Shown here: one piece after another, positions 1 through 64,000 of the stretch | Position numbering within the stretch: position 1 is the stretch's first letter | Layout of the letters: every line of letters begins with the position of its first letter | From: Pseudomonadota bacterium | GTDB lineage: Bacteria > Pseudomonadota > Alphaproteobacteria > Acetobacterales > Acetobacteraceae | NCBI GenBank assembly: GCA_021818505.1 | Contig: JAKADX010000004.1 | Location: 62,001-126,000 of the forward strand | Reading direction: 5' to 3' | DNA: 64,000 bases | Program-made: the position numbers and the translations under genes | The notes under the pieces: model-generated | Database searches by the model: none | Seen by the model: the letters and a program-made list of their open reading frames with translations, nothing else | Told to the model about the DNA's origin: nothing

Positions 1-2
1 TC

Positions 3-494
3 CGCAATCTCGCGCTCGCCGTGCTGGCCTTCGTGCTCGCTTTCGACATCGGCACCTACAGCTATTACCGCGGCTCGGTGGTGACGCCGTTCCACGGCGG
101 GCCGGTCAGCCCGACCAAGCACCACTTCACGATGACGAACGGCGCGGTGCTGGAGGGTGGGGCGGTGCGGTTCCACATCTACCTCGACGGCGGCACGCCG
201 GAGGCGCCGGCGCACATCATGGTGGCGACATTGACCGGCGAGGACGGCAAAGTGCTGGCAAGCTGGGACACGGCGGCGCTGTCGCACCTGCCGGCCGACG
301 CGATCCGCAATGACTTCGCCTACAACAAGTTCAAGTCAGGACCGTACGGTCTGGTCGCGGGGATGGGGGCGAAGGCGACGATCACTCTGCCCGCTCCCGC
401 CGGGGCGACGATCCCGTCCGGCACGACGGCAGTATTGAAGGTCACCGACGTGAACGCGCGCAGCTTCACCCTGAAGATCATCCCGAAGGGATGA
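3..494 (+). CDS. Membrane-anchored protein resembling TQO small subunit DoxA (C-terminal part; 5' end truncated by window)
   Basis: Frame open to the window edge (RNLALAVLAFVLAF... then VTPFHGGPVSPTKHHFTMTNG). N-terminal TM plus beta-rich domain; DoxA assignment is by recollection of the family pattern only. Confidence 0.5.
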   Translation, partial: RNLALAVLAFVLAFDIGTYSYYRGSVVTPFHGGPVSPTKHHFTMTNGAVLEGGAVRFHIYLDGGTPEAPAHIMVATLTGEDGKVLASWDTAALSHLPADAIRNDFAYNKFKSGPYGLVAGMGAKATITLPAPAGATIPSGTTAVLKVTDVNARSFTLKIIPKG

Positions 495-507
495 GTGCCG
501 CGCCGGC

Positions 508-582
508 TGGTTGGGGCGGGAGGATTCGAACCTCCGCATGACGGAATCAAAATCCGTTGCCTTACCGCTTGGCGACGCCCCA
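508..582 (-). tRNA. tRNA-Gln (anticodon TTG), CCA encoded
   Basis: Reverse complement TGGGGCGTCGCCAAGCGGTAAGGCAACGGATTTTGATTCCGTCATGCGGAGGTTCGAATCCTCCCGCCCCAACCA folds as a cloverleaf; loop TTTTGAT gives anticodon TTG. Confidence 0.97.
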
Positions 583-702
583 TCCGCCGGCCGCATGGCT
601 CAATAGGTCGCGCGCCGGCCTGCGGCAAGCGGCAACCTGCCCGGCCGGCGTGTGCGCCCCCTCGCTTGCCGTGCTAGCCTGGAGTCGGACGGAGGGTTCG
701 GC

Positions 703-1749
703 ATGACGACAGCTACCACCGACCGTGCCGGCGCCGAGGCCGCGATGCAGGCGCGCGATGTGATGACCGCCAAGGTCGTCTCGGTCACCCCCGACACCCC
801 CGTCAATGCCGTCGCGCGACTGCTGCTCGACCACGGCATCAGCGCCGTTCCGGTGCTCGATGCCGACGGCACGCCGCTCGGGATCGTCAGCGAGGGCGAC
901 CTGGTGGGCCGCGACGAGGCGGAGCGGCTGGCCCGGCGCGACTGGTGGCTGGCGCTCATCACCGGGGCGCAACCGCTCGAGCAGTCGCTCCAGGCGCGGC
1001 TCCTGGACCCCAAGCGCACGGCGCGCGATGTCATGTCCGCCCCGGTGCTCACTGTCACCGAGCAGACCGGTCTTAGCGACGTCGCGCACCTGCTCGCCCT
1101 CCATCGCATCAAGCGGGTGCCGGTGACGCGCGACGGCCGCGTCGTCGGCATCGTCAGCCGCGCCGATCTGCTGCGTGCCTTCGCCGCCGCCCCGCTGCAT
1201 CCGCCCGCCGCCGGCGGGGAACATCACGGGCGATTCCTCGACCGGCTGTTCGGCGAACACCGCGGACCACCGTCCCCGCCGGAGGCCGCCGTACCTCCGG
1301 CGGCGCCGGCACAGGAGCCCACAGGCCTCGCCGCTGCTGACTTCGCGCACCTGGCCGACGACTATCATCGCGGCGAGTCCCAGCATCACCAGGAGGAGCG
1401 CCGTGCTGCGGCGCAAGAGCGGCAGAAGCGGGCGCGCCGGCTCATCGACGCGCACATCGCCGACGAGGGCTGGCGCGCCATGCTGCAACGCGCGCGGGAG
1501 GCGGCGCAGAACGGCCAGACCGAGTTCATGCTGCTGCGCTTCCCCAGCGAGCTGTGCGTCGATCGCGGCCGCGCGGTCAACGACGCGCAAGGCACCTGGC
1601 CCTCCACGCTGCGCGGCGAGCCGGCCGAACTCTATCTGCGCTGGCAGCGAGAGCTGAAGCCGCGCGGGTTTTCCCTCTCGGCGCGCGTGCTGGAATTCCC
1701 CGACGGCAAGCCCGGCGATATCGGCATGTTCCTCGGTTGGGCCGGCTGA
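703..1749 (+). CDS. CBS-domain protein (two CBS motifs) with additional C-terminal domain
   Basis: MQARDVMTAKVVSVTPDTPVNAVARLLLDHGISAVPVLD and second CBS repeat; ATG 703 preceded by GGAGG-like SD. Confidence 0.9.
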   Translation: MTTATTDRAGAEAAMQARDVMTAKVVSVTPDTPVNAVARLLLDHGISAVPVLDADGTPLGIVSEGDLVGRDEAERLARRDWWLALITGAQPLEQSLQARLLDPKRTARDVMSAPVLTVTEQTGLSDVAHLLALHRIKRVPVTRDGRVVGIVSRADLLRAFAAAPLHPPAAGGEHHGRFLDRLFGEHRGPPSPPEAAVPPAAPAQEPTGLAAADFAHLADDYHRGESQHHQEERRAAAQERQKRARRLIDAHIADEGWRAMLQRAREAAQNGQTEFMLLRFPSELCVDRGRAVNDAQGTWPSTLRGEPAELYLRWQRELKPRGFSLSARVLEFPDGKPGDIGMFLGWAG

Positions 1750-1754
1750 ACGCG

Positions 1755-2051
1755 CTACGATCCCTCGTGCAGGATCGGTGGCCCCAGCTCGTCGAAGCGG
1801 AACAGTCCGAAGGCCCGCTGCCCATCGAAATCGAGCACGCGCAGGTCGTCGCTCTCGTGCAGGTCGTTGCGCACCAGCGCGAAATGGCCACCATAGCGTT
1901 GCTGCGCCAGGTCGAGCGGAATCTCGAAGGCAACGAATTTTCGGATGCCGCGCGCCGCCAGCTTGTCGAGCAGGACCGCGTCGAGCGGCGAGGCGTGCGA
2001 GGTCAGCACCACCAGCGGTCCGCTCGCGGTGAGAAGCAGCAGGGTGTGCAT
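1755..2051 (-). CDS. Small hypothetical protein (about 98 aa)
   Basis: ORF MHTLLLLTASGPLVVLTSHASPLDAVLLDKLAARG... starting just downstream of the 2083..2550 gene. Confidence 0.6.
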   Translation of the reverse strand: MHTLLLLTASGPLVVLTSHASPLDAVLLDKLAARGIRKFVAFEIPLDLAQQRYGGHFALVRNDLHESDDLRVLDFDGQRAFGLFRFDELGPPILHEGS

Positions 2052-2082
2052 CACTGTTTCCCCGTACCGATCGTGTCGCCGG

Positions 2083-2550
2083 TCATTTCCGCCATCCCAG
2101 GAACAGGCCCACGTCGCCCGGCAGCCCGCCGGAAAAGTCGATGACGCGCGCCTCCAGCCGGAAGCCCTGCGGCTGCAACTCATCGCGCCACCGTCGATAG
2201 ACCGCGGCGGCGTCGCCCGTCAGCGTCTCCGCCCAATCGCTCTGCTCCGCCAGGATGGCGCGTCCTTGATCGGTGCAGCTTGCCGCCGGCACGCGCAGCA
2301 GCAGGAATTCGTGTTCTCCACGCACGGCTGCGTCGTGCGCGCGCTCCATCAGGTGGCGCCACTGCGCATCGGGGAACTGGCGGTCGATGAGCGCCTTGAC
2401 CTCGGCGCTGTGGCGGGCGGCGTCCGTCCGCGCCGCGTCGCCGGCAAGCGGTACCCGGAGCGCCTGGAAGGCTTCGATCAGGCTGCGGAACGTGCCAGTC
2501 GGCCGAGGGCCGGGCGGCGTGTCGGGTTGGCTGGGCCTTTCGCTTGTCAC
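2083..2550 (-). CDS. Stand-alone paralogue of the C-terminal domain of the adjacent CBS protein
   Basis: KALIDRQFPDAQWRHLMERAHDAA..EFLLLRVPAASCTDQGRAI...GDVGLFLGW aligns ungapped to the C-terminus of the 703..1749 product; GTG start with AGGAGG SD. Confidence 0.8.
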   Translation of the reverse strand: MTSERPSQPDTPPGPRPTGTFRSLIEAFQALRVPLAGDAARTDAARHSAEVKALIDRQFPDAQWRHLMERAHDAAVRGEHEFLLLRVPAASCTDQGRAILAEQSDWAETLTGDAAAVYRRWRDELQPQGFRLEARVIDFSGGLPGDVGLFLGWRK

Positions 2551-2642
2551 ATCATCCTCCTGCGCAGCGGTTCCGCGCGACGGACGCCGGGCGGCGATGG
2601 GGCAGCCGATGGTCGACGCTACGGCGCGGGCCGGCTGACGCC

Positions 2643-2656
2643 TTGATCCGCGTCAA
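2643..2656. promoter_or_regulatory. FNR/FixK-type box TTGATCCGCGTCAA
   Basis: Matches TTGAY-N4-RTCAA; about 95-105 nt upstream of the 2083..2550 start codon. Confidence 0.6.
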
Positions 2657-3033
2657 TCCCGACAGGTTTCCCGTGCGGCGCCTCAAAGGGCCAACTCGCC
2701 GCCTGAACCCCACCAGCCCGGCCGTTATCGAAGCAGCCTCTGCCCTGCCGGCCGACGGCCAGGTGGCACAGACAGGTGTTTCGGAAGGCGATGCACTTTG
2801 CAATCGTGGTGGTCAATTTTCTGTATTTCACATTTGTGACACTTCGTCGTGAGACGACCCCCAATAGCGTTCCCGTGCAAGCGGCGATCCGCGGATGCTC
2901 AGCTCTCCTGACTCCCGCTGTTGCAAGCACGCCCGCCTTCCCCACGGGGGACTCGGACCACGCAACGCAGTCAACGTGGATCAGAGAGGCCGATTGCTCC
3001 GATCAGGCGTCGCACAGCGCAAGGAGGCGGAAC

Positions 3034-3270
3034 ATGCGGACTCTTCGACGGACGCTCATGAGCCTTTGCGGCGTAACAGTTGCCGCCGCGCTGACCAACG
3101 CCGCAGCGCCGACGCATCATGCCCGCGATATCAGATCCAAGGTGATGCACAGTCCCGCCGACTACCAGTACCTGCACGACCCGATCTACGACCTGACTCC
3201 CGGCCTTCTGCGTCCCGACGGCAGGCTGATCAACGGGCTCCTGCCGACATCGCCTGACGCGCAGGGTTAA
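3034..3270 (+). CDS. Small secreted hypothetical protein (78 aa, signal peptide)
   Basis: AAGGAGG SD 7 nt before ATG; MRTLRRTLMSLCGVTVAAALTNAAAP signal-like N-terminus. Confidence 0.65.
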   Translation: MRTLRRTLMSLCGVTVAAALTNAAAPTHHARDIRSKVMHSPADYQYLHDPIYDLTPGLLRPDGRLINGLLPTSPDAQG

Positions 3271-3383
3271 CGTCCCGCTCGCCTATCCAACCCTGAGCGC
3301 GGCCCTCCGGACGGTGATGTGCGTGTCTCCGTTCGGAGCGCCGTTTCGCATATCGCTCGTCACGCCGCCGCGGTGACGCGGGC

Positions 3384-4883
3384 TCAGGGCTGTGGCGCTG
3401 GCGGTAGGGGCTTGCGTGGATCCATTCCGCTCAACGTCAGCACGGCGTCGCGACCCGGAAGCCGGTCGGTCGTCCAGCCGCCGCCAAGAGCGCGCACCAA
3501 GCTCACACTCGCGAGCAGTACGGACTCTCTGTCGTCGATCAGCAGCATCTCGGCTTGCAGCGCAAGCTCCTGATCGACGATCACTTCAAGGTAGTTCTTC
3601 GCTCCCAACTGGTAGAGATCGAAACCGAGCTGCTGGACGCGCAGGGCATCCTTCACCGCCGCCTGCTGGTGTCCGTATTGTTCGGAGAGCAGGTTGAGGT
3701 TGGACAATGCGTCTTCGACCTGCTGGAAGGCGTTCAGCGCGACTGACCTGTAGTTTTCGGTTGCCTGATGCCAAAGGGCGACTTTCTGGGCCAGTTGCGC
3801 ACGCAAGAATCCGCCCTCGTACAGCGGCGCCAAGGACGACGCGCCGAGCGACCAGAAGCTGACCGGTAGCGTCACCAGCGGCGGCGCATTGAGCGACGAA
3901 TTGAAGTTGCCCGTCGCATTCAGCATCAGATTCGGATAGAAGGCCGCGCGGGCGACCCCGATTTCCGCGTTCGCTGCCGCGACACGCCGCTCGGCCGCCG
4001 CGATATCCGGCCGTCGCTGCAGGAGCTGGGACGGCACGCCGGTCGGAATCACCGGGACTGCGATGTGCGTCACCTTCGGTGCGATGGAAAAGGCCGAAGC
4101 CGGCTTGCCGATCAGATCGGCGATCATGTGCTCATAGACCGCACGCTGGGCGCGCAGGCCGGATTCCTGCGCCGATGCCGCATCGACCTGAAAGCGCGCC
4201 TGGGAAACGTCGAGACCGGAGGCGATGTTGTCGACATGCCGCTGCTCAACGATCTGAAGGTAGTGCTGGTAGGCAGTCACCGTCTGCTGCAACAGATCCA
4301 CGTCATTGTCGAGCTCGCGCAACGTGAGGTAGGCGTTGGCGAGATCCGCTTCGAGGCTGAGCTGCACCGATGCCAGATCCGCCGCCGCTGCCTGGGCCAG
4401 TGCGATACCCGCCGCCGTCGCATTGTGAAGTTGGTCCCAGATATCAACCTCGTATCTCAGCTCTCCTCCCATGGTGTGGAAGTTCGAGTAGTTCGGCTGG
4501 CCGATATGCCGCAACGGCCGCTTGGTTGACACCTGGAAGCGCCCCGCCTCGCCCGATGCGCTAACGAACGGGAACAGGTAGGCATCGAGCTGTAACGCCG
4601 CATCCTTGTATGAACTATAGTTCGCCACGGCTGCGGCGAGATCGGGATTGGCCGCGATTAGCTGCGACTCCAGCGAGTCGAGCGAGGCGTCGTGGTAGAT
4701 CCTCCACCACGGACCGCGCTGCAGCGTGCTGGCCGGCGTTGCCGGCTGCCAGCGGCCGCCTTCCTTGAAGCTGACCGGAAGGATACCGAGGGTCTTTGCC
4801 GGAGACTGATAGGGTGGCGCGAGGTTGCAGGACGCGAGCAGGACTGCGCCGAGAAGAGCGGCGAAGCGAAGCCTTGGCTTCAC
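3384..4883 (-). CDS. RND efflux outer-membrane lipoprotein (NodT/TolC family)
   Basis: Lipobox LLASC, repeated outer-membrane efflux domains; overlaps the adaptor gene by 4 nt. Confidence 0.93.
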   Translation of the reverse strand: MKPRLRFAALLGAVLLASCNLAPPYQSPAKTLGILPVSFKEGGRWQPATPASTLQRGPWWRIYHDASLDSLESQLIAANPDLAAAVANYSSYKDAALQLDAYLFPFVSASGEAGRFQVSTKRPLRHIGQPNYSNFHTMGGELRYEVDIWDQLHNATAAGIALAQAAAADLASVQLSLEADLANAYLTLRELDNDVDLLQQTVTAYQHYLQIVEQRHVDNIASGLDVSQARFQVDAASAQESGLRAQRAVYEHMIADLIGKPASAFSIAPKVTHIAVPVIPTGVPSQLLQRRPDIAAAERRVAAANAEIGVARAAFYPNLMLNATGNFNSSLNAPPLVTLPVSFWSLGASSLAPLYEGGFLRAQLAQKVALWHQATENYRSVALNAFQQVEDALSNLNLLSEQYGHQQAAVKDALRVQQLGFDLYQLGAKNYLEVIVDQELALQAEMLLIDDRESVLLASVSLVRALGGGWTTDRLPGRDAVLTLSGMDPRKPLPPAPQP

Positions 4884-6121
4884 TCGTCCCGCTCCGCCGG
4901 CCGCCTCGCGCGGGACTTCGCGGCGGTGAGTTGCCTGTAGGTACTCTCAAGCCCCGGGAAGACGCCGTCGGTCCCGACGACGCGCACCGGATCGCCGTCA
5001 TCCAGCGCATCGGGCGGGCTGTCGATCACGCGGTCGGCGGCGGTGATTCCGGAGGTGACAATGACATTGGCCCCCATGTCCCGCCCGATGGTGACGCTGC
5101 GCAAATGCGCGTGGCCTGATCCATCAACCACTGCGACTTGCAGCCCGTTGTCCTGAAAGATCAATGCGCTGGTCGGAATCCTCAGGGCATTCGGCTGCGG
5201 CGGAAGGTTGAAGTGAACATCGGCGTAGGTACCGGGCGAGAGTTCGCGCCGTTGGTTGGGCGCCCACAGTTCCACCAGCAGCGTGCGCGAGTCCAGGTTG
5301 ATCGCGGCGGCGGTCGTGTGGACCGTGGCCGGGACCCGCACATCCGGCATTCCCGGAACGACCAGCGTGGCAGTCATGCCTGCGCGAATCTCCGGGGCAT
5401 AGGTCTGCGGCACCCGCACATAGACGCGCATCATGTGAATGTCCGCAACCTCGAACATCGCGGGCTGGTTCGAGACGCCGTTGGCCTGGACGAACGCGCC
5501 GACATCCGTCCGTCGCGCGGTGACGATGCCGTCGAAGGGCGCCACCAGCTTCTCGAACCCCTGCAGTGCCTGCAGTCTTTCCAACTCTCCACGCGCGGCA
5601 AGCGTTGCTGCGTGCGCTGCCTTTTGCTTGTCAAGCGCCACGTCGGTTTCCTGGCGCGACACCGCATCGGTGTGCCAGAGCCGGGTCCAGCGCAGGGCAG
5701 TGATATCCGCCAGATCCTCGTTGGCCTTCGCCTCCGCCACCGCTGCCTTGGCCTTTTCGACGTTGGCATCCAGTTCGGGCACATCGATCGTCGCCAGCAC
5801 GTCGCCCTTCTTCACCTGCGCGCCGATATCTTTGTACCAGGCCTTCACGTAGCCGCTGACCTGACCGAACACCGGCGCCCAGTACCAGGCCTCGATGTCA
5901 CCAGGGAGAACAAGGTCGGGGTCCGCGCTGCCGGCCAACGGGCGGACGATGCTGACGGTCGGAACCGCTGCCATGTCGGTTTGATATGCCAATGCGGCCT
6001 CGCTGCGCTTGCGGGCAGCGATGCCGGTCACGGCGAGCACGACCATCAGTCCAAGCCCGATCATGCCGAACAGCACCGACATCCATCCACGGTGCGACTT
6101 GCGGCTGTTCACCTCACTCAT
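4880..6121 (-). CDS. RND efflux periplasmic adaptor (membrane fusion protein)
   Basis: N-terminal TM, GDVLATIDVPELDANVEKAKAAV barrel-sandwich and hairpin, GIVTARRTDVGAFV. Confidence 0.93.
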   Translation of the reverse strand: MSEVNSRKSHRGWMSVLFGMIGLGLMVVLAVTGIAARKRSEAALAYQTDMAAVPTVSIVRPLAGSADPDLVLPGDIEAWYWAPVFGQVSGYVKAWYKDIGAQVKKGDVLATIDVPELDANVEKAKAAVAEAKANEDLADITALRWTRLWHTDAVSRQETDVALDKQKAAHAATLAARGELERLQALQGFEKLVAPFDGIVTARRTDVGAFVQANGVSNQPAMFEVADIHMMRVYVRVPQTYAPEIRAGMTATLVVPGMPDVRVPATVHTTAAAINLDSRTLLVELWAPNQRRELSPGTYADVHFNLPPQPNALRIPTSALIFQDNGLQVAVVDGSGHAHLRSVTIGRDMGANVIVTSGITAADRVIDSPPDALDDGDPVRVVGTDGVFPGLESTYRQLTAAKSRARRPAERDE

Positions 6122-6176
6122 GTCGTCCTGTTTCCGTTGCGATGTACTGCGATGGGAAGGAAGCGGTCGGGAGCAA

Positions 6177-9100
6177 TCAGACCGACGCCACGGCGTCCTC
6201 GGCGGATAGGCGGCGTGGGCGCCGGTGAACCAGGTAGAACATGACCGGTACGAACAGGAGGGTCGATACGGTCGCGAAGAGCAGGCCGCCGACAACAGCG
6301 CGTCCGAGCGGTGCATTCTGCTCGTGGCTGATCGCGGTCGGGAGCATGCCGATGATCATGGCGCCGGCCGTCATCAGCACGGGCCGCAGCCGGGTGAAGC
6401 CGGCCTCGATCGCGGCGCGCAGGGCGATTTCCCCTTGCGCCAACCGCTCGCGGGCGAAGCTGACCACGAGAATGCTGTTGGCGCTGCCCACGCCCATGCA
6501 CATGATCGAGCCGATCAGCGCTGGCACCGACAGCGGCGTGCCAGTCAGGAACAGGATCCAGACGATGCCGGCGAGTGCGGCGGGCAGGCCGGCGATGATC
6601 ACGACGGGGTCCAGCCAGGACTGGAAGTTGACGCTGATCAACAGATAAACCAGCAGCACCGCGGTCGCGAGGCCGGCGAACAGCTCACGATAGGCGGACG
6701 CCATTGTGTTAACCTGACCCCTGATGAACACGCGCGTCCCTGGCGGCCGGGCGGAAGCCGCATTCCTGATGATGCGCGCGATGTCGCTGTTGATGCTGCC
6801 GAGATCGCGGCCCTGGCGATTGACGTAGATGTCGATCACCGGCTGCACATTGTAGTGCGAGGCGACCTCCGGGGAGGGCACCGGCGTGATCGAGGCAAGC
6901 GCGCCCAGGACTTCGGGAGTGGTATGGCCGGGGGCCATCCGCACCGCCAAGCCGCCCGTCGCCGCCGTGCCGCCGTTGGTCAGCGTGGTGACGCTCTGCG
7001 GCGGATCACCGACGCTCCCCGCCGCGCCTCCCGTGATCGGCAGGTTGTAGAGATCAGCCATCGTGTCGATGCGGTACTGCGGCATCATCGTCTGCAGGAA
7101 GTACGAAACCCCGTTCTTCCAGTTGAGCCAGAAGTTCGGCGTGGTCTGAAAGCTGCCGGTGAGGACCTGGAACAGGCTGCGCGTCACGTCGCCTTCGGTC
7201 AGGCCGACCATCTGCGCAAAGCCGCGGTGAACAGTGATGTCGAGCGTGGGGTAGTTGAACCGCTGGAAGATGCGCACATCCGCAGTGCCCGGCACGACCT
7301 TGATCGCCTTCGCCAGCCGCTCGGCATAGGTGTAGGCGGCATGCTGGTCCGGCCCCGTCACCTGCACGTCCACCGGCGCCGGCGCGCCGAAGTTGAGAAT
7401 CTGCGTGGCGATGTCCGCCGGCAGGAAGGAGAATCCGACGCTGGGGAACAAGGACGGCAGGGTTCGACGCATCTGGTCGACGTATTGCGCAGTCGGCAGG
7501 TGCCGCGGCGTTTCCTGGATGATGATGTCAGCGTCCTCGGGCCCAACCGTCCCGGTGTTCTGGTAGGCCATGACGACAGGGCTGTACGGGATATCGATGT
7601 TATCGACGATGTTCTCGACGTCGCCCCGGCGCATCATGCCACGGACGGCTGTCTCGATCCGTTGGCACAGGCGGGCGGTGTCCTCGATGCGCGTGCCGCT
7701 GGGCGCGGCGACATGCAGCAGGATCGCGCCGCCATCGACCGCCGGGAAGAAATTGCTGCCCAGCCACGGCGCCAGGACGACCAGCGACGCCACGACGAAG
7801 GCAGTGAAGCCGCCGATGAACACCCAGCCGGATACGAGCGCCCGCTCCAGCAGCGTCTGGTAGCTGGCACGCATGCGGTTGAAACCGCGCTCGAAACCTT
7901 GCTGGAACCGCACGAACGGGTTGCGCGGCGGCGCCGCCGCCCCGGCACCATGTCCGTGCGTGCCAGGGTGTGCGGAGAGCCATCGCCGCGCCATCATCGG
8001 AACGAATGTGACCGACAGGATGAAGGACGCCAGCAGCGCATAGATCACCGTCTCGGCCATCGGCACGAACAGGAAGTGCGAGATCCCCGAGAGCGTAAAC
8101 ATCGGCACGAAGACGATGCAGATCGCGAGCAGCGACACCAGGGCCGGAACGACGATCTGCTGCGCGCCGTCGAGGATGGCGCTGAGCACGTCCTTGCCCT
8201 GCTCGATATGATAGCTGTAGTTCTCGAGCGTCACCGTAGCGGCATCGACGAGCAGGCCGACCGCGAGTGCCAGGCCGCCCAGCGTCATGACGTTGATGGT
8301 CTGACCGGTTGCCTGCATAACGACCACCGCACCCAGCGCCGCCAGCGGGATGGTGGTGACGATGATGAGCGTCAGGCGCCAGTTGCCCAGGAACAGCAGG
8401 ACCATCAGCCCGGTGAGCACCGCGGCCAGCGCGGCTTCGCGGATTACGGTGAAGACGGCGTCCTCGACAAAAACCGACTGATCGCCGAGCGTGTTGATGC
8501 GCAGGGACTTCGGCATCGACTCTTCGATCAGCGGCAGCATGTGCTTGACGCCTGAGACGATGTCGAGCGTCGATTCCGACCCCGCCTTGAACACCGGCAG
8601 CAGCACCGCGCGGCGGCCGTTGACGCGGACAAGATTGGTCTGCGGCGGCGCACCGTCATGCACATAGGCGATATCACGCATATAGATCACGGTGCCGTTC
8701 ACGCGCTTGACGGGTATGTCGTTGATCTGGTCGATGGCGACAGGGCTGTTGTTGAGCCGGATGTGCCATTCGAAGCGTCCGATCTTCTCGGTGCCGGCCG
8801 GGATGATCAGGTTCTGCGCCATCAGGGCATTGGTCACATCCTGCGGCGAGACGCCGTGCGCCTGCATCGCCTGGAGATTTAAGTCAGCCTGGATCGAGCG
8901 GTTGAGTCCGCCATACGGGATTGGCACCGCAGCACCGGCCACGCTGGCCAGTTGCGGGCGGATGAAGTTGTTCCCGAGATCGAACATGCGGAACTGCGAG
9001 ATGTTCTTTCCGGACAGCGCAAGTTGAATGATCGGAACTGTGGTGGCGTCGTAGCGCAGCACGTACGGCGGCGTCTGGCCAGGCGGCAGGAATTTCAGAA

Positions 9101-9446
9101 CGGTCTGCGCGGCGGCTGTCACTTGCGCGACGGCGGAATTGATATCGACATCAGGTTGGAAAAAGATCTTGACGACGCCATAGCCGATCACTGACTCGGA
9201 CTGGATGGACTGGATGTCATTGACCTGGACGGTGACCATCCGTTCAAAGAAATAGACGATCCGGTCGGCCATTTCGTCAGGTAGCAGGCCCCGGTATTGC
9301 CAGACCACGGCGACCACCGGAATGCCGATTTTTGGAAACATATCGACCGGCGTGGAAACCGTCGCACGTACGCCGCCGAGAAGAATGAGGACCACCATGA
9401 CGATGATGGTGATCGGTTGGCGCAGCGACATCCTGACGAGCCACAT
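6177..9446 (-). CDS. RND-family efflux transporter, inner-membrane permease
   Basis: 1089 aa; PVDMFPKIGIPVVAVVWQYRGL..., GGLALAVGLLVDAATVTLEN, multiple TM helices. Confidence 0.95.
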   Translation of the reverse strand: MWLVRMSLRQPITIIVMVVLILLGGVRATVSTPVDMFPKIGIPVVAVVWQYRGLLPDEMADRIVYFFERMVTVQVNDIQSIQSESVIGYGVVKIFFQPDVDINSAVAQVTAAAQTVLKFLPPGQTPPYVLRYDATTVPIIQLALSGKNISQFRMFDLGNNFIRPQLASVAGAAVPIPYGGLNRSIQADLNLQAMQAHGVSPQDVTNALMAQNLIIPAGTEKIGRFEWHIRLNNSPVAIDQINDIPVKRVNGTVIYMRDIAYVHDGAPPQTNLVRVNGRRAVLLPVFKAGSESTLDIVSGVKHMLPLIEESMPKSLRINTLGDQSVFVEDAVFTVIREAALAAVLTGLMVLLFLGNWRLTLIIVTTIPLAALGAVVVMQATGQTINVMTLGGLALAVGLLVDAATVTLENYSYHIEQGKDVLSAILDGAQQIVVPALVSLLAICIVFVPMFTLSGISHFLFVPMAETVIYALLASFILSVTFVPMMARRWLSAHPGTHGHGAGAAAPPRNPFVRFQQGFERGFNRMRASYQTLLERALVSGWVFIGGFTAFVVASLVVLAPWLGSNFFPAVDGGAILLHVAAPSGTRIEDTARLCQRIETAVRGMMRRGDVENIVDNIDIPYSPVVMAYQNTGTVGPEDADIIIQETPRHLPTAQYVDQMRRTLPSLFPSVGFSFLPADIATQILNFGAPAPVDVQVTGPDQHAAYTYAERLAKAIKVVPGTADVRIFQRFNYPTLDITVHRGFAQMVGLTEGDVTRSLFQVLTGSFQTTPNFWLNWKNGVSYFLQTMMPQYRIDTMADLYNLPITGGAAGSVGDPPQSVTTLTNGGTAATGGLAVRMAPGHTTPEVLGALASITPVPSPEVASHYNVQPVIDIYVNRQGRDLGSINSDIARIIRNAASARPPGTRVFIRGQVNTMASAYRELFAGLATAVLLVYLLISVNFQSWLDPVVIIAGLPAALAGIVWILFLTGTPLSVPALIGSIMCMGVGSANSILVVSFARERLAQGEIALRAAIEAGFTRLRPVLMTAGAMIIGMLPTAISHEQNAPLGRAVVGGLLFATVSTLLFVPVMFYLVHRRPRRLSAEDAVASV

Positions 9447-10028
9447 TCGCTGTGCCGCAGCCTCTCTGCCGATCGTCGTGAAGGCATCAGCGCCGGAGCT
9501 GGTCGGGCGATCGGTCGTCCCGACGTGCTTGCCGTGTAGCTGCTAAATCAGCAAGCGAAGCGTCGTCAATTCGCTTCTGGGTCATTGGCGCCGTGACGCG
9601 CGCATCTTGCGTAGTTTTCAGGAGCCGAACATTCGAGTGTAGGGAGGCGACGCTCGGCGCACGCGAATCATGCGCTTCCGCGCAGGAACCGATCGGAGGC
9701 CCGGGCATCGTCGCCATCATGCGACGACTGACGGGGGCTTCATTGCTGTGGCGGCTGCCAAGAAGGTCTGCGACTGCGTGTGCCGCTGGCACCGTCACGA
9801 TCTGGCGGGCCGCACACGGCGCGTAATGACACGGGCGCACCCCCGTAGTGCGACGCAGGCGGCTCGCGCGCGGTGTGCGATCCTCGATATTCGCACTGCC
9901 GTGGCGGCAGGGTCAGTTGTCTCCGATCGCGCCGGGCCGACGCACATTTCGCTGCGGCGCGCGACGGCCGGCGCCTCGGCGCAAGAGGATTCGCGCCTGC
10001 AGATGACAGACGAGAATGCCGACCCGCG

Positions 10029-10874
10029 TCACGGTCGGATCGCGCCGCCCCAACTCCACCAGTCTGGCCGCGCCACCCGTGCCGCCGCCTTGCGCGCCGC
10101 CTCGGCGCTGGCGAACAACGCGAAGCAGGTTGCCCCGGAGCCGCTCATGCGCGTCAACAGCGCGCCCGGCAAGGACCGCAGCGCCGCCAGCACATGGCCA
10201 ATTGCCGGTTGCAGCGCCAGCGCCGGTGCCTCCAGGTCATTGCCCAGCCGTGTGAGATCGGCCGCCATCGAAGCTGCGTCCGTCCAGCCCGCCGGCAGGT
10301 CGAGCGGCTGGGAGAACGCGCCGCCGCGGGCGCGGAATACGGCCGGCGTCGCCACCGCCACGCCGGGATTGACCAGCACCAGTCCGCACGGCGGCAGGCG
10401 TGGCGCCGGTGCCAGTGCGTCGCCGATCCCGCCCATGCGCGCCGCCCGCCCGGCGAGGCATACCGGCACGTCGGCACCGAGCGTCAGGGCAAGCTCGGCC
10501 GGCGCGAGTGGCACGCGCCAGAGCCGCGCCAGCAGGCGCAACGCCGCCGCTGCGTCGGCCGAACCGCCGCCGATGCCCGAGGCAACCGGCAGACGCTTGT
10601 CCAGTGTCAGCCGCGCCCCGGCCGCAATGCCGCGCGCCGCTGCCAGCGCGCGCGCCGCCCGCAGCACCAGATTCTCGCCCTCCCCGGTCAGCGCGGCAGC
10701 GAACGGACCGGTTACGGTCAGGCTGAGCGCTTCGGCCGGCTCGGCCCGCAGTGCGTCGCCGACCTGGGCGAACACCACCAGGCTATCCAGTACGTGATAG
10801 CCGTCCGCCCGCCGCCCCAGGACGTGCAGCGCCAGGTTCACCTTGGCGGGCGCGAACTCCGCTGGTGTGGTCAC
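10029..10874 (-). CDS. ispE: 4-diphosphocytidyl-2-C-methyl-D-erythritol kinase
   Basis: [59 protein letters not shown]. Confidence 0.96.
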
Positions 10875-10890
10875 ACGCGCGGGCAGGCGC

Positions 10891-12624
10891 CTACTGCACC
10901 TTTTCCGCGGTGGCCGGCATGCCGGACTGCGCCTGCCGCGGCTGCTGTTCCGCCGCCTGCGCGTCGTGCAGCTTGGCCTGCAGTTTTGGCACGTCCTCGG
11001 GCTCCGGATTCAGCGTCAGCGCCCGCCGCCACTGGTACAGCGCCTCCAGTTTCCGCCCGGCCGCCCAGTAGGCGTCGCCGAGATGGCCGTTGATCGTCGC
11101 GTCCTCCGGCTCCAGCTCGACCGCCTTCTCCAGATCCTGCACCGCCTGGTGCGTGTTACCCTCGTGCAGCGAGATCCAGCCGAGGCTGTCCACGATCGCG
11201 CCGTCGTTGGGCCGCTGCTCGGCGGCGCGCTCGATCATGCGCCGCGCCTCGGGCAGGTGAATGCCCATCTCGGTCCAGGAATAGCCGAGATAGTTCAGCA
11301 CGAATGGCTCGTCCGGCGAGAGCTTCAGCGCGAACAGAAAGTCTGCTTCCGCCTTGGGCCATTGATGGGCGCGCTCCTCGGCCACGCCGCGCTCGTAGAA
11401 CAGCGGCCAGTTGACGCGCGTCGGATTGGGCGTCAGCGCCACCGCGCGATCATAGGCGGCCACGGCATCGGTATAGCGGTGTTTGCCGCGCAGTACCTCG
11501 CCCTGCAGCGTCCACGGCTCCGGCCGGTCGGGCAGGGATTGCTGCAACTGCGCCAGCAGCCGCAGCGCCGCGTCGCTGTCGCCGGTGCGATCGAGGAAGG
11601 CGGCGCGACGCAGATCGACCAACGGCCCCAGCGGGTCGTCGGCCGCCACCGGGGCGAGCATCGCCAGCGCCGCCTCCGGCCGCTTGTTCTGCGCCAGCAT
11701 GTCAGCGGCCAGGAGCCGCGCGGTGGTCAGATCGGGCCGCAGATCGAGCGCGAGCCGCAGCAGGATGGTGGAGAATTCCTGCGCATCCTGCTGATGCAGT
11801 GCGGAGGCGAGCGCCAGGTAGGCCTCCGCGATCCCGTCGGTGGCGCGGCGCACCGGGCGCATGGCCACGTCGGCCTGCAGCCGCGGCAGGGTTACCGCCA
11901 GATCATCGCCGTACTGGCCGAGTGCGGCGAGGGTCTGCCGCGCTTCCTCGGTGCGCCCGCCGCGCGCCTGCCAACTCGCCATCGCGCGCGCGAGGTCGAG
12001 GTTGGAAGTGCCGAATGCGGTCTGCGCGATGCCATAGAGGCGCCCAGCCTCCGCCTCGCGGCTCGAGAGGTCGGCGATCATGGCGGCGTGGAAGGCGTAC
12101 ACCGCCCGGAACCGCTGACCCTGCACAAAGGGATGCAGTGTCTCGAGCGCCCGGTCGGGATGGCCGCTGCCGTACTGCGCCCAGGCGACCAGCAGCGGCT
12201 GCAGCAGCTGCGGCAGGCCCTGGCGGGGCAGGGCGGCATAGCGTTGCTCGGCCACCTCCCAGTTGCCCGCGGCGGCATCGGCATCGGCGACCAGCAGCCG
12301 TGCCGCCTCGTTGTTCGGCAGCCCGCGCGCCAGCTCCACCGCCTGCTTCTGGCCGGCCAGCAGGGAAGCGACGAAGGCTTGCTGGCGCAGTGTCGGGTCG
12401 TCGGGGTCGTGCGCGAGCGCCCGCCGCAGCTCCATCGCCGCGGTGTCGTAATCGCCGGTCAGACTGGCGACGCGGCCGATCAGGAACGGACCATAGGCGC
12501 CCGACGGGTCGGCGCTCCGCGCCTGCTGCGCGGCCCCGGTCGCATCAGCTGCGGCGCAGGCCGACAGCAGGGTCAGCGCCAGGAGCAGAGTACGCGGGAA
12601 GGTGAAGGGATGCTGCATCGCCAA
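10891..12624 (-). CDS. TPR-repeat lipoprotein
   Basis: Signal/lipobox LLSACAAA; tandem TPR motifs. Start could be 12618. Confidence 0.9.
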
Positions 12625-12662
12625 ACCCTATCAGCGGACGGTGCCGGGCGCCACCGTCAAGG

Positions 12663-14297
12663 TCACATGCCGCTCGGATAGACCGGGCCGCCGCCGCCCT
12701 CGGGCGTCACCCAGTCGATGTTCTGTCCGGGATCCTTGATGTCGCAGGTCTTGCAGTGCACGCAGTTCTGCGCGTTGATCTGCAGCCGCGGCGACCCTTC
12801 CTCGGCGCCGACGATCTCATAGACCCCGGCCGGACAGTAGCGCGTCTCAGGACTTCGGTAGCGCTCCCAGTTGACGCTGACGGCAAGCTGCGGGTCGCGC
12901 AGCCGCAGGTGCGCCGGCTGGTCCTCCTCGTGATTCGTGTTGCTGATGAATACCGAGGACAGCCGGTCGAAGGTGATCTCTCCGTCCGGCTTGGGATAGG
13001 CGATGCGCGGGGCGGCGTCGGCGTTCAGCAGGCCCTCGTGGTCAGGATGCGGATGGGCCAGCGTCCACGGTGCGCGTCCGCGCAGCACGTAGGTATCGAG
13101 GGCCGCGTTGACCAGCCCGCCCCACAGCCCGAATCGTGCGAAGGCCGGCCGCACGTTGCGCACCCCGTGCAATTCCTGGTGCAGCCAGGAAGCGCGGAAT
13201 TTCGCCTCGTAGCCGGAAGGTTCCGCCGGCCGGCCGGCCGCCAGCGCCTCTGCCACCGCCTCGGCCGCCAGCATCCCCGATTTCATCGCGGTGTGCGTGC
13301 CCTTGATCTTGGGCACGTTGAGGAAACCGGCGGCATCGCCGACCAGGCAGCCGCCGGGGAAGGTCAGGCGCGGCAGCGACTGCAACCCACCCTCGCTGAG
13401 TGCCCGCGCGCCATAGGCAATGCGTCGCCCGCCGGCGAAATTGTCGCGGATCGCGGGATGCGTCTTGAATCGCTGCATCTCCTCGAACGGCGACAGCCAC
13501 GGGTTGCGGTAGTCGAGGCCGACCACGAAGCCGTAGGAAATCAGGTTTTCCCCCCAGTGATAGAGGAACGATCCGCCATAGGTTGCACTGTCGAGCGGCC
13601 AGCCGATGGTGTGAATGACGCGGCCGGGATGGTGGTTGTCCCTGGGTATTTCCCACAGTTCCTTGCAGCCGAGCGCATAGGTCTGCGGGTTGCGCCCCTC
13701 GCGCAGATCGAATCGCTGCATCAGCCGTTTGGCGAGGCTGCCGCGACAGCCCTCGGCGAAGATCGTGTAGGTGGCGCGCAGCTCCATGCCCGGCTGGAAG
13801 TTCGGGCCGCGCGTGCCTTCGCGCGTGATTCCCATGTCGCCGGTGACGATCCCGCCGATCCGTCCGTCCTCCTCGATCAGCCCGGCGGCGGCGAAGCCGG
13901 GATAGACCTCCACGCCCGCCGCCTCCGCCTCGCGGCCGAGCCAGCGGCAGACATCGCCGAGGCTCGCGATGTAGTTGCCGTGGTTGTGCATCTGCGGCGG
14001 TGTCGGCAGGCGCCAAGCGCGCGAGGCGGTCAGATAGAGGAAGCGGTCGTCGGCGGCCGGGGTGGTGAGCGGTGCGCCGCGTTCGCGCCAGTCGGGCAGC
14101 AGTTCGTCGAGCGCGCGTGGCTCGATCACCGCGCCGGAGAGGATGTGCGCACCCACCTCCGCCCCTTTCTCGACGACGCAGACGCTGGCCTCGGGCGCGA
14201 GCTGCTTGAGCCGGATCGCGGCGGCGAGGCCGGAGGGGCCGGCGCCGACGATCACCACGTCGAACTCCATCGTCTCGCGCGCCACGCTTTCGCCCAT
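12663..14297 (-). CDS. Electron transfer flavoprotein-ubiquinone oxidoreductase
   Basis: [23 protein letters not shown]-terminal [13 protein letters not shown] 4Fe-4S motif. Confidence 0.96.
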
Positions 14298-14377
14298 CGC
14301 CGCCCCCCGCTCCGCGCGCCGTCATAGGCGCGGTGCCATGGTTGCGCAAAGCCCGCCCGCGCCGCAAAGCTGTGGGC

Positions 14378-15166
14378 ATGGATGCGTTCGCAGCGCTGCG
14401 GCTGCAGGTCGAATGGGGAGCGGATGAGGCGCTGGAGCCTCTGCCGCGTGACCGGATGCGGGTTGCACCTGTGCCGGAGCGGGTTGCGCCGCGGCCGCTG
14501 CCTGAGGCGCAACCCGCCGCCCCGACGGTACAACCGGCGGTGCAACCTGCTCCGGTCCGCCGCGCCCAGGAGATCGCCGCCGCCGCGACCAGCACCGCTG
14601 ACCTCCGCGCCGCGCTCGCCGCCTTCGACGGCTGCCCGCTCGCTGCCACCGCGACAAATCTGGTCTTTGCCGACGGCAACCCGCAGGCCGGACTGATGCT
14701 GGTCGGCGAGGGGCCGGGGGAGGAGGAGGACCGGACCGGCAAACCCTTCGTGGGCCGCTCGGGGCAGTTCCTTGACCGGATGCTGGCGAGCATCGGGCTC
14801 GATCGCTCGCGCTACCTGATCACCAACCTGATCCCGTGGCGGCCCCCAGGGAACCGCAATCCCACCGACAACGAGGTACTGATCTGTCTGCCGTTCCTGT
14901 TGCGCCACATCGCCCTGGTGCGCCCGCGGCGGCTGGTACTGCTGGGGGCGCTGGCGGCGCGCGGCGTACTGGGCGGCAGTGCTGGCATCACCCGGTTGCG
15001 CGGACGCTGGCACAGCGCCACGATCCCCGGACTGGAGGCGCCGGTTCCGGCGCTGCCGATGCTGCACCCCGCGTATCTGCTGCGCAACGCCGGCGCCAAG
15101 CGCGAGGCGTGGGCGGATCTGCGGCTATTGCGGCGATCACTCGACGCGGACCTGACGCAAGTGTGA
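14378..15166 (+). CDS. Uracil-DNA glycosylase, family 4
   Basis: [44 protein letters not shown] extends to 14333; ATG 14378 preferred. Confidence 0.93.
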
Positions 15167-15275
15167 TTGCGCAATGGCTGCCAAGTCATTGGCGTTTCAT
15201 CGATCTGTCTAGATCGCGAGATTCGTCGCACCCAGCAGGGTTGCGTCTCAGTCCTGATCTGGTTACGGCCGGGTC

Positions 15276-17114
15276 ATGCGAGGGATCGGACGCGCGCTCG
15301 CCCGGCTTCCCGTCGCCCCGGCCGTATTGGCCGTGGCCTGCCTCGCCGCAAACCTCCCCGCACCTGTCGCCCACGCGGAAACGCCGCGCCCCGAAACTCC
15401 CGTTTCGCGCGATGCGCCTGTGCCGCTCCCGCAGCCGCTACCGGCGGCGGAGGCGCGGTTGCTCCGGCGCGTGTTTGCCCTGCAGGCGCGGGGCGACCTG
15501 GCTGGGGCGGCGCGGCTGGCGGCGCGGCTGGATGATGCATCGCCGCTCGGCCAGGCGATGTTTGGCGAGGTGCTTGCCGACCGCTACCTGAACCCGGCGA
15601 CGCGGCCGGATGCGGGGGCGCTGCTGGACTGGCTGGCGCGCTGGCGCGACCTGCCGGATGCGCCAGCGCTGTACCGGTTGCTGCTGGCACGTCTGCCGGG
15701 CGACGTGTCGCCCCCGCCGCCGGTCGCGCGCCCGGACCCGCCCCAGGCCCCGGCGACGGTCACGGCGGTGGTGGACGACGATGCCGCCGATGTGCCGCGA
15801 CGCAACCCTGAACTCGACCGCGATGTGATGGCGGCGGCGCGGGCGCGCGGCGCGGCGGGCGTGCTGCGGCTGCTCGGGCGGACGCGGGGACTAGGCGACA
15901 ACTATGCGGCGCTGCTGCGCGGCGAGGCGGCTCATGTCCTGTTCACGCTGAACCGCGATGACGACGCGATCGCGCTCGGCGCCGGCCTGCCCGCCCGTCG
16001 CGCCGCGATGGCCGGCTTCGCCGCCGGGCTGGCTGCCTGGCGAGGGGGGCAGGTCGCGGCTGCCTCCGCATTGTTCGCCGCTGCCTGGGCGGCGCCGATC
16101 GGCACGCCGGTGCTGCGCGCCGCCTGCGCCTACTGGGCGGGGCGTGCGGCGGTCGAGCGGGGCGACGGCGGCGAATACATCGCCTGGATGCAGCGCGCCG
16201 CCGCGCAGCCGCGCAGCTTCTACGGGCAGTTGGCGCGCCGCCGGCTCGGCCTGCGGGGGCCGGCGCTGCTGCCGGCCGGCGATCGCCAGAGCGCATCCGC
16301 CGCCGATATGGCCGCCCTGCGCGCGACCGCGCCGGGACTGCGCGGCTTCGCGTTGCTGCAGGCCGGGCAGCGGGCCCGGGCCGGCGCGGAGCTGCGGCTG
16401 CTGCTGCCGGCGGCGCGGCAGTCACGGCGGCTCGCGCGATCGGCGGTGCTGGTGGCGGCGCAGGCGCGTCTGGACGACGTGGCGGCCGATTTCGCCGACG
16501 CGCTCGCCGATGCCGACGGCCGCCCGCGACCCACCGCGGCGGTCAGGATGCCCGATCTGCGCCCAGCCGGCGGGTTCCGCATCGATCCGGCGATGCTGTA
16601 CGGCATCGCGCGGACAGAATCGAATTTTGACCCGGCGATGGTGTCCTCGGCCGGGGCGCTGGGCATCCTGCAGATCATGCCACAGACCGCGCGCGACCTG
16701 CTCGGTCGGCCGATCACGGGGCGGACGGAGCTGCTGGCCGATCCGGCGTTTAATCTCGATCTCGGCCAGCGCTACATCGTCTTCCTCGCCAACCAGGACC
16801 CGATCAACGGCGACCTGATCCGCCTGCTCGCCAGCTATAATGCCGGGATCGGCAGTTTCGCCCGCTGGGGTCCGCTGATCCGCGATCGCGGCGATCCGCT
16901 GCTGTTCATCGAGGCGATCCCGATCGACGAGACGCGCGACTACGTGCCGAGGGTGCTGACCTGGACCTGGCTGTACGCCGCCCGCCTCGGCCTGCCGGCG
17001 CCGAGCCTGGACGAACTCGCGGCCGGGCGCTGGCCGCGCTATCATCCGCGCGAGACCGGAACGGGAGACGCCGGATGGCCCGACTCGACGAAAGTCGCCG
17101 ATTCATTCCAGTGA
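15276..17114 (+). CDS. Soluble lytic murein transglycosylase
   Basis: C-terminal SLT domain: YGIARTESNFDPAMVSSAGALGILQIMPQTARDL ... ASYNAGIGSFARW. Confidence 0.93.
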   Translation: MRGIGRALARLPVAPAVLAVACLAANLPAPVAHAETPRPETPVSRDAPVPLPQPLPAAEARLLRRVFALQARGDLAGAARLAARLDDASPLGQAMFGEVLADRYLNPATRPDAGALLDWLARWRDLPDAPALYRLLLARLPGDVSPPPPVARPDPPQAPATVTAVVDDDAADVPRRNPELDRDVMAAARARGAAGVLRLLGRTRGLGDNYAALLRGEAAHVLFTLNRDDDAIALGAGLPARRAAMAGFAAGLAAWRGGQVAAASALFAAAWAAPIGTPVLRAACAYWAGRAAVERGDGGEYIAWMQRAAAQPRSFYGQLARRRLGLRGPALLPAGDRQSASAADMAALRATAPGLRGFALLQAGQRARAGAELRLLLPAARQSRRLARSAVLVAAQARLDDVAADFADALADADGRPRPTAAVRMPDLRPAGGFRIDPAMLYGIARTESNFDPAMVSSAGALGILQIMPQTARDLLGRPITGRTELLADPAFNLDLGQRYIVFLANQDPINGDLIRLLASYNAGIGSFARWGPLIRDRGDPLLFIEAIPIDETRDYVPRVLTWTWLYAARLGLPAPSLDELAAGRWPRYHPRETGTGDAGWPDSTKVADSFQ

Positions 17115-17620
17115 ACATCGCCGTGCTGACGGTCTCCGACACGCGCAGTGCGGCCGACGACACGTCAGGCGACGCGCTGGTCGCGAGGATCGCCGCCGCC
17201 GGGCACCATGTCGCGGCGCGCGCGATCGAGCGCGACGAGGCCGATGCGATCGAGCGCATCCTGCGCCGCTGGATCGCCGACCCCGCAATCGACGTCGTCA
17301 TCACCACCGGCGGTACCGGCATCACCGGCCGCGACGTGACCCCGGAAGCCTTTGACCGCGTGCTGGAAAAGCGCATCGAGGGCTTCGGCGAGCTGTTCCG
17401 CATGTTGAGCTACCAGAAGATCGGCACCTCGACGATGCAGTCGCGGGCAGTGGGCGGCGTGGCGCACGGTACCTATCTGTTCGCGCTGCCGGGCAGTACC
17501 GGCGCGGTCAAGGATGCCTGGGACGACATCCTGCTCTGGCAACTCGACAATCGCCACCGGCCTTGCAACCTGGTCGAGCTGATGCCGCGCCTGCAGGAGC
17601 ACCGGCGCGCGGCCGGGTAG
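17075..17620 (+). CDS. moaB: Molybdenum cofactor biosynthesis protein B
   Basis: VVITTGGTGITGRDVTPEA; LFALPGSTGAVKDAWD; overlaps the end of the upstream SLT gene by 40 nt. Confidence 0.93.
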   Translation: MARLDESRRFIPVNIAVLTVSDTRSAADDTSGDALVARIAAAGHHVAARAIERDEADAIERILRRWIADPAIDVVITTGGTGITGRDVTPEAFDRVLEKRIEGFGELFRMLSYQKIGTSTMQSRAVGGVAHGTYLFALPGSTGAVKDAWDDILLWQLDNRHRPCNLVELMPRLQEHRRAAG

Positions 17621-17633
17621 GCCGCGCCGCGCC

Positions 17634-18212
17634 TCAGCCGAGTGCGGCCACGATCTCGGCCGTGCTGCGGACGCGGCCGAGGCGGGGGAGGATGTTCTCG
17701 ACGGTGAAGCGGTGGTGGTCGGCGAACTGACTGGTCATCGCGTCCTCCGCCAGCACCAGCGCGTAGCCGAGTTCCCAGGCGAAACGTGCCGTCGATTCGA
17801 CGCCGATATTGGTGGAGATGCCGCCAAGCACGAGCGTGGTGATCCCGCGCCGACGGAGCTGCAGTTCCAGCTCGGTGCCGTAGAAGGCGCCCCATTGCCG
17901 CTTGGTGATCTGGATGTCGGTGGGCGCGACGGCGAGTTCCGCCGGCTGCTGCATCCAGTCGGCGGGCAGCGGGCCGGCGCCGGGCACCGGCGGCGGGCGG
18001 TCCACCGGCTGACGCAGCAGGTCGGGAAACCCCTCCGACCAGCCGATGCGCACCAGCACCACGGTCGCGCGACGCTCCCGGAACCGCCTGGCCAGCGCCG
18101 CGGCGTTGCCCACGACGTCGGCCGCCGAATGCGGCCCGCCGGCGACGCGGAAGATGCCCTTCTGCAGGTCGAGCAGCACCAGGGCGGTCGTGGCGGGATC
18201 GAGCGGTTCCAT
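17634..18212 (-). CDS. Isochorismatase-family cysteine hydrolase
   Basis: TALVLLDLQKGIF; LGGISTNIGVESTARFAWELGYALVLAEDAM. Confidence 0.9.
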   Translation of the reverse strand: MEPLDPATTALVLLDLQKGIFRVAGGPHSAADVVGNAAALARRFRERRATVVLVRIGWSEGFPDLLRQPVDRPPPVPGAGPLPADWMQQPAELAVAPTDIQITKRQWGAFYGTELELQLRRRGITTLVLGGISTNIGVESTARFAWELGYALVLAEDAMTSQFADHHRFTVENILPRLGRVRSTAEIVAALG

Positions 18213-18400
18213 CGGCGTCCTTGCGCAGCGGGGCGGACGGCGGACACTGCGGCGTCGCGCCGGGATTGGCAACGGCGGACACCGCCGATGCCGCTCCGCT
18301 GCGCCCGGCGCGGGGCAGCGATGCGGGCCGCCAACCTGGCCAAGCCGGCAGCGGCGCCGTGGTGGAAGGTGCCACGGCCCAACGGCACAGTAAACCGCAA

Positions 18401-18406
18401 TATAAT
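18401..18406 (+). promoter_or_regulatory. Candidate -10 element TATAAT upstream of the second RND gene
   Basis: Consensus hexamer in an AT-rich island (gcaatataattgatcg), about 100 nt before ATG 18508; no clear -35. Confidence 0.3.
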
Positions 18407-18507
18407 TGATCGCAGGCGATGGCTGCGGATTAACCGCACGGCGCCACTCCGTCCGCGGCCGGACGGGGCGGGTGGCGTACGCCGAAAGTCGGTTCCGGGA
18501 GCATCGC

Positions 18508-21500
18508 ATGGTCGGGCTGGTCATCGTCGCGCTCAGGCGGCCGTACACGTTCGTTGTGCTCGGCATCCTGATCCTGCTGTTCGGCGTGCTGGCGATCTTC
18601 CGCACCCCGACCGACGTGTTCCCCGACATCGGCATCCCGGTGGTGGCGGTGGTGTGGACCTACAACGGCCTGCCGCCCGACGACATGTCCGGCCGCGTCG
18701 TGTATTTCTACGAGCGCACGCTGACCACCCAGGTCAACGACATCAAGCGCATCGAGAGCCAGTCGCTGGTCAATTACGGCGTCGTCAAGATCTTCTTCCA
18801 GAAGAACGTCAACATCAACGCCGCGCTGGCGCAGGTGACGGCGGCGTCGCAGACCGTGCTGAAGCTGCTGCCGGCCGGCATCACGCCTCCCTATGTGCTG
18901 GAGTTCAACGCTTCCTCGGTGCCGATCCTGCAGCTCGCGCTGTCCAGTGCCACCGTGCCCGAGATGAAGCTGTTCGACCTGGCGCAGAACTTCATCCGCC
19001 CGATGCTGGCGACCGTGCCCGGGGCGGCGGTGCCTTCGCCCTATGGCGGCGTGGTGCGGCAGGTGCAGATCGACATCGACCCGCGGCGCATGGAGCAATA
19101 CGGCGTCGCCGCCGCCGATATCGGCCGCGCGCTGGCGCGGCAGAACCAGATCACCCCGGTCGGAACCGAGAAGGTCGGCAAGTTCGAATATACGGTCGAG
19201 CTGAACGACTCGCCCACCCGGATCTCCGAGCTGAACAATCTGCCGGTCAAGGTGGTCAACCACACCGTCGTGTACATGCGCGACGTAGCCTGGGTGCATG
19301 ACGGCAATCCGCCACAGACCAACGCGGTGCGCGTCAACGGCCATCACGCGGTGCTGATGACGATCGAGAAGGTCGGCAAGGCGTCCACTCTGGACATCAT
19401 CGCCGGGGTGAAGGCGCTGCTGCCGCATATCCGCGACACCCTGCCGGACGGCGTCACCGTGGAGGCGGTGGGCGACCAATCGGTGTTCGTGCGCGACGCG
19501 GTCGCCGGCGTGGTGCGCGAGGCGGTCATCGCCGCCGTGCTGACCGGCCTGATGATCCTGCTGTTCCTGGGAAGCTGGCGTTCGACTCTGATCATCGGCA
19601 CCTCGATCCCGCTGTGCATCCTGGCCTCGATCACCACCTTCTCGGCGATCGGCGAAACCATCAACGTGATGACGCTGGGCGGGCTGGCGCTGGCGGTCGG
19701 GATGCTGGTGGACGAGGCGACCGTCACCATCGAGAACATCAACTATCACCTCGAACAGGGCAAGCCGATCGAGAACGCCGTGGTGGACGGCGCGCAGCAG
19801 ATCGTGGTGCCCGCCTTCGTCTCACTGCTGGCCATCTGCATCGTCTTCGTGCCGATGTTCATGCTGACCGGCGTCGCGCATTTCCTGTTCGTGCCGCTGG
19901 CGCTCGCCGTCGTGTTCGCGATGGTGGCATCCTTCCTGCTGTCGCGCACGCTGGTGCTGACCATGGCCCGCTTCCTGTTGCGCGGGGAGCATGAGCACGA
20001 GCATGGCCACGACCGTTCCCAGTCGCGCAATCCGTTGGTGCGCTTCCAGGTCGGATTCGAGCGGAAGTTCGAGGCACTGCGGGCGCGCTATCGCACCCTG
20101 CTGGCGATGGCGCTCGACCGTCCCGTGCTGTTCGCCTCCTGCTTTCTTGGTTTCGTCGTTGCCTCCTTTGGGCTGGCGCCGTTCCTGGGCGAGAATTTCT
20201 TCCCCGCGATTGACGGTGGTCAGATCAAGCTGCACATGCGCGCGCAGATCGGCACCCGCATCGAGGAAACCGAGCGCCTCGGCGCCCAGGTGGAAGACGC
20301 GATCCGCCAGGTGATTCCCGGGCGCTATCTGCAAAGCGTGGTGCAGAACATCGGCCTGCCGGTCAGCGGCATCAACATGGCCTACAACAATTCAGGGCTG
20401 ATTGGCGTCGAGGACGGCGACATCCTGATCACGCTGAAGGACGGCCATCCGCCCACCGCCGGCTACGTACGCACGCTGCGCGAGCGGCTGCCACGCGAGT
20501 TTCCGGATGCGACTTTCGCCTTCCTGCCCGCCGACATCACCACGCAGATCCTCAACTTTGGCCTGCCAGCACCGATCGACGTGCGCGTGGTCGGCAATCA
20601 GCTCGCCGCCAACCAGACCTATGCCAACGATCTGCTGGAGCGAATCAGCCACATCCCGGGCGTGGCAGATCCACGGATCCAGCAGGCATTCAATGAGCCG
20701 ACGTTGTATGTCGACGTCAACCGCACCCTCGCCGGCATGACCGGGCTGACCGAGCGCGATGTGACCAACAGCCTGCAGGATGTGCTGGCCGGCAGCATCC
20801 AGACCGCGCCGACCTTCTGGCTCAACCCGCGCAATGGCGTGTCGTATCCGATCGTGGTGGAATCGCAGCAGTACACCATCGACACGCAGGACGACCTGCG
20901 CAACGTGCCGATCACTACCGGGAAGGGCAAGGACCAGCAAGTGCTCGGCGCGATGGCGGGCGTCCGGCTGGGCGCCTCGGCGGCGGTGGATTCGCACTAC
21001 AACGTGCAGCCCGTCATCGACATCTACGCCTCGGTGCAGGGCCGAGACCTTGGCTCGGTCGCGCGCGATGTGCAGCGCGAGATCGACGCCACCCGCAGCG
21101 CCGTGCCGCGCGGCTCGCAGGTGCTGGTGGGCGGGCAGGTAACGACGATGACCAGCGCGTTCGGCGAGCTGTTCTTCGGTCTCGGCTTCGCCGTCGTGCT
21201 GGTCTATCTGCTGATCGTCGTGAACTTCCAGTCCTGGCTCGACCCGTTCGTCATCATCACGGCGCTGCCGGCGGCGCTGTCGGGCATCGTCTGGATGCTG
21301 TTCGTGACCGGCACCACGCTCTCGGTGCCGGCGCTGACCGGCGCGATCATGTGCATGGGCGTCGCGACCGCCAACAGCATCCTGGTGGTCAGCTTCGCCC
21401 GCGAACAGCTGGCACTGGGCCAGGACGCGGTGTCGGCGGCGCTACAGGCCGGGTTCACCCGCTTCCGCCCGGTGATGATGACCGCGCTGGCGATGGTCAT

Positions 21501-21690
21501 CGGCATGGTGCCGACGGCGATCAGCACCGAGCAGAATGCGCCGCTCGGCCGCGCCGTGATCGGCGGGCTGCTGTTCGCGACGGTGTCCACGTTCTTCTTC
21601 GTCCCCACGGTGTTCAGCCTGGTGCATCGGCGCAGCAAGGTCGCCGCTCCGGTGCACCAGCTGGCCATGCAGACGCCGCCCGCGGAGTAG
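18508..21690 (+). CDS. RND-family efflux transporter (second, orphan copy)
   Basis: MVGLVIVALRRPYTFVVLGILILLFGVLAIFRTPTDVFPDIGIPVVAVVWTYNGL; paralogous to 6177..9446 along its length. Confidence 0.95.
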   Translation: MVGLVIVALRRPYTFVVLGILILLFGVLAIFRTPTDVFPDIGIPVVAVVWTYNGLPPDDMSGRVVYFYERTLTTQVNDIKRIESQSLVNYGVVKIFFQKNVNINAALAQVTAASQTVLKLLPAGITPPYVLEFNASSVPILQLALSSATVPEMKLFDLAQNFIRPMLATVPGAAVPSPYGGVVRQVQIDIDPRRMEQYGVAAADIGRALARQNQITPVGTEKVGKFEYTVELNDSPTRISELNNLPVKVVNHTVVYMRDVAWVHDGNPPQTNAVRVNGHHAVLMTIEKVGKASTLDIIAGVKALLPHIRDTLPDGVTVEAVGDQSVFVRDAVAGVVREAVIAAVLTGLMILLFLGSWRSTLIIGTSIPLCILASITTFSAIGETINVMTLGGLALAVGMLVDEATVTIENINYHLEQGKPIENAVVDGAQQIVVPAFVSLLAICIVFVPMFMLTGVAHFLFVPLALAVVFAMVASFLLSRTLVLTMARFLLRGEHEHEHGHDRSQSRNPLVRFQVGFERKFEALRARYRTLLAMALDRPVLFASCFLGFVVASFGLAPFLGENFFPAIDGGQIKLHMRAQIGTRIEETERLGAQVEDAIRQVIPGRYLQSVVQNIGLPVSGINMAYNNSGLIGVEDGDILITLKDGHPPTAGYVRTLRERLPREFPDATFAFLPADITTQILNFGLPAPIDVRVVGNQLAANQTYANDLLERISHIPGVADPRIQQAFNEPTLYVDVNRTLAGMTGLTERDVTNSLQDVLAGSIQTAPTFWLNPRNGVSYPIVVESQQYTIDTQDDLRNVPITTGKGKDQQVLGAMAGVRLGASAAVDSHYNVQPVIDIYASVQGRDLGSVARDVQREIDATRSAVPRGSQVLVGGQVTTMTSAFGELFFGLGFAVVLVYLLIVVNFQSWLDPFVIITALPAALSGIVWMLFVTGTTLSVPALTGAIMCMGVATANSILVVSFAREQLALGQDAVSAALQAGFTRFRPVMMTALAMVIGMVPTAISTEQNAPLGRAVIGGLLFATVSTFFFVPTVFSLVHRRSKVAAPVHQLAMQTPPAE

Positions 21691-21750
21691 GCGCAGGGCC
21701 GCCGTGAGGCGGCGGGCGTTGACAGCGCGGCGGCGGCGGCACACCCTCCG

Positions 21751-24580
<2,830 letters not shown>

Positions 24581-24615
24581 CCGAGACAGAGCGACGAGAC
24601 GCCGGAGGAGCCGAC

Positions 24616-25629
24616 ATGCCGCGCCCGCTGACCGTCGCGGTCCAGATGGACCCGATCGAGAGCATCAACATCGACGCCGACTCGACCTTCGCGCTGATGC
24701 TGGCCGCGCAGGCGCGCGGGCACGCGCTGTTCCATTACGAGGTGCGTCACCTGGCACTGAGCGAGGGCGTGGCGAAGGCCGGTGCCCGGCGGGAGGAACG
24801 GCTGCGCGCGCTGGCCCGGCCGGTGACGGTGCAGCGCGTGCGCGGCGACCATTTCCGCTTCGGCGAGCAGCGCGTGCTCGATCTCGGCACGACGGACGTG
24901 ATCCTGATGCGCCAGGACCCGCCCTTCGACATGGCCTACATCACCGCGACGCACCTGCTGGAGCACGTGCACCGCGAGGACGGAAGCGGCCCACTGGTCG
25001 TCAACAACCCCGCCGCGGTGCGTAACGCCCCCGAGAAGCTGCTCGTTACGCACTTCCCCGAGCTGATGCCGCCGACGCTGGTGACGTGGGACAGCGACGC
25101 GATCCGCGGCTTCCGCGCCACTCACAAGGACATCGTGGTCAAGCCGCTGTTCGGCAACGGCGGCGCGGGTGTGTTCCTGATGCGCCACGACGACCCGAAC
25201 CTGAATGCGCTGCTGGAGATGCATTTCGCGCGCTCGCGCGAGCCGCTGATGGTGCAGCGCTACGAGCCGGCGGTGCGGCAGGGCGACAAGCGCATCATCC
25301 TGATCGACGGCGAGCCGGCCGGCGCGATTAACCGCGTGCCCGCGCAGGGCGAGGCGCGCAGCAACATCCATGTCGGCGGGCGGCCGGAGAAAAGCACGCT
25401 GACCGCGCGCGACCGGGAAATCTGCGCCGCGATCGGGCCGACCTTGCAGCGCCAGGGCCTGATCTTCGTCGGCATCGACGTGATCGGCGATTGGCTGACC
25501 GAGATCAACGTCACCTCGCCGACCGGCTTGCAGGAGATCGGGCGCTTCGACGGCGTCGATCTGGCGGCGCGCATCTGGGAGGCGATCGAGCGGCGCATCG
25601 GCGCCGGAGACGTCAGGCCGCCTGGCTGA
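24616..25629 (+). CDS. gshB: Glutathione synthetase
   Basis: [56 protein letters not shown]. Confidence 0.96.
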
Positions 25630-26575
25630 CCTCGACGGTCAGATGCGACAGCGCCGGCACGGTGGCCAGCCGCTCGCGATAGAAGCCCGCGTCGCGCCGC
25701 TCTTGCGTGACCACCGAGACGATGGCGCCGAAATGCCCCGGTCCGAGCCGCCACAGATGCAGGTCGGCGAGTTGGTCGCCCTCCGCCTCGATCGCGGCGC
25801 GGATCGCGCCGGTGGTGCGCGCGTCCGGGTTCATGTCCAGCAGGATCGCGCCGGTATCACGCACCAGTCCGTACGCCCAGTTGGCGATCACCACCGCGCC
25901 GACGATGCCGGCAACCGGGTCCATCCAGCGCCAGCCGAATCCCCAGGCGAGCGACAGCCCGAAGATCACCAGCACCGACACCGCCGCATCCGCCATCACA
26001 TGCACGAAGGCCGCGCGCATGTTGTGGTCGCGGTGGGCGTGGTGGTGCTCGTGATGATGATGATCGTCGTGGTCGTGATCGTGATGATGGTGATGATCAT
26101 GGCCATGCGCGCCGCCGCCCGATAGCAGCCAGGCGCTTCCCGCGTTCACCAGCAGGCCGAGACAGGCGATCGCGACGGCCTCGGCATAGTCGATCGGCAC
26201 CGGCGCGAACAGTCGCCGCACCGCCTCGTAGCCGATCAGCAATGCGATCATGGCGAGGACGATCGCGCTGGTATAGCCCGCCAGATCGCCGAACTTGCCG
26301 GTGCCGAAGGTGAAGCGCGCGTCCTCGGCGTGGCGGCGGGCATAGGTATAGGCGAGGGCTGCCAGCAGCAGCGCGCCGGCATGCGTGCTCATGTGCAGCC
26401 CGTCGGCGATCAGCGCCACCGAGCCGAACAGCAGCCCACCCACGATTTCGGCCGCCATCATTACGGCGCACAGCACGATCACCGCCCAGGTGCGATGCTC
26501 GTTGCGTGCATGCGCTTCGCCCAAGAACACGTGCCGGTGCGCCGGATGCTCGATCGCCGGAAAGTCCGCGCCCAT
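25613..26575 (-). CDS. Cation diffusion facilitator (Zn2+/Co2+ efflux) with His-rich loop
   Basis: [56 protein letters not shown]. Confidence 0.95.
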
Positions 26576-26646
26576 GGTCCACCCTCCGCCTGCCGCTGCC
26601 GGGCAGCTTACGCTAGATTGGCCCGGAACGGCAGCGGGAGCGCGAG

Positions 26647-27609
26647 ATGGGGCTGATGATCAACGGCGTCTGGGAGCGGGAGAGCCGGGATCGCGCCGAA
26701 CCCACGGGCGCCTTCGTCCGTCCCGAGTCGCGGTTCCGCGACCGGATCGAATCGGGCGGGCGGTTCCCGCCGGCATCCGGGCGCTACCACCTCTACATCT
26801 CGCTCGCCTGCCCGTGGGCGCACCGTACGCGCATCTTCCGCGTGCTCAAGGGGCTTGAGGGAATGATCGGCCTGTCCGTCGTCCATTGGCTGATGGCCGA
26901 TGACGGCTGGACATTCACGCCGGCCGAGGGCGTGGTGCCCGATCCGGTGATGAATGCGCGATGCCTCTATGAACTTTACGCCCGCGCCGACCCGCATTTC
27001 ACCGGCCGGGTCACCGTCCCGGTGCTCTGGGACCGTGAGACCGACAGCATCGTCAACAACGAATCCGCCGAGATCATCCGTATCTTCAACAGCGCCTTCG
27101 ATGCGATCGGCGCCGCGCCTGGCGACTACTATCCTGCTGATCTGCGCGAGGAGATCGACGCGGTGAACGCGCGCGTCTATGCGACCGTGAACAACGGCGT
27201 CTATCGCGCCGGCTTCGCGCGCACGCAGGACGCCTATGACACGGCGGTGCGGGCGCTGTTCGACACGCTGGACTGGCTGGAGGAGCGGCTCGCCCGCCAG
27301 CCCTATCTGTGCGGCGAACGGATCACGGAGGCGGACTGGCGGCTGTTCACCACGCTGCTCCGCTTCGATGCGGTCTATCACGGCCACTTCAAATGCAACC
27401 TGCGCCGGATCGCGGACTATCCGGCGCTGTGGGATTTCACGCGGTCGCTGTATCAGACGCCGGGTGTGGCCGAGACTGTCGATTTCGGCCACATCAAGCG
27501 GCACTACTACATGAGCCATACATGGGTGAACCCGACGCAAATCGTGCCGGCGGGGCCGCTGCTCGATCTCACTGCGCCGGGCAGCCGCGTGCCGCGTCTG
27601 CCCGGCTGA
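26647..27609 (+). CDS. Glutathionyl-hydroquinone reductase / omega-like GST
   Basis: YHLYISLACPWAHRTRIFRVLKGLEGMIGLSVVHW. Confidence 0.92.
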   Translation: MGLMINGVWERESRDRAEPTGAFVRPESRFRDRIESGGRFPPASGRYHLYISLACPWAHRTRIFRVLKGLEGMIGLSVVHWLMADDGWTFTPAEGVVPDPVMNARCLYELYARADPHFTGRVTVPVLWDRETDSIVNNESAEIIRIFNSAFDAIGAAPGDYYPADLREEIDAVNARVYATVNNGVYRAGFARTQDAYDTAVRALFDTLDWLEERLARQPYLCGERITEADWRLFTTLLRFDAVYHGHFKCNLRRIADYPALWDFTRSLYQTPGVAETVDFGHIKRHYYMSHTWVNPTQIVPAGPLLDLTAPGSRVPRLPG

Positions 27610-27618
27610 TCCCCTCGC

Positions 27619-27867
27619 TCAGTGCACGAGCGTCGGCAGCATCTCCTGCTGACGGATCGCCGCAACGGCCACGTCGATCTCCCCGGCCAACGCCATCGGC
27701 GTGCCGTCGGCGGCGTGGATCGCGAAGGCGCGCACGCCGTTCATCATCACCGGTTTCACATAGGCGATCTGCGAGACGCCGAGGCCGGCAAGCTGCTCGG
27801 TCGTCAGGTGGCGGATGTCCACGATCCGGGTTTCACCCGGGGCCGCCGGACCAGTGTTCTCGTCCAT
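27619..27867 (-). CDS. DUF1150 family protein
   Basis: LTTEQLAGLGVSQIAYVKPVMMNGVRAFAIHAADGTPMAL. Confidence 0.85.
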   Translation of the reverse strand: MDENTGPAAPGETRIVDIRHLTTEQLAGLGVSQIAYVKPVMMNGVRAFAIHAADGTPMALAGEIDVAVAAIRQQEMLPTLVH

Positions 27868-27929
27868 TGTCTGCTTCTCCTGGGGGACCCTGCCGTATCC
27901 GGCCAGCGTCCGACCTCTGCCTTGATTGC

Positions 27930-28400
27930 TCAGCCGGTCCGGCCCTGCTTGGCCGCTGTCTGAGGGTCCAGCATCGTCACGGTCCCGCTGCCGGACTTGG
28001 TGATGCGGATGGTTTTCACCCGGCTTTCCGGCTGCGGGCGCACCAAGTCGATGTGCAACAGCCCGTTGTCGAGCCAGGCACCCTTCACCTCGATGCCCTC
28101 AGCGAGCACGAAGGCCCGCTGAAACTGCCGCGCGGCAATGCCGCGATGCAGGAACACGCGCCCCTCCGAGTCGTCGTTTTGCCGCCCGCGGATGACGAGC
28201 TGGTTGTCCTCCTGCGTCACCTGCAGGTCGTCCATCATGAATCCGGCCACCGCCAGCGTGATCCGCAGCCCGGTCGGCCCGGTCTGCTCGATGTTGTAGG
28301 GCGGATAGCCATCCGAGGACGTCTTCGCCGCCCTCTCAAGCATCTGCTCCAGATGGTCGAATCCCAGGAACATCGGGGACGCGAACATGCGGGTCGTCAT
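27930..28400 (-). CDS. Hsp20/alpha-crystallin small heat shock protein
   Basis: YPPYNIEQTGPTGLRITLAVAGFMMDDLQVTQEDNQLVIRG. Confidence 0.94.
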   Translation of the reverse strand: MTTRMFASPMFLGFDHLEQMLERAAKTSSDGYPPYNIEQTGPTGLRITLAVAGFMMDDLQVTQEDNQLVIRGRQNDDSEGRVFLHRGIAARQFQRAFVLAEGIEVKGAWLDNGLLHIDLVRPQPESRVKTIRITKSGSGTVTMLDPQTAAKQGRTG

Positions 28401-28582
28401 CCTGCCTCCTCCACCGAGCGAAGCCGGACCCGTCTGCCCGGGTCCATGATGCCGGGTCCCATGTTGGCAACCCGACGCTGCCTAATTTGGCGGCAGTTTC
28501 GGCTTATGCAAGGGGTATGCAACGGACGCGCCTGCGGCACGCCGCCGTTGAACCCTCGGGCGCGGACCGCTACATCGCCGTC

Positions 28583-29143
28583 ATGTCATCTGCGACCCTG
28601 TTCGAGCCGCCACCTCCGGCGCGGGCCGACGCCCTGCTGTCGATCCTGATCGCGCCGCACGCGGTGCTGAAGGCGCGCGCCCGGCCGGTGCGCGAGGGCG
28701 ACGCCGATGACGTGCGCGCGCTGCTGCCGCGGTTGCTGGCAACGATGTACAAGGCGCCCGGTATCGGGCTGGCGGCGCCGCAGGTCGGTGTGAAGCTGCG
28801 TGTGACCGTGGTGGACCTGCAGCAGGACAACGTCCGCGCCCCGATCACGCTGATAAACCCCGAGGTGGTTGCCGCCAGCGAGGAGCGCGCCACCCGCGAG
28901 GAAGGCTGCCTGTCGCTGCCCGGCCAGTACGCCGACGTGACACGGCCGGCGCGGGTGAAGGTGCGCTACCAGGACGAAACCGGCGCGCGGCGGGAGATCG
29001 AGGCCGACGGGCTGCTGTCCGCCTGCCTGCAGCACGAGATCGACCATCTCGACGGCATCCTGTTCGTCGATCACCTGTCGGCGCTGAAGCGCAACATGAT
29101 CCTGCGCCGGCTGGCGAAGGAGATGCGGCAGAAGGCGCAGTAA
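28583..29143 (+). CDS. def: Peptide deformylase
   Basis: GIGLAAPQVG; EEGCLSLPGQ; QHEIDHLDGILFVD. Confidence 0.97.
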   Translation: MSSATLFEPPPPARADALLSILIAPHAVLKARARPVREGDADDVRALLPRLLATMYKAPGIGLAAPQVGVKLRVTVVDLQQDNVRAPITLINPEVVAASEERATREEGCLSLPGQYADVTRPARVKVRYQDETGARREIEADGLLSACLQHEIDHLDGILFVDHLSALKRNMILRRLAKEMRQKAQ

Positions 29144-29146
29144 CGC

Positions 29147-30052
29147 GTGCGCCTCGCCTTCATGGGCAGCCCCGAGTTCGCCGTGCCGGCCCTGCGCGCG
29201 CTGCACGGCGCCGGACACACGATCGCCGCCGTCTATTGCCAGCCGCCCCGGCCGGCCGGGCGGGGCCACGCAGTGCGGCGCTGCCCGGTGCACGTCGCGG
29301 CGGACGACATGGGTCTGCTCGTGCGCACGCCGGCGCGGCTGCGGCGGGAGGCGGCTGAGCACGCCGCCTTCGCCGCCCTCGATCTCGATGCCGCCGTGGT
29401 CGCCGCCTATGGCCTGATCCTTCCCGAGCCGATGCTGGCCGCGCCCCGTCATGGCTGCCTCAACATCCATGCCAGCCTGCTGCCGCGCTGGCGCGGGGCA
29501 GCACCGATCCAGGCGGCGATCCTGGCCGGCGATACCGAAAGCGGCATCACCATCATGCAGATGGATGCCGGCCTCGACACCGGCCCGATGCTGCTCCGCG
29601 CGGCGGTGCCGATCACCGAGGCCACCACCGCTGCCGAACTGCACGACAGGCTGGCTGAACTCGGCGCCCAGCTGATCCTGCGCGCGCTCGCCGACCCCCC
29701 GCCGCCTGTTCCGCAGCCGGCGGAGGGTGCGACCTACGCGCCGAAGCTAACGCGCGCGGACGGGCATCTCGACTGGACGCAGGACGCCCCCGCGCTGGCG
29801 CGCCGGGTGCGCGCACTCAACCCCTGGCCCGGAACCTTTGCCATCCTGGACGGTGCGATGCTGAAGATTCTTGCGGCGATCGTCGAACCCGGTGACGGGG
29901 AGCCTGGGACCGTGCTCGACGGCGGGCTGCTGGTGGCCGCCGGCACCGGCGCGCTACGGCTATTGCGCGTGCAGGCGCCCGGCCGCGCTGCCATGGACGC
30001 CGCCGCCTTTCTGCGCGGCCGGCCGGTCCCGGCCGGCACGCGCCTTAACTGA
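29147..30052 (+). CDS. fmt: Methionyl-tRNA formyltransferase
   Basis: [43 protein letters not shown]. Confidence 0.97.
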
Positions 30053-30053
30053 C

Positions 30054-30827
30054 ATGCAGGATCCGCCCGCCGTCACCGTCGTCAATGAGGCCGGCACCTC
30101 GCCGATCGTACTCTTGTGCGAGCACGCGTCGAACTACATCCCGCCCCGTTTCGCCAATCTCGGTCTGCCCCCGGCCGAGCTGGAGCGACACATCGCCTAT
30201 GACATCGGCGCCGCCGCGGTGGCGCGGCAGCTTGCCGGGCGGCTGGACGCGGTGCTGGTGCTGGCGGGGTATTCGCGCCTGCTGATCGACTGCAACCGCC
30301 CGCTCGGCGTCCCCGGCAGCATCCCCGTGCGCAGCGAGGCGACCGACATTCCCGGCAACCGCGACCTCTCGCCGGCCGACCGCGCCGAGCGCGACCTTCT
30401 GTTCTTCGCCCCGTTCCGCACGCGGGTCGGCGTGCTGCTGGACGCGCGTCAGGCCGCCGGACGGGCCTCGGTGCTGATCGGGATGCACAGCTTCACCCCG
30501 ATTTTCCTCGGAGTCGCGCGTCCCTGGCAGGCGGGCGTGCTGTATCGCCGCGCCCATCGGCTCGCCGCCGTGCTGCTCGACGGGTTGGCCGAGGACCCGG
30601 CGCTGATCGTGGGCGTCAACGAGCCGTATCGGGTGACCGAGGCCGGCGATTACACCGTCCCGCATGTCGGCGAGCCGCGCGGTCTGCCGACGGCGCTGTT
30701 CGAGGTGCGGCAGGATCTGATCGCCGATGAACCCGGCGCCGCCGACTGGGCGGGGCGGCTCGCCGCCGTGCTGGCGCGCGTTGCGGCCGATCCGCGCGCG
30801 GTCGAAGGGTTGGCGTCAGCTACATGA
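30054..30827 (+). CDS. N-formylglutamate amidohydrolase family protein
   Basis: VLLCEHASNYIP; LIDCNRPLGVPGSIP; IGMHSFTPIF. Confidence 0.92.
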   Translation: MQDPPAVTVVNEAGTSPIVLLCEHASNYIPPRFANLGLPPAELERHIAYDIGAAAVARQLAGRLDAVLVLAGYSRLLIDCNRPLGVPGSIPVRSEATDIPGNRDLSPADRAERDLLFFAPFRTRVGVLLDARQAAGRASVLIGMHSFTPIFLGVARPWQAGVLYRRAHRLAAVLLDGLAEDPALIVGVNEPYRVTEAGDYTVPHVGEPRGLPTALFEVRQDLIADEPGAADWAGRLAAVLARVAADPRAVEGLASAT

Positions 30828-31245
30828 TCTCCCAGTAGCCGGTCTCGTCATCCAGCCGCGCCCGTTCGATCCCGCGGAAATCGGCGAAAGAGGTGATGCC
30901 GGCCAGCCGCCCCTGATGCACCACCGGAACGTGGCGAAAGCCGCCGTCGCGCATCAGGTGCAGCGCCTCGATCGCGTTCGCCCCCGCCGGCAGCGTGGCC
31001 GGGTCAGGCGTCATCACCTCGGCCAGCGTGGTCCGCGCCGCGCTGCGTCCCTCCGCCAGCACCCGCCCGATCGCGTCGCGGCCGGTGAAGATGCCCAGCA
31101 GCTTGCCGTCCTCGTCGGTCACCAGGATGGCGCCGACCTTGCGTTCGCGCATCAGCCGCGCAGCCTGCCTGACAGTCGCGCTCGGCGGCAGCGTTACCGG
31201 CGCGCGCGAGCGGCAGATTTCCATGAGGTGGCGATGCTGGGTCAT
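30820..31245 (-). CDS. CBS-domain protein (two CBS motifs)
   Basis: VRQAARLMRERKVGAILVTDEDGKLLGIFTGRD; second CBS repeat. Confidence 0.92.
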   Translation of the reverse strand: MTQHRHLMEICRSRAPVTLPPSATVRQAARLMRERKVGAILVTDEDGKLLGIFTGRDAIGRVLAEGRSAARTTLAEVMTPDPATLPAGANAIEALHLMRDGGFRHVPVVHQGRLAGITSFADFRGIERARLDDETGYWEIM

Positions 31246-31300
31246 GCGCGGCCTCCGTCCGATGCGCGGGCAATATGCGCTCCGGCCGCCGCCGTCGCCA

Positions 31301-31314
31301 TTGCGCCATGTCAA
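31301..31314. promoter_or_regulatory. FixK-like box TTGCGCCATGTCAA
   Basis: Fits relaxed TTG(A/C)-N6-(T/G)CAA, 56-69 nt upstream of the CBS gene at 31245. Confidence 0.35.
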
Positions 31315-32312
31315 CCGTCCGTGACCGGTGTGGTCAGCAACACCGCGGCTCCACTCAGCCGTCCCTGCCGCAGATCGGCCAGGGCTTCGTTGGCGCGTTC
31401 GAGCCTGTAGGGGACGGTCGCGACGCGCACCGGCACCTGTGGCGCGAGGGCCAGGAATTCCTCGGCGTCGCGGCGCGTCAGGTTCGCGACCGAGCGGATC
31501 GCGCGCTCCCGCCACAGCCACTCGTAGGGGAAGGAGGGGATGTCGCTCATGTGGATGCCGCCGCAGACTACGACGCCTCCCGGCGCGGTGGCCCGCAGCG
31601 CCGCCGGTACCAGCGCGCCGACCGGGGCGAAGATCAGCGCCGCGTCCAGCTTCTCGGGCGGCATCTCGTCCGACCCGCCGGCCCAGCCGCCGGTGATCGC
31701 CCGCGCGAAGTCCTGCGCCGCCGTGTCGCCCGGCCGGGTGAAGGAATAGAGCGCGCGGCCCTGCCAGCGTGCGACCTGCGCGATGATGTGTGCCGCCGCG
31801 CCGAAGCCGTAGATGCCGATGCGCCGTGCGTCGCCCGCCATGCGCAACGTGCGGTAGCCGATCAGGCCGGCGCAGAGCAGCGGCGCTGCGTCCTGGTCGC
31901 TATAGCGGCCGGGGATGGCGAAACAGAACCGCTCGTCGGCGACGGTGTATTCGCCATACCCGCCGTCGATCTGATAGCCGGTGAACCGCGCCCGCTCGCA
32001 CAGGTTCTCCCGCCCCGAGCGGCAGTATTCGCACTCCCCGCAGGTCCAGCCGAGCCAGGGGATGCCAACGCGCGCGCCGAGCGGAAATTTGGTCGCGCCC
32101 TCGCCCCGCGCAACCACGCGCCCGACAATCTCGTGGCCCGGCACCAAAGGGAGCTTTGGTTCGGTCAGGTCGCCATCGACCACGTGCAGGTCAGTGCGGC
32201 AGACCGCGCAGGCGGCGACACGCACCAGCACCTGATGCGGGCCGGGCGCCGGCACCGGGATATCGGCGAGGCGCAACGGCTGGCGCTGCGCGCGCAACTG
32301 CATGACCTGCAT
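31311..32312 (-). CDS. Zinc-dependent alcohol dehydrogenase family protein
   Basis: ACAVCRTDLHVVDGDL; PGHEIVGRVV; Cys-rich structural Zn site CGECEYCRSGRENLC. Confidence 0.93.
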   Translation of the reverse strand: MQVMQLRAQRQPLRLADIPVPAPGPHQVLVRVAACAVCRTDLHVVDGDLTEPKLPLVPGHEIVGRVVARGEGATKFPLGARVGIPWLGWTCGECEYCRSGRENLCERARFTGYQIDGGYGEYTVADERFCFAIPGRYSDQDAAPLLCAGLIGYRTLRMAGDARRIGIYGFGAAAHIIAQVARWQGRALYSFTRPGDTAAQDFARAITGGWAGGSDEMPPEKLDAALIFAPVGALVPAALRATAPGGVVVCGGIHMSDIPSFPYEWLWRERAIRSVANLTRRDAEEFLALAPQVPVRVATVPYRLERANEALADLRQGRLSGAAVLLTTPVTDG

Positions 32313-32364
32313 GATCCCGCCTCCGGTTTCGTCCGATCCTGCATCCCGGCGGCGCGGCGGCGGA

Positions 32365-33312
32365 TCACGTCACCGGCAACGGCGCCTCGACCGACACGCC
32401 GACCAGCCGCTCGGACTCCTCCCACAGCCGTGCCGCCGGTGCGGCATCCCTGGCGGCCGGGCTGACCCGCGCAGGACCTGGCGGACCCTTGGTTTCGGAG
32501 CGGTTCCGCGGGCCATAATAGGCCCCGCCGCGGGCGTCGGGGTCGGTGGCGGCGAACAGGACGGGCAGCGCCCCGGCCGCCGCCGATTGCGCCAGCAGCG
32601 GCCAGATCAGCTCGGCGATCCGGTAGCGCCACGCGCCCGCTCCGCCGCCGGCGACCGGCCCGTTGGCGATGATGCTGGTGCGCGCCCAACCCGGATGCGC
32701 CGCCACCCCCACCACGCCCCAGCCGGCCGCGAGACTGCGGCGTTGCAGTTCGAAGGCGAACATCAGCATGGCGAGCTTGGATTCACCGTAGGCGCCCCAG
32801 GGCGAATACCGCTGCGATTGCAGGTCGTCGAAGCGGATCGTGGCCCGCAAATGCGCGAGGCTGCTGACGTTGACCACGCGCGCTGCCCCCGCCCGGCGCA
32901 GCAGCGGCAACAGCCGCAGCGTGAGCGCGAAATGGCCCAGGTAGTTGGTGCCGAACTGCATCTCGAACCCGTCCGCGGTGATCTTCCGCTGCGGCAGCGC
33001 CATGACGGCGGCGTTGTTGACCAGCAGATCGAGCGGCCGGCCCTCCGCCGCCATCTGGTCGGCGAGCGCCGCCACCGAGGCGAGGCTGGCCAGGTCAAGC
33101 ATCCCGTGGCGCACGGCCGCGGCGGGATGGATGGCGCGGATGCGTTCCAGTGCCGCGCTCGCCTTCTGCGCGTTGCGCGCGGCCAGCACCACCTCCGCCC
33201 CAGCGCCGGCCAGTGCCAGCGCGGTCGCGTAGCCGATCCCGCTACTGGCGCCGGTGACGACGGCCAACCGTCCGGTCTGATCGGGAATGTCCCGAAGGCT
33301 CCATCCGCCCAC
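32365..33312 (-). CDS. Short-chain dehydrogenase/reductase
   Basis: [32 protein letters not shown]; start uncertain (ORF open to 33441). Confidence 0.88.
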
Positions 33313-33489
33313 CGCCTCTCTCCCGTATCGCTCGGCGAACCGACTTGTTGCGCCGGGGAGATCCGGAAGTCGAGGGTATCTCTCGAGGGCCGCTCTCGCA
33401 TCAGCCTTGCGCTCCGGCCAACGGCCTGGATCGGAAGCCAACCGATTGGGGACTCCGTCCGATGTGAACCGATGGAAACCCCTGCCGGG

Positions 33490-34746
33490 TCACGGGAACA
33501 GCCCGCGGACCCTCTTCGCATCGCGGACCTTTGCCACACCGATCGCCATTGCCGCGGTGCGGTTCGACACCTTCTCCCGCGCGGCACGGTCGAGCACCTG
33601 GACGAAGGCGCGTTGCAGCGCGCGGTAGAGCCGATCGTTCACTTCGGCCTCGTCCCAGAAGAACTGCTGCAGGTCCTGGATCCACTCGAAGTAACTGACG
33701 ATGACGCCGCCAGCATTGCACAGGATATCCGGAATCACGAAGATTTCCGGCCGAAGTTGCAGCACTGCGTCGGCGTCCGGCGTGGTCGGGCCGTTGGCGC
33801 CCTCGGCCAGCACGCGGCATTGCAGGCGCTGCGCGGTGGCGCCGTCGATCACCCGTTCCATGGCTGCCGGCACCAGGATATCGCAGGGCTGCTCCAGCAG
33901 CGCAGCGGGGTCGAACGCCAGTTCGTTGGAGAAGCCGGCGAGCTTGCCGGCAACGGCGGCGTGGCGCAGCAGGGCAGGCACATCGAGGCCCTTGGGATCG
34001 AAGTAGCAGGCGGTATGGTCCGCGACGCCCAGGACTTTCGCCCCGCGCGCCGCCAACGCCGCCGCCGTCACCGACCCGACATTGCCGAAGCCCTGCACGA
34101 TCGCGGTCGCCCCCGTCATGGGCAGGCCGAGCCGGTCCATCGCCCGCTCCACCAGGTAGGCGACGCCGCGCCCAGTGGCCTCGCGCCGGCCGAGCGTACC
34201 GCCGGTCGCGACCGGCTTGCCGGTGACGATCTCGGTCACCGTCTGCCCCTGGTACATGGAATATGTGTCCATGAACCAGGCCATCACCTGCTCGTTGGTG
34301 CCCATATCGGGCGCCATTACGTCGGTATGCGGCCCGACGAAGGGAATCATTTCCTGCATGTAGCGCCGCGAGAGCCCCTCAAGCTCGCGGAGCGAGAGCG
34401 AATAGGGATCGACCGTCACGCCCCCCTTGGCGCCGCCATAGGGCAGACCGGCCAGCGCGCACTTCCAGCTCATCCACACCGCGAGCGCCGCGACCTCGCC
34501 GATATCGACGCTGGGGGCGAAACGGGTGCCGCCCTTGGTTGGACCGAGCGTCAGGTGGTGCTGCACGCGGAAGCCCTGATACACCGCCAGCCGGCCGTCG
34601 TCCCGGTGCACCGGACAGGAGACCGCGATGGCGCGCTTGGGATAGAGCAGCCGGTCGCGCTCGTCGGCGGGGATGTCGAGATGGTCGGCGATGCTGTGGA
34701 ACTGGGTGCGGGCCATGTCGAATACCGGCCCTGAATAGATGTTCAT
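33490..34746 (-). CDS. Glu/Leu/Phe/Val dehydrogenase (glutamate dehydrogenase family)
   Basis: LGPTKGGTRFAPSVDIGEVAALAVWMSWKCALAGLPYGGAKGGV; GFGNVGSVTA. Confidence 0.95.
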   Translation of the reverse strand: MNIYSGPVFDMARTQFHSIADHLDIPADERDRLLYPKRAIAVSCPVHRDDGRLAVYQGFRVQHHLTLGPTKGGTRFAPSVDIGEVAALAVWMSWKCALAGLPYGGAKGGVTVDPYSLSLRELEGLSRRYMQEMIPFVGPHTDVMAPDMGTNEQVMAWFMDTYSMYQGQTVTEIVTGKPVATGGTLGRREATGRGVAYLVERAMDRLGLPMTGATAIVQGFGNVGSVTAAALAARGAKVLGVADHTACYFDPKGLDVPALLRHAAVAGKLAGFSNELAFDPAALLEQPCDILVPAAMERVIDGATAQRLQCRVLAEGANGPTTPDADAVLQLRPEIFVIPDILCNAGGVIVSYFEWIQDLQQFFWDEAEVNDRLYRALQRAFVQVLDRAAREKVSNRTAAMAIGVAKVRDAKRVRGLFP

Positions 34747-34830
34747 GCGGCGCTGGCTCCCTTGTTCCCGCGACGGGGCAACCCACGGTAGCATGTTGTG
34801 CCGTGGGCGGCGCGGGCCTAGTACGCCGCT

Positions 34831-35721
34831 GTGATCGAGAAGCTCGAATACCTGCTGGCGTTGGCCGAGGCGCGGCATTTCGGCCGCGCCGCCGCCGCCT
34901 GCGGCACCACGCAGCCGACGCTCTCGGCGGGGATCAAGCAGCTGGAGGAAAGCCTGGGCGTGCTGCTGGTCGAGCGCGGCAGCCGCTTCCGCGGCTTCAC
35001 CGCCGCCGGCGAGCGGACGCTTGAGTGGGCGCGGCGGATCGTCGGCGACACGCGCGCGATGCGCCAGGAGATCGCGGCACTGCGCTCGGCGCTGTCCGGC
35101 CAGTTGCGGCTGGCCGTGATCCCGACCGTGATGCCGATGCTGACACGGCTCACGCTGCCGTTCGCCATCCAGCATCCGCAGGTAACCCTGACCATCCTCT
35201 CGCGCACCTCCGACGAGGTGCTGTCGCTGCTCGAGAACCTCGAGGCGGATGCCGGCATCACCTACATCGACAACGAGCCGGTCGGACGCGTGGTGGCGGT
35301 GCCGCTGTATCGCGAGCGGTTCCGGCTGATCTGCCGCAGCGGCTCCGTGTTCGCCGGGCGGCGGTCGGTGCGCTGGGCCGAGTTGGCCGGGGTGAAGCTG
35401 GCGCTGCTGACCCCGGATATGCAGAACCGCCGCATCATCGACCGCGCCCTGCACCAGGCCGGCGTCGCGCCTGATGTGACCGTCGAGTCCGATTCCATGG
35501 TCGCCCTGCTGTCCCACCTGCGAACAGGCGCCTGGGCAAGCGTGCTGCCGGTGCAATGGATGGAGACGCTGGCGCTCGCGCCCGGCGTGGAGGCGCTCGC
35601 GCTGGAGGAGCCGGAGGTCGCAAACACGGTCGGCCTGGTGGTGCCCCATCGCGAGCCGCTACCGGTGCTCTCGGCGGCGCTGGTGGCGGTGGCGCGTTCC
35701 CTGGCACCGGAAGCCGCCTGA
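34831..35721 (+). CDS. LysR-family regulator (likely formate dehydrogenase regulator)
   Basis: N-terminal HTH RHFGRAAAACGTTQPTLSAGIKQLEESLGVLLVERG; directly upstream of fds genes. Confidence 0.9.
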   Translation: MIEKLEYLLALAEARHFGRAAAACGTTQPTLSAGIKQLEESLGVLLVERGSRFRGFTAAGERTLEWARRIVGDTRAMRQEIAALRSALSGQLRLAVIPTVMPMLTRLTLPFAIQHPQVTLTILSRTSDEVLSLLENLEADAGITYIDNEPVGRVVAVPLYRERFRLICRSGSVFAGRRSVRWAELAGVKLALLTPDMQNRRIIDRALHQAGVAPDVTVESDSMVALLSHLRTGAWASVLPVQWMETLALAPGVEALALEEPEVANTVGLVVPHREPLPVLSAALVAVARSLAPEAA

Positions 35722-35806
35722 TCGGGAAATTCGATCGGGCGATGGCCGCGCATGGGTTGATCGCCGGCGCCTGCCGGCGCATCTGACTAGGGCACGCGGA
35801 GGAAAC

Positions 35807-36277
35807 ATGCGCGCTCCCGAACCCTGGAACCCCGATCGCGCCGCCGAGGTGATCGCCCGGCACAAGGACGCCCCCGGCGCCCTCCTGCCGCTGCTGCACG
35901 AGTTGCAGGGCGTGTTCGGCTGCATCCCCGATGAGGCCGTCCGGCCGGTCGCCGAGGCACTCAATCTCAGCCGTGCCGAGGTGCATGGCGTGGTCAGCTT
36001 CTACCATGATTTCCGCCGTGACCCGGCCGGCCGCCACGTGCTCAAGCTCTGCCAGGCGGAGGCCTGCCAGTCGATGGGTTGCCGGTCGTTGGCCGCGGAG
36101 GTCGAACAGCGTCTCGGCGTGCGTCTGGGCGAAACCACGGCGGACGGTCGCGTGACGGTCGAGGCGGTCTATTGCCTCGGCCTGTGTGCAACCGCGCCCT
36201 CGGCGATGCTGGACGGACAGGTGGTCGGGCGGTTGACGCCGGCGCGGGTCGAGGCGCTGTTGGAGACGCTGCCATGA
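35807..36277 (+). CDS. fdsG: NAD-dependent formate dehydrogenase gamma subunit (NuoE-like)
   Basis: LLPLLHELQGVFGCIPDEAV; CQAEACQSMGC; CLGLCATAPSAML. Confidence 0.95.
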   Translation: MRAPEPWNPDRAAEVIARHKDAPGALLPLLHELQGVFGCIPDEAVRPVAEALNLSRAEVHGVVSFYHDFRRDPAGRHVLKLCQAEACQSMGCRSLAAEVEQRLGVRLGETTADGRVTVEAVYCLGLCATAPSAMLDGQVVGRLTPARVEALLETLP

Positions 36278-37818
36278 CCGTCCGCGTGTTCGTCCCCGGC
36301 GATGCGGCTGCGGTCGCGGTTGGCGCAGATGCGGTGGCGGCGGCGCTCACCCGCCATGCGCCGGAGGCGCGGCTGGTGCGCAGCGGTTCGCGCGGTCTGT
36401 TCTGGCTGGAGCCACTCATCGAGGTTGAGACTCCGCAGGGACGGATCGGCTTTGGCCCGGTCGCGGCCGAGGACGTGCCGGGTCTGCTGGCCGCGGGGCT
36501 GCTGGACGGCGGGGCGCATCCGCTGCGCCTCGGCCGGCCGGAGGAATTGCCGTTCCTCAAACGCCAGACGCGGCTGACCTTCGCGCGCTGCGGAATCGTC
36601 GATCCGCGCAGCCTTGACGACTATCGCGCGCATGGCGGCTGGAAGGGCCTGGAGCGCGCCATCGCGCTCGGCCCGGCGACAGCGCTGGAGGAGGTGGTGC
36701 AGTCCGGCCTGCGCGGGCGCGGCGGGGCGGGATTCCCGACGGGGATCAAGTGGCGCACCGTAGCGCAGACGCAGGCTGCACAGAAATACATCGTCTGCAA
36801 CGCCGATGAGGGCGACAGCGGCACGTTTTCCGACCGCATGGTCATGGAGGGCGACCCGTTCGTGCTCATCGAGGGCATGGTCATCGCAGGTTTCGCCGTC
36901 GGCGCGACCAAGGGCTACGTCTATGTCCGCTCGGAATACCCACACGCGATCGCGACGTTCGGCGATGCGCTGACCATCGCCCGTGCCGCCGGCTATCTCG
37001 GCGCGAATGTCGCCGATGGCGGCTTCGCGTTCGATATCGAGGTGCGGGTCGGCGCCGGGGCCTATGTCTGCGGCGAGGAAACCGCACTGCTGGACAGCCT
37101 GGAGGGTAAGCGCGGGCAGGTTCGCGCCAAGCCGCCGCTGCCGGCGCATCAGGGGCTGTTCGGCCAGCCCACGGTCATCAACAACGTCATCTCGCTCGCC
37201 ACGGTGCCGACGATCCTCGCTGACGGCGCCGCGCGCTATCGCGATTTCGGCATGGGGCGCTCGCGCGGCACCATGCCGATCCAACTCGCGGGCAACGTCC
37301 GCCATGGCGGGCTGTTCGAAACTGCGTTCGGCATGACGCTGGGCGAACTGGTCGATGACATCGGCGGCGGCACGGCCAGCGGGCGGCCGGTGCGCGCGGT
37401 GCAGGTGGGTGGGCCGCTGGGTGCGTATTTCCCGCGTGCGCTGTTCGACACGCCATTCGACTATGAGGCGTTCACGGCCAAGGACGGCCTCATCGGTCAC
37501 GGCGGCATCGTGGTGTTCGACGACACGGTGGACATGGCGGAGCAGGCGCGCTTCGCGATGGAGTTCTGCGCCATTGAATCGTGCGGCAAATGCACGCCCT
37601 GCCGTATCGGCTCGACGCGCGGGGTAGAAGTGGTGGAGCGCATCATGCGCGGCGAGAACGTCGCCGCCAGCCGCGCGCTGCTGACCGACCTGTGCAACAC
37701 GCTGAAGTTCGGCTCGCTGTGCGCGCTGGGCGGCTTCACGCCCTATCCGGTGATGAGCGCGCTGACGCACTTTCCCGAGGATTTCGCCGGCCCGCGCCTG
37801 CGCGTGGCGGCCGAGTGA
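36274..37818 (+). CDS. fdsB: NAD-dependent formate dehydrogenase beta subunit (NuoF-like)
   Basis: GLRGRGGAGFPTGIKW; CNADEGDSGTFSDR; ESCGKCTPCRIGSTRG. Confidence 0.96.
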   Translation: MTVRVFVPGDAAAVAVGADAVAAALTRHAPEARLVRSGSRGLFWLEPLIEVETPQGRIGFGPVAAEDVPGLLAAGLLDGGAHPLRLGRPEELPFLKRQTRLTFARCGIVDPRSLDDYRAHGGWKGLERAIALGPATALEEVVQSGLRGRGGAGFPTGIKWRTVAQTQAAQKYIVCNADEGDSGTFSDRMVMEGDPFVLIEGMVIAGFAVGATKGYVYVRSEYPHAIATFGDALTIARAAGYLGANVADGGFAFDIEVRVGAGAYVCGEETALLDSLEGKRGQVRAKPPLPAHQGLFGQPTVINNVISLATVPTILADGAARYRDFGMGRSRGTMPIQLAGNVRHGGLFETAFGMTLGELVDDIGGGTASGRPVRAVQVGGPLGAYFPRALFDTPFDYEAFTAKDGLIGHGGIVVFDDTVDMAEQARFAMEFCAIESCGKCTPCRIGSTRGVEVVERIMRGENVAASRALLTDLCNTLKFGSLCALGGFTPYPVMSALTHFPEDFAGPRLRVAAE

Positions 37819-37829
37819 GGGACCGACCG

Positions 37830-40670
37830 ATGACCCTGATCGCGGAGATCGACTACGGCACGCCGGCGGCGCAGAGCACGACCGACGTGACGCTCACCAT
37901 CGACGGTGTCGAGGTGACGGTGCCCGCCGGAACCTCGATCATGCGCGCGGCGATGCAGTTGGGAACGCGGATCCCCAAGCTATGCGCGACGGACTCGCTG
38001 AACTCGTTTGGCTCTTGCCGGCTGTGCCTCGTCGAGATCGAGGGCCGGCCCGGAACGCCGGCGAGCTGCACCACGCCGGTGGCGCCAGGGATGTCGGTGC
38101 GCACTCAGACCCCGCGACTCGCGCAACTGCGCCGCGGGGTGATGGAACTCTATATCTCCGACCATCCGCTTGATTGCCTGACGTGCGCGGCGAACGGCGA
38201 TTGCGAGCTTCAGGACATGGCTGGCGCGGTCGGCCTGCGTGACGTGCGCTACGGCTACCAGGGTGCCAACCATCTCGACGCCGTCAAGGATGCGTCCAAC
38301 CCGTATTTCACCTTCGACCCGGCGAAATGCATCGTCTGCTCGCGCTGCGTGCGCGCCTGCGAGGAAGTGCAGGGAACGTTCGCGCTGACGATCGATGGTC
38401 GCGGCTTCGGCTCCAAGGTCGCCGCGGGAATGGCCGAGCCGTTCATGGAGTCCGAATGCGTCTCCTGCGGCGCCTGCGTGCAGGCCTGCCCGACCGCGAC
38501 GCTGATCGAGAAGTCGGTGATCGAACTCGGCCAGCCCGAGCACTCCGTTGTCACCACCTGCGCCTATTGCGGCGTCGGCTGCTCCTTCAAGGCGGAGATG
38601 CGCGGCGAGGAAGTGGTGCGCATGGTGCCCTGGAAGGACGGCAAGGCGAACCACGGCCATAGCTGCGTCAAGGGCCGCTTTGCCTGGGGCTACGCGATGC
38701 ACAAGGAGCGCATCCTCAAGCCGATGCTGCGCGAGAAGGTCACCGACCCGTGGCGCGAGGTAAGCTGGGAGGAGGCAATCGGCCGCGTCGCTAGTGAGTT
38801 CAAGCGCATCCAGACGCAGTACGGTCGCGACGCGATCGGCGGCATCACCTCGTCGCGCTGCACCAATGAGGAGACCTATCTGGTGCAGAAGCTGGTCCGC
38901 GCCGGCTTCGGCAACAACAATGTCGATACCTGCGCGCGCGTGTGCCACTCCCCCACCGGCTACGGGCTGAACGCGACCTTCGGCACTTCGGCCGGCACGC
39001 AGGATTTCGATTCGATCGAGCATACCGACGTGGTGATGCTCGTCGGCGCAAACCCCACCGACGCGCATCCGGTCTTTGCCTCGCGCATGAAGCGACGGCT
39101 GCGTGAGGGGGCGAAGCTCATCGTGGTTGATCCGCGCCGCATCGACCTGGTGCGTTCACCGCATGTCCAGGCGCAGCATCATCTGCCGCTGCGCCCCGGC
39201 ACCAATGTCGCGGTGCTGAACGCGATGGGGCATGTCATCGTCACCGAGGGGCTGGTGAACGAGGCGTTCGTGCGCGAACGCTGCGACCTCGCGGCATTCA
39301 ACGAATGGGCCGCGTTCGTGGCCGAGCCGCGCAACAGCCCGGCCGAGGTGGAGAAGGTTGCAGGCGTGCCGGCGCAGACCATCATCGACGCGGCGCGGCT
39401 GTATGCGACCGGGGGCAATGCGGCGATCTATTACGGGCTCGGCGTGACGGAGCACAGCCAGGGCACCACGACGGTCATGGCGATTGCCAATCTGGCGATG
39501 GCGACCGGCAATATCGGCCGCGCGGGCGTGGGCGTGAACCCGCTACGTGGCCAGAACAACGTGCAGGGTTCCTGCGACATGGGCAGCTTCCCGCACGAAC
39601 TTCCCGGCTACCGCCACATCGGCACCGACGCGGTCCGCGCCTCTTTCGAGGCGGCGTGGGGCCGTCCACTCGACAAGGAACCGGGACTGCGTATTCCCAA
39701 CATGCTCGACGAGGCCGTCGGCGGGCGCTTCAAGGGGCTTTACGTGCAGGGCGAGGACATCCTGCAATCCGATCCCGACACGCACCACGTCGCCGCCGGC
39801 CTCGCGGCGATGGAGTGCGTCGTCGTGCAGGACCTGTTCCTGAACGAAACCGCCAACTACGCCCACGTCTTCCTGCCCGGCTCGACCTTCCTGGAGCGTG
39901 ACGGCACCTTCACCAACGCCGAACGTCGCATCCAGCGCATCCGCCGGGTGATGTCGCCGCGCGCCGGCGTGGCTGACTGGGAGGTGACGGTCGCCATCGC
40001 CCGCGCGATGGGGCTGGAGATGAATTATCGCGACCCGTCCGAGATCATGGATGAGATCGCGCAGCTGACGCCGAGCTTCGCCGGCGTGTCCTATGCGAAG
40101 CTCGACGAACTCGGCTCGGTGCAGTGGCCGTGCAACGCGACGGCGCCCGAGGGCACGCCCGTCATGCATATCGAACGGTTCGTGCGCGGCAGCGGACAGT
40201 TCATGCTGACCGAGTATCAGCCGACCGACGAGCGCAGCACGCGAAAGTTCCCGCTGCTGCTGACCACCGGCCGCATCCTGTCGCAGTACAATGTCGGCGC
40301 GCAGACGCGCCGCACCGCCAATGTGCTTTGGCATGAGGAGGACGTGCTGGAGATCCATCCCGCCGATGCCGGACCGCGCGGCGTGCGGAGCGGCGACTGG
40401 GTGCGCCTGTCCAGCCGCGCCGGGGAGACGACAGTGCGCGCCCGCGTCACCGAACGGGTTGCGCCAGGGGTGGTGTACACGACGTTCCACCATCCGATGA
40501 CGCAGGCCAACGTCGTCACCACCGACTTCTCCGACTGGGCGACCAACTGCCCTGAATACAAGGTGACGGCGGTGCAGGTGACGCCGTCCAACGGGCCGAC
40601 GGAATGGCAGACTCAGTACGAGGAACAGGCGCAGCAGAGCCGTCGCATCCTCGCCGACGCCGCGGATTGA
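37830..40670 (+). CDS. fdsA: NAD-dependent formate dehydrogenase alpha subunit, Mo/W-bis-MGD
   Basis: N-terminal 2Fe-2S/4Fe-4S region, TTCAYCGVGCSF, VDTCARVCHSPTGYG with Cys at the metal-ligand site. Confidence 0.96.
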   Translation: MTLIAEIDYGTPAAQSTTDVTLTIDGVEVTVPAGTSIMRAAMQLGTRIPKLCATDSLNSFGSCRLCLVEIEGRPGTPASCTTPVAPGMSVRTQTPRLAQLRRGVMELYISDHPLDCLTCAANGDCELQDMAGAVGLRDVRYGYQGANHLDAVKDASNPYFTFDPAKCIVCSRCVRACEEVQGTFALTIDGRGFGSKVAAGMAEPFMESECVSCGACVQACPTATLIEKSVIELGQPEHSVVTTCAYCGVGCSFKAEMRGEEVVRMVPWKDGKANHGHSCVKGRFAWGYAMHKERILKPMLREKVTDPWREVSWEEAIGRVASEFKRIQTQYGRDAIGGITSSRCTNEETYLVQKLVRAGFGNNNVDTCARVCHSPTGYGLNATFGTSAGTQDFDSIEHTDVVMLVGANPTDAHPVFASRMKRRLREGAKLIVVDPRRIDLVRSPHVQAQHHLPLRPGTNVAVLNAMGHVIVTEGLVNEAFVRERCDLAAFNEWAAFVAEPRNSPAEVEKVAGVPAQTIIDAARLYATGGNAAIYYGLGVTEHSQGTTTVMAIANLAMATGNIGRAGVGVNPLRGQNNVQGSCDMGSFPHELPGYRHIGTDAVRASFEAAWGRPLDKEPGLRIPNMLDEAVGGRFKGLYVQGEDILQSDPDTHHVAAGLAAMECVVVQDLFLNETANYAHVFLPGSTFLERDGTFTNAERRIQRIRRVMSPRAGVADWEVTVAIARAMGLEMNYRDPSEIMDEIAQLTPSFAGVSYAKLDELGSVQWPCNATAPEGTPVMHIERFVRGSGQFMLTEYQPTDERSTRKFPLLLTTGRILSQYNVGAQTRRTANVLWHEEDVLEIHPADAGPRGVRSGDWVRLSSRAGETTVRARVTERVAPGVVYTTFHHPMTQANVVTTDFSDWATNCPEYKVTAVQVTPSNGPTEWQTQYEEQAQQSRRILADAAD

Positions 40671-40672
40671 CC

Positions 40673-41491
40673 ATGCCGCCGCTGCGCCGGAGCCTGCCGG
40701 CCGTGTGGCGTCATGGCGTGCGCGTCGCGACCGCGCCGCGCGACATCCCGGAGGAAATGCCGCTCGCGCTGACCTTCAACCGCGAGACCTACGCGGTGAT
40801 GATGGGCACGCCGGCCGACCTGGAGGATTTCGCGGTCGGCTTCGCGCTGACCGAGGGCATCGTTGCGCGCACAGACGAGATCGTGACGCTCGATGTGCTG
40901 GAGCATGCGCAGGGAATCGAGTTGCGCATCGACCTCGATGCATCGCGGCTCGCCGCCCTGACGCGGCGGCGGCGACGGATCGCCGGGCCGACCGGCTGCG
41001 GGCTGTGCGGCATTGACAGCCTTGCCGAAGCCGTGCGTTCGCCGGCGGTGGTCGGGTCGGATTCTTCGGTAACGGCTGCGGACATCGCGCAGGCGCTGCG
41101 CGCAATGGAGCCGTTGCAGGTGTTGAACGCCGCAACGCATGCGCTTCACGCGGCGGCGTTCTGGCATCCGGTCGAGGGCATCGTGGCCTTGCGTGAGGAT
41201 GTCGGCCGGCACAACGCGCTCGACAAGCTGGCCGGGGCGCTGGCGCGCATGGGGCGGTCGGCGGCGGACGGGATCGTGCTGTTGAGCAGCCGCGTCTCGA
41301 TCGAGATGGTGCAGAAGGCGGCGGCAATCGGCGCGCCGGTGTTGGTCGCGGTATCGGCACCGACTGCGCACGCCGTCCGACTGGCCGAGGCGGCCGGCAT
41401 GACGCTGGTGGCGGTGGCCCGCCGCGACGGCTTCGAGGTATTCTGCGGCGAGCAGCGGATCAGGGCGGAGGCGAAGGCACATGTCGCATGA
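40673..41491 (+). CDS. fdhD: Formate dehydrogenase accessory sulfurtransferase FdhD (FdsC)
   Basis: GPTGCGLCGIDSLAEA; VGRHNALDKLAGAL; SSRVSIEMVQKAA. Confidence 0.95.
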   Translation: MPPLRRSLPAVWRHGVRVATAPRDIPEEMPLALTFNRETYAVMMGTPADLEDFAVGFALTEGIVARTDEIVTLDVLEHAQGIELRIDLDASRLAALTRRRRRIAGPTGCGLCGIDSLAEAVRSPAVVGSDSSVTAADIAQALRAMEPLQVLNAATHALHAAAFWHPVEGIVALREDVGRHNALDKLAGALARMGRSAADGIVLLSSRVSIEMVQKAAAIGAPVLVAVSAPTAHAVRLAEAAGMTLVAVARRDGFEVFCGEQRIRAEAKAHVA

Positions 41492-41717
41492 CGATAAACT
41501 GGTCCGCATGGCCAATGACATCGGCAGGTTCTTCGCCGCCCAGGGCGAGGCACGGGCGGTCGAGGGCATCGCGACGCATCTGAGGAAGTTCTGGACGCCG
41601 CGCATGCGCGCCGAGATCATCGCGCACGTCGAGCACGGCGGCGCCGGGCTGGATGACCTGCCACGCCGGGCCGTGGCGCGCCTCGCCGCAGCGTCCGCGG
41701 CCGCGGCCGCGGCCTGA
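41481..41717 (+). CDS. fdsD: Formate dehydrogenase delta subunit
   Basis: KLVRMANDIGRFFAAQGEARAVEGIATHLRKFWTPRMRAEI; overlaps the fdhD end. Confidence 0.92.
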   Translation: MSHDDKLVRMANDIGRFFAAQGEARAVEGIATHLRKFWTPRMRAEIIAHVEHGGAGLDDLPRRAVARLAAASAAAAAA

Positions 41718-41721
41718 CCGG

Positions 41722-42741
41722 CTATCGCCGGCGCCGGCCCTTGACGAAACGGTCGAAGGCCACGGCGAGCACGATGATGACGCCGATGATGATCTGCTGC
41801 ACGTAGGGTGAGACGTTCATCAGCACGAGTCCGTTGATCAACACGCCGATCAGGATGGCGCCGACTACCGTGCCGGCGACGCTGCCGATGCCGCCGAACA
41901 GGCTGGTGCCACCAATGACCACGCTGGCGATGACCGTCAGCTCATAGCCCAAGCCGGCCACCGCCTCCGCCGAGTTCAGGCGCGAGGACAGCACGAACCC
42001 GGCGATGCCTGCGAACAGCCCGACGATGACATAGACGGAGAGCGTCAGTGCCCTGACGTTCAGGCCCGAGAGCCGCGCCGCCTCGGCATTCCCGCCGACC
42101 GCATAGACATGCCGCCCATAGCGCGTATGGCGCAGGACAATGTGGCAGAGCAGCGCGAAGCCGAGGAACACGATCACCGGCACCGGCATCGGGCCGATCT
42201 TGCCTTGTCCCCAGAAGCGGTAGGTATCGTCGAAACTGCTGATCGGCCCGCCGCCGGAATACAGCAGCGCCGCGCCACGAAAGGCCGACAGCCCGCCGAG
42301 CGTGACGACGAAGGGGGGCACGTCCAGCGTTGTGATGGCGACGCCCTGCACCAGTCCCGCGCCAAGGCCTACCAGCGCCGCGGCGCCGACCGAGACGATC
42401 AGCGGATAGCCGGCCGCCACCGTGTCGTCGAGAGAGAGGCTGTTGGCCGACGATCCCTTGTTCAGCGCGCCGGCCACAAGTCCGGCCAGCGCGACCACCG
42501 ATCCGACCGACAGATCGATCCCGCCAGTAAGAATCACAAAGGTCATGCCGAGCGCGATCAGGCCGGTGATGGAAATTTGGCGCATCACGTTGAAGAGGTT
42601 CAGCTCGGACAGAAACCGCGGCTCCAGCACAGAGAACACGAACATCAGCACGAGCAGGAACACCAGCGGGGCAACGCGCCCGAGCAGGGTTGCCGCGTCG
42701 GGGCGGCGTGTCGCGCTCGGTTCAGTGGCGGTCTGGGACAT
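41722..42741 (-). CDS. Sugar ABC transporter permease (RbsC family)
   Basis: LIALGMTFVILTGGIDLSVGSVVALAG; multiple TM. Confidence 0.94.
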   Translation of the reverse strand: MSQTATEPSATRRPDAATLLGRVAPLVFLLVLMFVFSVLEPRFLSELNLFNVMRQISITGLIALGMTFVILTGGIDLSVGSVVALAGLVAGALNKGSSANSLSLDDTVAAGYPLIVSVGAAALVGLGAGLVQGVAITTLDVPPFVVTLGGLSAFRGAALLYSGGGPISSFDDTYRFWGQGKIGPMPVPVIVFLGFALLCHIVLRHTRYGRHVYAVGGNAEAARLSGLNVRALTLSVYVIVGLFAGIAGFVLSSRLNSAEAVAGLGYELTVIASVVIGGTSLFGGIGSVAGTVVGAILIGVLINGLVLMNVSPYVQQIIIGVIIVLAVAFDRFVKGRRRR

Positions 42742-42749
42742 GCCTGGTT

Positions 42750-44285
42750 CTATGCGTCCACCGGCGCGAGCGTCATCAGCGCCATCAGCTTTTCCTGCGT
42801 CGCCTCAGCCGCCGGCAGGTCGCCGGTGATGCGCCCCTCGCGCATGGTGATGATCCGATCGCTGATCGCGAGCACCTCGGGCAATTCCGAGGAGATCGCC
42901 ATGACGGCGATGCCGTTGCCGGCCAGTTCGTCGAGCAGTTCATGCACCTCGGCCTTGGCTGCGATATCGACCCCGCGCGTGGGTTCGTCCACGATCAGCA
43001 CGTTCGGCTTCAGCGCCAGCCAGCGCGCCAACACCACCTTCTGCTGATTGCCGCCCGAGAGGTTGACCACCATCTGCTCGCCGCTGCTCATGCGGATCTT
43101 CAGCGTGCGGCGGTAGTGTTCCAGCGCCTCCGCCTCCGCCCGCTCGCGCACGAACACGCCGAAGGATAGGAACTGGCCCAACGCGGCGATGGAAAAGTTG
43201 TGCCGCACCGCCAGCGCAAGGAACAGCGCCTGCAGCTTGCGGTCCTCCGGCACCAGCCCGATGCCGGCACGGATCGCGTCGCGCGGAGAGTGGACGCGGA
43301 CAGGGCTGCCATCGACCTCGATGCGGCCGCCGGCACGCGGATCGGCGCCGAACACAGCCCGTGCGAGTTCGGTGCGGCCCGCCCCGACCAGCCCGGCGAT
43401 GCCGACAATCTCGCCCTGCCGCACATCGAGGTCGATGCCGTGCAACACCGTGCCGTGCGTCGTGACTCCCTCGGTGCGCAGGTTGCGTATCGACAGCCGC
43501 ACCGGCCCAGGCGCCCGCCGTGTCGCGGGCCGGCGATAGAGTTGTTCGGCGGAGCGGCCCACCATCATCCGAATCAGTTCGTCCATCTCGAGCCCGGCGA
43601 CCGGGCGCGTGCCCGCCAGCCGCCCGTCGCGCAGCACCGTCACCCGGTCGCAGACGCCGGTAGCCTCGGTCAGGCGGTGCGTGACAAAGATCACCGCCAG
43701 CCCCGCGTGACGCAGCGAGTCCATGATCCGCAGCAAGCGCGCCACCTCGGTCTCCGACAGCGCCGAGGTTGGCTCGTCCATGATGATGAGCCGGCTCTGC
43801 ATCGACAGAGCGCGCGCGATCTCCACCATCTGCTGCTCGGCCACCGAAAGGTCGCGCACGCTCATCATCGGGTCGAGATCCAGCCCGATGCGCCGCGTCA
43901 CATCGCCCGTGTCGCGCGCCAGCCGCGGCCAGTCGATGAGCCCGGTGGCGCGCAGCGGCTCGCGGCCGATGAATACGTTCTCGGCGATGGTCAGGTCGGG
44001 GACCAGGTTGAATTCCTGGTAGATCGTGACGATGCCGCGCTGCTGCGCCTGGTGCGGTGTCGCCAGCGTCGCCGTCTCGCCTTGCCATGTGATCGTGCCG
44101 GCGTCGGGTCGCTGCGCGCCGGAGACGATCTTCAGCAGTGTCGATTTGCCTGCGCCATTTTCACCCAGCAAGCCAAGCACTTCGCCGGCTCGCACGTCGA
44201 GCGACACGTCGGCCAGCGCAGTGACGCCGGGGAAGCGCTTGGTGATGCCGTGCAGGGCGAGCAGCGGCGGCGATTCACGCGCCAT
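42750..44285 (-). CDS. Sugar ABC transporter ATP-binding protein (RbsA/MglA type, two NBDs)
   Basis: GLLGENGAGKSTLLKIVSG; LSGGNQQKVVLARWL. Confidence 0.95.
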   Translation of the reverse strand: MARESPPLLALHGITKRFPGVTALADVSLDVRAGEVLGLLGENGAGKSTLLKIVSGAQRPDAGTITWQGETATLATPHQAQQRGIVTIYQEFNLVPDLTIAENVFIGREPLRATGLIDWPRLARDTGDVTRRIGLDLDPMMSVRDLSVAEQQMVEIARALSMQSRLIIMDEPTSALSETEVARLLRIMDSLRHAGLAVIFVTHRLTEATGVCDRVTVLRDGRLAGTRPVAGLEMDELIRMMVGRSAEQLYRRPATRRAPGPVRLSIRNLRTEGVTTHGTVLHGIDLDVRQGEIVGIAGLVGAGRTELARAVFGADPRAGGRIEVDGSPVRVHSPRDAIRAGIGLVPEDRKLQALFLALAVRHNFSIAALGQFLSFGVFVRERAEAEALEHYRRTLKIRMSSGEQMVVNLSGGNQQKVVLARWLALKPNVLIVDEPTRGVDIAAKAEVHELLDELAGNGIAVMAISSELPEVLAISDRIITMREGRITGDLPAAEATQEKLMALMTLAPVDA

Positions 44286-44297
44286 CCAACTCCCCAC

Positions 44298-44320
44298 CCC
44301 CCTCCCGCACCAGGAGGGGG
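44298..44320. other. Intercistronic stem-loop (8-bp perfect stem, 7-nt loop)
   Basis: CCCCCTCC-cgcacca-GGAGGGGG between the substrate-binding and ATPase genes. Confidence 0.6.
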
Positions 44321-44342
44321 AGCATTATCGGCGCGTGACGAG

Positions 44343-45302
44343 TCACGGCATCTCGGACAGTCGCTCGGCCTTGTCGAGATTTGCCTTGGTGATGACGATC
44401 GGGGTGATCAGCACGAGCTTGCTCGCAGGCTGCTTGCCGTCGCGGGCGAAGGCGACAGCGATGTCCATGGCGATCCGGCTCTGCTCGCCGGGGAACTGCT
44501 CGACCGTACCGGCCATGCTGCCGTCCTTGACCCGCGCCAGCGCCTCCGGCAGCGCGTCGAAGCCGTAGATCTTCACGTTCTTGAGGTTGCGCGCACGCGC
44601 TGCCTCCAGTGCGCCCAGCGCCATGTCGTCATTGGCGCAGACGATCACGTCCGGCGGCTCCGAAAGGCCCGCCAGCCCGGATTCGGTCACCGACAGCGCC
44701 TGGTCGCGGGCGAAGTTGGCAGTCTGTTCGAACACGATCTTGAACTTGTCCTTGTGCTGGTCGAGGACCGAATGAAGCCCCTTGTTGCGGTCGATGGCCG
44801 GCCCTGCGCCGGGCTGACCCTGCAGATGGAACACCCGCGCGCCGTTGGGGAATGCCGCCACGATCGCCTCGCCCTGCGCCTCGCCGCCCTTGACGTTGTC
44901 GGCGCCGACGTGGGCCAGGATGCCTGGCACCTTGTTGATTCGTCGGTCGATCGTCACCACCGGCACCTTGGCGCTGACCGCCTCCTGCACTGCCGGCGCC
45001 ATCGCGTTCACGTCCAGCGGGCTGATGACGATCGCGTCCACGCCCTTGGTGATCGCGGCCTCGACATCACCAGTCTGTTTGGGCGCGCTATTCTGCCCGT
45101 CGGTTTCCAGCAGCGTGACGTTGCCGAGTTTGTCGGCCTCGGCGCGCAGCTGCTTCTGCATGTGGACGAAGAAGGGGAACGACAGGCTCGGCAGCGAGGT
45201 CAGCACTGTCAGGTGCTTGTCGGCGGCGAAGGCGGGCACCCGCAGACCGGTGGCGGCGCCGGCGATCGCGGTGCCGAGCAGCAGGGCGCGGCGGTGCAAC
45301 AT
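44343..45302 (-). CDS. Sugar ABC transporter substrate-binding protein
   Basis: Signal peptide; VDAIVISPLDVNAMAPAVQEAVSAKVPVVTIDRRI; ATG 45302 with GGGAGG SD. Confidence 0.93.
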   Translation of the reverse strand: MLHRRALLLGTAIAGAATGLRVPAFAADKHLTVLTSLPSLSFPFFVHMQKQLRAEADKLGNVTLLETDGQNSAPKQTGDVEAAITKGVDAIVISPLDVNAMAPAVQEAVSAKVPVVTIDRRINKVPGILAHVGADNVKGGEAQGEAIVAAFPNGARVFHLQGQPGAGPAIDRNKGLHSVLDQHKDKFKIVFEQTANFARDQALSVTESGLAGLSEPPDVIVCANDDMALGALEAARARNLKNVKIYGFDALPEALARVKDGSMAGTVEQFPGEQSRIAMDIAVAFARDGKQPASKLVLITPIVITKANLDKAERLSEMP

Positions 45303-45578
45303 GGTGGTCCCTCCCGGCTCTTGATGTTTGACGGCGGTTTCAGCCTCGCAGCGGCGAGGCGCAGCCGTCAATAGAGGTGGTCGCAGGGCGGCCCGCGCAC
45401 GACCCGGTCCCGGCAGTCGATGGCGAGGGGTGCGCCCCTGTCATCGGCCTGTCGCAATCCCCTTGATTGCCGGAGCCGGAAAGGTATATCCGGCTTCCTG
45501 GTGCTGCACGCGGGTCCGTCAGGGCGTCGCGTGTCCCACCCCGGCAGCCGCCGGTTCGCAACCGTATCAAGGGATCAC

Positions 45579-45710
45579 ATGAACCCGCGATCTAGCAGCC
45601 AACCCTCGGAGAGCCATAGTCGGCGCATCGCCGACGTGACCTCGCCGGCGGGTTGGATCATCGCCCGGGACGTGCATGTGACCGTACGGGGATCGGCGCC
45701 GACGCGTTGA
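45579..45710 (+). CDS. Possible small ORF (43 aa) in the Nramp-like leader
   Basis: MNPRSSSQPSESHSRRIADVTSPAGWIIARDVHVTVRGSAPTR; AAGGGA SD-like; weak evidence. Confidence 0.25.
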   Translation: MNPRSSSQPSESHSRRIADVTSPAGWIIARDVHVTVRGSAPTR

Positions 45711-45771
45711 TCCCCTAGCGGCCCGAGCGCCCCGGGTTCGAGCAACCGCTTGAGCCAAGAGGAGGCGCCAG

Positions 45772-45918
45772 ATGGCCGCTCTTCGGACGTTTCGCGATGA
45801 TCTGGGCAACGGCCCGGCCGCCCGCCTGTCTGCCCACTGGGGGCATGATGCAGGCGGGCGGCTCGTCTGCCGTTGGTCCTTCGACCTCCGTACCTCCGAC
45901 GACGATCCGCTCGGTTGA
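45772..45918 (+). CDS. Small ORF, 48 aa, candidate leader peptide upstream of the Nramp-like gene
   Basis: AAGAGGAGG SD (45757-45765), 6-nt spacer, ATG; MAALRTFRDDLGNGPAARLSAHWGHDAGGRLVCRWSFDLRTSDDDPLG*. Too short for the supplied ORF track. Confidence 0.6.
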   Translation: MAALRTFRDDLGNGPAARLSAHWGHDAGGRLVCRWSFDLRTSDDDPLG

Positions 45919-45921
45919 CGC

Positions 45922-45955
45922 GGTGCGGCGCCCGCGTGCGGGTGCCGCACCTTTT
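45922..45955 (+). terminator. Rho-independent terminator-like hairpin
   Basis: GGTGCGGCGCCCGC-gt-GCGGGTGCCGCACC followed by TTTT; starts 4 nt after the sORF stop codon. Confidence 0.7.
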
Positions 45956-46015
45956 GTCTGATCGAACGGGACGAAGCCGGACACCGCCCCGGTGCCGACG
46001 CAGGAGGACGGAACA

Positions 46016-47635
46016 ATGAGCTTCAGTGAGGCGACCCTGAGCAACGAGAGCGCCGTGCTCGACACGGCGCATGTCGGGGATATCGAGGGTGCCTTCGGCA
46101 CCATCCGCCAGCATGATATCGGTGCGCGCGCGACCTGGCGGCAGCGGCTTGCCACCCTGCTCGCGATCATCGGGCCGGGGCTGATCGTCATGGTCGGCGA
46201 CAACGACGCCGGTGCCTTCGCGACCTACACGCAAGCCGGTCAGATGTACGGCACGGCCCTGCTATGGACTCTGCTGCTGCTGGTGCCCGTGCTGTACGTG
46301 AATCAGGAAATGGTGCTGCGCCTCGGCGCAGTCACCGGCGTGGGCCACGCGCGGCTGATCCTGGAGCGGTTCGGACGGTTCTGGGGCGCGTTCAGCGTCA
46401 TCGACCTGTTCCTGCTGAATGCGCTGACCATCGTCACCGAGTTCATCGGGATCAGCCTTGCCCTCGACTATCTCGGCGTCTCCAAACTCGCGGGCGTCGG
46501 CACCGCGGCGGCGCTGACCGTGATCGCCGCGAGCACCGGCAACTTTCGCCGGTTCGAGCGGTTCGCCATCACGCTCTGCCTGGGCAGCCTGCTGCTCGTG
46601 CCGGTGTTCCTCGCGGCGCATCCGCCACTCGGTGCGCTCGCGCGCGATTTCGTATTGCCGCAATGGCCGACGGGGAAGCTCTCGGACGTTCTGCTCCTGG
46701 TGATCGGGATCGTCGGGACTACGGTCGCACCGTGGCAGTTGTTCTTCCAGCAGAGCTATGTGATCGACAAGCGCATCACGCCACGATTCATCGCCTATGA
46801 GCGTGCCGATCTGTGGATCGGCATCGTCGTCGTCGTGCTTGGTGCCGGGGCGATGATGGCATTTTGTGCCGCCGCGTTTTCGGGCACCGCGGATTTCGGG
46901 CAGTTCACCGACGCTGGCGGCGTCGCGGCAGGCCTCGGCAAGTACGTGGGCCGCAGCACCGGCGTGCTGTTTGCCCTCGCGCTGATCGACGCGAGCGTGA
47001 TCGGCGCCGCCGCGGTGTCGCTCTCCACGGCCTATGCGATCGGTGATGTACTGTCACTGCGCCATTCGCTCCATCGCACGCCGCGCGAGGCGATCGGTTT
47101 CCATGCTGTCTATGCCGGGCTGGTGGTGCTGGCGGCCGTCCTGGTGCTGATTCCCGGCTCGCCGCTCGGCCTGATCACCGAGGCGGTGCAGACGCTGGCG
47201 GGCGTACTGCTGCCGAGCGCCACGGTGTTCCTGCTGCTGTTGTGCAATGACCGCGACGTGCTCGGCCCGTGGGCGAACGGACGTTGGCTCAACCTGTTCA
47301 CTGGCGCGGTGATCGCCGTTCTCGTCGTGCTGTCGGTGGTACTCACCGCTTCGGTGCTGTTTCCAGATCTGCCGGGGGTCGCAATCCTGTGGATCCTCGG
47401 CCTCGGCGGCATCGTGACACTGGCCGCCGGCGCTCTCTCGATCCGCCGGCGCAGCGAGGCCGCCGGGCCGTCGCTCGATCGCAAGGTGTGGCGCATGGCG
47501 CCCCTGGACCGCCTGCCGCCGTTGCTGCTGTCGGTCACGGCGCGGCGGTGGATGCTGGTGCTGCGGCTTTATCTGGTCGGCGCCTGCGCCCTGGTGGTGG
47601 TGCGGGTCGTGCAACTGGCCCTGGGGCAGGGTTGA
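46016..47635 (+). CDS. Nramp-family/Nramp-related divalent metal transporter (atypical motifs)
   Basis: GPGLIVMVGDNDAGAFATYTQAGQMYG; GIVGTTVAPWQLFFQQSYVIDK; about 11 TM; GGAGG SD. Confidence 0.9.
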   Translation: MSFSEATLSNESAVLDTAHVGDIEGAFGTIRQHDIGARATWRQRLATLLAIIGPGLIVMVGDNDAGAFATYTQAGQMYGTALLWTLLLLVPVLYVNQEMVLRLGAVTGVGHARLILERFGRFWGAFSVIDLFLLNALTIVTEFIGISLALDYLGVSKLAGVGTAAALTVIAASTGNFRRFERFAITLCLGSLLLVPVFLAAHPPLGALARDFVLPQWPTGKLSDVLLLVIGIVGTTVAPWQLFFQQSYVIDKRITPRFIAYERADLWIGIVVVVLGAGAMMAFCAAAFSGTADFGQFTDAGGVAAGLGKYVGRSTGVLFALALIDASVIGAAAVSLSTAYAIGDVLSLRHSLHRTPREAIGFHAVYAGLVVLAAVLVLIPGSPLGLITEAVQTLAGVLLPSATVFLLLLCNDRDVLGPWANGRWLNLFTGAVIAVLVVLSVVLTASVLFPDLPGVAILWILGLGGIVTLAAGALSIRRRSEAAGPSLDRKVWRMAPLDRLPPLLLSVTARRWMLVLRLYLVGACALVVVRVVQLALGQG

Positions 47636-47649
47636 GGAGGGATCACGCG

Positions 47650-47802
47650 ATGACGATGTTCCGCCGGCTTACCCGTGGCCTTTCGCGCCTCTGGCCTGTT
47701 TCCAGCGCGCCGCGCCACCCGGAGCTGTGGTGTCGCCCGGCGACCGTGCTGGTGCTGCGTGACCGACGCCGAACCGACGTCCCGCTGCGTGGCTGGCGCT
47801 GA
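47650..47802 (+). CDS. Small ORF (50 aa) downstream of the Nramp-like gene
   Basis: MTMFRRLTRGLSRLWPVSSAPRHPELWCRPATVLVLRDRRRTDVPLRGWR*; GAGGAGG upstream; same strand, 14-nt gap. Confidence 0.5.
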   Translation: MTMFRRLTRGLSRLWPVSSAPRHPELWCRPATVLVLRDRRRTDVPLRGWR

Positions 47803-47865
47803 GGCGATAGCTGGCGCATTGCTCCCGGCCTTCCTATGTTCGCCGCGCATTTCCGGAGCACGCGC

Positions 47866-48657
47866 ATGCATCTGCGCCCAATGGCGGCGGCTGCCCTTTT
47901 CCTTGTCCTGATCGGCGCGGCCGAGCCGGCGCGCGCGACCGACCTCGCGGCGCACCGCGCGGTTTACAGCCTGCGCCTCGAGTCCGCTCATGGCGGGGAT
48001 GTGCAGGCCGCCACCGGGACCATGGCTTATGAGGTGCAGGACGCCTGCGACGGCTGGGCGGTGCGCCAGCGGCTGCAGATGACCATCACCAACCGCGACG
48101 GTCAGGACATCGACATGATTTCTGACTATACGACCTGGGAGAGCAAGGATGGGCTAAAGCTGCGTTTCCGCACGCGCCAGACCACCGATCAGGCGGTGAC
48201 CAGCGATATCGCCGGCGAGGCCGCGCTGACCGCCCCCGGTGGGCTGGGTAGCGCGCATTTCACCAGCCCAGAGGACACCACCAAGCCGCTGCCGGCCGGC
48301 ACGCTGTTCCCGATGAAGCACACCGAGGCGCTGCTCGCCGCCGCCGAGGCGGGGAAGAAGTTCCTGGAGCTGCCGCTGTTCGACGGAACCTCGGCCAGCG
48401 GCGCGCAGGACAGCTCGATCGTCGTTACCCGATGGGGCGGACCTCGCCCCGATAAATGGGGCCCGCTGGCCCAATTGCCGAGCGGCCGGTTCCGCATCGC
48501 GTTCTTCGATCGAGGGCCGGCGAGCATGGAGCCGGATTACGAAGTCTCGATGCGGTATTGGTCGAACGGTGTCGCCGACGATCTCAGCATGGACTTTGGC
48601 GATTTCGTCATGGCCGGCAAACTGGCGGAATTCCACCTGCTCAAGCCGCACTGCTGA
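47866..48657 (+). CDS. DUF1849/EipB-family cell-envelope protein
   Basis: Signal peptide; LAAHRAVYSLRLESAHGGDVQAATGTMAYEVQDACDGWAVRQRL. Confidence 0.88.
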   Translation: MHLRPMAAAALFLVLIGAAEPARATDLAAHRAVYSLRLESAHGGDVQAATGTMAYEVQDACDGWAVRQRLQMTITNRDGQDIDMISDYTTWESKDGLKLRFRTRQTTDQAVTSDIAGEAALTAPGGLGSAHFTSPEDTTKPLPAGTLFPMKHTEALLAAAEAGKKFLELPLFDGTSASGAQDSSIVVTRWGGPRPDKWGPLAQLPSGRFRIAFFDRGPASMEPDYEVSMRYWSNGVADDLSMDFGDFVMAGKLAEFHLLKPHC

Positions 48658-48666
48658 ACCGGCGCG

Positions 48667-49917
48667 TCACGACTCGAGACCCCGTCCGCGACCGATGGCG
48701 GCAGGGCCGAACCGGCCGCGCAGCGCGTCGATCGCTTGCTGTGCCGCCTTCAGCCGCTGCCGCTCGGGCTCCGCCAGATCGGGCAGGTCGGCGGCCGAAC
48801 CGGGTGCCAGCGGCTGCGCGCCGATGCCGATCAGGCGGTAGGCCGTGCCGTCGGCCTCGCGGGCGAGCAGCGCGCGCGCCTGGGCGAACAGCACATCGGG
48901 TAGCCGCGTCGGCCCGGCCAGCCGGCGGGCCCGCGTGCGCAGCGCGAAGCCGCTGGTCTTAAGCTTCAGCACTACGCCCGAAGCCGCCAGGTCCTGTTCA
49001 CGCAGTCGCCGCGCCAGCTTCTCGGTCAGCCTCCACAGATGCCGCTCCAGGTCCTCCCGCCGGGTCAGGTCGGCATCGAAGGTGGTCTCGGCGCTGACGG
49101 ATTTGGTCTCGCGCGACGGATCAACGGCGCGGCTGTCCTCCCCGCGGGAACGGCGGACCAGTGCCGGTCCGTCCTCGCCCAGCAGCGCCTCGGCGCGCCT
49201 GTCGTCCAGGGCCTGCAGATGCCCCAGCCGGGTGATCCCGCGCGCCTCCAGCCGTCGCGCCTGGGCCGGGCCGATGCCGGGCAGCAACCCTACCGGCTCG
49301 GGTGCCAGCAGCGCCGCCGCCTCGGCGCCGATGACGCAGAACCCGCGCGGCTTGTCCCGCCCGGCGGCTATCTTCGCCATCAGCCGGTTCGCCGCCAGCC
49401 CGATCGAGACGGTGACGCCCACCTCCCGTTCAACCTGGCGGGCGAACCGCGCCAGCACCAGCGCCGGCGGCCCGCCATGCAGGGCGGCGGTGCCGGACAG
49501 GTCCAGTACCGCCTCGTCTATCGACAGCGGCTGCACGAGCGGCGTCAGCCGCCCCATCAGCGCCCGGATCTGCCGTGCCGCCGCGACGTATTTGGAAAAG
49601 TCCGGACGGATCACCACGGCGTCCGGGCACGCCTTCAAAGCCTTGAACATCGGCATGGCGCTGCGCACGCCACGCAGCCGCGCGACATAGCAGGCCGCCG
49701 ACACCACCCCGCGCACGCCACCGCCCACGATCACCGGCCGCGCCGCCAGGTCCGGCCGGTCGCGCTTCTCCACGCTGGCATAGAAGGCGTCGCAATCGAC
49801 ATGCGCGATGGCGAGGTCGAACAGCGCGGCGTGCCGCACGATCCGCCGCCCGCCGCAGCTTGGACAGGCCGCCGCGTCGCCCGGGTCGGCATCGCAATCG
49901 CGGCAGAGCGCTGGCAT
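48667..49917 (-). CDS. dinB: DNA polymerase IV (Y-family) with N-terminal Cys4 motif
   Basis: IAHVDCDAFYASVEKRDRPDLAARPVIVGG; LSIDEAVLDLSG; N-terminal CRDCDADPGDAAACPSCGG; ATG overlaps the upstream TAA. Confidence 0.95.
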   Translation of the reverse strand: MPALCRDCDADPGDAAACPSCGGRRIVRHAALFDLAIAHVDCDAFYASVEKRDRPDLAARPVIVGGGVRGVVSAACYVARLRGVRSAMPMFKALKACPDAVVIRPDFSKYVAAARQIRALMGRLTPLVQPLSIDEAVLDLSGTAALHGGPPALVLARFARQVEREVGVTVSIGLAANRLMAKIAAGRDKPRGFCVIGAEAAALLAPEPVGLLPGIGPAQARRLEARGITRLGHLQALDDRRAEALLGEDGPALVRRSRGEDSRAVDPSRETKSVSAETTFDADLTRREDLERHLWRLTEKLARRLREQDLAASGVVLKLKTSGFALRTRARRLAGPTRLPDVLFAQARALLAREADGTAYRLIGIGAQPLAPGSAADLPDLAEPERQRLKAAQQAIDALRGRFGPAAIGRGRGLES

Positions 49918-50843
49918 TAGCGCACCGGGGGCGGCCACATCCAGGCGGCGCCGCGGACACCCGAGGAATCGCCGTGCCGGTTGCGCACCACCGGCGTCGT
50001 CACGACGTCGGAAAAGACATACTGCTGCATCACCTTCGGCAACGCGGCATAGAGGTGCTCCATGTTCGACAGCCCGCCGCCGAGCACGATCACGTCGGGG
50101 TCGAGGATGTTGATGATGACCGCCAGCCCGCGCCCCATCCGGTCAACGTGCCGCGCCAGCGCCGCCCGCGCCCGCGCCTCGCCGGCGGCGGCGCGGGCGG
50201 GCAGGGTCGAGGCATCCCGCGCCTCGGGTCCGTCGCAGTCGATCGCCAGCGCGGTGCCGGAGATGTAGCGTTCGAGGCAGCCGCGCTGGCCGCACCAGCA
50301 CGGGATGCCGGGCACCTCGTCCGGCTTGGGCCAGGGCAGCGGGATATGCCCCCACTCGCCGGCCACGCGCTGCCGCCCGTCGATCAGCCGCCCATCCACC
50401 ACAATGCCACCGCCGCAGCCGGTGCCGACGATCACGCCGAAGACGGTGCGATGGCCGTGGCCGGCGCCATCCGATGCCTCGCTCAGCGCGAAGCAGTTGG
50501 CGTCGTTGCTCACCCGCACCTCACGGGCCAGCTTCGCGCTCAGGTCGCGGTCCAGCGCATGGCCGTTCAGCACCTGGGAATTCGCGTTCTTCACCAGCCC
50601 ACTCGCCGGGCTGATCACGCCCGGGATGCCGACGCCCACGCTGCCGCGACCGCCCAGCGCCTGCTCGGCCTGGAGCACCAGATCGGCGATCGCCTGCAAC
50701 GTCCCCTCATAGCTCGCCGGCGTGGGCAGCCGCCGGCGGTGCGCCACCGCCCCGGCAGCGCCAAGGGCTATGATCTCGATCTTGGTGCCGCCGAGGTCGA
50801 TCCCGAGGCGGAAGTCGTAAGGGGTTGGGGTCGGCTCTGCCAT
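49917..50843 (-). CDS. ROK-family sugar kinase
   Basis: LGIDLGGTKIEIIAL; GVGIPGVISP; GIPCWCGQRGCLERYISG. Confidence 0.93.
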   Translation of the reverse strand: MAEPTPTPYDFRLGIDLGGTKIEIIALGAAGAVAHRRRLPTPASYEGTLQAIADLVLQAEQALGGRGSVGVGIPGVISPASGLVKNANSQVLNGHALDRDLSAKLAREVRVSNDANCFALSEASDGAGHGHRTVFGVIVGTGCGGGIVVDGRLIDGRQRVAGEWGHIPLPWPKPDEVPGIPCWCGQRGCLERYISGTALAIDCDGPEARDASTLPARAAAGEARARAALARHVDRMGRGLAVIINILDPDVIVLGGGLSNMEHLYAALPKVMQQYVFSDVVTTPVVRNRHGDSSGVRGAAWMWPPPVR

Positions 50844-50905
50844 GACTGGCCACTCTGCGGCCGTGACGCGGTTTGCTCAAGCAGGTGGACACGCCCAACC
50901 ATTCA

Positions 50906-50918
50906 TCATATCGTATGA
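50906..50918. promoter_or_regulatory. Perfect palindrome TCATA-TCG-TATGA, candidate GntR/FadR operator
   Basis: AT-rich palindrome in the divergent ROK/GntR intergenic region. Confidence 0.5.
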
Positions 50919-50938
50919 CCATTGGGCTGGGGCGCGCG

Positions 50939-51712
50939 ATGGCGTACGCGACGAATCCGCAGGACGTGCCTGTCGCGGATCAGCGTGGGCTGGTTGGGCA
51001 TCTGGTGACGACGCTGGGTCAGGCGATCGTCGGCGGCGCGATTGCGCCGGGGCAGACGCTGCCGGAGGCTGAACTCGGCCAGCAGTTCGGCGTCAGCCGC
51101 ACCGTGGTGCGGGAGGCCGCGCGCATTCTCTCCAGCAAGGGTTTGCTGGAGGCACGCGCGCGCACCGGCACGCGGGTTCGCGCACCGGAGGCCTGGCACC
51201 TGCTCGATCCCGCGGTGCTGGCCTGGCAGAGCCGCTCTGCACCGAGGGACCGCTTCGTGCGCGAACTTTTCGAGTTGCGGCGCATGATCGAGCCGGAAGC
51301 CGCCGCGTTCGCCGCCACGCGGGCGAGCGCTGCCGGGTTGGCGGCACTGGCCGCCACCTATGACGACATGTTGCGGGCGGGGGAGCATCAACCGGCGTTC
51401 TTCGACGCCGACCGGCGCTTTCACCGCGCCATCCTGCGCTCGGTCGGCAACTCGTTGGTGCAGGCGCTCGCCGGAGCGGTCGAGCAGGCGCTCGAACTGA
51501 GCCTGCGCCTGTCGCTGCCGTCGCCACGCGGCCAGCAGCGGTCCATGCCGCTCCATGCCGCCGTGTTGAAGGCGATCCGCAGTCGCGACGCGGAGGGTGC
51601 GCGCGCCGCGATGCGCGATCTGATCGACGATGCCGAGCAGGATGTGCGCCAGGCCCTCGGCGCGCGCAGGGACGCGGCGCCGGCGGCGGACGCAAGCGGA
51701 GACGAGAGATGA
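50939..51712 (+). CDS. GntR-family (FadR/FCD) transcriptional regulator
   Basis: LPEAELGQQFGVSRTVVREAARILSSKGLLEARARTGTRV; FCD-like C-terminus. Alternative starts 50915/50873. Confidence 0.92.
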   Translation: MAYATNPQDVPVADQRGLVGHLVTTLGQAIVGGAIAPGQTLPEAELGQQFGVSRTVVREAARILSSKGLLEARARTGTRVRAPEAWHLLDPAVLAWQSRSAPRDRFVRELFELRRMIEPEAAAFAATRASAAGLAALAATYDDMLRAGEHQPAFFDADRRFHRAILRSVGNSLVQALAGAVEQALELSLRLSLPSPRGQQRSMPLHAAVLKAIRSRDAEGARAAMRDLIDDAEQDVRQALGARRDAAPAADASGDER

Positions 51713-53064
51713 GCGAATACGCCAACGTGATCCCCTCGCTGTTTCTCGACTTCATGCAGATGCAGACCTTCGCGCAGGCGCCGACAGTGTTCGTCGCGGG
51801 CGACGGTACGAGCCTGCATGCAGCCGACGGGCGCAGCTTCATGGATGGGCTGTCGGGCGTGTTTACCGCCAGCCTCGGTCAGGGCAACCGGGCCGTCATC
51901 GACGCGATCACGCGGCAACTCGAACGGCTGGCCTTCGCTCCGCCACTCCACGGTACCAACCCGGCGGCGCTGGAACTGACGGCCGCGTTGCTTCGCGTGG
52001 CGCCCGCGGGCGTTGCCGCAGTCAAGCTGTTGAGCGGCGGGTCGGAGGCGACCGAGGCGGCGATGAAGCTGGCGCGGCAATATCAGGTGCAGGCCGGTCA
52101 GCCGCGCCGCTACAAGATCATCGGGCGCTACGGCGGCTATCACGGAGCCACGATGGGCGCGCTCTCGGCCGGCGGCGGGCGGGAGCGCAAATCGATCTAC
52201 GAGCCGTTGGGTGTGGGTTTCCTGCACGTCCATCCGCCGCTCTGCTATCGCTGCCCCTTCGACCAGAGCTATCCCGGTTGCGGGCGCACCTGCGTCGAAC
52301 TGATCGGCCGCACCATCGAGGCCGAGGATCCCGACACCGTCGCGGCGGTGATCGTCGAACCGATCTCGATCTCCTCGGCCGGCTTCGTCGTTCCGCCGCC
52401 CGACTATCTGCCGCGCCTGCGCGCGATCTGCGACCGGCTCGGCGTGGTGCTGATCTTCGACGAGATCATCACCGGCTTCGGGCGATTGGGCACGATGTTC
52501 GCATCCGAGTACTACGGTGCCGCACCCGACATCACCTGCGTCGGCAAGGGCATGAGCGGCGGCTACGCGCCGCTTGCCGCCATCCTGATCCGTGACCGCA
52601 TCGCCCGCGCGTTCTACGGCGAGGACGCCGACAACGTGCAGTTCCATCATGGCCACACCTATGGCGGGAATCCGGTTGCCGCGGCGGCCGGCGTGGCCGT
52701 GCTGGGGGAACTGCTGTCCCGCGATCTGGTTGGCAACGCGCGGCGACGCGGCGCGCAACTGCGCGCGCGGCTGGAGGAGATGGCGGTACGTCATAGCATG
52801 ATCGGCGACGTGCGCGGCGCGGGTTTGTTGCAAGGCGTGGAATTCGTGCGCGACCGCGCGACCAGGCAGCGGTTTCCCGCAGCGATCCGTCCGGGCAAGG
52901 TCGTCGAACGGGCGGCGCGCGAACGCGGCCTGCTGCTGCGCTGCGGCAACGACTTCGCCGCTTTCGCGCCGCCTCTGGTCGTGACGGAGGATGAGATCGA
53001 CCGCATGGTCACCCTGCTCGACGAAAGCATCGCCGCCGCCGCGCGCGAACTGGCTGCGGACTGA
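51709..53064 (+). CDS. Class-III PLP-dependent aminotransferase (omega-transaminase type)
   Basis: FIFDEIITGFGRLG-like VVLIFDEIITGFGRLGTMFA; CVGKGMSGGYAPLAA; overlaps the GntR stop. Confidence 0.94.
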   Translation: MSEYANVIPSLFLDFMQMQTFAQAPTVFVAGDGTSLHAADGRSFMDGLSGVFTASLGQGNRAVIDAITRQLERLAFAPPLHGTNPAALELTAALLRVAPAGVAAVKLLSGGSEATEAAMKLARQYQVQAGQPRRYKIIGRYGGYHGATMGALSAGGGRERKSIYEPLGVGFLHVHPPLCYRCPFDQSYPGCGRTCVELIGRTIEAEDPDTVAAVIVEPISISSAGFVVPPPDYLPRLRAICDRLGVVLIFDEIITGFGRLGTMFASEYYGAAPDITCVGKGMSGGYAPLAAILIRDRIARAFYGEDADNVQFHHGHTYGGNPVAAAAGVAVLGELLSRDLVGNARRRGAQLRARLEEMAVRHSMIGDVRGAGLLQGVEFVRDRATRQRFPAAIRPGKVVERAARERGLLLRCGNDFAAFAPPLVVTEDEIDRMVTLLDESIAAAARELAAD

Positions 53065-53078
53065 CGGGAGGACACGGC

Positions 53079-55112
53079 GTGTACCGGGTAGGCATCGATA
53101 GCGGCGGCACCTTCACCGATCTGGTCGGCATTGACGCCGACGGCGCGCTGGTGGTGGCCAAGCACGCCTCCACGCCGCAGGCGCCGAAGGATGCGTTCCT
53201 GGGCGTGATCGACAAGAGCCGCATCGCCGACGAAGCGATCGAGCGCATCGCGCACGGCACCACCGTCGCGACCAACGCCATCATCCAGCGGCAGGGTGCG
53301 CGCGTCGCCTTCGTGACCACGAGCGGGTTCGAGGACGTCCCCTTCATCCAGCGCATCAACCGCCGGCGCGAATACGACCTGCACTGGCGCAAGCCGCAGC
53401 CGCTGACCCGCCGGCGCTGGAGCGTGGGCGCGCGCGAACGGGTCAATGCGAACGGGGAGATCACGGTGCCGCTCGACGCGGAGGCGATCGCCGATGTCGT
53501 TGCCGCGCTGCGCGCCCTGCCGGCCGACGAACCGCCGGAGGCGATCGCCGTCTGCCTGCTGTTCGCATTTCTCAATCCCCGTCACGAACTGATGCTCGGC
53601 GAGCAGCTGGCGCAGGCGTTCCCCGACCTGCCGATCTCACTGTCGCATCAGGTGGCGCCGATCTGGCGCGAATACGAACGCTCCAGCACCGTGCTCGCGG
53701 ATGCCTTCGTCAAGCCGCTGGTGGCAGGCTATTGCGAAAGCCTCAGCCGTGCATTGGCGGCGCGCAGCGCGCAAGTGCACTGCTCAATCCTGAAATCCGA
53801 TGGCGGCACCACGCTGCTCGCCAACGCGGCGCGCCGGCCGGTGGACATCCTGTTGTCCGGCCTCGCCGGCGGGTTGGTGGGTGGACGCTACTGGGCACGT
53901 CGCGCCGGCATCGCGGACGGTATCACGCTCGACATGGGCGGCACCAGCGCCGATGTCGGGCTGGTGATCGGTGGCCAGCAGAGATTCACCACTGAGTTCG
54001 AGATCGAATGGGGCCTGCCCGTGGCCGTGCCGATCGTGGAGGTGCGCACGCTCGGCGCTGGCGGCGGTTCGATCGCGTGGGTGGACAAGGGCGGAATGCT
54101 GAATGTCGGGCCGCAAAGCGCGGGAGCGTCGCCCGGCCCCGCTGCTTATGCGGCCGGCGGCACGGACGCAACAGTGACCGACGCCAATCTCGTGCTGGGC
54201 CGACTCGATCCCGACTACTTCCTCGGGGGCGAGATGGCGCTCGACGCGGCGCTGGCGTGGCAGGCGGTGGCGCGCGTCGCGCAGCGTGTCGGGCAGACGC
54301 CGGAACAGACGGCCGCCGCGATCGTCGATATCGCCGATGAGAACATGACCAACGCGATCCGTCTCGCCACCATCGAGCGCGGCATCGACCCGCGTGGCTT
54401 CGCGCTGGTCGCCTTCGGCGGTGCCGGTCCGCTGCACGCCGTCGCGATCGCGCGCAAGCTCGGCATCGAGCGCGTCGTGGTGCCGCCGCATCCGGGGCTG
54501 GTCTCCGCACTCGGTGCCGCGATCTCCGAACTGCGCGTGGAGAAAGTGCGCACCGTCGCCATGCTGAGCGATCTGGCGAGCGACGCGGCGCTGATCGCGC
54601 AGTTCGCAGAGATGGAGGCGGATGCGCGGGGGGAGCTCGCCGCCGAGGGTTTGCGCGGTCACGCCTTTGCGACCTGGAAGCTGAGCCTGCGCTACTTCCA
54701 GCAGAACTATGAGCAGGACGTGACGTTCACGCGTGCCGGTGGACTTGCGGAGTGCCTCGCGCAGTTCCATCGCCGGCACGCGGAATTCTACGGCTACAGC
54801 TTTCCTGACCAGCCGGTGGAACTCGTACATCTGCGACTCTCGGTCTATGAGGCTGATCGCGGCGATGCCGAGGGGCCGCGTCTGCGCGCCCTTCCGGCCG
54901 ACGCGCCGGCGGGGGTGCGCGAGCGAGCTGGTCGGGACATGGGCGGGCGGGCAGTGACCTTCGCAGTGCATCGTCGCGCGGCACTGCCGCCGGGCCACAC
55001 GCTTGCGGGGCCGGCGATCATCGAGGAGGTCGATTCGACGACTTTCATTCCCGCCGGCGCACGGCTGCAGGTTCACGAATCGGGCAACCTCATCATCACC
55101 GAGGCAGCATGA
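53079..55112 (+). CDS. Hydantoinase/oxoprolinase family subunit A (HyuA)
   Basis: YRVGIDSGGTFTDLVGID; HGTTVATNAIIQRQGARVAFVTTSGFEDV; GTG start with GGGAGGA SD. Confidence 0.95.
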   Translation: MYRVGIDSGGTFTDLVGIDADGALVVAKHASTPQAPKDAFLGVIDKSRIADEAIERIAHGTTVATNAIIQRQGARVAFVTTSGFEDVPFIQRINRRREYDLHWRKPQPLTRRRWSVGARERVNANGEITVPLDAEAIADVVAALRALPADEPPEAIAVCLLFAFLNPRHELMLGEQLAQAFPDLPISLSHQVAPIWREYERSSTVLADAFVKPLVAGYCESLSRALAARSAQVHCSILKSDGGTTLLANAARRPVDILLSGLAGGLVGGRYWARRAGIADGITLDMGGTSADVGLVIGGQQRFTTEFEIEWGLPVAVPIVEVRTLGAGGGSIAWVDKGGMLNVGPQSAGASPGPAAYAAGGTDATVTDANLVLGRLDPDYFLGGEMALDAALAWQAVARVAQRVGQTPEQTAAAIVDIADENMTNAIRLATIERGIDPRGFALVAFGGAGPLHAVAIARKLGIERVVVPPHPGLVSALGAAISELRVEKVRTVAMLSDLASDAALIAQFAEMEADARGELAAEGLRGHAFATWKLSLRYFQQNYEQDVTFTRAGGLAECLAQFHRRHAEFYGYSFPDQPVELVHLRLSVYEADRGDAEGPRLRALPADAPAGVRERAGRDMGGRAVTFAVHRRAALPPGHTLAGPAIIEEVDSTTFIPAGARLQVHESGNLIITEAA

Positions 55113-56908
55113 GCGCGAATGCCACGATGGACGCCACCGGGCCGGGCCTGGACAGCGTCGGGCTGACGGTCCTCAACAACTTCCTGGTCAACACCTGCCG
55201 GGAGATGGGGCTGGCGATGATGAAGACGGCCTATTCGTCGATCTTCAACGAGGGGCTTGACTTCTCCTGCATCATCCTCGATCGCGATGGGGAGATGGTG
55301 TCGTACGCCGAATTCTGTCCCGCGCAGATCGGCGCCATCCTCTACACGGTGAAATGGACGATCGAGGAACTCGGCCTCGACAACTTTCGTCCCGGCGACG
55401 TCGTGATGCATAACGACCCGTATCGCGGCGGCTGCCACATGCCGGAACACACCGTCATCAAGCCTGTGTTCCATGACGGTGAACTGTATGGCTTCGTCGC
55501 CAACATCGCGCATGTCACCGAAATCGGCGGCAAGGCGGTGGGCGGGTTTGCCGCAGATGCCAAGGAAGTGTACCAGGAAGGTCTGCGCCTGCCGCCGATA
55601 AAGATTATCGACCAGGGCAGACACGTCGATGATCTGTGGAAAGTCATCCTGAGCAATCACCGCACGCCAGTCACGTCATGGGGCGATTTCCACGCCATGA
55701 TCGGGTCGCTCAGCGTGGCCGAACGGCGATTGCACGAGGCGCTGGCGAAGCACGGCGTGGCCGGCCTGCTCGCCGCTGGCAAGTCACTGATGGCCTATTC
55801 CGAGCAGCGGATGCGCGCTGAGGTGCGCGAACTGCCGAAGGGCGAATACGGCTTCGAGGACTGGATCGAGAACGATGGCGTCGATCCCACCGCACGCTAT
55901 CGCATCCACTGCCTGGTCAGCGTGCGTGACGATGACATCATTTTCGACTACACCGGGTCGAGCAAACAGGCGAAGGGGCCGTGCAACTGCACCTATGGGG
56001 TCACGGCGTCGGCGACCTACAATGCGATGCTGAATCTGACCGACCAGACGATCCCGCGCAATTCCGGCTGCTACCGCCCGATCCGCATCATTGCGCCGCC
56101 GGGCAGCGTGGTGAATGTCGCGCATCCTGGGCCGAGCGTCGGCGGCAATTCGGAGGTTCACGAGCGCATCGTCGATGTCCTGTTCGGCGCGCTGTCGGCG
56201 GCGGTGCCGCAGCGCGTGGCGGCGGCGGCGGGTGCGAGTTCGTGTAACTTCCTGTTCGGCGGCCGTCATCCGCAGACCGCCCAGTATTACGCCAATTACC
56301 ACATCGAAGGATCGGGCTGGGGTGCCACGATCGGCGGCGACGGCAATCACACGCAATGCCCGATCAACGGCAACTGCCGCAACACGCCGGTCGAGGTGTT
56401 CGAGACCCGCTATCCCTGGACGGTGGAGCAATATAGCCTCGCACCGATCTCCGGCGGCCACGGACGCACGCGCGGTGGCCATGGCTGCATCCGCGTGCTG
56501 CGCGTCGATGCGCCGGAGATCACTGTTTCCAGCTTCATGGACCGTCACTCGACGCGTGCCTGGGGCCTGTTCGGTGGCGAGGACGGAGGCAGCGGCGCGC
56601 TGCGTGTCATGCGCGCGGGCGAACAGACGTGGCGGACGTTCAGCGAGGCGTTCGGCACCGTCTCGCCCAACAAGTTCGCCGACGTGCAACTCCACCGCGG
56701 CGACCGCGTGATGATCGTCAGTCCCGGCGGCGGCGGCTACGGCTCGCCGCTGGAACGCGACCCGGCGTTGGTGCTGGAGGACCTCCGCGAGGGTCTGTAC
56801 GATGTCGACATCGCCCGCACGGTGTACGGTGTGGTCCTGCGCGAAGTGGGTGGCACCCTCGCCGTCGATGCGCAGCGGACGCGGCAGGAGCGGGGAGCCA
56901 CCACGTGA
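55109..56908 (+). CDS. Hydantoinase/oxoprolinase family subunit B (HyuB)
   Basis: PGDVVMHNDPYRGGCHMPEHTVIKPVF; overlaps HyuA (ATGA). Confidence 0.95.
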   Translation: MSANATMDATGPGLDSVGLTVLNNFLVNTCREMGLAMMKTAYSSIFNEGLDFSCIILDRDGEMVSYAEFCPAQIGAILYTVKWTIEELGLDNFRPGDVVMHNDPYRGGCHMPEHTVIKPVFHDGELYGFVANIAHVTEIGGKAVGGFAADAKEVYQEGLRLPPIKIIDQGRHVDDLWKVILSNHRTPVTSWGDFHAMIGSLSVAERRLHEALAKHGVAGLLAAGKSLMAYSEQRMRAEVRELPKGEYGFEDWIENDGVDPTARYRIHCLVSVRDDDIIFDYTGSSKQAKGPCNCTYGVTASATYNAMLNLTDQTIPRNSGCYRPIRIIAPPGSVVNVAHPGPSVGGNSEVHERIVDVLFGALSAAVPQRVAAAAGASSCNFLFGGRHPQTAQYYANYHIEGSGWGATIGGDGNHTQCPINGNCRNTPVEVFETRYPWTVEQYSLAPISGGHGRTRGGHGCIRVLRVDAPEITVSSFMDRHSTRAWGLFGGEDGGSGALRVMRAGEQTWRTFSEAFGTVSPNKFADVQLHRGDRVMIVSPGGGGYGSPLERDPALVLEDLREGLYDVDIARTVYGVVLREVGGTLAVDAQRTRQERGATT

Positions 56909-57108
56909 TGACGGACGGTGAATGGGTGGAGTTGCCACGCCAGCTCTACGTGACGACCGTCTGCCACTGCGATTTGTGCGGCAAGATGGTGGCGCGTCGC
57001 TTCCTGCGGCAGGTCCATGACGGTCAGCCGAAGCGCTTCTGCGACGCAGACTGCGCCCGGCTGTGGCAGGAATACTGGCGCCCGCGCTACGGAAACCGGC
57101 CGGACTGA
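56908..57108 (+). CDS. Small Cys-motif (putative zinc-binding) protein, 66 aa
   Basis: CHCDLCGKMVARRFLRQVHDGQPKRFCDADC; ATG overlaps the HyuB TGA (TGATG). Confidence 0.75.
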   Translation: MTDGEWVELPRQLYVTTVCHCDLCGKMVARRFLRQVHDGQPKRFCDADCARLWQEYWRPRYGNRPD

Positions 57109-57120
57109 GCCGCCGCGCGC

Positions 57121-57194
57121 TGGAGGTCCGGGCCGGAATCGAACCGGCATACGCGGATTTGCAGTCCGCTGCATCACCACTCTGCCACCGGACC
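57121..57194 (-). tRNA. tRNA-Cys (anticodon GCA), CCA encoded
   Basis: Reverse complement GGTCCGGTGGCAGAGTGGTGATGCAGCGGACTGCAAATCCGCGTATGCCGGTTCGATTCCGGCCCGGACCTCCA; U73 discriminator. Confidence 0.97.
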
Positions 57195-57337
57195 GGGGTG
57201 GGCCGCGCGCGGTATATCGGGGTCCCGCCGGGGGCAGGTCAAGCCCGACTTGTTGCGAGGGGCCGTCGCGCGCGGTAAGGACCGCCGCCTATACCCGCAC
57301 TGCGCAACGCGCCCGCCCTTCGCGCCCCGAGGTTGCC

Positions 57338-58003
57338 ATGGACCGCCATGAGATCGACTACGCCGACGCCCGTGACAGGATGGTGGACTCCCAGGTGCGG
57401 CCGAACAAGGTCACGGACAGCCGGGTGCTGGATGCGATGCGCCGACTGCCGCGGGAGCGGTTCGTGCCGCCGCAGGCCGCCGTCCTGGCCTATTCGGACG
57501 AGGATGTGCCGCTCGGCAACGGGCGCGTGCTGGTCGAGCCGATGGTGATCGCCCGCCTGGTTCAGCTCGCTGCGGTGCGACCGGGGGAGCGGGCGCTGGT
57601 GGTCGGCTGCGGCAGCGGCTACGGCGCGGCGTTGCTGGCGGCCTGCGGCGCCGAGGTGACGGCGCTGGAGGAGGATCGGGCGCTGCTGGCGCTCGCCCGC
57701 ACCGCCCTGGCCGGGATCGGCGGCATTTCGCTGGTCGAGGGGCCGCTGCGCGACGGCTGGCCGGAGGGTGCGCCATATGACCTGCTGTTCATCGAGGGCG
57801 CCGCTGAAGAGGTGCCGCCCGCGCTTGTGGCCCAGATACGCACCCCCGGCGGGCGGCTGGTCGGCGTGATGGCGGCGTCCGACCGGATCGGCCATGCCGG
57901 CATCGGCGAGCCGAGCGGCGGCGGCCTGAGCATCCAGCCGGTCTTCGACTGCGCCACCCCGCCGCTGCCGGCCCTGCGGCGCCAGCCGGGTTTCGTGTTC
58001 TGA
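57338..58003 (+). CDS. Protein-L-isoaspartate O-methyltransferase family protein
   Basis: ARDRMVDSQVRPNKVTDSRVLDAMRRLPRERFVP; GERALVVGCGSGYGAALLAA. Confidence 0.92.
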   Translation: MDRHEIDYADARDRMVDSQVRPNKVTDSRVLDAMRRLPRERFVPPQAAVLAYSDEDVPLGNGRVLVEPMVIARLVQLAAVRPGERALVVGCGSGYGAALLAACGAEVTALEEDRALLALARTALAGIGGISLVEGPLRDGWPEGAPYDLLFIEGAAEEVPPALVAQIRTPGGRLVGVMAASDRIGHAGIGEPSGGGLSIQPVFDCATPPLPALRRQPGFVF

Positions 58004-58080
58004 CGGCGGAACCGGTTAATCATGGCGCCCGCCGCCGGCCTGTGGCAGATGTGGCCCTGCGCGATGCCTTGCAGGGACGC

Positions 58081-59562
58081 ATGATCATGGTGGCACGTTC
58101 GGCACTGGCGCTGGCACTGGCCTGTCTGCTGGGAGCGACGGCTGTCCAGGCGCAGACCATGCCGCAGCAGGGGCAGACCAAGCCGAAGCGGTCACAGACC
58201 AGGCCGCAGCCGGCGGCGATGGCGGGGGTGGCCACGCCGCGCACCCTGCAGGAGGCGCTGGCGCTGGCGTATGCCACCAACCCGACGTTGCAGACGTCGC
58301 GCGCGCAGTTGCGCGCGACCGATGAGAATGTGCCGACGGCGCTTGCCGGCTGGCGGCCCCAGGTCATGATCACGGCGTCGGCCGGGCATGGTTTCGGCTA
58401 CAATGAGCAGCGCGGCGGCGGCCTGCCCGCTTCCTATACGACGCTCAACCGCACGCTGACCTCCGAACAGGCGCAGGTGACGCAGCCTATCTACACCGGG
58501 GGCAAGGTCCCGGCGACCCTGCATCGTGCGAAGAACCAGGTGTATTCGACGCGCGCCCAGCTGCTGGCCACCGAGGAGCAGGTGTTCTTCAACACTGTGC
58601 AGGCCTACGTCAATGTCGTGCTGGACGAGCAGATCGTGCAGATCGACATCGGCAACGAGCAGATCCTGAGCAAGGAGCTGCAGTCCACCAACGACCGCTT
58701 CCGCGTCGGCGAACTGACCCGCACCGACGTAGCGCAGGCCGAGGCGCAGTTGGCCAGCGCCACCGCGCAGCGCGAGACTGCGGAGGGTAATCTGCAGGCG
58801 GCGCGCGCCACCTATGAGCAGTATGTCGGTGTGCCACCGGACAATCTGAGCGCGCCGCAGCCGCTGAAGTTGCCGGTGGCGACGCTGGAGCAGGCGAAGG
58901 CCTTGGCCGACCACAATAATCCCAACGTGGTCGCGGCCCTGTTCAATGACGCGGCGGCCAAGGATGCGTTCGACGTCGCGTATTCGGCGCTGATGCCGAC
59001 GATCAACGTCCAGGCGTCCGCGTTCCGCAACTACAACACATTCTTCCCCGGTCTGATTGAGAATGGCGGCCAGATTGTCGGCAACCTGACCGTCCCGCTC
59101 TATCAGGGCGGCAGCGAATACGCGGCGATCCGTCAGGCGCGCCAGCAGGAAATCCAGGCGCGCAAGCAGCTGGAGGATCAGCGGCGCACGGCGGTGCAGC
59201 AGGCTGCCGCGGCCTGGGAACAGCTCATCGCTGCCCGCGCCTCGATCGTCAGCGGACGCGCGGCGGTGCGCGCCAACGAAATCTCCGTGGAAGGCCTGCA
59301 GCGCGAGGCGCTGGTCGGCAGCCGAACGACGCTCGACGTTCTGATCGGCATCCAGCAGTTGCTGACCGCCCAGACGGCGCTGGTGCAGTCGCTGGCGCAA
59401 CTCGTGATCGCATCGTATCAGGTCGCCGAGGGCGTCGGCCGGCTGACGGCGCGCGATCTGAGCCTCAACGTACCGCTCTATGACGACGCTTCCTACTACA
59501 ACGCGGTGAAGAACCTGTGGATCGGCACCGGCGACTACGCGACCGACGATCCGGGCCGCTGA
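58081..59562 (+). CDS. tolC: TolC-family outer membrane channel protein
   Basis: TLQEALALAYATNPTLQTSRAQLRATDENV; QAQVTQPIYTGGKV. Confidence 0.94.
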   Translation: MIMVARSALALALACLLGATAVQAQTMPQQGQTKPKRSQTRPQPAAMAGVATPRTLQEALALAYATNPTLQTSRAQLRATDENVPTALAGWRPQVMITASAGHGFGYNEQRGGGLPASYTTLNRTLTSEQAQVTQPIYTGGKVPATLHRAKNQVYSTRAQLLATEEQVFFNTVQAYVNVVLDEQIVQIDIGNEQILSKELQSTNDRFRVGELTRTDVAQAEAQLASATAQRETAEGNLQAARATYEQYVGVPPDNLSAPQPLKLPVATLEQAKALADHNNPNVVAALFNDAAAKDAFDVAYSALMPTINVQASAFRNYNTFFPGLIENGGQIVGNLTVPLYQGGSEYAAIRQARQQEIQARKQLEDQRRTAVQQAAAAWEQLIAARASIVSGRAAVRANEISVEGLQREALVGSRTTLDVLIGIQQLLTAQTALVQSLAQLVIASYQVAEGVGRLTARDLSLNVPLYDDASYYNAVKNLWIGTGDYATDDPGR

Positions 59563-59574
59563 ACGGAAACCGCC

Positions 59575-60150
59575 ATGAGTCTCCCCCCGACGAACCCCGC
59601 CGTTCCGCACGCCCCGCCGCAAGGTGGGGGAGGTGATCCCTCGATGGAGGACATCCTCGCCTCCATCCGGCGCATCCTGAGCGAGGATGAGGCCGAACAG
59701 GCGCCGCCGGCTGCCGGGGGTGACGTGGTGCCGCTCGATCCGTCCATGCTGGTCGAGGAGGCGTCGCCGGTCCATGCGGAGCCGCCGCCCGCGTCATCCC
59801 GGCCGGAACCGGCCAGATCCCAGTCCGAGGAGCCACCGACCATGATCGCGCCCGTCCAGGCGGCAGCGCCGGCTGCTCCGCCGCCGCCCGCCGCGCGGTC
59901 GCAATCCGGCGGATTGCTGGCGCCCGAGGCCGCCGAAGCGGCGTCGTCCTCTGTCGGCTCGCTGCTCCGCACGCTGGCTTCCGAACGCCAGCAGGTCGCG
60001 GTGCGCGCCGGCGGCCCGACCATCGAGGATCTGGTGCGCGAGGAGATCCGCCCGTTGCTGAAGGCGTGGCTGGACGCCAACCTGCCGGCGCTGGTCGAGC
60101 GGCTGGTGCGCGCGGAGATCGAGCGCGTCGTGGGCCGCGCCCTCTCCTGA
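59575..60150 (+). CDS. DUF2497/PopZ-like pole-organizing protein
   Basis: SMEDILASIRRILSEDE; Pro/Ala-rich centre; PTIEDLVREEIRPLLKAWLDANLPALVERLVRAEIERV; located upstream of valS. Confidence 0.88.
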   Translation: MSLPPTNPAVPHAPPQGGGGDPSMEDILASIRRILSEDEAEQAPPAAGGDVVPLDPSMLVEEASPVHAEPPPASSRPEPARSQSEEPPTMIAPVQAAAPAAPPPPAARSQSGGLLAPEAAEAASSSVGSLLRTLASERQQVAVRAGGPTIEDLVREEIRPLLKAWLDANLPALVERLVRAEIERVVGRALS

Positions 60151-60199
60151 CTCGCCCGCTGCCACCCGGCGGCGCCGCGATTCTTCAAAGTCGGTTGAC

Positions 60200-62848
60200 A
60201 TGCTGGACAAGACCTTTTCTCCCTCGGAGATCGAGCCGCGGCTGTATGCGGGCTGGGAAGCCTCCGGCGCGTTCGCCGCCGATCCCACGCGTGCGGCCGC
60301 GCCGTTCACCATCATGATCCCGCCGCCGAACGTCACCGGCAGCCTGCACATGGGCCACGCGCTGACCTTCACGCTGCAGGATGCGCTCATCCGCTGGCGG
60401 CGGATGCAGGGGCGCGACGCGCTGTGGCAGCCCGGCACCGACCATGCCGGCATCGCGACACAAATGGTTGTGGAGCGGCTGCTGGCGGGCGAGGGCGTCG
60501 ATCGGCGCGCGCTGGGCCGCAAAAAATTCCTCGACCGCGTCTGGCAGTGGAAGGCGGAGTCCGGCGGGACCATCACCCGCCAGTTGCGCCGCCTCGGCGC
60601 CTCGCTCGACTGGCCGCGCGAGCGGTTCACCATGGATGACGGGCTCTCGGCGGCGGTGCGCGAGGTGTTCGTCACGCTGTATCGCCAGGGGCTGATCTAT
60701 CGCGACCGGCGGCTCGTGAACTGGGACCCGAAATTCCAGTCGGCGATTTCCGACCTGGAAGTGGAAAGCCGGGAGATCAAAGGCAGCCTGTGGCACATCC
60801 GCTATCCGCTCGCCGACGATCCGGCGCGGTTCCTGTCGGTTGCCACGACGCGGCCGGAAACGATGCTGGGCGACACGGCGGTTGCGGTGCACCCCGACGA
60901 CGCGCGCTATCGCGACCTGATCGGCCGCGACGTCGTCCTGCCGCTGGTCGGCCGCCGCATCCCGATCATCGCCGATACCTACTCCGACCCCGAAAAGGGC
61001 ACGGGTGCTGTGAAGATCACGCCCGCACACGACTTCAACGATTTCGAGGTCGGCCGGCGCCATGATCTGCCGATGCCCTCGGTGATCGACCGCGAGGGCC
61101 GCATCACGCTGGCCGAGATCGCGCCGGATTCGGATTTCGTGCAAGGCCTGCAAGGGACGGATCGGTTCGAGGCGCGGCGGCAGATCGTCGCCGAACTCGA
61201 ACGCCTCGGCCTGCTGGAACGCATCGAGCCGCACATCCATCAGGTGCCGCACGGTGACCGCTCCGGCGTGCCGATCGAGCCGCTGCTGACGGTGCAGTGG
61301 TACTGCAACGCCGGCGAACTGGCGAAGGCCGCCATTGCCTCGGTCGAGGACGGGCGGACGAAGTTCGTGCCGCAGCAATGGGAAAACACGTTCTTCGCCT
61401 GGATGCGCGACATCCAGCCCTGGTGCATCAGCCGGCAATTGTGGTGGGGACATCGGATTCCAGCGTGGTACGGCCCCGACGGCGCGGTGTTCGTCGCGCA
61501 TTCCACGAAAGATGCAGAAAACGAGGCTGAAAAACATTACGGAAAGCCGGCTGTATTAACGCAGGACGAGGACGTGCTCGATACCTGGTTCAGCTCCGCC
61601 CTGTGGCCGTTCTCGACACTCGGCTGGCCTCAGCGCACCGTGGAGGTCGATCGCTATTATCCGGGCGACGTGCTGGTCACGGGCTTCGACATCATCTTCT
61701 TCTGGGTAGCGCGGATGATGATGATGGGGCTGCACTTCATGGGCGAAGTGCCGTTCCGCCACGTCTATATCCACGGCCTGGTGCGCGACGAGCGCGGGCA
61801 GAAGATGAGCAAGTCCAAGGGGAACGTGATGGATCCTTTGGAGTTGATCGACCGCTACGGCGCGGACGCACTGCGCTTCACTATCTGCGCGCTGACCGGA
61901 CCGGGTCGCGACATCAAGCTCGGCCCGAGCCGCGTGGAGAGTCACCGCAGCTTCGTGACGAAACTGTGGAACGCGGCGCGATTCTGCGAGATGAACGCGA
62001 TCGCGCCCGATGTGTCCTTCGACCCGTCGCAGGCGAAGCTGCCGCTGACACGCTGGATCCTTGCCGAGGCGTCGGATGCGGTGTCGGCAGCGACGGCGGC
62101 GCTGGAGGCGTACCGCTTCGACGAATACGCCGCCGCCTGCTACCGCTTCGCCTGGCACGTGTTCTGCGACTGGTTCCTCGAACTCGCCAAGCCGGCGCTG
62201 CACGAAGCGGAAGTGAAGCAGGCGGCGGCGCATGTTCTCGGCCTGATTCTGCGGGTGCTGCATCCCGCGATGCCGTTTGTCACCGAGGAATTGTGGGACC
62301 GCCTCGGCTACGGCGCCCCGTGCAGCCTGATCCGCGCCGCGTGGCCCACGCCGTTCGTGGTGCCCGATGCTGCGCCGGCGCGTTCCGAACTCGACTGGGT
62401 GGTGCGGTTGATCGGCGAAGTGCGCACCGTGCGCGCCGAGATGAACGTGCCACCCTCGCTGCGCGCGCCGGTGCTGCTTAAGGACGCGGCCCCCGACTCG
62501 ATCGCGCGCGGCCGGCGCTGGGAGGAGGCGATCGCCCGGCTGGCACGGGCGGACACGTTCGGCCCGCTTCCTGGCGATGTGCCGCAGGGCAGCGCGCAGG
62601 CGGTGCTGGACGAGGCGACTATCGTGCTGCCGCTCGCCGGCCTGATCGACCTCGCCGCCGAGCGCGCGCGGTTGGAGAAGGAAGCGGCCAAGGCGTGGCG
62701 CGAGGCCGAGACGCTGGAACGCAAGCTCGCCAACGTTGACTTCGTCGCCCGCGCCGACCCGGAGGTGGTGGCGGAGACGCGCGACCGTCTGGAATCCGCC
62801 CGCGCGGAGGTCGCGCGGTTGCAAGCGGCGTTGGCGCGGATCGGCTAG
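60200..62848 (+). CDS. valS: Valyl-tRNA synthetase
   Basis: PPPNVTGSLHMGHAL; KMSKSKGNVMDPL; C-terminal coiled coil. Confidence 0.98.
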   Translation: MLDKTFSPSEIEPRLYAGWEASGAFAADPTRAAAPFTIMIPPPNVTGSLHMGHALTFTLQDALIRWRRMQGRDALWQPGTDHAGIATQMVVERLLAGEGVDRRALGRKKFLDRVWQWKAESGGTITRQLRRLGASLDWPRERFTMDDGLSAAVREVFVTLYRQGLIYRDRRLVNWDPKFQSAISDLEVESREIKGSLWHIRYPLADDPARFLSVATTRPETMLGDTAVAVHPDDARYRDLIGRDVVLPLVGRRIPIIADTYSDPEKGTGAVKITPAHDFNDFEVGRRHDLPMPSVIDREGRITLAEIAPDSDFVQGLQGTDRFEARRQIVAELERLGLLERIEPHIHQVPHGDRSGVPIEPLLTVQWYCNAGELAKAAIASVEDGRTKFVPQQWENTFFAWMRDIQPWCISRQLWWGHRIPAWYGPDGAVFVAHSTKDAENEAEKHYGKPAVLTQDEDVLDTWFSSALWPFSTLGWPQRTVEVDRYYPGDVLVTGFDIIFFWVARMMMMGLHFMGEVPFRHVYIHGLVRDERGQKMSKSKGNVMDPLELIDRYGADALRFTICALTGPGRDIKLGPSRVESHRSFVTKLWNAARFCEMNAIAPDVSFDPSQAKLPLTRWILAEASDAVSAATAALEAYRFDEYAAACYRFAWHVFCDWFLELAKPALHEAEVKQAAAHVLGLILRVLHPAMPFVTEELWDRLGYGAPCSLIRAAWPTPFVVPDAAPARSELDWVVRLIGEVRTVRAEMNVPPSLRAPVLLKDAAPDSIARGRRWEEAIARLARADTFGPLPGDVPQGSAQAVLDEATIVLPLAGLIDLAAERARLEKEAAKAWREAETLERKLANVDFVARADPEVVAETRDRLESARAEVARLQAALARIG

Positions 62849-62874
62849 GATCGGGGTCCGAGACGACCCGAAGC

Positions 62875-62937
62875 CCCTCACCCCGGCCCTCTCCCGCTTG
62901 CGGGAGAGGGTGCCGAGCGGAGCGAGGCGGGTGAGGG
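62875..62937. repeat. REP-like nested palindromic element
   Basis: Outer CCCTCACCC/GGGTGAGGG and inner CCCTCTCCCGC-tt-GCGGGAGAGGG stems between valS and purU. Confidence 0.7.
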
Positions 62938-62970
62938 CCGCGCCGCAACCTTTGCGCTGAAAGCCCCGCC

Positions 62971-63831
62971 ATGGCCGACCCTTTCATCCTCACACTCTCC
63001 TGCCGCAACCGCCCCGGCATCGTCGCCGCCGTCTCGACCTATCTGTTCGAGAGCGGCGGCAATATCCTGGACGCGCAGCAGTTCGACGACACCGACTCCA
63101 ACCGCTTCTTCATGCGCGTGATGTTCAACCCGGTGCGTGACGGCGTGGACCTCGCCGCGCTGCGCCAGGGCTTCGCGCCGATCGGCGAGCGGTTCGCGAT
63201 GAGCTGGCAGATGCGCCCGCGCGGCGAGAAGCGGCGGGTGATGCTGTTCGCCTCGAAATTCGACCATTGCCTCGCCGACCTGCTGTACCGCTGGCGGATC
63301 GGCGAGATCGCCATGGACCTAGTCGGCATCGTCGCCAACCATCCGCGCGAGACCTACGCACATCTCGATTTCGACGACATTCCGTTCCATTATCTTCCGA
63401 TCACGCGTGAGACCAAGCTGGAGCAGGAGAGCCAGACCTGGGAGATCGTGCGTACCGCGCAGGCTGATCTTGTGGTTTTGGCGCGCTACATGCAGGTGCT
63501 GTCCGATGGGCTGGTGGCGAAACTCGCGGGCCGCTGCATCAACATCCACCATTCCTTTCTACCCGGCTTCAAGGGGGCCAAGCCGTATCACCAGGCGCAC
63601 GCGCGCGGCGTGAAGCTGATCGGTGCGACCGCCCACTATGTCACGTCCGACCTCGACGAAGGCCCGATCATCGAGCAGGACGTGGAGCGCATCAGCCATC
63701 GCGACAGCCCCGACGACCTGATCCGCAAGGGCCGCGACATCGAGCGCCGGGTGCTGGCCCGCGCCGTGCGGATGCACCTGGAGGACCGGGTGATCCCGAA
63801 CGGGCATCGCACGGTCGTGTTCACCGACTGA
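62971..63831 (+). CDS. purU: Formyltetrahydrofolate deformylase
   Basis: N-terminal ACT domain; [47 protein letters not shown]. Confidence 0.97.
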
Positions 63832-63842
63832 GCCGGGGCCGA

Positions 63843-63856
63843 TTGACCAGGATCAA
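63843..63856. promoter_or_regulatory. FNR/FixK-type box TTGACCAGGATCAA
   Basis: Matches TTGAY-N4-RTCAA; 60 nt upstream of ATG 63917. Confidence 0.6.
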
Positions 63857-63916
63857 CGACGGATCGCAAGCGCCGTGCCCTGATCCTCGCCGACCATGCG
63901 GCGGAGGACTCCGGCG

Positions 63917-64000
63917 ATGCGAATGGAAAGGAACGAAGGCCTGACCGACCGTCTGATTCGGGCGGTGGTGGGCGTTGCCCTGATCGTCTGGGCATTGACC
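63917..64000 (+). CDS. DUF2892-like small membrane protein (3' truncated by window)
   Basis: MRMERNEGLTDRLIRAVVGVALIVWALT... continues off the window. Confidence 0.6.
   Translation, partial: MRMERNEGLTDRLIRAVVGVALIVWALT

Follow-up and report, generated by a model that had tools for sequence, protein, structure and literature searches.

The region upstream of an Nramp-family transporter gene in the window (the whole stretch of 64,000 nt that was analysed) carries a conserved RNA switch, which we consider rather likely to be a translational attenuator and a new variant of the logic of mgtQ and mgtL. As judged from the conservation of its sequence among relatives, the element is the stretch 45579-45771, just 5' of a feature described in an earlier note on this DNA. 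What results is a defined, covariation-supported candidate attenuator whose leader ORF is named and which point mutations can test. The gene that it precedes, and the SD of that gene, are as follows.

46016-47635, + strand: NRMT-like Nramp-family transporter gene, 539 aa, a probable Mg2+ importer.
46002-46007, + strand: SD of the transporter gene, with a predicted pairing to codons of ORF2 that lie about 30 nt short of its end, inconsistently so in relatives.

The transporter matched Pfam Nramp (8.7e-77), and its best solved relative was EleNRMT (7qia, 4.7e-46), a Mg2+ transporter (PMC8806188). The metal site of NRMT proteins is DxxG-TxxA/T, with the Met replaced by Ala (PMC8806188). The site in the window, DAGA / TTVAPW, has three of the four NRMT positions. 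Compared with EleNRMT, the helix-6 TxxA site is kept (GTTVAPW) with the change of Met to Ala, whereas the helix-1 motif is D-A-G-A and not the D-x-x-G of NRMT transporters (PMC8806188). M-box Mg2+ riboswitches were found 5' of transporter orthologues in five actinobacterial loci. NrmT was identified by way of an M-box upstream of its gene (PMC4072509), the reasoning applied here to the M-boxes of the orthologues; these, with the likeness to EleNRMT, make Mg2+ the likely signal. On this sequence evidence the transporter is probably an NRMT-like Mg2+ importer. A gene for an EipB-like periplasmic protein lies 3' of it (47836-48657), and a TPP riboswitch is found elsewhere in the window (21750-21877).

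Upstream regions were compared for 15 transporter orthologues first and then for 80 further loci from named genomes, and the strongest conservation in them lay 5' of the coordinates given in the earlier note. The stretch from the ORF1 start to the ORF2 start was aligned for 24 loci. Its folding z had a mean of -3.3, with 20 of 23 loci below -2, and a covariance model built on it found one match in its own genome (E 7e-54; next 0.01). Among 385 genomes sampled from the class, 6 contained a DNA pattern of the ORF1 start (reversed control, 0). Of the four new pattern loci, three precede the same transporter; the fourth lies where its contig ends. The switch adjoins an NRMT gene wherever this can be checked. 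Rhizobium (L093), Dyella (L100) and Sphingobium (L092) loci, which are scattered on the transporter tree, each carry an NRMT gene with the full leader cassette. This scatter suggests that the two have moved horizontally as a unit.

The 5' part of the locus contains a promoter and the first ORF of the leader.

45463-45490, + strand: predicted sigma70-type promoter TTGATT-16-TATATC, 5' of ORF1.
45569-45574, + strand: SD of ORF1 (AAGGGA), which is AAGGGA, AAGGAC or AGAGGA at equal spacing in nearly all relatives.
45579-45710, + strand: ORF1, 43 codons, leader peptide MNPRSSSQPSESHSRRIADVTSPAGWIIARDVHVTVRGSAPTR, with a conserved frame and a start motif common to several phyla.
45618-45620, + strand: conserved Ser codon AGT, codon 14 of ORF1.

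ORF1 begins MNPRSSSQPSESHSRR, preceded by its SD, and the ATG was invariant across the 24-sequence alignment. In all 28 loci compared, the frame stayed open over 36-46 codons. The ORF1 stop lay 60.8 +/- 7.7 nt 5' of the ORF2 start (28 loci), though the sequence there varies. The pN/pS of ORF1 fell only moderately short of 1, and for L031-L037 it exceeded 1. Codon 14 was AGT in 25 of the 28 loci, whereas AGT makes up 4% of the Ser codons in the transporter genes of the window's group. An out-of-frame stop, the TAG contained in NNT AGT, was considered as a conserved leader signal and dropped, being absent from L034, L036, L077 and L117.

Six features of the RNA, within ORF1 and after it, make up the proposed switch.

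45584-45591, + strand: region 1, CCCGCGAT, codons 2-5 of ORF1, able to pair with region 2.
45599-45656, + strand: stem H1, CCAACCC (45599-45605) with GGGTTGG (45650-45656), enclosing hairpin H2 (45619-45635).
45660-45669, + strand: region 2, ATCGCCCGGG, codons 28-31 of ORF1, the putative anti-anti-SD, in an RNAalifold helix with region 3.
45727-45737, + strand: region 3, GCGCCCCGGGT, located past the stop of ORF1, the putative anti-SD and partner of region 2, with covariation.
45735-45756, + strand: inner hairpin of 3:4, GGTTCGAGC-AACC-GCTTGAGCC, with 80% of cells paired and double changes in 4 of 9 pairs.
45760-45771, + strand: SD of ORF2 (AGGAGG) and spacer, which region 3 would hide in the OFF state.

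RNAalifold returned, unprompted, a long-range helix of GCCCGGG (45663-45669, in ORF1) with CCCGGGT (45731-45737). This 2:3 helix was paired in 94% of cells and showed double changes in four of its seven pairs, and its pairs 45665:45735 and 45667:45733 ranked 20th and 57th for covariation among 22,224 column pairs. On the transporter tree there were at least five independent compensatory double changes. Such changes occurred in L034/L035/L036 (GCTCGGG:CCCGAGC), in L147 as against its sister L148, in L100 as against its sister L096, in L044, and in L077/L117/L152, a Magnetospirillum-like group. In L041 (GCCTGGG:CCCAGGT) the change is a missense one in ORF1 (CGG to TGG, Arg to Trp) and yet the pair is kept, which argues that the GCCCGGG part is held for RNA pairing. 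Stem H1 also covaries, with 85% of cells paired and double changes in five of seven pairs. Regions 1 and 2 were paired in 80% of cells, versus 29-47% when slid, and this pairing is without covariation because its columns hardly vary.

The hairpin at 45727-45768 joins the 3' strand of the 2:3 helix to the SD of ORF2. Both of its parts covary: the inner stem, and the SD helix, in which 76% of cells were paired and covarying extensions reach the spacer. Percent paired, double-change cells and score of 3:4 all exceeded 500 of 500 shuffles, controls that ignore relatedness. At equilibrium the SD of ORF2 was computed to be paired with upstream bases with P ~0.8. The 2:3 helix and the 3:4 hairpin overlap and are mutually exclusive; comparison of the loci demonstrates, at the level of sequence, the conserved ORF1, the two covarying pairings with their overlap, and the sequestration of the SD. 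Of the elements of a trp-type attenuator, the leader ORF with mutually exclusive stems is found here as ORF1 with 2:3 versus 3:4, both covarying; an intrinsic terminator in the place of the 3:4 stem is not, the conserved 3:4 being a structure that conceals an SD and lacks a U-tract. In L035 and L044 ORF2 is absent and the rest of the switch is kept, the conserved SD and an ATG starting the transporter itself. The switch would therefore act on the reading frame that comes next after the SD, which is ORF2 in most loci and the transporter in L035 and L044.

We propose four regions as in classical attenuators, with 1 and 2 inside ORF1, 3 after its stop, and 4 consisting of GCTTGAGCC..AGGAGG. Transcription from the promoter at about 45463-45490 would give an mRNA with ORF1 as its first ORF. 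In the OFF state, normal translation of ORF1 would cover region 2 with ribosomes, region 3 would fold on region 4, and the SD would be hidden. The ON state would arise when a ribosome stalled on the early part of ORF1 or dropped off there: this would break 1:2 and leave region 2 free, whereupon 2:3 would form, 3:4 would be prevented and the SD would be exposed. We infer that the behaviour of the ribosome on ORF1 selects the state, with low Mg2+ as the presumed signal. ORF2 would be a relay ORF before the transporter, to which its translation may be coupled; where ORF2 is missing, the SD of the transporter would itself be the target. When a ribosome was modelled early on ORF1, the mean P(2:3) went up from 0.04 to 0.22, and the value for the window from 0.15 to 0.50-0.56; with the ribosome on region 2, P(2:3) was 0. 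The openness of the SD at equilibrium was nearly unchanged between modelled ribosome positions (0.12 vs 0.10, p = 0.27), and a real switch would therefore be kinetic, during transcription. Equilibrium folding was discarded as a proof that switching takes place, since it shifts P(2:3) in the predicted way but not SD openness. Points against the attenuator model are also the pN/pS values of ORF1, the missing covariation of 1:2, the Asn at position 2 of ORF1 in the window and the uneven coupling of ORF2 to the transporter among relatives. A further difficulty is the position of a ribosome that has reached the stop of ORF1, which would be close to region 3.

The covariation of H1, and the nucleotide-level conservation of the AGT codons and of the internal loop CUAGCAG, could also be read as signs of a riboswitch, in which H1/H2 and the loop would bind a ligand or Mg2+ and ORF1 would merely overlap the aptamer. 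We regard this as unlikely. ORF1 retains its SD, its start codon, its reading frame and the spacing of its stop in all 28 loci, and in other phyla, too, the start motif belongs to an ORF that has an SD. Both speak against an aptamer, as does the lack of a credible Rfam match: searches of the leader region gave none at the gathering score, M-box included, and a lax search (E up to 5) returned implausible families only, all far below their cut-offs.

Three further features lie downstream of the conserved element.

45772-45918, + strand: ORF2, 48 codons, the ORF of the earlier note, a relay ORF or small peptide with the motif W..GRLVCRW-x-DDP.
45817-45862, + strand: 12-bp stem inside ORF2 from the earlier note, beyond chance here, in an ORF without conserved structure.
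45922-45959, + strand: hairpin after ORF2 with a TTTT tail, from a terminator scan, a possible genome-specific terminator.

In the earlier note ORF2 was itself the leader peptide: its DDDP would destabilise ribosomes at low Mg2+, and transcription of the transporter would depend on a competition between stems in ORF2 and an intrinsic terminator (45922-45955). The features on which this was built were all located as described, namely the ORF at 45772-45918 with its SD AAGAGGAGG (45757-45765) and peptide end SDDDPLG, the stem GCCGCCCGCCTG (45817-45828) with CAGGCGGGCGGC (45851-45862), the hairpin at 45922-45951 followed by TTTTGTCT, and GCGGGCG (45854-45860) opposite CGCCCGC (45929-45935). The stems and hairpin are real and unusual. 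None of 300 dinucleotide shuffles contained a perfect 12-bp stem (mean longest 6.9), and when the window was cut into 246 equal tiles, 2 of them did; the 281-nt region 45740-46020 had a folding z of -4.7. The acidic-Pro ending also recurs: D/E-P stood in the last 15 residues of 11 of 26 ORF2 peptides (shuffled mean 2.5, 0 of 5000 shuffles), rows which are related and make up roughly 8 lineages. The SD of the transporter in the window is, in addition, predicted to pair with late ORF2 codons. Against this model, the U-tract of the supposed terminator was present in 0 of 22 relatives, two loci have no ORF2, and the body of ORF2 had a mean folding z of only -0.5 (23 loci; 5 of 23 below -2), so that its stems 1:2, 2:3 and 3:4 do not form a conserved switch; for the gap between ORF2 and the transporter the mean was -1.3 (23 loci). 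We hold it to be improbable as the main mechanism, and it could act as a second, genome-specific layer. The principle of the earlier proposal is supported, namely that a short ORF and mutually exclusive stems couple the control of a metal transporter to translation. Most of the parts named for it are not: the conserved leader is ORF1 (45579-45710), ORF2 is the regulated target, and the switch had been placed about 100-200 bases too far downstream.

Matches to the short ORF were found in other genera of the family (G003, G021, G002, G001, G030 and G016), 100-250 nt 5' of Nramp orthologues that had been found independently on the same contigs. The ORF is therefore kept in related genera, but its stems are not conserved. 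The peptide of ORF2 changes fast; it carries W..GRL.C.W and in many cases ends in acidic-Pro, and the pN/pS of ORF2 was 0.3-0.7 in close pairs. Coupling of the transporter SD to the end of ORF2 was rejected as a general rule, being predicted in the window, L034, L042 and L148 and inconsistent otherwise. In Rhizobiales loci L061, L088 and L099 the order is swapped, an ORF for an ORF2-like W..GRL.C.W peptide preceding a leader ORF of the LNDGPSRP type.

No promoter was found within 45956-46016; the conserved one lies 5', at 45463-45490. In about half of the loci TTGAYC-16-TATAT occurs 92-130 nt 5' of ORF1, and in relatives this promoter embeds a CsoR/RcnR/FrmR-type dyad (for example TATCCCCCAGGGGGGTATA) that is degenerate in the window. 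The dyad-bearing promoter position was also seen in L092, L096, L148, L150, L040 and L043. A divergent PF02583 (Trns_repr_metal) gene is present in 8 of 29 loci; none adjoins the locus in the window, the single copy of that genome being on another contig. These dyads and divergent genes, with the peptide motif W..GRL.C.W kept by ORF2, would fit a scheme in which a CsoR/RcnR-family repressor at the dyad controls transcription, ORF1 and ORF2 code for small proteins with functions of their own and the SD hairpin just tunes translation in the ordinary way, but the degenerate dyad and distant repressor gene of the window's genome, and the covarying 2:3 helix that it leaves unexplained, make it very improbable.

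The proposed attenuator resembles known Mg2+ leaders to different degrees. In the Salmonella mgtCBRU operon, mgtQ has 1:2/3:4 versus 2:3 stems with the RBS hidden in 3:4; it is 8 codons long, has Asp2/Glu5 and is flanked by structural genes on both sides (PMC8092293). As with mgtQ (PMC8092293), a short ORF precedes a Mg2+ transporter and, as proposed here, failure of the ribosome on that ORF would favour downstream translation; the mgtQ/mgtL-type arrangement of a short ORF 5' of an inferred Mg2+ transporter, with alternative stems hiding an RBS, is thus found. Unlike mgtQ, ORF1 has 43 codons, heads the transcript, is without early acidic residues in the window and would control an intervening ORF2. 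The two are likened by logic alone and not by sequence relation. The peptide of the window starts MNPRSSSQPSE, with Asn at position 2 in place of the early acidic residues of MgtL and MgtQ; acidic leader starts were found in other lineages only (MDEGPSCP, MDPSSSRP, MEPGSSCL). The MgtL peptide starts M-E-P-D-P-T, to which the M-[DE]-x-G-P-S of Bradyrhizobium and Polaromonas leaders may be likened, and AGT-coded Ser is a feature of the leaders here and not a described MgtL feature. MgtL, the leader of mgtA, carries an EPDP motif and acts through intrinsic ribosome destabilisation (PMC11282234). Like MgtL, the leader peptide here precedes a probable Mg2+ importer; unlike MgtL, which acts on Rho-dependent termination, it would act by SD sequestration. 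In M. tuberculosis pe20, an M-box (ykoK) Mg2+ riboswitch occurs with a uORF (PMC12810186). The present system shares with it (PMC12810186) the connection with Mg2+ genes and an SD / anti-SD / anti-anti-SD platform on a small upstream ORF, but there is no M-box in the window and the putative anti-anti-SD lies inside the leader ORF, not at an aptamer. Literature searches found no NRMT or Nramp leader peptide, and no description of the regulation of NRMT-class Mg2+ importers in Proteobacteria was found in the literature searched. With the attenuator, a further transporter family and further bacterial classes would come under leader-peptide sensing as known from mgtQ and mgtL.

The ORF1 start motif was searched for as M[NDE]xGxS(AGT)[RCS]P in 66 loci not used to define it. 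Upstream of NRMT genes it occurred with an SD in 21 of these 66 held-out loci (reverse strand, 0; downstream, 3), a set not fully blind, as some sequences had been seen before the motif was written down. The lineages were Rhizobiales (LNDGPSRP, and MDEGPSCP in Bradyrhizobium), Pseudomonas (MDPSSSRP), Burkholderia (MNDSDSCP) and Actinobacteria (MNPGHSCP, MKPGDSCP, MEPGSSCL and MDGSCSSP, two of them after an M-box). All 21 matches used AGT for the Ser of the motif, a codon that makes up 5% of Ser codons in the transporter genes of these loci. Rhizobiales leaders have a covarying stem immediately after the motif, much as H1 comes after codons 6-7 in the group of the window. It is possible, and we suggest it only tentatively, that the leader family start-[NDEK]-x-[GSRC]-x-Ser(AGT)-[RCS]-P, found in Actinobacteria and in Alpha-, Beta- and Gammaproteobacteria, serves NRMT transporters widely as a sensor of Mg2+ that works through translation. 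What happens to the ribosome at the AGT beside the abutting stem would read cellular Mg2+, and in Actinobacteria the leader would be a second sensor after the M-box. An AGT-containing leader motif common to several phyla makes such reading of Mg2+ by the ribosome on a short peptide testable. In ten Rhizobiales loci (L074, L082, L083, L088, L090, L091, L099, L103, L113 and L133) the leader start CGACGGCCCUAGUCG could form a small AGT-containing hairpin. NRMT loci of the Burkholderia group (L086, L110, L120 and L128) have a conserved upstream stretch, CCTTGGACAnyTGCAGTAGTCGACCTTCG, which is possibly a further variant of the leader.
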